Part shown: piece after piece, positions 1 to 29,517 of the stretch
Numbering within the stretch: the first letter of the stretch is position 1
Layout: each line of letters begins with the position of its first letter
IMG/VR virus record: IMGVR_UViG_3300009432_000033
Location: 1-29,517 of that record
Direction: 5' to 3' (one strand)
From: a virus
DNA length: 29,517 bases
Made by a program: the position numbers and the translations under genes
Notes under the pieces: model-generated
Told to the model about the DNA's origin: nothing
What the model saw: the letters and a program-made list of their open reading frames with translations, nothing else
Database searches by the model: none

Positions 1-123
1 TACTCTGTCGGTGACACTTCAGGCAAGTATTCTCCACAAGAGTTTACATTTGCAAGAGGCAGTAATTTATCAGCTACAAGAATAGACAGAGCAGGTCTTA
101 TTGTAAAGGGGCGTGAGAATCTA
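1..123. repeat. Terminal direct repeat, left copy (circular overlap)
   Basis: Bases 1-123 are identical to bases 29395-29517. The repeat lies inside a tail-fibre reading frame that stays open and in frame when the two ends are joined (22 codons from 29329 to 29394, then codon 23 at base 1). This fits the overlap left at the ends of a circular contig better than a biological terminal repeat. The unique length would be 29,394 bp. Confidence 0.95.
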
Positions 124-1698
124 GCTCTTCAGTCAAATCAATTTGATACTACTTGGGTAAATATTAATAGTAACGAGACAAGCGGACAAAGTGGTTACGA
201 TGGGTCTAACGATGCTTGGATTTTGTCTAAATCTGCTTCGGGCGGCTTTATTTATCAAATTGCAAATAGTTATAGCGGTGTTTATACATTTAGTGTTTAT
301 GCTAAAGCAAATGCATCTAATTTTATTAGATTGAATGGAAACGCTGTAACTGATGCGGATGCGTTTTTTAATTTATCAACAGGGTTGGTGCAAAGTTCAA
401 TAAATTGTATTGATGTAAAAATAGAATCTGTTGGTAATGGTTGGTATAGATGTTCAATTACTTCTAATGATTCCGATTTAGACTATATTAATATTTATCC
501 AGCAGAAGCGGGTAGTATATCAGGAAATAGTGGCTCAGTCTACATCCAAGATGCCCAGCTTGAGCAAGGTCTCGCAGCAAGTCCTTACATAGAAAGCGGA
601 GCAACAAACGGCACAGCAGGAGTCTTAGAAAACACCCCAAGATTAAACTACACAACAGGAGTTGCTAATCCGTATCTTTTACTTGAACCGAGTAGGACTA
701 ATTTGTTTTCACAATCGGAATACTTTGGAGATTGGACTACTTTTCGCTCAAGTGTATCTGCAAATCAAGCGACTTCGCCCGAAGGGCTGACTAATGCTTA
801 TAAGTTAATTCAAGAATCTGGACAAACGTCAAGTGGTGGTCTTTTTAAAGGAGTTACTACAATAGATGCAACAACATATACCTACACTTTTTTCGCAAAA
901 GAAGCGGGATATGGTTGGTGCTTTGCAAGGCTAATGGGTGGTGGAAACAATTATTATGCTTGGTTTGATTTATCTAATGGAATTAAGGGCAATGTAACAA
1001 ATGGAGCAACATCTGCTATTGAACCTTATGGCAATGATTGGTATCGCTGCTCTATAACTTTTGCAAATTTAGGTACAAGTGCTGTTCCACACATTTATAT
1101 TGCAGAGGCAAATTCAAGTGCCGCTGTATCAAATCCCGATGGAGTAAAGGGAATTAATATCTACGGAGCACAACTAGAAATAGGAAGCTACCCAACCTCA
1201 TACATCCCTACCTATTCGGTAAGTGCCACGAGAGCAGTTGATGTTTGTAATAAATTAGATGCAAGTGGAGAGATAGGGCAGACCGAGGGGACTGTGTTTT
1301 TTGAGTGGGATTATCAAAATGTAGGTTCAAGTGGTGGAAACATTGTAGTTAGTTTAGCGGGTACACATTTACAAGAAATTTATTTTTGGGTTCAAGGCAA
1401 TGGAAATTATATATATGATGTATACAATTCATCACAACAAGTTAACATTAGTGGCTCAATGGGTTCTTTTGGAATTAAAAAAATAGCACTTGCTTATAAA
1501 AACAACGATTTTGCTTTGTACATAAATGGCGTTTTGGCTGGTACCGATACAAGTGGTTCAGTTCCAACCTTAGACCGCTTATATATTGGAGGATATGCCT
1601 TAAACACAAACTATAATATCTCCTCTGGAATCAACCAAGTCCTACTATACAAAGAGAGATTAACCAACGCAGAATTAGCAACACTAACAACAATCTAA
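1..1698 (+). CDS. Tail fibre with two jelly-roll-like modules and a LamG-like C-terminus (3' part; begins at 29329)
   Basis: This is the continuation of the gene that starts at 29329; joined across the circle it is 587 aa. After the N-terminal FARGSNLSATR motif come two related modules. Each has a Q-S-x-x-F/YF-x-x-W start, a Y-x-F-x-x-(Y/F)AK strand, a WYRCSIT strand and a closing AQLE...YI segment (about residues 66-223 and 259-428). The C-terminal 150 residues resemble the concanavalin/LamG fold and end in a LLYKERLTNAELATL segment typical of such domains. The role is probably carbohydrate binding at the host surface. It is a paralogue of the fibre at 27612-29336. Fibre identity is inferred from domain type and position; the exact receptor cannot be read. 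The first ATG/TTG inside this window (near 223) is internal and not the true start. Confidence 0.8.
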   Translation, partial: YSVGDTSGKYSPQEFTFARGSNLSATRIDRAGLIVKGRENLALQSNQFDTTWVNINSNETSGQSGYDGSNDAWILSKSASGGFIYQIANSYSGVYTFSVYAKANASNFIRLNGNAVTDADAFFNLSTGLVQSSINCIDVKIESVGNGWYRCSITSNDSDLDYINIYPAEAGSISGNSGSVYIQDAQLEQGLAASPYIESGATNGTAGVLENTPRLNYTTGVANPYLLLEPSRTNLFSQSEYFGDWTTFRSSVSANQATSPEGLTNAYKLIQESGQTSSGGLFKGVTTIDATTYTYTFFAKEAGYGWCFARLMGGGNNYYAWFDLSNGIKGNVTNGATSAIEPYGNDWYRCSITFANLGTSAVPHIYIAEANSSAAVSNPDGVKGINIYGAQLEIGSYPTSYIPTYSVSATRAVDVCNKLDASGEIGQTEGTVFFEWDYQNVGSSGGNIVVSLAGTHLQEIYFWVQGNGNYIYDVYNSSQQVNISGSMGSFGIKKIALAYKNNDFALYINGVLAGTDTSGSVPTLDRLYIGGYALNTNYNISSGINQVLLYKERLTNAELATLTTI

Positions 1699-1699
1699 T

Positions 1700-2089
1700 A
1701 TGACACGACTAACAAGAAAATACGAATTTGTAGACCAAGCCACAGCAGATGCCGCTATTGCTTTACTACCACAAGACGAAGAAGGAAACCCAACAGGTGA
1801 ATACCTAGTTACGATACTAGGTTTTATACTTCTTGTACCTGCAACTTATGATGATGAAGGTAACGAGCTAACACCACCAATCTATTCTGACAAATATGCA
1901 GTAGATATTTACTGGGGTTCTGAGGCTTTATCTTCTTGGGATGCTTACATAGTATGGCCTACTCCAATGGGGGTGCATACGTATGGCAGTTCAAGCTCTA
2001 GAGATGAATATGCTGCTACTTATTGCGGCCTGTTTCCTACTAGCGAATATTGCGACCCACCAACACCTCCTGAACCTGAAGAAATTTAA
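1700..2089 (+). CDS. Hypothetical protein downstream of the tail fibre
   Basis: A 129-aa protein starting one base after the fibre stop, so probably co-translated with it. The N-terminal half contains a hydrophobic strand (LVTILGFILLVP) within an otherwise acidic protein. The C-terminus is Pro/Glu-rich (PPTPPEPEE), with two cysteines nearby (TYCGLF, EYCDPP). I do not recognise a family. The position directly after a fibre gene suggests a fibre-associated or fibre-chaperone protein, but that is position-based inference only. The reading frame is complete, with no sign of decay. Confidence 0.6.
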   Translation: MTRLTRKYEFVDQATADAAIALLPQDEEGNPTGEYLVTILGFILLVPATYDDEGNELTPPIYSDKYAVDIYWGSEALSSWDAYIVWPTPMGVHTYGSSSSRDEYAATYCGLFPTSEYCDPPTPPEPEEI

Positions 2090-2098
2090 TACATTTGA

Positions 2099-2113
2099 CT
2101 AAAATATAATGTT
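2099..2113 (+). promoter_or_regulatory. Possible degenerate late promoter before the lysis genes
   Basis: The sequence AATATAATGTTATG in front of the 2114 start resembles the 3' half of the late motif (TTATATAATTATATG at 20027 and 21902) but lacks the ACGTT part. It sits in a 24-nt gap between genes, where a promoter for the lysis region would be expected. The match is partial. Confidence 0.25.
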
Positions 2114-2356
2114 ATGTCAAAGATTACAGAAAAGGAATTACAAGAATTAAAAGCTCAGGAAACAAAAAAGGGAGCTATCCTGCACGATTTAGGTTTATTG
2201 GAAATACAGAAACACGCTTTAGCGCATATGTACACCAACTTACTCAATGAGCAGATAGATTCTAACAAAGCTATTGAAGCCCTTTATGGCAAAGTAGACA
2301 TAAACCTTGAGGACGGTTCTTTTAAATTAATCTCAGAGGATGAAAAAGATAAGTAA
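2114..2356 (+). CDS. Small helical hypothetical protein upstream of endolysin
   Basis: An 80-aa protein that is mostly helix-forming, with a conserved-looking core (KKGAILHDLGLLEIQKHAL) and an acidic C-terminal part containing a DINLEDGSF segment. Small proteins of this pattern (a coiled coil followed by a V-x-I-N-x-E-D-G-S strand) are, from memory, common in marine and flavobacterial phages near structural and lysis genes, but no function is known to me. Its last 17 bases overlap the endolysin gene, so the two are probably co-expressed. Confidence 0.65.
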   Translation: MSKITEKELQELKAQETKKGAILHDLGLLEIQKHALAHMYTNLLNEQIDSNKAIEALYGKVDINLEDGSFKLISEDEKDK

Positions 2357-2801
2357 ACACATTAGTTACAAAGAAGCTACTCACTCCAACTACGCAAAAA
2401 AACACAAGATTGCTAATAAGCCAAGTTCTGAGGATATCGAGAATATGGAGCTACTAGCTGAGAAGGTGTTTGAGCCACTTAGGGAGTGGGTAGGTGCGCC
2501 TATAAAGGTGAATAGTATGTTTAGGTCTGTTGAACTTAATAGTGCCTTAAAAGGAGCCCCACGCTCTTCACATATGAAAGGTCAGGCTTTTGATATTACT
2601 TCTTTAGGTGGTAAAACTAATCTTGAGATGTTTCATTACATCAAAGACAACTTAGATTTTGACCAGTTGATATGGGAATATGGAAATGAGCCTGTATGGC
2701 TGCACGTTTCTTATGTAAGCGAGAAAGAAAACAGAGGTCAAGTATTAGTAATCAAAAGACCAGGAGTATATCACGAATGGTCTCCTTGTAAAAACTGCTA
2801 G
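2340..2801 (+). CDS. Endolysin, peptidase M15A (D-Ala-D-Ala carboxypeptidase-like)
   Basis: A 153-aa protein of the length usual for single-domain phage M15A peptidases, which cleave peptidoglycan cross-link peptides to lyse the host. The zinc-site signature is visible: SSH78-x6-D85 (SSHMKGQAFD) and W120-L-H122, with an upstream FRS motif near R62 typical of the family. No signal peptide is present, so export would rely on the holin. It overlaps the preceding small gene by 17 nt and is followed by membrane-protein genes, consistent with a lysis region. The ATG at 2340 gives a normal N-terminus (KKISKHISYKEAT) matching the family start. Fold and role are clear; the precise bond cut is inferred. 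Confidence 0.9.
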   Translation: MKKISKHISYKEATHSNYAKKHKIANKPSSEDIENMELLAEKVFEPLREWVGAPIKVNSMFRSVELNSALKGAPRSSHMKGQAFDITSLGGKTNLEMFHYIKDNLDFDQLIWEYGNEPVWLHVSYVSEKENRGQVLVIKRPGVYHEWSPCKNC

Positions 2802-2805
2802 AATA

Positions 2806-3087
2806 GTGAATAAGATTTCAGAAAAGACAGAGGTAACACTTGATGTCAAAACATTGATAATAATAATATCATTTGTGGTTTCTTTTGTGGGTATGTACTT
2901 TGCTTTACAAAAGGATATTGATTTAGCAAAAGAACTTCCTAAACCTCAAGTAACAAGAACTGAGTACGATTTAAAAGACCAACTAATCAGGGAAACTATA
3001 ATGAACACACAGCAAAAGGTAGAGGACAACAGCAAGAAGCTAGATAAGATTGATGAAAAGCTGTATCAAATAATAGACAAAAAATAA
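2806..3087 (+). CDS. Single-TM coiled-coil protein of the lysis region (spanin- or holin-accessory-like)
   Basis: A 93-aa protein with a GTG start at 2806, five bases after the endolysin stop. No ATG is available nearby in this frame. Residues 16-34 form a strong transmembrane segment (LIIIISFVVSFVGMYFAL). It is followed by a charged heptad-like coiled coil to the C-terminus (KVEDNSKKLDKIDEKL). This is the topology of an inner-membrane spanin or holin-associated protein, but also of many small phage membrane proteins. A lysis role is inferred from position between the endolysin and holin genes. Confidence 0.65.
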   Translation: MNKISEKTEVTLDVKTLIIIISFVVSFVGMYFALQKDIDLAKELPKPQVTRTEYDLKDQLIRETIMNTQQKVEDNSKKLDKIDEKLYQIIDKK

Positions 3088-3091
3088 TATT

Positions 3092-3406
3092 ATGAAACGC
3101 TTCTTTTTTATAATTCTATTGATATCTAGCAAAGCCTTGTTTTCTCAAACATATACTTTATTAGAAATAAATTCAAGATGGAATGCTTCTAATACTGTAA
3201 ATATAGATGCCATAAAAGGAGTTAATCATTTGGTTGTTTATTTAGAAGACCAACCAAGTTCAGTTAAGGACAAGATAAAGTCCGTACCAGTTTTAATATT
3301 GTATAAAGACAATACAGCTATAAAACAATGGAATGCTGATATCAGTTTTAAATTAACTGTTCCAAAAGAAGAAGTAATAAAAATCATACAACGTCTAGAG
3401 AAATAA
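3092..3406 (+). CDS. Secreted thioredoxin-fold-like protein without CxxC
   Basis: A 104-aa protein with a clear signal peptide: MKRF, a hydrophobic core FFIILLISSKAL, and probable signal peptidase I cleavage after LFS before Gln19, a common site style in Bacteroidetes. The mature part resembles the C-terminal half of thioredoxin: strand HLVVYLE (46-52), then KSVPVLILYKDN with the cis-Pro position at P66, then a final helix KEEVIKIIQRLEK. The CxxC redox centre is absent; the mature protein has no cysteine at all. So if the fold is right it is not a redox enzyme. It is followed by the holin gene with a 1-nt overlap (TAATG). Periplasmic location is strongly supported; function is unknown. Confidence 0.65.
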   Translation: MKRFFFIILLISSKALFSQTYTLLEINSRWNASNTVNIDAIKGVNHLVVYLEDQPSSVKDKIKSVPVLILYKDNTAIKQWNADISFKLTVPKEEVIKIIQRLEK

Positions 3407-3855
3407 TGCAGAAAAAAAAGTTTGCAGATACTAAGGCAGGTATGTTCTTAAAGTCTGCCTCTCCTAAAATACTTGACGTATTGGGTGATGTTATACCTGA
3501 TGCGGGTATTTTTAGCGTTATTAAAGGTCTTATCACTAAAGATGATGTATTACCTCCTAAAGATAAAGAAGTAGCCTTAGAGCTTCTTAGAATGGATGTG
3601 ATAGAAATGCAAGAGATTAGTAAAAGATGGGATTCAGATATGAAGTCAGATTCCTGGTTATCTAAAAACACTAGGCCTCTTACATTAGTTTTCTTGACTG
3701 CATCAATGGTATTTCTTATTATGCTTGATTCTTTAAATATAGACTTTGGAGTAAAAACAGAGTGGATAGATTTACTTAAATCACTTTTAATTACTGTCTA
3801 TGTAGCCTACTTTGGTTCTAGAGGGGTTGAAAAATTTAAGGCCATAGGTAAGTAA
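3406..3855 (+). CDS. Holin, GTA 3-TM holin-like
   Basis: A 149-aa protein resembling the gene-transfer-agent-type holin family (three-TM holins). The N-terminal half contains a weakly hydrophobic segment (VIPDAGIFSVIKGLI) and an amphipathic acidic helix. The motif SDSWLSKNTRPLTLVFL, near residues 81-98, is characteristic: a conserved W-L-S-K-x-x-R-P before a TM helix. Two strong TM segments follow (about 92-109 and 122-137), ending in a VAYFGSRGVEK signature. It would form the membrane lesion that releases the M15 endolysin encoded at 2340. The start ATG overlaps the upstream stop by one base. Family match is from motif recognition. Confidence 0.75.
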   Translation: MQKKKFADTKAGMFLKSASPKILDVLGDVIPDAGIFSVIKGLITKDDVLPPKDKEVALELLRMDVIEMQEISKRWDSDMKSDSWLSKNTRPLTLVFLTASMVFLIMLDSLNIDFGVKTEWIDLLKSLLITVYVAYFGSRGVEKFKAIGK

Positions 3856-4047
3856 GTGCCTCCTTACAAAAGCTCTCAGATATTTCTATACTGGGATGAA
3901 CAAGTAACCAATAAAAAAAATGATATGCCTGAAGATTTCGGAATGAATGACAGCTTTGCTGACTTCGTAGATGAACTAACAACAAGTAAAACGAATGAAA
4001 ATGCTTGTTCTATTGATAACCCTGATTGTGAGGGGTGTGGTTCTTAA
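3856..4047 (+). CDS. Small Cys-tailed hypothetical protein
   Basis: A 63-aa protein with a GTG start directly after the holin stop codon, so translation is likely coupled. The N-terminus contains aromatic residues (IFLYWDEQV), the middle is acidic (DSFADFVDEL), and the C-terminus carries three cysteines (C51, C58, C61) in a CSIDNPDCEGCGS arrangement that could bind a metal or form disulfides. Internal ATGs exist (MPEDFG, MNDSF), so the true start could be later. I do not recognise a family. It is the last gene before an AT-rich gap. Confidence 0.6.
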   Translation: MPPYKSSQIFLYWDEQVTNKKNDMPEDFGMNDSFADFVDELTTSKTNENACSIDNPDCEGCGS

Positions 4048-4191
4048 ATAGCACCTACCACATTACTTTTATTTATATTTAATTAGATTTATTTTTTTAC
4101 TAATTATTTAGATATATTTACAAATGTGTAATAGATAGCTTTATAAAAAGATTCAAAGTTATTACTTATTATTTTAAAAACCAAAAAAAAT
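4048..4191. other. Very AT-rich intergenic gap between the lysis and NinG modules
   Basis: About 144 bases with no plausible gene; by rough hand count only about 16% are G or C, well below the flanking genes. It has runs such as TTATTTATATTTAATTAG and TTATTTAGATATATTTAC. It does not contain either repeated promoter motif seen elsewhere. It must carry the expression signals for 4192, and could be a DNA-unwinding or origin-like segment. No repeats strong enough to call an origin were found. Confidence 0.5.
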
Positions 4192-4416
4192 ATGTACTCT
4201 AAGAAAACAGTAGACAAAACCTTGAGCTGTAAATCCTTATCAAACAAGGAAAAGACAAACAGACTTCTTGAAATAGATGCTATTCAATACACCAACTTAG
4301 GTACAGACTCAACAAAAGAAGAAAAGATTGTAGTCAAAGAAAATAGCCTGTACATTTATGAAACTATTAAAAAGATAGATTTAAGACTAGGTAAAACACT
4401 TTTGTATAATGGCTAA
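4192..4416 (+). CDS. Conserved-looking small hypothetical protein
   Basis: A 74-aa basic protein starting after an A-rich leader (AACCAAAAAAAAT) with no Shine-Dalgarno. It contains the segment LLEIDAIQYTNLGTDSTKEE and a terminal helix with several lysines. From memory, small proteins with an EIDAxQYTNLGTDS pattern recur in flavobacterial phages near NinG-type genes, but I know no function. Its end overlaps the next gene's start by 8 nt, so the two probably form one transcription unit. Confidence 0.6.
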   Translation: MYSKKTVDKTLSCKSLSNKEKTNRLLEIDAIQYTNLGTDSTKEEKIVVKENSLYIYETIKKIDLRLGKTLLYNG

Positions 4417-4795
4417 GAAACTCACAAGAAGTAAGCTGGTTAAAAAGTTAGATGCAGTATTCAGTCAATACATAAGACAGTCAAACTCAGTTAATGAAAT
4501 AGCTACCTGTTTTACTTGTGGTAAAGAAGACCATTGGAAGAAATTACAAAACGGCCACTTTCAATCTAGAAGGCATTACTCAACTAGATGGGATGAAACC
4601 AATTGTCAGGTACAATGTGCAGGTTGTAATGTGTTTAGATTTGGGGAGCAGTTTATCTTTAGTCAAAACCTAGATACTAAGTTTGGAGAGGGTACAGCTA
4701 GACGTTTACACATACAAGCACAACAGACCATAAAGTTTGCAGACTTTGAATTAGAGGAAATGATTAATCACTATAATGGTTTGTTATTTAAGTAA
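4409..4795 (+). CDS. ninG: NinG-like recombination protein (HNH-type, Holliday junction associated)
   Basis: A 128-aa protein matching the lambda NinG/Rap style. It has a basic N-terminal helix, zinc-knuckle cysteines C34-x2-C37 (CFTC), the NGHF motif with H50 followed by SRR, then a second pair C70-x2-C73 (CAGCN). Together these make a treble-clef HNH-like site. Lambda Rap is a structure-specific nuclease that acts on branched recombination intermediates. Here it lies just upstream of a terminator and ahead of the replication region rather than within it. It is shorter than lambda NinG (about 204 aa), mainly lacking N-terminal sequence, as is common in Bacteroidetes phages. The 8-nt overlap with the upstream gene implies coupling. 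Confidence 0.75.
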   Translation: MAKKLTRSKLVKKLDAVFSQYIRQSNSVNEIATCFTCGKEDHWKKLQNGHFQSRRHYSTRWDETNCQVQCAGCNVFRFGEQFIFSQNLDTKFGEGTARRLHIQAQQTIKFADFELEEMINHYNGLLFK

Positions 4796-4835
4796 TTAAT
4801 AACTATATTTGAGCGTTCTGTTTTAAACTAGGAAA

Positions 4836-4869
4836 GAGAGGTTGATTTTATATCGCCTCTTTTTTTTTG
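4836..4869 (+). terminator. Intrinsic terminator after ninG-like gene
   Basis: Stem AGAGG (4837-4841) pairs with CCTCT (4856-4860), extended by GAT/ATC inside the loop, and is followed by a run of nine or more T ending at 4868. It closes the transcript coming from the lysis/NinG side just ahead of an early promoter. Confidence 0.8.
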
Positions 4870-4882
4870 CCCTATTTGTTTT

Positions 4883-4907
4883 TTATTAAAGTTTTTGTGT
4901 ATATTCG
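4883..4907 (+). promoter_or_regulatory. Early-type promoter P1
   Basis: TTATTAAA (4883-4890), 5 nt, then TGTGTATATTCG (4896-4907). This is one of four copies with identical spacing in the genome. TATATTCG is one mismatch from the Bacteroidetes -7 element TAnnTTTG, and a TTG occurs 21 nt upstream (4876-4878). It lies right after a terminator and 30 nt before the 4938 start, as expected for the main early promoter. Confidence 0.65.
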
Positions 4908-4937
4908 TAAAAGTATTAACCACATAAACAGAACAGA

Positions 4938-5111
4938 ATGACAGAACAAGAAAAAGCGAGATTCAGAAACTGCTTACTAAATCTATATGGTTTAGGAAAC
5001 TCCAACTTTCTAGTAAGAAAACATTTTGATAGTGATGAAAGCCTTGAATTACAAAACCCAAAGAATTGGCTTAATTACACAACAGAACTTTTAGAAATAC
5101 TAGATAGATGA
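4938..5111 (+). CDS. Small hypothetical protein, first early gene
   Basis: A 57-aa protein that is the first gene after terminator and promoter P1. Its leader AAACAGAACAGAATG matches leaders of the genes at 8630 and 12337, which supports the start. The sequence is charged, with a FRNCLLNLYG segment and a C-terminal helix (YTTELLEILDR). The stop overlaps the next start (ATGAGA at 5108), a typical coupled junction. I do not recognise the family. First-expressed small phage proteins often act on the host, but nothing in the sequence shows that here. Confidence 0.6.
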   Translation: MTEQEKARFRNCLLNLYGLGNSNFLVRKHFDSDESLELQNPKNWLNYTTELLEILDR

Positions 5112-5257
5112 GAACACAGAGAGATGATTTAAAAGCTCAACAGAGAGCTTTAGAGGCACAGCTAAACGCTGCCAACAAGTACAGTAACGGAATAGACCTA
5201 ATGGATATTTACCGTAAGCTAGATAAAGTTAAATCGCTAATAGAAGCAATACGATAA
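5108..5257 (+). CDS. Small helical hypothetical protein
   Basis: A 49-aa protein linked to its neighbours at both ends by start/stop overlaps (ATGA at 5108-5111 and TAATG at 5255-5259). The sequence is a long amphipathic helix (LKAQQRALEAQL) followed by a second helix (IYRKLDKVKSLIEAI), so it probably forms a small coiled coil. No family is recognised. Tight coupling to flanking frames is the main support that it is translated. Confidence 0.6.
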   Translation: MRTQRDDLKAQQRALEAQLNAANKYSNGIDLMDIYRKLDKVKSLIEAIR

Positions 5258-5460
5258 TGGGACATATATATCAGACTCACGAATACAAGAACGAAAGAAT
5301 AAGAGCTTTAAGTAGAAGAGTAGAAGAGCTAGAAGAAGGACAACAGGTCAAAGACCTTGTAGCTCATTGCGAGTTCTTAGAATCTCAAGTAGAAGTATTA
5401 CACCAAGACATTGCAAATATTCACTTTAATCAAACAGTAGGATGGACAGAAACAAATTAG
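5257..5460 (+). CDS. Coiled-coil hypothetical protein
   Basis: A 67-aa protein dominated by a heptad-like helix (IRALSRRVEELEEGQQ) and a second helical stretch (FLESQVEVLHQDI), suggesting a dimeric coiled coil. It starts on the last base of the upstream stop (TAATG), and its 3' end overlaps the next gene by 19 nt. No enzymatic motif. It is part of the early operon that leads to the annealing-type protein and SSB. Confidence 0.6.
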   Translation: MGHIYQTHEYKNERIRALSRRVEELEEGQQVKDLVAHCEFLESQVEVLHQDIANIHFNQTVGWTETN

Positions 5461-5828
5461 TAGAGTTGTACAAAAAGTACGACCTAACAGCAGATGATGT
5501 ATTTAAACATCAGCACTATGTTATTATCACTAGAACTGGTATTGACAAAATTCAAGCAGTAGAACAGATAGCTATTGATTACGAGGTAATAAGGTGTGAA
5601 CCAAATTACGCTGTATTTAAAGCCATAGCAAACAAAGAAGGCAAAGCAATACAAACCTTTGGGAGTGCTTTAAAAGGAGAAGGCTACAAAGACGGAAATT
5701 GTAATAGTTGGTATGTTGCAGAGATGGCAGAGAAAAGAGCTATGTCAAGAGCTGTGTTAAAGCTGACAGGCTTTTATGAGCTGGGAGTATTTGGAGAAGA
5801 TGAATCAGATAGTTTTAAGAAAAAGTAA
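5442..5828 (+). CDS. Conserved phage protein, possible ssDNA-annealing/recombination factor
   Basis: A 128-aa protein with the pattern HYVIITRTGIDKIQA (25-39), a mixed beta region, and a conserved-looking helix AEMAEKRAMSRAVLKLTGF (93-111) followed by an acidic tail (GEDESDSF). A helix with AExRAxxRAxxxxxG near the C-terminus of a small beta-rich domain is reminiscent of ERF/Rad52-like annealing proteins, and SSB is encoded just downstream. This resemblance is weak and based on one helix, so the function is tentative. I believe similar proteins occur widely in flavobacterial phages, where they are usually left uncharacterised. It overlaps the preceding gene by 19 nt. Confidence 0.6.
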   Translation: MDRNKLVELYKKYDLTADDVFKHQHYVIITRTGIDKIQAVEQIAIDYEVIRCEPNYAVFKAIANKEGKAIQTFGSALKGEGYKDGNCNSWYVAEMAEKRAMSRAVLKLTGFYELGVFGEDESDSFKKK

Positions 5829-5829
5829 T

Positions 5830-6108
5830 ATGACATATTTTAACTCAATAAAAGAATCAGGAGATGACTTAAAAAAGTATCAAGACAAAACAAAAACACA
5901 GGACGAAATTGTTCTTATGTTATGTCGTGAAAATAAAACTTTTACAGCATCAAAAATCTTTAGTCAATTTCCAACTAAAGCACCATTAACTTCAATTAGA
6001 AGAAGTATTAATACACTTCTAAATAATTGTAATATTGTTTGCACAGGAGAGAAAACTAAAGGAATTTATGGAAGAAATGAAACAGAATATAAACTATCAA
6101 CTAAATAA
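5830..6108 (+). CDS. Winged-helix DNA-binding-like protein
   Basis: A 92-aa protein. The start is set at ATG 5830, one base after the upstream stop; an in-frame ATG at 5776 would extend 54 nt into the upstream gene with unconvincing sequence. Residues about 22-90 look like a winged helix: helix TQDEIVLMLCREN, helix SKIFSQFP, recognition helix LTSIRRSINTLLNNCNI, then a basic wing with GIYGRNETEY. Such proteins in phage early regions are usually regulators or replication accessories. It lies between the putative annealing protein and SSB. Which sites it binds cannot be told from sequence. Confidence 0.65.
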   Translation: MTYFNSIKESGDDLKKYQDKTKTQDEIVLMLCRENKTFTASKIFSQFPTKAPLTSIRRSINTLLNNCNIVCTGEKTKGIYGRNETEYKLSTK

Positions 6109-6114
6109 ATCAAT

Positions 6115-6426
6115 ATGGGAGCAATCATCAATGCATCAATCAATGTGGCTAAATTGCCAAAAGAGAAATTTGTAAAAGGTAAAGACGGAGCAGTCTATTA
6201 CAATTTTACTATCTCAATTAATGATGACACTCGTTACGGCAACAATGTTGCTTTAATGGACAGTAGAACCAAAGAAGAAAGAGATGCTAAGAAACCAGCT
6301 TTGTATTTCGGCAATGGTAAAGTAGTATGGATTAAAGATGCTCAAGGAAATTCAGGGCAGATTATGTTAGCTGAGAAAGAGGTAACAGAGACAGTTGCAG
6401 AAGAAACAAGTGACTTGCCTTTCTAA
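6115..6426 (+). CDS. ssb: Single-stranded DNA-binding protein
   Basis: A 103-aa OB-fold-like protein: strand-rich N-terminus (IINASINVAKLP), a YYNFTISIND strand and a basic segment, then an acidic linker ending in DLPF. This is the C-terminal tip through which SSBs recruit replication and repair partners. It is shorter than bacterial SSB (about 170 aa) but in the range of small phage SSBs. It would coat single-stranded DNA during replication and recombination. A strong terminator follows 18 nt after the stop, so this gene ends the first early transcript. Confidence 0.75.
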   Translation: MGAIINASINVAKLPKEKFVKGKDGAVYYNFTISINDDTRYGNNVALMDSRTKEERDAKKPALYFGNGKVVWIKDAQGNSGQIMLAEKEVTETVAEETSDLPF

Positions 6427-6444
6427 GAATTATCTAACTACTGA

Positions 6445-6486
6445 AAGGGGGGTATGACTATAAAATCGTATCCCCCTTTTTTTTTA
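6445..6486 (+). terminator. Strong intrinsic terminator after SSB
   Basis: A 13-bp stem AAGGGGGGTATGA (6445-6457) pairs with TCGTATCCCCCTT (6466-6478), with two wobble pairs. The loop is CTATAAAA, and a T run follows to 6485. No recognisable promoter lies between it and the next gene at 6497, so downstream early genes probably depend on read-through. Confidence 0.9.
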
Positions 6487-6496
6487 CCTTTAAAGA

Positions 6497-7327
6497 ATGA
6501 CAGACAGAACAGAACACAATCAGAAAATGCAGTCAATAATGTTTGACTGTTACGTAGATGCAAAAGAAAAAATAGATTACCCGCCTGTGGCTTTATCTTT
6601 TGGAGAGAAACTAATACAACACCCTGAAGGTGATAGCTTGTTACCCATCCCACTAGGGACATATGGTAATTTAAGTTGTGTAAGCGCACCCCCTAAGACT
6701 AAGAAAACTTTCTTTATATCCTTATTAGCTTCAGTTTATTTAAGCGGTTCTAATATATACGGTGGAGACATTAAAGGCCATAAAGATGAAGGCCATTTAG
6801 TACACATAGATTCAGAGCAAGGATTATGGCATTGCCAAAAAGTATTTAAGAGGGTGTACGATATGGACAAAAATGTAGACCCATTGTCTTATCATACATT
6901 TGGACTGCGTAGCATCGGTTATAAGCAACGAATAGAGTTTATTGAATACTATCTATCACAAAAGATTAACACACCGTCTCTAGTCATTATAGATGGTATA
7001 GCAGATTTAGTGAGTGATGTAAATAACCTAGAGGAAAGTAATTTAATAGTGCAAAAGTTGATGCAATGGTCAGCCAAATACAACTGCCATATTATAAACG
7101 TCATACACAGTAATTACGGAACTTCAAAAATGACTGGTCATCTAGGTTCATTCCTAGAAAAGAAATGTGAAACACATATAGAACTTGAAGCGAATACAAT
7201 AAATAAAGAATGGGTAACCGTTAAATGTAAACGCAGCAGAGGTTATCCTTTTGAGACGTTTAGCTTTAAGGTTAATGAATACGGTTTACCTGTCATAGTT
7301 GATAATTTATACGACCCCTTAAAATGA
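6497..7327 (+). CDS. RecA-fold AAA ATPase, replicative helicase-like (RepA/AAA_25 type)
   Basis: A 276-aa ATPase. Walker A is APPKTKKTF (64-72, a G-x-x-K-x-x-K-T variant typical of AAA_25/RepA-like proteins), the acidic HIDSEQG motif is at 103-109, Walker B is LVIIDG (162-167), and a motif 3-like NVIHSN is at 201-206. In this superfamily the ring ATPase unwinds or loads on DNA in the style of plasmid RepA or DnaB. There is no primase domain. It starts 11 nt after the terminator and overlaps the next gene by 4 nt (ATGA). It is probably the phage helicase or helicase loader; a recombinase-like role cannot be excluded. Confidence 0.75.
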   Translation: MTDRTEHNQKMQSIMFDCYVDAKEKIDYPPVALSFGEKLIQHPEGDSLLPIPLGTYGNLSCVSAPPKTKKTFFISLLASVYLSGSNIYGGDIKGHKDEGHLVHIDSEQGLWHCQKVFKRVYDMDKNVDPLSYHTFGLRSIGYKQRIEFIEYYLSQKINTPSLVIIDGIADLVSDVNNLEESNLIVQKLMQWSAKYNCHIINVIHSNYGTSKMTGHLGSFLEKKCETHIELEANTINKEWVTVKCKRSRGYPFETFSFKVNEYGLPVIVDNLYDPLK

Positions 7328-7818
7328 GCCAAAAAGTAATGATTTTAGTCGCTAAAAAGCACGACACCTGGGTTGACATTGTTTCAACCTTTGGATGCAC
7401 TAGAACAGTAGCTGAAGACATTACTCAAGAGATGTATATTAAGATACAGCTCCAAGTTGAAAAGGGGTTAGACATCACCTATCAAGATGACATAAATTAT
7501 TACTATATATTTAAGACACTTAAAACCCTGTTTCTAGATTTAAAAAGAAAGCAAAAGGGAATAATTATAGTAAACATAAATGACGAGTACGTCAAGAATT
7601 TAGGAATAGCCATAGCGACAGAAGATGTAAACTTTGATAGTGCATATCAAGATGTTGAAGAGGAGCTTTCTAAAATGTATTGGTGGAACAGAAAAGTGTT
7701 TGAGATAGTAAACGAAGGAGAAAGCATAGCTGAGTTCTCTAGGAAGTCTAAAATTTCTTACACTATATTATACAACGCATACAGAAAGGTTAAGAAAAAA
7801 CTAACAAAACTAATATGA
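7324..7818 (+). CDS. Sigma-70-family (ECF-like) RNA polymerase sigma factor
   Basis: A 164-aa protein with ECF sigma architecture. Region 2-like residues 13-75 contain the AEDITQEMYIKIQ motif (compare AEDITQEVFIKL in ECF sigmas) and a LFLDLKRKQK helix at the end. A linker follows, then a region 4-like helix-turn-helix at about 120-164 (VFEIVNEGESIAEFSRKSKISYTILYNAY in outline, ending in a lysine-rich helix). It would direct host RNA polymerase to phage promoters, plausibly the repeated ACGTTATATA late motif. It overlaps the helicase by 4 nt and the next gene by 4 nt. Region 2.4/-10 contacts cannot be assigned by eye. It could instead be a sigma-like DNA-binding regulator. Confidence 0.7.
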   Translation: MSQKVMILVAKKHDTWVDIVSTFGCTRTVAEDITQEMYIKIQLQVEKGLDITYQDDINYYYIFKTLKTLFLDLKRKQKGIIIVNINDEYVKNLGIAIATEDVNFDSAYQDVEEELSKMYWWNRKVFEIVNEGESIAEFSRKSKISYTILYNAYRKVKKKLTKLI

Positions 7819-7958
7819 AACTAGGAGACATCATTTACTACATTACAAAGTATACAGGCATTAAATTACTTGTGGAAACGTATCATTCTTTTAAAGGCAC
7901 AAAATGTAACTGTGACAAGAGAAGAAAAAACCTGAACGACTTAAAAATAAAAAGATGA
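7815..7958 (+). CDS. Small conserved phage protein with CxC-KRR-LN motif
   Basis: A 47-aa protein linked by ATGA overlaps to both neighbours. It has a LGDIIYYITKYTGIK N-terminus and a CNCDKRRKNLNDL C-terminus. From memory this is a very widespread small phage protein pattern (a GLGD...ITK.TGIK stretch followed by C-x-C-x-K-R-x-x-x-LN) found in many unrelated phages. No established function is known to me. The two cysteines plus a basic patch suggest a metal-dependent or nucleic-acid contact, which is inference. Confidence 0.7.
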   Translation: MKLGDIIYYITKYTGIKLLVETYHSFKGTKCNCDKRRKNLNDLKIKR

Positions 7959-8179
7959 CAAAATTCAATGATACAGACTATAACGACTGGACTAAGTTTC
8001 GAGTGGCAGAAAACAAGGACGTTATCAGCCCAACAGAGTTTGAACTGGTTTGTAACCTGCACTCAAGATACTTCAAGCATACCTATTATAAACCTTGTAC
8101 TTGTAGCCCGAAAACAATAAATAAATGGATTCAAGATTTAAACCTAGTTTGGACATATACTAGGAATGGGGATAAGTAA
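7955..8179 (+). CDS. Small hypothetical protein with CTC-Trp motif
   Basis: A 74-aa protein beginning inside the previous stop (ATGA) and overlapping the next start by 14 nt. It has a charged N-terminal half, then HSRYFKHTYYKPCTCSP (36-52) and a helix TINKWIQDLNLVW. The CTC pair (C48, C50) with C33 may bind metal. I recall similar small proteins in Bacteroidetes phage early regions, without a known function. Compact, coupled layout supports real translation. Confidence 0.65.
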   Translation: MTKFNDTDYNDWTKFRVAENKDVISPTEFELVCNLHSRYFKHTYYKPCTCSPKTINKWIQDLNLVWTYTRNGDK

Positions 8180-8582
8180 AGTTCATAAGTGGGAACAGGC
8201 CGTTGTTTTATTACTCAATTCTAACGGATGGGAATTAGAATGGGCTGGTAAAGGATATTCACGATATGATGCCATTGGTAAAACGCCCAAAGGTTTTCCT
8301 TGTGTGATTGAAATGAAGTTCCGCAACAAGCATTATGATACTAAGATGCTTGAAAAAGACAAGTACGATGCCTTAATGAGAATAGATGAGAACATCATAA
8401 AAATATTTTATGTGTTTGACCCTAAAGGAAATTTCCTATACTACCTCAATACGCTCAAGCTGCCTGAGACAGTAAAAAAATACTGCCCTGATACTACAAT
8501 GTGGACAAAGAAAAGAATATTGAAAGATGTTTATCTGTTACAAGAAAACGATGCTGTAAGGATTGAGCTAAACAATGAATAG
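8166..8582 (+). CDS. PD-(D/E)XK-type nuclease-like protein
   Basis: A 138-aa protein with a restriction-endonuclease-like core: N-terminal helix with E10 (KWEQAVVLLLNSNGW), D35 in SRYDAIG, then a strand CVIEMKFR giving E49-x-K51, followed by helix EKDKYDALM. This D...ExK arrangement is the metal-binding nuclease signature of small resolvase, VRR-NUC and phage endonuclease families. It could process branched or nicked DNA during replication or packaging. Position next to sigma, exonuclease and DnaA-like genes fits DNA metabolism. The subfamily cannot be assigned by eye. An early promoter (P2) begins right after its stop. Confidence 0.65.
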   Translation: MGISKVHKWEQAVVLLLNSNGWELEWAGKGYSRYDAIGKTPKGFPCVIEMKFRNKHYDTKMLEKDKYDALMRIDENIIKIFYVFDPKGNFLYYLNTLKLPETVKKYCPDTTMWTKKRILKDVYLLQENDAVRIELNNE

Positions 8583-8607
8583 TTATTAAATAATTCGTGT
8601 ATATTAG
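8583..8607 (+). promoter_or_regulatory. Early-type promoter P2
   Basis: TTATTAAA (8583-8590), 5 nt, then CGTGTATATTAG (8596-8607), with the same spacing as P1, P3 and P4. It lies between the nuclease stop (8582) and the 8630 start, whose leader AAAACAGACAGAATG matches those downstream of P1 and P4. Confidence 0.65.
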
Positions 8608-8629
8608 CTAAGTAATTAAAACAGACAGA

Positions 8630-8779
8630 ATGATAGTAACAAGAGAAGTCCTGATATCTATTAAAGACATCATAGAACAACACGTAAAAGCTGACCCAAG
8701 TCTTACGGATGTGATAATCAATTATCAAATAAAGGAAACCGACAAAGCTAAAAACTTCTTAAACGTACAAATCAAATGA
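8630..8779 (+). CDS. Small hypothetical early protein
   Basis: A 49-aa protein directly behind promoter P2, with the repeated AACAGA-type leader supporting the start. The sequence has an N-terminal helix (LISIKDIIEQHV) and a beta-strand-rich rest (DVIINYQIKE, FLNVQIK). It overlaps the next start by 4 nt (ATGA). No family is recognised. Being the first gene behind an early promoter, it is a candidate early host-interaction protein by position only. Confidence 0.6.
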   Translation: MIVTREVLISIKDIIEQHVKADPSLTDVIINYQIKETDKAKNFLNVQIK

Positions 8780-8952
8780 AACAGTTTCTAAGAATTGCAA
8801 AAGCAAGATTAAAAAAAAGGTTTCCGTTTAAAAGACAAAGAGATGCTGTCGCAGCTAAAATGTATGTTGACTGGATAGAAAGAAAAGAAAACCCATTTGG
8901 TGACCATTTTGATATTAACCGAAACTCAGCTAAAGAAAAAACAGAACAATGA
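8776..8952 (+). CDS. Small basic hypothetical protein
   Basis: A 58-aa protein joined by ATGA overlaps to both neighbours. The N-terminal 25 residues are very basic (KARLKKRFPFKRQRD), suggesting nucleic acid or RNA polymerase/ribosome contact. A helix follows (VAAKMYVDWIERKENPFG), then a polar tail. No family is recognised. The tight overlap chain from 8630 to 9715 suggests one translationally coupled transcript from P2. Confidence 0.6.
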   Translation: MKQFLRIAKARLKKRFPFKRQRDAVAAKMYVDWIERKENPFGDHFDINRNSAKEKTEQ

Positions 8953-9005
8953 CAATAATAGATTTATGTCTCAGAGATAGAGATGAAAACAACACAGAAG
9001 AATGA
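8949..9005 (+). CDS. 18-aa mini-ORF coupling into the exonuclease
   Basis: An 18-codon frame (MTIIDLCLRDRDENNTEE) with ATGA overlaps at both ends. It is preceded by AAAACAGAACAATG, which matches the leader motif at other early starts. It may be a translated leader that couples the upstream small genes to the exonuclease, rather than a functional protein. Short length limits confidence. Confidence 0.4.
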   Translation: MTIIDLCLRDRDENNTEE

Positions 9006-9715
9006 TTTTGCTCGTAGATGCAGACAGCTTAATATTTGCAAGTTGTTACAGGAAACGTCAACAGCCTGATGATGAAAAATACTATACTGAAATAGGAGAT
9101 GCTAGGGCTAAGTTTGATGAGCAGTTTATGGGCATAGTAAACCACCTAGAAGACATCTATCCAATAGACAAGGTATTAACCTTTAGCGGTTCAAAGGGTA
9201 ACTTCAGAAAGCTAATTACAAACAAATACAAAGCAAACAGAAAAAAACAAGAGCTACCCCCTTTACTACAAGAGATGCACGAGTTTGTAAAAGAACACTA
9301 TGACAGCATTTACGGATATGGGGTAGAGACTGATGACGTAGTAGCTAGATACTGGCACAACATAAGCAGAGACATAGGAAGAGATGAGGTAATGATTGTA
9401 AGCATTGACAAAGACTATAAGCAGTTTCCTTGCCTGATGTATAACTATCACTACAAACACAAAGAAATCTATGACATAAGTGAAGAAGAGGCTATGTATA
9501 ATTTCTATGAACAATGCATAATAGGTGACACAGCAGACAACGTCAATTACTTTAAGGGTAAAGGCAAGAGGTTTGCAGAGAAATACTTCGCAGACTGTCA
9601 CACTAAGTACCAGTACACAAGAAAGCTCTATGAGCTATTTAAACAAGAATACAAAGGAAAGGCAAGACAGAGATATGTTGAATGCTATAACCTATTAAAA
9701 CTGAGAACCGAGTAA
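9002..9715 (+). CDS. 5'-3' exonuclease (FEN/T7 gp6-like)
   Basis: A 237-aa flap-nuclease-like protein. Metal-binding acidic residues are visible in the expected order: D6/D8 (LLVDADS), E109-x-D111-D112 (ETDDVVA), D136/D138 (SIDKDYKQF), D176/D179 (GDTADNV) followed by a helix-3-turn-helix-like KGKGKRFAEKYF. A basic YKANRKK helical-arch segment sits at 76-82. The family removes RNA primers and 5' flaps, or resects DNA ends for recombination; in T7-like phages it also degrades host DNA. Length is normal for stand-alone phage versions. The start is coupled to the mini-ORF before it and the end overlaps the DnaA-like gene by 1 nt. Confidence 0.85.
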   Translation: MILLVDADSLIFASCYRKRQQPDDEKYYTEIGDARAKFDEQFMGIVNHLEDIYPIDKVLTFSGSKGNFRKLITNKYKANRKKQELPPLLQEMHEFVKEHYDSIYGYGVETDDVVARYWHNISRDIGRDEVMIVSIDKDYKQFPCLMYNYHYKHKEIYDISEEEAMYNFYEQCIIGDTADNVNYFKGKGKRFAEKYFADCHTKYQYTRKLYELFKQEYKGKARQRYVECYNLLKLRTE

Positions 9716-10128
9716 TGAGAAAAAAAACACATAAAGACCTGACAGCTTTAGAGATTGGTGAGGAGATTAAAAAAGAACTAGGCATAGATATATACCAAAA
9801 CACAAGACAAGCGACTTACGTAGAGGCTAGAGCGTTAATGTGCTACCTTTTAAGAGAGAAGTTAAACTTGCGCTGGACATCTATCGCTAAACTCTTTCAA
9901 GGTGAAGGAAAACATATGGATCATTCAAACGCTTTGCACCTAGTAAAAATGTACCCTATATATAGAAGGGATGACAAAAGACTTTTAGAGCTTGAGAAGA
10001 CATTTAAATTTACTCGTAAGACTGGTTTAGACTTTGACTATACCAACTACCTAGAAGATAAATATGAATCACTAGAGGAGAAGTATTATAAGCTAGAAAA
10101 AAAATATCTAGACATTATAGAAAAATAA
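9715..10128 (+). CDS. DnaA domain IV-like origin-binding protein
   Basis: A 137-aa protein whose central part (about 30-80) resembles the DnaA C-terminal DNA-binding domain: RQATYVEARALMCYLLRE (compare the R-x-x-A-x-x-A-x-Y-L-x-R-E helix of DnaA), then WTSIAKLFQGEGKHMDHSNALHLV, corresponding to the I-x-x-x-F-x-x-R-D-H-S-T-V signature loop and recognition helix. There is no ATPase domain. The C-terminal 25 residues form a coiled coil (LEEKYYKLEKKYLD). It may mark the phage origin and recruit the host replisome or the 6497 ATPase. The 375-nt low-coding region directly downstream is a possible target. Confidence 0.7.
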   Translation: MRKKTHKDLTALEIGEEIKKELGIDIYQNTRQATYVEARALMCYLLREKLNLRWTSIAKLFQGEGKHMDHSNALHLVKMYPIYRRDDKRLLELEKTFKFTRKTGLDFDYTNYLEDKYESLEEKYYKLEKKYLDIIEK

Positions 10129-10189
10129 TATGAGGGGGGCGCAGACAGTTTTTATGCTAGGAGTAGGTAAGGATTAAAATGTCCCCCAA

Positions 10190-10282
10190 ATGCATAGCGG
10201 GGTGGTTGTACTAATTATATTAGTCTTTGCTTGGGTAAGTATCCACCTTGCTTTAATCATAGAGGAGAGCGGTCTTTTATAA
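10190..10282 (+). CDS. Possible 30-aa single-TM micro-protein
   Basis: A 30-codon frame beginning ATGCATAGC. It encodes one hydrophobic segment (VVVLIILVFAWVSIHLALII) and a short acidic tail (EESGLL). It looks like a tiny membrane protein. No overlap with neighbours and no repeated leader supports the start, and the same bases form a hairpin, so translation is uncertain. Confidence 0.35.
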   Translation: MHSGVVVLIILVFAWVSIHLALIIEESGLL

Positions 10283-10324
10283 ATTATATAAAAAAACTTG
10301 TGGTTAGGTTCGGCTGACTCTCCT
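10201..10324. repeat. Inverted repeats / potential stem-loops
   Basis: GGTGG (10201-10205) pairs with CCACC (10243-10247), extended by GTAC/GTAT. Inside the loop lies the near-palindrome ACTAATTATATTAGT (10210-10224). A second pair, AGGAGAG (10263-10269) and CTCTCCT (10318-10324), closes a 48-nt loop that contains TATAAATTATATA. These could be a packaging-site structure, an origin or an RNA leader element. Confidence 0.5.
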
Positions 10325-10342
10325 TTATAACACCAAAGAAAA

Positions 10343-10444
10343 ATGATAGCATTAGCAATAGTAATATTTATGTCATCTTACATAATTAGAAGAGAGTACC
10401 TACTGTGGAAAGAGGTCAAAAAAAAAATTAATAGATACAAATGA
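10343..10444 (+). CDS. Possible 33-aa membrane micro-protein
   Basis: A 33-codon frame after an A-rich leader (CACCAAAGAAAA). It has an N-terminal hydrophobic segment (MIALAIVIFMSSYII) followed by a basic amphipathic helix (RREYLLWKEVKKKINRYK). The pattern, a short TM anchor plus positive tail, is that of small N-out/C-in membrane proteins of phages. No family is recognised. It ends 20 nt before the late promoter motif. Confidence 0.5.
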   Translation: MIALAIVIFMSSYIIRREYLLWKEVKKKINRYK

Positions 10445-10464
10445 TTAAAACTTAATCTTTTTCT

Positions 10465-10474
10465 ACGTTATATA
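10465..10474 (+). promoter_or_regulatory. Late-type promoter motif L1 (terminase)
   Basis: ACGTTATATA at 10465-10474, 29 nt before the small terminase ATG. It is one of five copies, all upstream of structural or packaging genes. This is the only copy with room for a conventional 5' leader. Confidence 0.6.
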
Positions 10475-10503
10475 GTAAGATTGAATAATCAAAATAAAAT
10501 CAA

Positions 10504-10770
10504 ATGGACAACAGAAAGAATAATGGGGGTGCTAGAGAAGGAGCTGGTAGACCTAAGAAGGCAGATGAGATTAAGCTAATTGAAAAGCTAGATAATCTAA
10601 TAGACAATGACGAGGTAATAAAAACACTAGGTAAGCAAATCCTCAAAGGAGACTCTAGAGCGATGTCTTTATACTTTGGGTACAGATACGGCAAACCAAA
10701 AGAAAGCGTTGATATAACATCCTCTGAAGGCTTCACAGTTAACTTTAAAGACCTGATTGAATTTAAGTGA
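10504..10770 (+). CDS. terS: Terminase small subunit-like protein
   Basis: An 88-aa protein whose N-terminus NNGGAREGAGRPKKADE matches the glycine/arginine-rich GGAREGAGRPK opening common in small terminase proteins of Bacteroidetes phages. It is followed by helices suited to DNA recognition and oligomerisation (IEKLDNLIDNDEVIKTLGKQI). It is shorter than many TerS proteins (100-180 aa). It lies directly before the large subunit with a 4-nt overlap. It would recognise the packaging site and regulate the motor. Assignment rests on the N-terminal motif and gene order. Confidence 0.7.
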   Translation: MDNRKNNGGAREGAGRPKKADEIKLIEKLDNLIDNDEVIKTLGKQILKGDSRAMSLYFGYRYGKPKESVDITSSEGFTVNFKDLIEFK

Positions 10771-11975
10771 TAGAAGTAAATAAAAAGTATGCACCGATAT
10801 CTACTGCTAATTCTAGATATTTCATTGTAACAGGTGGGAGGGGTTCAGGGAAATCATTCTCTATAAACCTGCTCCTAGTTCTGCTTACCTATGAAGCTGG
10901 GCATACTATACTATTCACACGTTTCACTTTAGCATCTGCTTACATATCTATCATACCTGAATTTATTGATAAGATAGAAACCTTAAACATTCAAGAGGAT
11001 TTCCATATTACAAAAGATGAAATCATAAATAAGCGTTCAGGCAGCAAGATAATCTTCAAGGGTATAAAGACATCATCAGGAGACCAAACGGCTAACCTGA
11101 AGTCTCTCACGAATGTTAGCACTTGGGTTATGGATGAAGCCGAAGAGCTGGTAGACGAGAACATCTTTGATAAAATAGATTTATCAGTTAGAAACCTCAA
11201 GAATCAAAACAGAATAATAATGATTCTAAATCCTGTGACTAAAGAGCATTGGATTTACTCACGATTCTTTGAGGAGAAAGGAGTGATGGAATCAAGCAAT
11301 GTAAGTAAAGGGAATACCACTTACATACATACCACCTACCAGGATAATATCGAGAATCTATCTACAAGCTACCTAGAGCAAATAGAAAACATCAAACTTA
11401 GAAGACCTGAGAAATACAGGCATCAAATGCTAGGGGGATGGTTGGCCAAAGCGGAGGGTGTAATATTTACCAATTGGAAAGTAGGACAGTTTAAGAAATT
11501 TGGGGTTTCAGTATACGGACAGGATTACGGATTTGCAGCAGACCCATCTACGTTAATAGAAACCAACATAGACAGCACAAATAAAATAATCTATCTAAAA
11601 GAGTGTTTCTATCTCAAGGGGTTAACTACATCACAGATAGCTGAACTGAACCTTAAACACGCTGAGAGCAACCTTATCGTTGGTGATTCAGCAGAACCTA
11701 GACTACTGTCTGAAATAAAGTCAAAGGGTTGCAATGTGGTTAAAGCAATAAAGGGACAGGGTTCTATCACTTATGGTATCTCACTACTTCAGGATTATGA
11801 TTTAGTAGTAGATGAGAACAGCATCAACCTAATCAAAGAGCTGAATAATTACTCTTGGTTAGAAAAGAAATCAAAGACTCCCCAAGATTCTTGGAATCAT
11901 TTAATTGATGCAATCCGTTACGCAGTCTCGTATCAACTTCAAAATCCAAACAGAGGAACATACTACGTTTCATAA
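10767..11975 (+). CDS. terL: Terminase large subunit
   Basis: A 402-aa packaging motor of the PBSX/Terminase_3 type. ATPase: Walker A GGRGSGKSF (23-31), Walker B TWVMDEAEEL (119-128, D123/E124), coupling motif MILNP near 152-156. RNase H-like nuclease: D253 in GQDYGFAADPS, D307 in VGDSAEP, D381 in NHLIDAIRYAV. All key residues are present and length is normal. The start is GTG at 10767, overlapping the TerS stop (GTGA); the first in-frame residues (IEVNKKYAPISTANSRYF) agree with the family's start. It cuts concatemeric DNA and pumps it into the prohead. Confidence 0.95.
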   Translation: MIEVNKKYAPISTANSRYFIVTGGRGSGKSFSINLLLVLLTYEAGHTILFTRFTLASAYISIIPEFIDKIETLNIQEDFHITKDEIINKRSGSKIIFKGIKTSSGDQTANLKSLTNVSTWVMDEAEELVDENIFDKIDLSVRNLKNQNRIIMILNPVTKEHWIYSRFFEEKGVMESSNVSKGNTTYIHTTYQDNIENLSTSYLEQIENIKLRRPEKYRHQMLGGWLAKAEGVIFTNWKVGQFKKFGVSVYGQDYGFAADPSTLIETNIDSTNKIIYLKECFYLKGLTTSQIAELNLKHAESNLIVGDSAEPRLLSEIKSKGCNVVKAIKGQGSITYGISLLQDYDLVVDENSINLIKELNNYSWLEKKSKTPQDSWNHLIDAIRYAVSYQLQNPNRGTYYVS

Positions 11976-11978
11976 AAG

Positions 11979-12003
11979 TTATTAAAGTATTTGTGTATTA
12001 AAT
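11979..12003 (+). promoter_or_regulatory. Early-type promoter P3
   Basis: TTATTAAA (11979-11986), 5 nt, then TGTGTATTAAAT (11992-12003). It has the same -35-like block and spacing as P1, P2 and P4, but a weaker -10 region. It lies right behind the terL stop and ahead of the 12060 gene. Confidence 0.5.
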
Positions 12004-12016
12004 AAATAGTCCGTAA

Positions 12017-12050
12017 GTTTATACCTCCGCAATGAGGCGGTAACTTAAAC
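12017..12050 (+). promoter_or_regulatory. Stem-loop in the 5' leader of the 12060 gene
   Basis: GTTTA (12017-12021) pairs with TAAAC (12046-12050), and inside it CCGC (12027-12030) pairs with GCGG (12037-12040) around an AATGAG loop. There is no T run, so it is not a terminator. It sits in the transcript between P3 and the start codon and could control translation or stability. Confidence 0.45.
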
Positions 12051-12059
12051 ACTACGATT

Positions 12060-12272
12060 ATGTTTGCTATTTTAAACACTTCAAATTCAAAGGTGATGTT
12101 TTACACAAAGTCTTTCTTTATGCTTGGTTACACCACAATACCCCAATTTGCTCCTGCTAACGATAGTGACCTACACGTTACGTTCAACACCTTTGCAGAG
12201 GCTAACGAGGTTCTAAAGACGTTCCCTGCTACCATCGCTAATACCTGCGCTGTAACCACACACATCTTATAA
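12060..12272 (+). CDS. Small hypothetical protein in the early-promoter island
   Basis: A 70-aa protein with aromatic N-terminal strands (MFAILNTSNSKVMFYTKSFF) and an alpha segment (FAEANEVLKTFP), ending in VTTHIL. It is fairly neutral and has no catalytic motif. It has its own promoter-like element (P3) and a structured leader, unlike the late genes on both sides. No family is recognised. It may be an early-expressed accessory gene inserted between terminase and tail genes. Confidence 0.55.
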   Translation: MFAILNTSNSKVMFYTKSFFMLGYTTIPQFAPANDSDLHVTFNTFAEANEVLKTFPATIANTCAVTTHIL

Positions 12273-12287
12273 AAATAAATACACGAG

Positions 12288-12312
12288 TTATCAAACTTTT
12301 TGTGTATATTCG
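12288..12312 (+). promoter_or_regulatory. Early-type promoter P4
   Basis: TTATCAAA (12288-12295), 5 nt, then TGTGTATATTCG (12301-12312). The downstream block is identical to P1. The following leader (AAAACAGACACAATG) matches those after P1 and P2. It drives the two small genes at 12337 and 12582. Confidence 0.65.
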
Positions 12313-12336
12313 TATAAACAAATTAAAACAGACACA

Positions 12337-12582
12337 ATGACAAATTCACAATCTTACGAGTACGGAGAAATTTTAGGTGCGCTCATCTCAATTCAGAACT
12401 TTTCTAAAATGGATAACAGAGAAGATTACGCAAAGATAGAATCAATGATTATATCAGATGCTATTGAGCAAATGCAGACTTTGTTTGATTCGTTAACTAA
12501 AGAAGAGGTGTTAACTGACAAACAAGCATTTTCAGAATTTGCACAGACCGTAAATACCAATCTTAAAAACATCATAAAATAA
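12337..12582 (+). CDS. Small helical hypothetical early protein
   Basis: An 81-aa acidic, mostly alpha-helical protein (IESMIISDAIEQMQTLFDSL; FAQTVNTNLKNII) with no cysteines and no recognised motif. The start is supported by the AACAGA-type leader 24 nt behind promoter P4. Its stop overlaps the next start by one base (TAATG). Function unknown; location between terminase and tail genes under an early promoter suggests an accessory role. Confidence 0.6.
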   Translation: MTNSQSYEYGEILGALISIQNFSKMDNREDYAKIESMIISDAIEQMQTLFDSLTKEEVLTDKQAFSEFAQTVNTNLKNIIK

Positions 12583-12812
12583 TGGACTTTGAATTTATAT
12601 ACGGAAATGAAACGGTTGAGGTAATTGGTTCAATTGGTTACTCAGGAGATGAAGGTAATTATGATACTCCTGCATACTATGAAGCTATCTATGACCCTAA
12701 CGACTTAGAAATAATAGTAAGCGGTGAGTACGAATATTATCAAGTTCAATGGGCTAAATTAGCACAAGAGTTTAAAGACGAAATTGTCAGGCAAATAGAA
12801 AAGAGGTTGTAA
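12582..12812 (+). CDS. Small, strongly acidic tyrosine-rich protein
   Basis: A 76-aa protein with 17 Asp/Glu against 5 Lys/Arg and nine tyrosines. It has a beta-rich N-terminal half (FEFIYGNETVEVIGSIGY; YYEAIYDP; LEIIVSGEYEYYQV) and a C-terminal helix (AKLAQEFKDEIVRQIEKRL). Translation is coupled to 12337 (TAATG). The size, charge and early promoter recall phage DNA-mimic inhibitors, but this is only a charge-based analogy; no family is recognised. A terminator follows 26 nt after the stop. Confidence 0.6.
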   Translation: MDFEFIYGNETVEVIGSIGYSGDEGNYDTPAYYEAIYDPNDLEIIVSGEYEYYQVQWAKLAQEFKDEIVRQIEKRL

Positions 12813-12837
12813 GTGCACGACATATGAGTAGTATATT

Positions 12838-12867
12838 AAGGTGGTCAGAAATGGCTGCCTTTTTTTA
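12838..12867 (+). terminator. Intrinsic terminator closing the early island
   Basis: AAGGTGGTC (12838-12846) pairs with GGCTGCCTT (12853-12861), with several G-T wobbles, around AGAAAT. A T run reaches 12866. It separates the small early genes from the late tail operon, which has its own promoter motif at 12903. Confidence 0.7.
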
Positions 12868-12902
12868 TTTAGATTTACTAGGGCAAAATGCACTAATTAA
12901 AT

Positions 12903-12912
12903 ACGTTATATA
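12903..12912 (+). promoter_or_regulatory. Late-type promoter motif L2 (tail operon)
   Basis: ACGTTATATA at 12903-12912, only 3 nt before the ATG at 12916, right after a terminator. If this is a -10-type element, the mRNA would have almost no leader. Confidence 0.6.
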
Positions 12913-12915
12913 TAT

Positions 12916-13569
12916 ATGAAAGCTGAAATCAATATACCAAACAGCCTTGCTGAGATTACACTAAAGCAGTATCAAAAGTTCTTGAAGATACAAGAGAATA
13001 ATGATGATGTGTATTTCCTGCAATGTAAGATGATAGAGATATTCTGTAATCTAGATGCTGTATCTGTAAGGCTTTTAAAAGTCTCAGATGCTAATAGGAT
13101 TATGGACATATTAAACGATATGTTAAATTCTCAGCCTGGCCTAATCAGGACATTTAAACTAGGTGGTATTGAGTACGGTCTTATACCTGACTTTGATGAT
13201 ATGTCTTTAGGTGAGTACATTGACCTTGATACTTATATGGGTGACTGGGAAAATATGCAGATAGCAATGAACGTACTATACAGACCTATCAAAGAAAGAC
13301 TAGGTGAGAAGTACATCATTAAAGATTACGATGTAAACACAAAGGAAAAATTGAATGAGATACCTGTTGATGTGGTCTTAGGTGCAGTTTTTTTTTTATA
13401 CAATTTAGGGATAGACTTATCGAAAACTATGCTGGACTATTTGGAGGAGCATCAGAAGGACAGCTCGATGCACAGTCATCTTTTTCAAAAAAATGGGGAT
13501 GGTATCAAAGCCTATTCTCAGGACTCGCTCAAGGAGATATTACAAGAGTTGAAGATATCACTAAACTAA
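12916..13569 (+). CDS. Tail assembly chaperone, short form (gpG-like)
   Basis: A 217-aa protein with the opening pattern NSLAEITLKQYQKFLKIQ and the middle motif DDMSLGEYIDLDTYMGDWEN-x-x-IAMNVLYRPI, which I associate with tail assembly chaperone-like proteins of Bacteroidetes siphophages. It would bind the tape measure and tail tube subunits during tail assembly. Codons 158-161 run over a T10 tract (13388-13397), and a second A7 tract lies at 13487-13493. The zero frame continues to a plausible helical C-terminus (DSLKEILQELKISL), while the -1 frame is also open to 13655 (see the extension entry). It is the first gene of the tail operon, with a late motif 3 nt upstream. Confidence 0.65.
   Translation: MKAEINIPNSLAEITLKQYQKFLKIQENNDDVYFLQCKMIEIFCNLDAVSVRLLKVSDANRIMDILNDMLNSQPGLIRTFKLGGIEYGLIPDFDDMSLGEYIDLDTYMGDWENMQIAMNVLYRPIKERLGEKYIIKDYDVNTKEKLNEIPVDVVLGAVFFLYNLGIDLSKTMLDYLEEHQKDSSMHSHLFQKNGDGIKAYSQDSLKEILQELKISLN
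13388..13398 (+). promoter_or_regulatory. Candidate -1 frameshift (or transcriptional slippage) site
   Basis: Ten T followed by A. In the zero frame this reads GTT TTT TTT TTA, so 13392-13398 is the heptamer T-TTT-TTA, a canonical -1 slippery sequence. A run of ten T could also cause polymerase slippage. A second possible heptamer, A-AAA-AAT, lies at 13488-13494. Both lead into the same open -1 frame. Confidence 0.65.
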
Positions 13570-13655
13570 ACGTGCATAGCTGTTTGTACAGCTTAGAGTA
13601 TATGAAAGACAAGGCAGAGCTAGAAGCAAAACAAATCAAAAAGAATTTTAAATAA
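13395..13655 (+). CDS. -1 frame C-terminal extension of the tail chaperone (gpGT-like)
   Basis: The -1 frame is closed by a TGA just upstream of the T10 tract (at about 13371), then open for 86 codons to the TAA at 13653-13655. It has no ATG, GTG or TTG before its conserved-looking core, so it needs a frameshift to be made. The translation includes SSFSKKWGWYQSLFS, then GDITRVEDITKLNVHSCLYSL and a charged helix KDKAELEAKQIKKNF. The KKWGWY...GDI...T-K-L pattern is familiar from tail proteins of Bacteroidetes phages. Slippage at 13392-13398 would give a fusion of about 246 aa. Its stop overlaps the next start (TAATG), as expected for a genuinely translated frame. Confidence 0.7.
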   Translation, partial: FIQFRDRLIENYAGLFGGASEGQLDAQSSFSKKWGWYQSLFSGLAQGDITRVEDITKLNVHSCLYSLEYMKDKAELEAKQIKKNFK

Positions 13656-14125
13656 TGGCAAATCAAGGGGTAAGAGGTTTTTACCAGTTAACCGAGACAA
13701 TCAAAAATGAGTTATTAGGTGATGAGAATATCAACACAGTAACTACTGGAGACATTACAGACGTTAACTTAAACAAGCAGGATATTTTCCCACTTGGTCA
13801 CATCATTATTAATAACGTAACAGATGAGGAGCAGGTACTAAGATTTAATATTACCGTTCTAGCCTGTGACATAGTAGACCAGTCAAAAAGTCAAACGATT
13901 GATAGGTTCAAAGGGAACAACGATGTGCAGGATATTTTAAATACTCAACTAGCGGTTTTAAATAGATTAATCCAACGCCTTAGAATGGGTACTCTATACA
14001 CAGATATGTACCAGCTAGACAGCAGTCCAAACCTCACTCCTTTTTATGACAGGTTTGAGAATCAATTAGCGGGATGGTCAGCTACTATGGACATAATGAT
14101 TTACAATGACATATACATCTGCTAA
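13655..14125 (+). CDS. Tail terminator/completion-like structural protein
   Basis: A 156-aa protein: N-terminal helix (GFYQLTETIKNELL), an extended segment with VTTGDITDVNLNKQDIFPLGHIIINN, then beta strands and a helix (LAVLNRLIQRLRMGTLY). The pattern fits small neck or tail terminator proteins that cap the tail tube, and gene order (between tail chaperone and an HK97 gp10-like gene) agrees. I cannot separate terminator from another minor tail protein by eye. It is coupled on both sides by TAATG overlaps. Confidence 0.55.
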   Translation: MANQGVRGFYQLTETIKNELLGDENINTVTTGDITDVNLNKQDIFPLGHIIINNVTDEEQVLRFNITVLACDIVDQSKSQTIDRFKGNNDVQDILNTQLAVLNRLIQRLRMGTLYTDMYQLDSSPNLTPFYDRFENQLAGWSATMDIMIYNDIYIC

Positions 14126-14658
14126 TGAAATTAGATAATACACAGGACGTTTTAAATAAATACGGTAAATACGTTGTTCAACAGTCAAAGTCAAATTTAA
14201 CTAAAGACAACAAAGGCGGTGGAGAACTTTACAATTCTATTAAATACGTTTTAGACGTTGAATCAGATGCGTTTCTTATAGCGTTCTTAATGGAAGAGTA
14301 CGGTGCTTATGTAGACAAAGGTGTAAAAGGTAAAACCTCTACGTATCCACAAACGGCTTCTGCACTTTCACAGTTTAGATATGGTAGTGGAACAGGCCCT
14401 AAAGGTGGATTAACTAAGGGTATTTTAAGTTGGGTAAAGAGAAAGAAGTTTCAATGGAAAGACAAAAAGACTGGGCGTTTTTTATCCTATGAATCTATGA
14501 GTTTTTTAATAGCTCGGAGCATATACAACAAAGGGTTAAAAGCCAACCTGTTTTTTTCAAAGCCTTTTGAAAGTGGGATAAAAAGATTTAATCCTGATTT
14601 TGCTAAGGCTTTTGCTTTAGACGTTGAGTACGCCATAATACTAGGAATAAAGAAATAA
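14125..14658 (+). CDS. HK97 gp10-like tail completion protein
   Basis: A 177-aa basic protein with the motif MEEYGAYVDKGVKGK (56-70), close to the Y-A-x-Y-V-E-x-G-T signature of HK97 gp10/tail-completion proteins. It is preceded by an N-terminal helix (VLNKYGKYVVQQSKSNL) and a GELYNSIKY strand. Such proteins act at the head-tail interface during joining. The C-terminal half is Lys/Phe-rich with no further motif. The start overlaps the previous stop by one base. Confidence 0.65.
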   Translation: MKLDNTQDVLNKYGKYVVQQSKSNLTKDNKGGGELYNSIKYVLDVESDAFLIAFLMEEYGAYVDKGVKGKTSTYPQTASALSQFRYGSGTGPKGGLTKGILSWVKRKKFQWKDKKTGRFLSYESMSFLIARSIYNKGLKANLFFSKPFESGIKRFNPDFAKAFALDVEYAIILGIKK

Positions 14659-14661
14659 GAT

Positions 14662-15696
14662 ATGCCAATTAACAACTACGGTCTTAGAACACCATTATAC
14701 GCAGAAACATTTGTAGGAAACAGTACAACCAAATCAGCTAAATTATTGCTTAGTGTTGGTGGTATATTAAGGTACACCATAATCAAAGATGTTACCGTTG
14801 GTGAATCAGTTAATTTTGAAATAGCTGAATTACTTAGAGACTACTTGACGGTCACTATATCTGAAACAGCAGGTGCAGCCCCAACAGTTCAAAAGATAAG
14901 TTTCACGTCTACAATAACTCTTTACCCTGAAGCAAATGCAGGTGGCTTGGCTATATATCCAGGAGCTATAAGCACATTGAGCGGAGACGGTTACGAGGGT
15001 TACAGCAAGTTTATAGACGAAGCTAATTCAAGTATACCATATAGAAACAGAGCTAACAATCAAGACACCTGGTTACTAGCTGAAAAGACTCCTAGTACAG
15101 CAGCCACAAATGATGACTTTTATATATTCGTTCCAAACAATATATCAGGATACGCAGGAGCAATGAGTAGCGCAGGAGTTATCTCATATATACCATATAG
15201 CTCCACAGATACAGGCCTTGTAATAGGTAGTGTACCCCTTGCTATAAATAGAATTGATTGTACCAAATACGGCATAGGAACTAAGGTCACACTTATAAAT
15301 AGGTTTGGGGTGTTGCAGGACTTATGGTTTTTCTTAAAAAAGGTCAAGCAGATAACAAGGTCAAACGAAAGATACGAGGCTAACACTTTACTTTCAAATG
15401 GAACATACTCCACAACTGACCCAACTACAAAGCTGTTAAATTCAAAGGCTAAACAATCACGCACGTTATCAAGTGGTTATTATCCTGAATGGACAAACGC
15501 TTATTTTGAGGAGCTGCTTTTAAGCGAGAATGTATGGATGACTAGAGAGAGAGTTCAGCAGCCTAACACGCCTGAAATTATACCTGTCACAGTTAGAACA
15601 TCAGAGATGACCTACAAGACATCAGTCAATGACCGTTTGATAGAATACACCATAGACTTTGAAGATGCTTTTGACTACATAAACAACGTAAGGTAG
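14662..15696 (+). CDS. Tail structural protein (unassigned)
   Basis: A 344-aa beta-rich protein without signal peptide or TM segment. It opens with NNYGLRTPLYAETFVGN and a strand-rich N-terminal third. It has a Gly/Ser/Ala-rich middle and ends with a segment PVTVRTSEMTYKTSVNDRLIEYTIDFEDAF that I associate with conserved tail proteins of flavobacterial phages. Four bases separate it from the upstream gene, and the next ATG follows its stop directly. Position before the large tail protein and tape measure supports a tail role; whether it is a tube, baseplate or tip component is not clear. Confidence 0.55.
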   Translation: MPINNYGLRTPLYAETFVGNSTTKSAKLLLSVGGILRYTIIKDVTVGESVNFEIAELLRDYLTVTISETAGAAPTVQKISFTSTITLYPEANAGGLAIYPGAISTLSGDGYEGYSKFIDEANSSIPYRNRANNQDTWLLAEKTPSTAATNDDFYIFVPNNISGYAGAMSSAGVISYIPYSSTDTGLVIGSVPLAINRIDCTKYGIGTKVTLINRFGVLQDLWFFLKKVKQITRSNERYEANTLLSNGTYSTTDPTTKLLNSKAKQSRTLSSGYYPEWTNAYFEELLLSENVWMTRERVQQPNTPEIIPVTVRTSEMTYKTSVNDRLIEYTIDFEDAFDYINNVR

Positions 15697-17937
15697 ATGC
15701 AAGAATTACAGCTATATATTGAAAGCGAAAGGCTTGACTTGTTTAAAGATGAGACGGTATCTCTTACACAGACCATTCAAAACATTAAGCAAATAGATAA
15801 GGTGTTTACAGCCTTTACTAAGACATTCTCTGTACCTGCTAGTAAGACAAACAACAAGATATTTCAGCACTATTACAATTTTAATATTGTAGACGGTTAT
15901 GATGCCCGAAAGAAAAAAGCAGGTAAAATTGAGCTAAACACTTTACCCTTTCAAACTGGCCTTATAAAATTAGAAGGTGTAAGCCTGAGAAATAACCTTG
16001 TATACAGCTATAAGATTACATTCTTTGGAAATACGATTGAATTAAATGACATCTTAGGAGAGGACAAACTGGGTTCACTAGCTTTTAGTAACTCTAAATA
16101 TGACCTGACTTATAGTGCGGCAGGGGTGTTGGCTAAGATGCAACAAGCAACAGGTGCAAACGCTTATGTTATTACGCCTTTAATCACCCATACAGATAGG
16201 CTGTTTTTTCAATCAGGAGTAAATTTACAAGGCAGTAGTAATCTTTGGTGGCACAATAGTGAACATCAGGGTGTATACTGGAATCAGTTAAAGTTCGCTC
16301 TAAGGCTTTATGAAATCATTAAAGAGATAGAGATAAAGTACACCGTTGCAAACGGCTACAATACCAACTTAGTATTTTCAGAAGATTTCTTTAGTACGTC
16401 AAATCCTAGTTTCTATGACCTGTATATGTGGTTACATAGAAAGAGTGGAGCAGTACAACCTGACCAACAGATAGCAACATACGAAAGCCTAGTAAATAAC
16501 TGGACAGCAAGTGCTACTCAGATAATAGTTGGTTATTCTACAATCACCATACCTGCGGCTTTAGTAACTGGAGCTAATAAAATACTAAGTACAAATATAA
16601 CCTGCACACCGACAGGAGCTGATGCGGCAAAGCCTTATTCAGTTATAGTCAGTTTAAATGGTAGTACGGTATTCACATCAACAGAGGCCGCAGGAACTCA
16701 GAATATTTTATTGCCTTTTAATTTCTTAGTTGCTAATGGTGTTTATACGGTAAGCATTATACACCCTCAAAGTTCAGGCACAATAGTATTCACTTCTATT
16801 GAGTGGGAAACAGTAGGTGAAACAGGAACAGGCTTTTATACTGATACAGCTACATCAAATACATTCACAGCTTCAGAATCATTTGACTTTCAAATACCTC
16901 AACAAATACCTGACGTAACTATTATGTCATTTCTTACTGGGTTGTTTAAGATGTTCAATCTAGTTGCTTATGTCAATGACTCGGGAACAATAGTAGTAAG
17001 GCCATTAGAAGAAAGAACTGAGGGTGATGTTCAAATAGCAAACGCTTTCAATACTCGTGTGGTAGAAGACGGTGGGACAGTTGAGTCTCTAAGCTGTTTA
17101 GAGGCATCCTTAACGACTTTAGGAGCTTCCAATTATAGTTACTATACTTCAGCAGACATAGAGGGCTTAGATGCGCCAGTAGATTATAACATATCTCAAT
17201 ACGTAGACACAAACGAAAGTGAGGTAAACATAGCTTTACCATATAAGGAAATTATCTACGCATACGAAGGCACAGGAACTTATCTAGCGAAGCAGCATAA
17301 CCAACTATTCGGAACGTCTTGGGGTGCTTTAAAATACATCGGGGGTACAGATACTGACGGTACAGGTGGGTTAAACTATAACGCATCAACTGAGATTTAC
17401 AAGGTCATAGCTCCTTTTGAGCATATGAAGTACGAGCGATTAGTAAATGTAACCAATAGCCTACTAACTACAATTCAATGGGGATGGAGTGTAAACGAAA
17501 ACTCACAGCCATATATCGGTAAGCCTTTAATCTTTTACGGCATAAGACAATCAGGCGGCTACGATATCAGTTATAGAACAAGCTCTATTGCTGCAAGTAG
17601 TGAAGATGCATATTGGATACCTTCAAACGCTTTGTATCAGTCATCATCTGACGGTAAAGAAAACATCCATTTTAATAATGAGCTAAATGAGTATGAGGTA
17701 AATTCTGACCAGTTCACAGATACTCTTTTTAGTGTATACCATAGCGAGTATATAATTGATGTCTTTAACCAGGCTAGAAGGCTTACACAGATTACGTCTT
17801 ATTTGCCTCTAAGGATTATATACAACTTTAAGCTGAATGACACTTTTACAATAAACACCAAGACGTACAGAATTAACTCCATAACTACTGAACTACAAAG
17901 CGGAAAAAGTAAAATGGAACTATTAAATAAGGTATGA
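15697..17937 (+). CDS. Large tail protein, probably tail tip/baseplate
   Basis: A 746-aa protein, the largest here. The N-terminal domain (1-130) carries the pattern TKTFSVPASKTNNKIFQHYYNF, split by DARKKKAGKIELN and ITFFGNT. I recall this as conserved in large tail proteins of flavobacterial phages. The middle (270-400) is Ser/Thr-rich and Ig-like. Residues 454-475 contain RVVEDGGTVESLSCLE, a motif also found in the 68-aa protein at 27403. The C-terminus is beta-rich with a LNDTFTINTKTYRINS strand pair resembling tail-associated baseplate domains. No peptidase site is visible. It is probably at the tail tip; inferred from size and place before the tape measure. Confidence 0.55.
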   Translation: MQELQLYIESERLDLFKDETVSLTQTIQNIKQIDKVFTAFTKTFSVPASKTNNKIFQHYYNFNIVDGYDARKKKAGKIELNTLPFQTGLIKLEGVSLRNNLVYSYKITFFGNTIELNDILGEDKLGSLAFSNSKYDLTYSAAGVLAKMQQATGANAYVITPLITHTDRLFFQSGVNLQGSSNLWWHNSEHQGVYWNQLKFALRLYEIIKEIEIKYTVANGYNTNLVFSEDFFSTSNPSFYDLYMWLHRKSGAVQPDQQIATYESLVNNWTASATQIIVGYSTITIPAALVTGANKILSTNITCTPTGADAAKPYSVIVSLNGSTVFTSTEAAGTQNILLPFNFLVANGVYTVSIIHPQSSGTIVFTSIEWETVGETGTGFYTDTATSNTFTASESFDFQIPQQIPDVTIMSFLTGLFKMFNLVAYVNDSGTIVVRPLEERTEGDVQIANAFNTRVVEDGGTVESLSCLEASLTTLGASNYSYYTSADIEGLDAPVDYNISQYVDTNESEVNIALPYKEIIYAYEGTGTYLAKQHNQLFGTSWGALKYIGGTDTDGTGGLNYNASTEIYKVIAPFEHMKYERLVNVTNSLLTTIQWGWSVNENSQPYIGKPLIFYGIRQSGGYDISYRTSSIAASSEDAYWIPSNALYQSSSDGKENIHFNNELNEYEVNSDQFTDTLFSVYHSEYIIDVFNQARRLTQITSYLPLRIIYNFKLNDTFTINTKTYRINSITTELQSGKSKMELLNKV

Positions 17938-18077
17938 TACAGAATATAATTGAGCTGCTAAGTGTAGTTGAGGGAGAAACAGAAGCAATACAGATTGCAA
18001 AGGGTAAGTATAAATTGGCACAGACCTTTTCTGAGGGGTTTAAGCAAACAAAAGAGCAGAAGAGATGGAAAAAATAG
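17934..18077 (+). CDS. Small helical protein overlapping the tape measure gene
   Basis: A 47-aa protein starting within the previous stop (ATGA, 17934-17937) and overlapping the tape measure gene by 13 nt. It has a helix IIELLSVVEGETEAIQIAKGKY, broken by a basic tail with FSEGFKQTKEQKRW. No cysteines or TM. The overlap chain supports translation. No assigned function; position suggests a tail assembly accessory. Confidence 0.6.
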   Translation: MIQNIIELLSVVEGETEAIQIAKGKYKLAQTFSEGFKQTKEQKRWKK

Positions 18078-19990
18078 AAGTAGAATTTGAGTTAAAATAT
18101 AAGGATGCTATTGGTGAAATCGAAGAGCTTAAAAAAGAGCTTAAAAAGGTTCAGGAATCCGTTGTAGACGGTAATAAAGCTACTGAAAAGTCATTAGAAT
18201 CTGTTGAAAAAAGTGCTGAAGGTAGCGCAAAGGGTGTAAAGAAAGTAGGTGTTTCTATTAAGAATCTAGCAAAAGCTAGTGGTATAATATTCTTACTTCA
18301 GAAAGCGTTTGAGTTTGTTTCTTCTGCTATACAGGAAAATCAAACAGTAATGACTGCGCTTAATACCGTCTTTGAAACTGCTCAGATTATATTTAATCAG
18401 GTTGTAACAGTTTTTACAGACGTATATAAATCTGTCAGTTCATCCACAGAGAATTTTGATGCATTAGGAAAAGTTATCAAAGGCCTTGTTACAATCGGAT
18501 TAACTCCTATGAAACTCAGTTTTTTTGCTATAAAATTAGCCTTACAATCTGCACAGTTAGCTTGGGAAAAATCATTTTTTGGTGGTAAAGACCCCGAAAC
18601 AATTAAAGCTCTACAAGAAGGTATAGACGAAACAAAAAACAGTATTGCTGAAGTAGCTATTGAAGCCGTAGATGCAGGGAAAAGTATTGGTGAAAACTTT
18701 GCTGAAGCTGTTTCAGAGGTAGGGGCAATTAGTGAGCAAGTAGTTGATGGTTTAAAAAAAGTTAGTGTTTCATCTGCCATAGAAACTGCTAAAGCTAATA
18801 TGGCATTAAAGAAAAATGCTGAAATAGCTGAAGCTCAAAGTAAAATATTAATAGAGCAGTATGACAGGGAAGCTGAAGCATTAAGGCAGGTTCGTGATGA
18901 CACTAGACTTAGTATAGATGAAAGGATAGCTGCAAATGATGAATTAAAATTAGTATTAGAAGACCAAGAAAAGCAAATGACTGCTAATGCAAATGCTGTA
19001 CTGGCAGCCGCACAAGCTCAGTTTGATTTGACAGGTAAAAATGAGGACTATGTAGCTGTTTTAAATGCTGAAGCTGAAGTAGCGGGTGTACTTGCAACGG
19101 CAACAGGTTTTTTATCTGAGCAAAGAGTTAACGATGCAGGTCTGCAACAAGAACTGATAGACTTAGATAATGCTAAAATGGAAAGTGCATCACTACTTTC
19201 AATAGAGCAAAAACGATTTAACGCAGAACAGATTGTTAACTCTTTAGAAAAGCTAGAAGCATTACAAGAGATTGACGAACTAGAAGCCGAACAAGAGACT
19301 TTAAGACTTCAATCCATAATAGATAATATAAACACAGGCACACAAGCTAAGATTGACGCTCAGATAGCTTTAGACCAATTCTCTGAAGCATCTAGACAGA
19401 CTAATATCACAAGAGATAAAGAAATAGCAGACGAACTGATAGCAATAGAAGAAGAAAAGACTGCGGCTAAAAGAAAAGCTCTAGATGATTTAATATCAAT
19501 ATCAGGAGCTGAAACTAAACTAGGAAAAGCATTATTGATAGTAAAGCAAGGTTTAGCTCTTAAAGAAATGATAATGGAAGCAAAGAAAACCATTACGTTT
19601 GCTTCAGTAGCAGCCGCAAAAAGTAGTGTTGCAATTGCAGAGGGTACAGCTCAAACGGCAAAGGTTGGATTTCCACAAAACATTCCTTTACTTATTGGAT
19701 ATTTTGCACAAGCAGCAGGTATTATTAGCTCTATACGTTCAGCAACTAGATTGGCTAAATCTACTGCCTCTTCTTTTGGTGGTGGTGGTGGAAGTGTTGC
19801 TGCTGTTTCCGCACCTTCTGTACCAAGAATCCCTGAGTTTAATACAGTAGGAGCGAGTGGTACTAATCAACTAGCTGATGCGATAGGAAGCCAAAGTAAG
19901 CAACCTATAAAAACCTATGTTGTAGCAAGTGATGTGACCACAGCGCAAAGCCTAGAGAGAAACATTATTACAGGTGCAACAGTAGGATAA
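18065..19990 (+). CDS. Tape measure protein
   Basis: A 641-aa, highly helical, Ala/Glu/Lys-rich protein. It has an N-terminal coiled coil (IEELKKELKKVQESV), several hydrophobic stretches around 73-165 (e.g. LVTIGLTPMKLSFFAIKLAL), and long coiled coils at 240-480. A hydrophobic hairpin follows near 535-560 (PQNIPLLIGYFAQAAGIISSI), then a Gly-run linker (SFGGGGGS). The C-terminus contains KTYVVASDVTTAQSLERN, which I recall as a typical ending of flavophage tape measures. It sets tail length; at about 0.15 nm per residue the tail would be roughly 95 nm, an estimate only. It ends the tail operon; a late promoter motif follows. Confidence 0.85.
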   Translation: MEKIEVEFELKYKDAIGEIEELKKELKKVQESVVDGNKATEKSLESVEKSAEGSAKGVKKVGVSIKNLAKASGIIFLLQKAFEFVSSAIQENQTVMTALNTVFETAQIIFNQVVTVFTDVYKSVSSSTENFDALGKVIKGLVTIGLTPMKLSFFAIKLALQSAQLAWEKSFFGGKDPETIKALQEGIDETKNSIAEVAIEAVDAGKSIGENFAEAVSEVGAISEQVVDGLKKVSVSSAIETAKANMALKKNAEIAEAQSKILIEQYDREAEALRQVRDDTRLSIDERIAANDELKLVLEDQEKQMTANANAVLAAAQAQFDLTGKNEDYVAVLNAEAEVAGVLATATGFLSEQRVNDAGLQQELIDLDNAKMESASLLSIEQKRFNAEQIVNSLEKLEALQEIDELEAEQETLRLQSIIDNINTGTQAKIDAQIALDQFSEASRQTNITRDKEIADELIAIEEEKTAAKRKALDDLISISGAETKLGKALLIVKQGLALKEMIMEAKKTITFASVAAAKSSVAIAEGTAQTAKVGFPQNIPLLIGYFAQAAGIISSIRSATRLAKSTASSFGGGGGSVAAVSAPSVPRIPEFNTVGASGTNQLADAIGSQSKQPIKTYVVASDVTTAQSLERNIITGATVG

Positions 19991-20011
19991 ATACAAAATC
20001 AAATTTTAAAT

Positions 20012-20021
20012 ACGTTATATA
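20012..20021 (+). promoter_or_regulatory. Late-type promoter motif L3 (head genes)
   Basis: ACGTTATATA at 20012-20021, followed by ATTAT and the ATG at 20027. The 18-nt block including the ATG is identical to that at 21887-21904. Confidence 0.65.
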
Positions 20022-20026
20022 ATTAT

Positions 20027-20899
20027 ATGAAAATAGTAGAATTAATACTAGACGAAGAGCAGGAAGGCGGCATTGAAGCTATTTCAATTGTTGAAAGTCC
20101 AGCCATAGAATCTGATTTTGTAGCTTTAGAATCACAAGAGGTTAAACTTGCTGAAGTAGACAAAGAGAAAAAAATACTATTAGGGGCTTTATTGATTCCT
20201 AACAAACCTATTTACAGAAACGGTGCAGAGGGTGACTATTATATTTTCTTTTCAAAAGAAACGATAGTTAAGGCCTCACAGATGTATCTAAAAAATGGCT
20301 ATCAAAACAAATCAACACTAGAACACGCTAAAGCATTAAACGGATTAACATTAGTTGAAAGCTGGATTGTAGAAAGTGAGACTCAAGATAAGTCTAGAAA
20401 GTACGGTCTTGATGTTCCTGTGGGAACTTGGATGGGTGCTGTAAAGGTAGACAATGATAAAGTTTGGGATGAGTACGTTAAAACAAACAAAGTAAAGGGG
20501 TTCTCAATTGAGGGCTACTTTGCAGATAAAATGGAAAAGCCTAAAAAAGAAGTTAAAGAAGATATGTCAAAAAGTATAGAGGTAGAAGCTGCTGAACTAT
20601 TAAGCAAGATTGAGAAAATTGTCAAAGGTGAAAAACTAGAATTATCTGTTATTGATGATATTAAAGATTTAGCCCAAAGAGGAATGAAAATTGAAACAGA
20701 TTTGAAATCTGCTTTAAGTTCATATAATGGATTACTCAGAGCAGGAAATGGAATTAATAAAGAAATTAATAAATTAACTGCTGCTGCAAAAGATTTAGGT
20801 GTTCCAGTACCAAAAGAAATTAAAGGATTTACTGAAATGGCTAATAGGTTTATATCTAATGGTGAAGCACTAGGTAAAGTGATAAATAAATTTTCATAA
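20027..20899 (+). CDS. Prohead serine protease, XkdF-like, with helical C-terminal extension
   Basis: A 290-aa protein. Residues about 45-168 match the XkdF-type phage protease: LLGALLIPNKPIYR strand, helix SKETIVKASQMYLKNG, STLEH100, VESW, the VPVGTWMGAVKV stretch, and KGFS160IEGYF. H100 and S160 are the likely catalytic pair. It would mature the capsid by cleaving scaffold and capsid N-termini. After a Lys/Glu linker there is an extra helical region (180-290) ending in LGVPVPKEIKGFTEMANRF, which resembles the C-terminal part of the 21286 protein. So the extension may be a fused scaffold-like module. The late promoter motif lies 5 nt before its start. Confidence 0.75.
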   Translation: MKIVELILDEEQEGGIEAISIVESPAIESDFVALESQEVKLAEVDKEKKILLGALLIPNKPIYRNGAEGDYYIFFSKETIVKASQMYLKNGYQNKSTLEHAKALNGLTLVESWIVESETQDKSRKYGLDVPVGTWMGAVKVDNDKVWDEYVKTNKVKGFSIEGYFADKMEKPKKEVKEDMSKSIEVEAAELLSKIEKIVKGEKLELSVIDDIKDLAQRGMKIETDLKSALSSYNGLLRAGNGINKEINKLTAAAKDLGVPVPKEIKGFTEMANRFISNGEALGKVINKFS

Positions 20900-20914
20900 A
20901 ATAAATAAACACCA

Positions 20915-21274
20915 ATGAATACAACAAAGAATTTAGACAAGATTTTCAGTAAGCTACCTGTGCAGTTAAACTCGGTATCAGTAAAGCTGTCTATAATGGA
21001 TGACATCGAGGAGTTTTTAAGTCAAGGTTTTGGTCTAGAAGAATTTGCTCAAGAGGCTATTGATGAGGCGCAGATATTAACTACTAAAGCTCGTGATATA
21101 ATTAGATTTGATATGGGTGAGGCTATTGGAAGTGCTGATGATACAATAATGGAAGCAGAAGCTAAACTAAAAGAGTTAGGAGCAGATAGCCCACAATTAG
21201 ACGAATTTAAAAAGCAACTTGCAGATTTAGAAGGTATACAAAAAGACCTTTTACGTGAATCAGATAACATCTAA
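20915..21274 (+). CDS. Helical protein, paralogue of 21286 (head assembly region)
   Basis: A 119-aa acidic helical protein. Its N-terminus (KNLDKIFSKLP, then LNSVSVKLSIMDDIEEF) lines up with that of the 21286 protein (KEISKIYDRLP, LNAIRVELGIADDI). The rest is coiled coil with LKELGADSPQLDEFKKQL near the end. I recall small proteins with the KIFSKL...KVEL...DDI pattern in flavobacterial phages beside capsid genes. No function is known to me. A scaffold or decoration role is position-based inference. Confidence 0.6.
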   Translation: MNTTKNLDKIFSKLPVQLNSVSVKLSIMDDIEEFLSQGFGLEEFAQEAIDEAQILTTKARDIIRFDMGEAIGSADDTIMEAEAKLKELGADSPQLDEFKKQLADLEGIQKDLLRESDNI

Positions 21275-21285
21275 AAAATAAATAA

Positions 21286-21711
21286 ATGAAGACCCCAAAA
21301 GAAATAAGCAAAATTTACGACAGACTACCAAAACAAAAGGTAGAACTAAACGCAATAAGAGTTGAGTTAGGAATTGCTGATGATATTAAGAAATCAATAG
21401 CAGTTAACAAAGCAGCGTTAGATGAAGTAAAGAAATTAGAAGCAATAGCTGAAGCAGCTAAAAAAACGTATTTAAAAGCTGAAGCTGACGCTATAAAAGT
21501 CAGAACAGACACAGCTAAAAAAGCAGATAAATACAATAAGCTAGAGGATAAGACAGGCCAACTTTTATCTAAAGCTGAAGCAGCAGCTAAAGGATTAGGT
21601 GTTAAACCTCAAGCTATTGATGGATTTACTGAATTAGAAGATATAACTATTGAGTTAGGTATGCAGACCAACAATCTTAACAATTTTGATTTTGATTTAG
21701 GTGGGGCGTAG
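21286..21711 (+). CDS. Helical protein, paralogue of 20915 (head assembly region)
   Basis: A 141-aa protein with the same N-terminal pattern as 20915, followed by a long Ala/Lys/Glu helix (VKKLEAIAEAAKKTYLKAEA). It then has AAKGLGVKPQAIDGFTELED, which parallels the C-terminal segment of the protease (LGVPVPKEIKGFTEM). Three neighbouring genes thus share a LGV-x-P-x-x-I-x-GFTE unit, or a relative of it. It ends in an Asn/Asp-rich tail. Its last 11 bases overlap a small GTG-start gene in the next frame. Role unknown; probably head assembly. Confidence 0.6.
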   Translation: MKTPKEISKIYDRLPKQKVELNAIRVELGIADDIKKSIAVNKAALDEVKKLEAIAEAAKKTYLKAEADAIKVRTDTAKKADKYNKLEDKTGQLLSKAEAAAKGLGVKPQAIDGFTELEDITIELGMQTNNLNNFDFDLGGA

Positions 21712-21859
21712 CAAAAGCAACAGTAGATTTATACCTAGCAGAACGTCTCCTAAAGGAAGCGGAAGGGCTTGTCTATGTTGGGACACTAATACCTACTCTA
21801 GAGAGTGCTGTGATGGCTCTATGAGGGCGCAGGGTATAGGTGTTATCACTAGAACTTAA
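21701..21859 (+). CDS. 52-aa Cys-rich conserved-looking protein (GTG start)
   Basis: A 52-codon frame with GTG start overlapping the end of the 21286 gene; no ATG lies upstream of its core. The protein is basic at the N-terminus (GRSKSNSRFIPSRTSPKGSG) and then has ACLCWDTNTYSRECCDGS, followed by AQGIGVITRT. I recall the CLC-x(n)-TYS-x-x-CCDG...QGIG pattern from small proteins in Bacteroidetes phages, which supports it as a real gene. The four cysteines suggest a metal site or disulfides. It is located just before the promoter of the scaffold/capsid genes. Confidence 0.65.
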   Translation: MGRSKSNSRFIPSRTSPKGSGRACLCWDTNTYSRECCDGSMRAQGIGVITRT

Positions 21860-21886
21860 CTGAAAATATAAATTTTATTAATAATC

Positions 21887-21896
21887 ACGTTATATA
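21887..21896 (+). promoter_or_regulatory. Late-type promoter motif L4 (scaffold/capsid)
   Basis: ACGTTATATA at 21887-21896, followed by ATTAT and the ATG at 21902, identical in layout to L3. It would drive scaffold and major capsid production, up to the terminator at 23512. Confidence 0.65.
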
Positions 21897-21901
21897 ATTA
21901 T

Positions 21902-22501
21902 ATGAAATCAACTGAAATGCTAAGTCAAATCAAATCACTTCTAAACATAGAGGTAAGACTTGAGGAGATGAAACTAGAAAATGGCACTATTGTAAGTGCT
22001 GAATCATTTGAAAAAGGTAAAGAAATCTTTATTGTAACAGATGACGAAAAAGTAGCTATGCCTGTGGGCGAATACTTACTTGAAGACGGAAGATTAGTAG
22101 TAGTATCTGAAGAAGGTCTTATTGCTGATGTAAGAGAAGTATCTGATGAAGTTCCTGCTAAAGAAACTGAAGAGGGTGAAGAAATTACTTCTGACCTTGA
22201 AGAAGAAGAAGCTCCTAAAGAGGAAATGGCTTATGTAACAAAAGAAGAGTTCTCTTCTGCTGTTGAGGAAATGAAGTCTATGATTGACGAAGTAAAAGCT
22301 ATGATGTCTCCTAAAGAAGAAATGGGTGATGAGTCTAAAACTTTAAAGTCAAGAACTGTAAAAGAAGAATTTTCTGAAGCTGCTTCAAAACCTATCAAAC
22401 ACAATCCTGAAGGAAAAAGCACAACTAAGAAAAAAGTAGAATTTGCAAAGGGTAATTTCTCAACACCTCTAGACAGAGTATTAAGTAAACTAAATAAATA
22501 A
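21902..22501 (+). CDS. Scaffold-like capsid assembly protein
   Basis: A 199-aa protein. The N-terminal helix (KSTEMLSQIKSLLNIEVRLEE) leads into a small beta domain (FIVTDDEKVAMPVGEYLLEDG, LVVVSEEGLIADV). A very acidic stretch follows (ETEEGEEITSDLEEEEAP), then a coiled coil (FSSAVEEMKSMIDEVKAMM) and a basic C-terminus (KKKVEFAKGNF). Directly before the major capsid gene, with an acidic coiled-coil middle and basic tail, this is the usual build of a phage scaffold that binds capsid subunits. It is probably processed by the 20027 protease. Assignment is from composition and position, plus recollection of similar flavophage proteins. Confidence 0.65.
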   Translation: MKSTEMLSQIKSLLNIEVRLEEMKLENGTIVSAESFEKGKEIFIVTDDEKVAMPVGEYLLEDGRLVVVSEEGLIADVREVSDEVPAKETEEGEEITSDLEEEEAPKEEMAYVTKEEFSSAVEEMKSMIDEVKAMMSPKEEMGDESKTLKSRTVKEEFSEAASKPIKHNPEGKSTTKKKVEFAKGNFSTPLDRVLSKLNK

Positions 22502-22512
22502 ATCAAACGAAT

Positions 22513-23493
22513 ATGAGTAATTCAAGAAACGTAGCACTAGCTACTACAACAAACATCACAACTACTTACGCAGGTGAGTTTGCAGGTGAGTACATCGCCG
22601 CTGCTCTTTTAAGCGCATCAACTATTGATGACGGTGGTTTAACAGTAAAGGCGAACATCGCTTTTAAAGAAGTAATCAAGAAACTAGCTACCAACGCTTT
22701 GGTAAGCCCTGCATCTTGTGACTTTACACCAACAAGTACAATCACTCTTACTGAGCGTATCATTCAGCCAGTAGAGCTTCAGGTTAACTTGCAGTTGTGT
22801 AAGTATGACTTCGTAAACGATTGGGAAGCTCAATCAATGGGTTACGGTTTAGGTCAAGCATTACCTCCTAAGTTCTCTGACTTTATGATTGCTCACGTTG
22901 CCGCTGAAGTAGCTCAAAATACTGAGTTGTGTATATGGCAAGGAGATACAGCCGCAGCAGCTAATAACTCTTTTGACGGTTTTGAAAAACTAATTGCAGC
23001 ATCAGCAGCAGCAGGAGATATTCCAGCAGGTCAGCAAGTAGCAGCTATCGCAGGTGGTTTAGATGCAGCTAACATTGTAACTGAATTGTCTAAAGTAGTA
23101 GATGCTATTCCAGCTTCACTTTACGGTAAAGAAGATTTATTCGTTTACGTTGGAAGTGCAGCAGCTAAATTCTATGTTCAGGCTCTTGGTGGTTTCGGTG
23201 CTAACGGATTGGGTGCAAATGGTGTTTCTAATATGGGAACTCAATGGTGGAACAACGGTTCACTTACTGTAAACGGTGTGAAGATTTTTGTTTGTCCAGG
23301 GATGTCAGTTAACAAAATGTACGCAGCTCAACGCTCTAACTTATACTTTGGTACTGGTTTGTTGAATGATACAAATGCTGTTAAGGTTCTAGATATGCAA
23401 GATTTGGATGCTTCAAACAACGTGAGAATGGTAATGCGCTTTACTTCAGCAGTACAGTTCGGAATCGCTTCTGACCTTGTTGAGTACGCTTAA
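22513..23493 (+). CDS. Major capsid protein (HK97-fold)
   Basis: A 326-aa protein in the right position (protease, scaffold, capsid). Composition is typical of a capsid: Ala/Gly/Asn/Thr-rich, with codon use that looks more optimised than in the neighbours (many GCT, GGT, GTA). The pattern FAGEYIAAALLSASTI (N-arm), LQLCKYDFVNDWEAQSMG, a long helix SDFMIAHVAAEVAQNTELCIWQGD (spine-like) and the late FVYVGSAAAKFYVQALGG and FVCPGM strands fit an HK97-type subunit of Bacteroidetes phages. It is followed by a strong terminator. The capsid fold is inferred from order and pattern; a structure prediction would be decisive. Confidence 0.8.
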   Translation: MSNSRNVALATTTNITTTYAGEFAGEYIAAALLSASTIDDGGLTVKANIAFKEVIKKLATNALVSPASCDFTPTSTITLTERIIQPVELQVNLQLCKYDFVNDWEAQSMGYGLGQALPPKFSDFMIAHVAAEVAQNTELCIWQGDTAAAANNSFDGFEKLIAASAAAGDIPAGQQVAAIAGGLDAANIVTELSKVVDAIPASLYGKEDLFVYVGSAAAKFYVQALGGFGANGLGANGVSNMGTQWWNNGSLTVNGVKIFVCPGMSVNKMYAAQRSNLYFGTGLLNDTNAVKVLDMQDLDASNNVRMVMRFTSAVQFGIASDLVEYA

Positions 23494-23511
23494 TTAATTA
23501 ATAATACTTAG

Positions 23512-23551
23512 AAAGGGGTGGGTGGTCTTAATCCGCTCACCCTTTTTTTTT
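23512..23551 (+). terminator. Strong intrinsic terminator after the major capsid gene
   Basis: A 14-bp stem (23512-23525 with 23533-23546, with some wobble pairs) closes a short loop (TCTTAAT) and is followed by T to 23551. No promoter motif is seen before the next gene at 23571. So that gene probably depends on read-through, giving more capsid than downstream product. Confidence 0.9.
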
Positions 23552-23570
23552 AAACTAAAAACATAAAATT

Positions 23571-24140
23571 ATGGCTTGTGCATTAACATCGGGGCGGAGT
23601 GTCCCTTGTAAGTCCGCCTTTGGTGGCATTAAAGAAGTAAGGTTTGCAAACTTTGGAACTATTGGAAGTGTTACAATTACAGCAGGAACACAAGAGGCTA
23701 CTATTGTAGATGCTTCACCTGCTCCTGTATGGTTTGCTTACCCAGTAAAAGGTAGCTCTAGTCTAGAAACTACTGTAACGTCATCTAGAGAAAACGGTAC
23801 TACTTTTTACACTCAGACATTGAATCTTACATTACCATTTTTAGATGCTTTGACTAACGCTGAACTTTACCAAATGGCTATCTCAAGACCTTATGCGGTT
23901 GTAGTTGATTATTATGGTAATGAGTTTCTTTGTGGTTTAAACAACGGAATGGAAATGACAGGTGGAACTATTGTTACAGGCGCAGCAGCAGGTGACTTGA
24001 GTGGTTTTACTTTAACTATGGAAGGAATGGAGCAAAACGCTCCTTGGTTCTTAGTAGCTGGACAAGCAGCAGAAACTGATGCTACTGATAGAATAAACCC
24101 TACTCCTGATGGAACTCCTCCACAGCCAGTATCCACTTAA
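23571..24140 (+). CDS. Probable major tail tube protein
   Basis: A 189-aa beta-rich protein with N-terminal CALTSGRSVPCKSAFGGIKEV and FANFGTIG, the motif KGSSSLETTVTSSRENGTTF, and late strands VVVDYYGNEFLCG and GGTIVTGAAAGDLSGFTLTM. I associate this pattern (GR-x-x-PCK...GGIK; SSLETT-x-TSSRENGT) with abundant structural proteins of Bacteroidetes siphophages, likely the tail tube. Its position beside the capsid gene and between two terminators fits a high-copy structural protein. Capsid decoration is the alternative. The C-terminus is Pro/Thr-rich and probably flexible. Confidence 0.6.
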   Translation: MACALTSGRSVPCKSAFGGIKEVRFANFGTIGSVTITAGTQEATIVDASPAPVWFAYPVKGSSSLETTVTSSRENGTTFYTQTLNLTLPFLDALTNAELYQMAISRPYAVVVDYYGNEFLCGLNNGMEMTGGTIVTGAAAGDLSGFTLTMEGMEQNAPWFLVAGQAAETDATDRINPTPDGTPPQPVST

Positions 24141-24164
24141 TCAGCTTTTTTAAGTTAGAAAATG

Positions 24165-24193
24165 AAGCCTCCTTAATCGGGGGCTTTTTTTTT
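24165..24193 (+). terminator. Intrinsic terminator after the tail tube-like gene
   Basis: AAGCCTCC (24165-24172) pairs with GGGGGCTT (24179-24186, one wobble) around TTAATC, followed by T to 24193. A late promoter motif comes 33 nt later. Confidence 0.85.
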
Positions 24194-24226
24194 GCTTATA
24201 CAATTCTACAAATTCACTTCTTTTTT

Positions 24227-24236
24227 ACGTTATATA
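24227..24236 (+). promoter_or_regulatory. Late-type promoter motif L5 (portal operon)
   Basis: ACGTTATATA at 24227-24236, then AGTGT and the ATG at 24242; the 5-nt spacing is the same as in L3 and L4. It follows a terminator and starts the portal-connector-fibre transcript. Confidence 0.65.
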
Positions 24237-24241
24237 AGTGT

Positions 24242-24619
24242 ATGATAATATTAACCACTTCAGCAGCCGCTCAAACCTTGTCTGTAATACCTAGAAAGTA
24301 TGACAGTATTCCGTTCAAAATGTCTATCAGAGATGATAGTACAAACATTACAGTAATATATACTATTGCTACGGCTACAACGGTGGGAAATTACTTTCAG
24401 TTTACTCAAGCATTTTCTCCTGTATTAGTTGAGAATCATTTTTATGATATACATTTATACACAGAAACAGTTTCAGGTTATAAAGAAGATATTTTCAAGG
24501 ATAGAATATTTTGCACAGACCAGGATGTTAATCAGTTAAATGAAAGCTCTCACTATGAACTTAATGAGGGGCAATACACCCATTATGATGGGTTTAATAA
24601 TACCTATACAGTACGATGA
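24242..24619 (+). CDS. Conserved-looking structural protein upstream of portal
   Basis: A 125-aa beta-rich protein (IILTTSAAAQTLSVIPRKYD; FKMSIRDDSTN; NHFYDIHLYTE; IFKDRIFCTDQ). The S-A-x-QT...IPR...RDDSTN...YDI...KDRIFCT pattern is one I recall from small proteins encoded next to portals or fibres in flavobacterial phages. The function is not established to my knowledge; minor tail or head decoration are both possible. It overlaps the portal start by 4 nt (ATGA), and the promoter motif L5 lies 5 nt before its ATG. Confidence 0.6.
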   Translation: MIILTTSAAAQTLSVIPRKYDSIPFKMSIRDDSTNITVIYTIATATTVGNYFQFTQAFSPVLVENHFYDIHLYTETVSGYKEDIFKDRIFCTDQDVNQLNESSHYELNEGQYTHYDGFNNTYTVR

Positions 24620-26805
24620 AAAACACACAATTGAGAAACGACAAAGGGCAGTTTAAAAAAGCATCAAAGGTATCTGAATTTGGCTTTGTTAATCTAAGCA
24701 CATATACTAGCCCTGAAATCAAAGAGGTAAAAGGAGAAGATTACATTGAGTACGGTGCAGACAATAACTATTTTCAGTACCTCATAGACCGTTACAACGG
24801 CTCTCCTACAAACAATGCCGCCATTAATGGTATAAGCGCACAAATATATGGTAAGGGCTTAAACGCTAGTGATTCAAACCGTAAGCCTAACGAGTACGCA
24901 CAGATGGTTTCCTTGTTTAAAAAGGATGTTGTAAGAAAATTGTGTTATGACCTCAAATTAATGGGACAATGTGCTGTTCAGGTTATATACTCAAAGGACA
25001 GAAAGACTATTGCTCAATTAGAGCATATGCCTATTGAAACATTAAGAGCTGCAAAATGTGATGATGACGGTGATATACCTGCTTACTACTATTTTAAGGA
25101 TTGGCCAAACATTACAAGAAGTGATAATCCATTAAGAATACCAGCTTATGGGATGTCTAATGAAGATGTTGAGATATATTATATTAAACCCTACAAGTCA
25201 GGATTCTATTATTACTCTCCTGTTGATTATCAGGGTGGTTTACAGTATGCTGAACTAGAAGAAGAGGTATCAAATTACCATTTAAACAATATACTGAATG
25301 GATTAGCTCCTAGTATGTTGATTAATTTTAACAACGGTACACCTAACCAAGAGGAACGAGCTTTAATAGAAAACAAGATTGCACAGAAGTTCTCAGGAAC
25401 GTCTAACGCAGGTAAGTTTATACTAGCCTTTAATGATAACAAAGAAAGCCAGGCAGAGATAAGCCCTGTACAGTTAAGTGATGCTCATAACCAGTATCAG
25501 TTTTTATCAGAAGAGGCAACGTCTAAAATACAGGTTGCTCATAGAATTGTATCACCGTTTTTATTAGGTATTAGAACCTCTTCAGGTTTCTCAAGTAATG
25601 CTGATGAAATAAAGACTGCATCCTTGTTAATGGACAACACCGTTATTAGACCGTTTCAGGAGCTTTTAATAGATTGCTTTGATAATCTACTAGCTTACAA
25701 CAATATCTCCTTAAACCTATACTTTACGACCTTACAGCCACTAGAGTTTACTGACGTAGATAAGGACATACAAGGAAGTGAAGACATAGAAGAAGAAACA
25801 GGTTACGAATTTAACAAAACAAGCCTTGCTAAATATCCTTGGGACAAATGTATAGAAGACCAAACTGCTAGGTATGGTGCAGAATCAGCACCTAAAATCT
25901 GTGGATATATAAAAGAAAATATGTCATCTGTTGATTTAAAAGAAATTGACGGAAAACAAGCCTTTGAAACTCGTGAAGAAGCTGAAGCAATAGCTAAACT
26001 AGCAGGTTGTGAAGGATACCACGAACACGAAGAAGACGGTAAAGTGTGGTATATGCCTTGCGAAGACCATAGTAAATTTGATTTATCTAATGAAATAGGA
26101 GCTGAATTAGCTGCTGAGTTATTAGAACTAGGTCAAGACGAGGAAGACCTTATGGACAATTACGAGTTAGTAGATGTTTCTGAAGTTGACTATGAAAACG
26201 AAGAAAAAAGTGACAAGATAATAAACGAACTAAACGCAGAAAAAGACTCAAGTCTATCTGTATTAAGTAAAATTGTAAATCTAGTCTCAACAGGTAGAGC
26301 ATATCCTAAAAATAAATCAGAACAAGACGGTGTTACAAAACAGAAAGGTCTTGCTAGATTCCTGGTTAGATATCAGTACGCACCTCTAAAAGCCAATGTA
26401 AACAACTCACGCAAGTTTTGTATTGCAATGGTAGGAGCTAAAAAGATATACCGTAAGGAAGACATAGAGAAGCTATCTAATAAACCTGTAAACGCAGGAT
26501 TTGGGGTAGGCGGTTCAGCAACATATTCTATTTGGTTAAATAAAGTAATTGATGAAAATCTACCTGAATCAGAATTAAACGCTTACAACCTTTACAAAGG
26601 GGGTGCAAGATGTCAGCACAAATGGTTTAGAAAAACTTATATGTTGACTTTGGACGGTGTTAAATCAGAGGTAACAACTACAAAAGCAAAATCAAAGGGT
26701 TTTAAATTTCCTGTGAATGAGCAATTAGTGCCTGTTGCGCCTACTGATATGAAATACAAAGGTTACACAAAAGCCTACTGGGACAAAATGGGATTCAAAT
26801 ATTAA
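24616..26805 (+). CDS. Portal protein with multi-module C-terminal fusion
   Basis: A 729-aa protein. Residues 1-380 fit a portal: YIEYGADNNYFQYLIDRYNGS, a clip/stem-like middle, and the late pattern FLSEEATSKIQVAHRIVSPFLLGI (296-319) followed by helix FQELLIDCFDNLL. The portal is the dodecameric DNA channel at one capsid vertex. After 390 there are extra modules: PWDKCIEDQ...ICGYIK (408-433) and a Cys/His cluster C465-H469-H471-C482-H485. A basic domain RFLVRYQYAP...SRKFC...KIYRKEDI (581-617) ends with WLNK...LYKGGARCQHKW near 640-670. Similar modules occur, from memory, fused to or next to head proteins in flavophages; their role is unknown. It is much longer than an ordinary portal (400-500 aa). 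Confidence 0.7.
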   Translation: MKNTQLRNDKGQFKKASKVSEFGFVNLSTYTSPEIKEVKGEDYIEYGADNNYFQYLIDRYNGSPTNNAAINGISAQIYGKGLNASDSNRKPNEYAQMVSLFKKDVVRKLCYDLKLMGQCAVQVIYSKDRKTIAQLEHMPIETLRAAKCDDDGDIPAYYYFKDWPNITRSDNPLRIPAYGMSNEDVEIYYIKPYKSGFYYYSPVDYQGGLQYAELEEEVSNYHLNNILNGLAPSMLINFNNGTPNQEERALIENKIAQKFSGTSNAGKFILAFNDNKESQAEISPVQLSDAHNQYQFLSEEATSKIQVAHRIVSPFLLGIRTSSGFSSNADEIKTASLLMDNTVIRPFQELLIDCFDNLLAYNNISLNLYFTTLQPLEFTDVDKDIQGSEDIEEETGYEFNKTSLAKYPWDKCIEDQTARYGAESAPKICGYIKENMSSVDLKEIDGKQAFETREEAEAIAKLAGCEGYHEHEEDGKVWYMPCEDHSKFDLSNEIGAELAAELLELGQDEEDLMDNYELVDVSEVDYENEEKSDKIINELNAEKDSSLSVLSKIVNLVSTGRAYPKNKSEQDGVTKQKGLARFLVRYQYAPLKANVNNSRKFCIAMVGAKKIYRKEDIEKLSNKPVNAGFGVGGSATYSIWLNKVIDENLPESELNAYNLYKGGARCQHKWFRKTYMLTLDGVKSEVTTTKAKSKGFKFPVNEQLVPVAPTDMKYKGYTKAYWDKMGFKY

Positions 26806-26808
26806 GAT

Positions 26809-27318
26809 ATGGCAACAGTATTATTCATAGACAGAACTGATTTAGTTCGCAACTCTATTCTTGATGGGAATGTAGATACGGACAAGTTCATTTTCTTCAT
26901 TAAGACAGCGCAGGAGATACATATTCAAAACTATTTGAGTACACAAATGTACGATGCTTTAACAGCGGCCATAGTAGCAGGAATTGACTTACCCGCTAAC
27001 GCACGTTGGAAAAGCCTATTAGATGAATATGTTGTGCCTATGCTTATATGGTTTACTCAAGTAGACTATATTCCTTTTGCTAGTTATCAGATACGCAACG
27101 GAGGGATGTTTAAACACCGTTCAGAGAACGCTGACACCGTTTCTAAGGATGAGGTAGACTATCTAGTAGAAAAAGCAAGAACGAACGCTGAGTGGTACTC
27201 TAGAAGGTTTATTGACTTTATGGCTTTTAACCAAACATTGTACCCTGAGTATACGAGTAATTCAAATGACGACATATATCCGTCATACGATGCCACATTT
27301 AACGGATGGGTTCTGTAA
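26809..27318 (+). CDS. Head-tail connector protein (DUF6712-like)
   Basis: A 169-aa mostly helical protein. The pattern FIDRTDLVRNSILDGNVDTDKF, then TAQEIHIQNYLSTQMYDAL, WKSLLDEYVVPMLIWF, and VSKDEVDYLVEKAR-x6-YSRRFIDFM is one I associate with the flavophage connector family DUF6712. These are adaptor-type proteins that dock below the portal. Position directly after the portal agrees. The length is normal for the family. It is followed by a 1-nt overlap with the next small gene. Confidence 0.7.
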   Translation: MATVLFIDRTDLVRNSILDGNVDTDKFIFFIKTAQEIHIQNYLSTQMYDALTAAIVAGIDLPANARWKSLLDEYVVPMLIWFTQVDYIPFASYQIRNGGMFKHRSENADTVSKDEVDYLVEKARTNAEWYSRRFIDFMAFNQTLYPEYTSNSNDDIYPSYDATFNGWVL

Positions 27319-27413
27319 TGTATAAAGTGAAAGAAGACAATATCAAGAAATTAAAGTTGTTTTTACAGAAAGTAAAGGACAACAAAATAAAAAAAGAAAA
27401 GGATGGCAAATGA
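27318..27413 (+). CDS. 31-aa Lys-rich micro-protein
   Basis: A 31-codon frame starting on the last base of the connector stop (TAATG) and overlapping the next gene by 11 nt. It is a lysine-rich amphipathic helix (NIKKLKLFLQKVKDNKIKK). It is probably translated because of the overlaps at both ends, but could be just a coupling leader. No function is recognised. Confidence 0.5.
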   Translation: MYKVKEDNIKKLKLFLQKVKDNKIKKEKDGK

Positions 27414-27609
27414 AATATACAGTTCCTCTTGGTGGGGAATTGGCCCTTGTAATGAAGTCGGTTGGGGTATTGTATATAAGCAATATGCAGATTGTCTAGT
27501 ACCTGTTATCATTGCAGACTTTACAGCTAGAGTAATTGCGGACGGTGGTACGGTGGAGTCACCTGCTTGTTTAGATGTTCCATTAACCTTCCTAACACAA
27601 AATCCTTAA
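27403..27609 (+). CDS. Small structural protein with RVxxDGGTVES motif
   Basis: A 68-aa protein: N-terminus NEIYSSSWWGIGP with a GWGIVYKQYAD segment, then ARVIADGGTVESPACLDVPLTF. The second segment matches residues 454-475 of the 746-aa tail protein (RVVEDGGTVESLSCLEASLTTL), suggesting a shared tail module. I recall similar short proteins in flavobacterial phage structural regions. The true function is unknown; a short fibre-associated or attachment protein is plausible from position before two fibres. The stop is 2 nt before the next start. Confidence 0.6.
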   Translation: MANEIYSSSWWGIGPCNEVGWGIVYKQYADCLVPVIIADFTARVIADGGTVESPACLDVPLTFLTQNP

Positions 27610-27611
27610 TT

Positions 27612-29336
27612 ATGAGCAGTTATTACGATGATGCCTCACTTATGCTTTTAGCAAGTGGTGGAGCGCAAAAAGATGGCAAGGTATATTCCGTTAAGCCTAC
27701 TGATGGATCAGGGGATTTCACCTTTACAAGAGGTTCTAATTTATCAGCTACGAGGGTAGATGCTTCGCAGTTAATAGAGAAGGGTAGAGAGAATGTCTTG
27801 CTGCAATCAAATCAGTTTGATACTACTTGGTTAAATCAATTAGGTGGCACAATTACTGGTGGTCAAGCAGGATATGATGGCTCAAGCGATGCTTGGTTAA
27901 TAAGCAAAGATGCATCTAATTTTAGAAGCGTTAGACAAGTTATATCTTTTAGTGGTGTGAGTACATTTAGCCTATACGCTAAATCTGGAACGCTTACAGA
28001 TGCAGCTTTAAGAATGGACACAAGTGCAGGTGCGATTCAAATTGTTTATGATTTGTCAGCAGGTGTGGTCGCATCAAGTGGAGGTGTTTTTATCAGCAAC
28101 GGAATAGAAGATGTAGGAGGTGGTTGGTATAGAATTTTTGTTACTGCCAATGTATCAAGCGGTACTAATGTTCATATCTATGCAGATAGAAGTGGTACAA
28201 CCGCAGGAAGCATCTACATCCAAGATGCTCAATTAGAATCTTCTCTCGTAGCTACGCCTTACATTGAAACAGGAGCATCTACTGCACAGGCAGGTATATT
28301 AGAGAACACCCCACGCTTTGACTATTCAGGTGGTGCTACTTGTCCTTCTCTTTTATTGGAGCCGAGTAGGAGTAATCAAATAACGCAGTCGGAATACTTT
28401 GGTGGTTGGACTGTTAATACTACAATTACTGCAAATGCAGCATTAAGTCCTGAAGGTGTTCAAAACGCATACAACATCGCATCAAATAGCGGTGTAGGGA
28501 ATGGAATTTTGGCAATTAGCGGTGCGCTTTCAAGCACTCAATATGTATGTAGTATTTATGTGAAAAGTGCAGGTGCTACAACAGGTAAATTAAGATTATT
28601 TGATGGGTCAACTGGAGCAAGTACAACAACAACTTTTACTCCAACAAGCGAATGGCAGAGAGTAGAAGTAACAAGAACAAGTGGAGCAGGTACTTTTCAG
28701 TTTCGTACTGATATTCATAGTAATGATGGGGACTTGCTAATTTACGGAGCGCAACTTGAAGCAGGAAGTTACTCAACATCCTACATACCCACATATGGGG
28801 TAAGTCAGACAAGGGCGTTTGATGATTGTGCCGTAAATTATACGAACATAAGCGACACAGGAGGAACTATTTTTTGGCAAGGTTTCGTAGATATTGGTGT
28901 GGATTCACACGCGATATCATTATCAAATTCCGCAAATGGTAATGGTTCAAATAGAATACTAATTTATAGAAGTACAAGCGATAATAAAGCGTGGTTGTAT
29001 ATTCAATCAGCAGGAGTTAGCGTTAAAAACATATCGTTACAATTACCGACTGATTCAAACGATAAGTATGCAGTTTCTTGGGCAACAAATGATTTTGCAG
29101 TATATATAAATGGAGCGCAAATCTACACATCTTCAAGTGGGGCAATTCCTACGGGTATGCAATACATTCAACTTAATGAGTGGACTAATGCCCACACAGA
29201 AACAAATGTAACTAAACAAGCATTGTATTTTACTACAAGACTTTCAAATTTAGACCTTGCGATATTAACAGGAGCAACAACTTACAACACATTTGCAGAA
29301 ATGGCGTTAGCCTTAAATTACACAGTATATGAATAA
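27612..29336 (+). CDS. Tail fibre with two jelly-roll-like modules and a LamG-like C-terminus (paralogue 1)
   Basis: A 574-aa protein; the start is ATG 27612 (MSSYYDDAS), two bases after the previous stop. An in-frame ATG at 27567 lies inside the previous gene and adds unconvincing residues. Domain order matches the fibre at 29329/1-1698: N-terminal FTRGSNLSATRVD anchor (37-50), module 1 (SNQFDTTW...GGGWYRIFVT...IYIQDAQLE, about 65-220) and module 2 (TQSEYFGGW...IYGAQLEAGSYSTSYIPTY, about 255-400). A LamG-like C-terminal domain follows, with the segment ALYFTTRLSNLDLAIL. It probably binds host surface glycans. The gene overlaps the second fibre start by 8 nt (29329-29336). Confidence 0.8.
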   Translation: MSSYYDDASLMLLASGGAQKDGKVYSVKPTDGSGDFTFTRGSNLSATRVDASQLIEKGRENVLLQSNQFDTTWLNQLGGTITGGQAGYDGSSDAWLISKDASNFRSVRQVISFSGVSTFSLYAKSGTLTDAALRMDTSAGAIQIVYDLSAGVVASSGGVFISNGIEDVGGGWYRIFVTANVSSGTNVHIYADRSGTTAGSIYIQDAQLESSLVATPYIETGASTAQAGILENTPRFDYSGGATCPSLLLEPSRSNQITQSEYFGGWTVNTTITANAALSPEGVQNAYNIASNSGVGNGILAISGALSSTQYVCSIYVKSAGATTGKLRLFDGSTGASTTTTFTPTSEWQRVEVTRTSGAGTFQFRTDIHSNDGDLLIYGAQLEAGSYSTSYIPTYGVSQTRAFDDCAVNYTNISDTGGTIFWQGFVDIGVDSHAISLSNSANGNGSNRILIYRSTSDNKAWLYIQSAGVSVKNISLQLPTDSNDKYAVSWATNDFAVYINGAQIYTSSSGAIPTGMQYIQLNEWTNAHTETNVTKQALYFTTRLSNLDLAILTGATTYNTFAEMALALNYTVYE

Positions 29337-29517
29337 TGCATCATTAGAACTCGGTGGAACAAACTGGGCAGAGAAAGACGGAAACATATTAGGTTACTCT
29401 GTCGGTGACACTTCAGGCAAGTATTCTCCACAAGAGTTTACATTTGCAAGAGGCAGTAATTTATCAGCTACAAGAATAGACAGAGCAGGTCTTATTGTAA
29501 AGGGGCGTGAGAATCTA
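29329..29517 (+). CDS. Tail fibre, 5' part (paralogue 2; continues at base 1)
   Basis: Starts at ATG 29329, overlapping the stop of the upstream fibre by 8 nt. It is open for 63 codons to the window end, the last 41 of which repeat bases 1-123. Joined with 1-1698 it gives 587 aa. The N-terminus (NNASLELGGTNWAEKDG, then SVGDTSGKYSPQEFTFARG) differs from that of the paralogue until the shared FARGSNLSATR motif. It is partial here only because the circular genome was cut inside this gene. Confidence 0.8.
   Translation, partial: MNNASLELGGTNWAEKDGNILGYSVGDTSGKYSPQEFTFARGSNLSATRIDRAGLIVKGRENL
29395..29517. repeat. Terminal direct repeat, right copy (circular overlap)
   Basis: Identical, base for base, to 1-123. 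See the left copy. It is not counted in the unique 29,394-bp circle. Confidence 0.95.

Follow-up and report, generated by a model that had tools for sequence, protein, structure and literature searches.

How might a phage express a reading frame that has no start codon of its own and that overlaps, in the -1 register, the end of the gene before it? The question is raised by a virus record of 29,517 bases (the window, by which we mean the whole stretch of DNA that was analysed), which is related to the cultured Nonlabens phages P12024L and P12024S. Its genes for terminase, portal and capsid match phage families, and a search of phage records for near DNA matches gave none. In this record an open reading frame that we call G runs through ten consecutive T residues, and the -1 frame is open from shortly before this run to a stop codon well beyond that of G. 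The features of the locus are:

12838..12861, plus strand: terminator-like (intrinsic) hairpin with a T tail, upstream of G (consensus match only)
12916..13569, plus strand: G, zero-frame ORF of 217 aa, putative tail assembly chaperone (short form)
13371..13655, plus strand: -1 frame open region, stop to stop, 94 aa, ending in TAA at 13653-13655
13388..13397, plus strand: T10 run (slip site), codons GTT TTT TTT TTA
13398..13655, plus strand: T, the coding part of the -1 frame beyond the run, 85 codons and the TAA
13398..13569, plus strand: dual-coding overlap of the G tail with the start of T, seen from substitution periodicity
13491..13505, plus strand: KWGWY core motif of T, in the -1 frame

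The first-pass annotation had placed the run and the TAA correctly, and its further statements, that the zero frame of G goes on for 56 codons beyond the run, that the -1 frame lacks a usable start before the core (there is no ATG, GTG or TTG ahead of KWGWY) and that a product joining G to T (GT) would be about 246 aa long, all proved accurate. The run contains two heptamers in the G frame, T_TTT_TTT (13389-13395) and T_TTT_TTA (13392-13398); the second of these had been pointed out earlier together with A_AAA_AAT at 13488-13494, which is indeed in the G frame as well. The window's remaining T9 runs and its A10 run are all intergenic. Given the hairpin and T tail upstream of it, G may begin a transcription unit.

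Conservation of the run and of the shifted frame

Among 391 loci with a G homologue, covering identities down to about 26% plus a lineage too distant for BLAST, the T run is present in all, as T9 in 213, T10 in 177 and T12 in one, and is never shorter. The loci were found by degenerate protein patterns, one set of which lay outside the run, so that these did not choose loci for having it; the FF residues in some later patterns could have biased the sample towards Phe-Phe, though towards neither TTT codons nor any run length. T is in the -1 frame relative to G in every homologue checked, and 80 close, 53 intermediate and more than 100 distant loci all retain the three elements, G frame, T run and -1 segment; a search for homologues carrying T in the same frame as G, or a shorter run, found none. 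Loci L355-L393 include a distant lineage found by T alone, its G having been missed by tblastn with the earlier queries: it again has a T9 run, reading GGG TTT TTT TTT GCA or, in L355, TGT CTT TTT TTT TGC, with T in the -1 frame.

Among cultured phages, relatives were found for G in the Nonlabens phages P12024L and P12024S only. Their genes 40/41 and 38/39 respectively, each pair annotated as two hypothetical genes, are direct homologues of G/T, with a T9 run and T in the -1 frame; the T core is KWGWY in P12024L and KWSWY in P12024S, and the G tail ends 24 codons after the run, as against 56 in the window. The arrangement is also present in isolate genomes of Galbibacter and Flagellimonas and in several assembled bacterial genomes. 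A family-wide search found G in just three of 397 bacterial genomes, so prophages of this kind seem to be rare. Within T, the segment that follows the run, residues F29, G34, W35 and L66 are invariant and K32 and Y36 nearly so, and conservation sets in at the very first codons beyond it (IQFRDRL... in the window, LSFR[DEN]RL...Y.ELF in others), which means that translation of T must pass through the run.

Substitution periodicity was analysed in two ungapped sets, of 31 and 32 non-redundant sequences. Before the run, 62% and 74% of substitutions (in the two sets) are at third positions of the G frame, and after the G stop 65% and 67% are at G-frame second positions, which are the third positions of the -1 frame. 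In the overlap, changes in both frames are held down, indicating purifying selection in both, and the constraint on the -1 frame is already visible in the first half. A periodicity that shifts in this way is what one would expect if the coding frame changes and the stretch between is dual-coding. Taken with the conserved run and -1 segment, it establishes that the G/T locus is a real programmed frameshift rather than an error or a separate gene, and the -1 fusion architecture is conserved. The central proposal of the first-pass annotation is thereby borne out, and by the comparison of homologues that it had itself recommended: both frames are conserved, and the run and the -1 segment are present in every homologue examined.

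Other ways of accounting for T have to be set against this. The idea of a homopolymer error in sequencing or assembly (or of a decayed gene) has in its favour that some platforms are error-prone at T10 runs, and the first-pass annotation had acknowledged that a true T9 or T11 would reduce the case to a simple frame error; but the identical frame relation recurs in hundreds of contigs, in cultured phages and in bacterial isolate genomes, and the purifying selection in both frames speaks equally against decay, so this explanation is refuted by conservation and has next to no chance of being correct. Two further routes to T, initiation at a start of its own as a separate gene and stop-restart coupling, are also very improbable. 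P12024L and P12024S do have an ATG (MEGFSLKWGWY) at the G stop, and T is annotated as a gene in its own right there (P12024L_41 and P12024S_39), but a -1-frame ATG between run and core is absent from 380 of the 389 scored loci, and 281 of the 389 have no ATG, GTG or TTG whatsoever; the -1 frame is conserved from its first post-run codons (FR[DEN]RL...Y.ELF) and constrained from the first half of the overlap, and in the window the G stop falls inside T, beyond its core. No homologue needs a separate start for T, so that the other result named by the first-pass annotation as a refutation, a -1 segment with its own start codon in homologues, did not arise either. As for A_AAA_AAT, put forward earlier as a second slip option, it is a canonical heptamer in the G frame, but it is mostly not conserved (15 of 115 representatives), and if slippage took place there instead of at the T run, the conserved -1 segment that starts at the run (FRDRL...LFGG) would go untranslated; we give this notion almost no credence.

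What slips on the run

The run occurs in six length/register combinations. In the 391 loci, T9 is in phase 0 or 1 and T10 in phase 0, 1 or 2, with T12 in addition, and L402 adds T9 in phase 2 (GGT TTT TTT TTG), again with T in the -1 frame. The registers include xTT TTT TTT TTV, xTT TTT TTT Txx, xxx TTT TTT TTT Txx, GGG TTT TTT TTT GCA and, in L353, AGT TTT TTT TTT CAT. On a tree of 115 sequences, based on the part of G upstream of the run, at least 17 register changes are required, never falling under nine T residues. L042 (GTG TTT TTT TTT TAC), L064 (with T12), L353 and L402 resemble intermediates in register shifts.

Codon choice around the run is also unusual. In the T10 phase-1 register, the preceding Val, Ile or Leu codon has T as its third base in 42 of 42 cases and the Leu after the run is never CTN (36/36), against a background of synonymous use of about 0.36 for GTT/ATT and about 0.38 for CTN; the associated probabilities (3e-19 for the lax heptamer, 3e-8 for the Leu codon choice) treat related sequences as independent and are indicative only. 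The preceding codon ends in T wherever the last codon is TTG, TTA or TTC, and is free (ATA, GTG, ATG, ATC and so on) where the run extends further 3', as if it were the total run length that is kept. The bases at the run end may be constrained by the -1 frame itself. The last run codon in T10 phase 1 (13396-13398 in the window) is TTG in 31 of 42 cases, although these genes use TTA about four times as often; the excess of TTG may stem from the -1 frame (Val) or from a preferred base where the run ends.

Elsewhere in these loci, long runs are depleted. In 569 other coding sequences (CDS), T8 was observed 5 times where synonymous shuffles gave an expectation of 27.9, and A9 or more 9 times as against 37 expected; T runs of at least nine were observed 0 times against 8.9 expected, in a set defined as CDS without such runs. 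Among 678 CDS, all T runs of at least nine are in G-like genes, one per locus in 109 of 110 non-redundant loci. The run of at least nine T residues is under selection.

Which machine, then, slips? For tailed phages, G/GT is a textbook example of recoding by the ribosome. A tandem tRNA slip on U_UUU_UUU (or U_UUU_UUA/G) might make GT in the present family too, the rest of the run being incidental or raising efficiency, and we hold this to be possible, if rather doubtful. Each register seen offers a workable in-frame heptamer (T_TTT_TTT or T_TTT_TTN), which is a counterpoint to any reading in terms of polymerase, and known tail-chaperone cases are ribosomal, as are all those described in PMC5009743 and PMC10885494. 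However, a bare heptamer needs just T7 (in phase 2) or T8 (in phase 1), neither of which occurs in the 391 loci, and T8 and longer runs are avoided in other genes. RNA structure downstream, scored for pseudoknot-free folds in 42 representatives, was not above control (mean z about +0.2), nor was structure upstream; inspection of the aligned 33 bases upstream of the run revealed no common SD-like element. A search of Rfam gave no match.

We think it likely, on balance, that this widespread flavobacterial phage family makes its tail-chaperone GT fusion by slippage of RNA polymerase on T9-T12. This reading, drawn from sequence patterns, is favoured because the run never falls below nine in spite of its register changes, long T runs are depleted elsewhere and no structure is seen downstream. 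The nine-T threshold agrees with published lengths, since programmed transcriptional realignment has been tied to Tn with n>8 (PMC3711429) and nine is the length at which counter-selection of A/T runs appears in many bacterial genomes (PMC1088944). The first-pass annotation gave ribosome and polymerase equal weight; either could slip here, but the evidence leans to the polymerase. Ordinary decoding would yield G (217 aa), while a host-type RNA polymerase would slip on the nine or more T residues, adding one U (or dropping two) in a fraction of transcripts, and normal translation of the slipped mRNAs would yield GT (about 246 aa), with the same N-terminal part as G and its last 85 residues from the -1 frame. 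Some GT may in addition come from ribosomes that slip by -1 on this U-run. That the polymerase is the slipping machine, and what ratio of products it sets, we infer.

Programmed transcriptional realignment at T9/A9 in Thermus dnaX, Shigella mxiE/spa13 and IS elements likewise involves homopolymers of at least nine residues, in which length rather than register is conserved and which are avoided in other genes; the present, probable case differs in concerning a phage morphogenesis gene. Flavobacterium phage 6H has a counterpart of a different kind: its gp10 is a structural match to G (Foldseek BFVD, E 1.4e-5) and is followed by a -1 frame ORF without a start codon, but the junction, unlike that of the window, has no T9 run, so another route to T may be used. 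The 6H genome (L394, NC_021867) has an unannotated 105-aa ORF at 10044-10361 on the minus strand, directly after gp10 and upstream of the annotated tape measure gene.

The probable role of G and GT in tail assembly

There is good reason to regard G and GT as tail assembly chaperones. We infer this role from the architecture (an ORF continued by an overlapping shifted-frame ORF without a start of its own, to give G plus a shifted C-terminal T), from size, and from position among tail genes upstream of a coiled-coil protein (18065-19990) that, judging by its coiled-coil sequence and weak structural matches, is probably the tape measure. Most likely G would act on the tape measure and T would recruit the tail tube protein, whose putative gene lies at 23571-24140, as with gpG/gpGT of lambda. 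In lambda, and in phages of the HK97 type, a small gene located upstream of the tape measure likewise gives a short protein and, by a shift near its 3' end, a -1 frame C-terminal extension. However, lambda gpG/gpGT shows no detectable sequence relation to G/T of the window, where the overlap is long (about 170 nt), the slip site is T9-T12 and not a mixed heptamer, and four genes (156, 177, 344 and 746 aa) separate T from the putative tape measure. The first-pass annotation had counted these four genes correctly, but was mistaken in taking all of them to be larger than G, which the products of 156 and 177 aa are not.

Its assignment of G as a tail chaperone is plausible from the architecture, but does not extend to membership of a described family. 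Curated chaperone families do not recognise G, which matches phrog_32199 (a PHROG of unassigned function); one of 42 G proteins matches Pfam Phage_TAC_7, at E 0.075. The AlphaFold model of G (pLDDT 82) has weak fold similarity to an annotated tail assembly chaperone (Foldseek E 0.019, prob 0.99, TM 0.37/0.41). There was no clear structural match to G in the PDB, and no solved structure related by sequence was found; Foldseek/VIA rows for G were set aside, as they match long C-terminal helices only. A structure search with T gave nothing useful, and Pfam gave no clear family for the tail genes tested.

Other genes of the window have features of their own. In the portal protein (24616-26805), residues 450-486 match DUF3721, and the C-terminal extension is long. 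Two separate proteins, encoded at 20027-20899 (which also matches head maturation protease) and 21902-22501, correspond to the two halves of phrog_24921, so that the protease-scaffold protein seems to be split; two small genes, at 20915-21274 and 21286-21711, sit between them. Large ORFs at opposite ends of the record (223-1698 and 27567-29336) have similar motifs (WYR, QDAQLE and SYIPTY) and are probably paralogous lectin-like or tail-fibre proteins.

Frameshifting in tail chaperones is already known, but none of the open-access papers searched was found to describe the variant with a conserved run of at least nine T residues and transcriptional realignment as its probable mechanism, or to report that transcription slips in a tail chaperone gene or that these phages use a frameshift. 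As a rule for annotation, it should be borne in mind that the T part has been missed, or mis-annotated as a separate gene, in the cultured relatives. If polymerase slippage is indeed responsible, hundreds of marine phages would set the same G/GT ratio at transcription, evolution having kept the ratio and not the machine, and structural genes of dsDNA phages would join the users of programmed transcriptional slippage.
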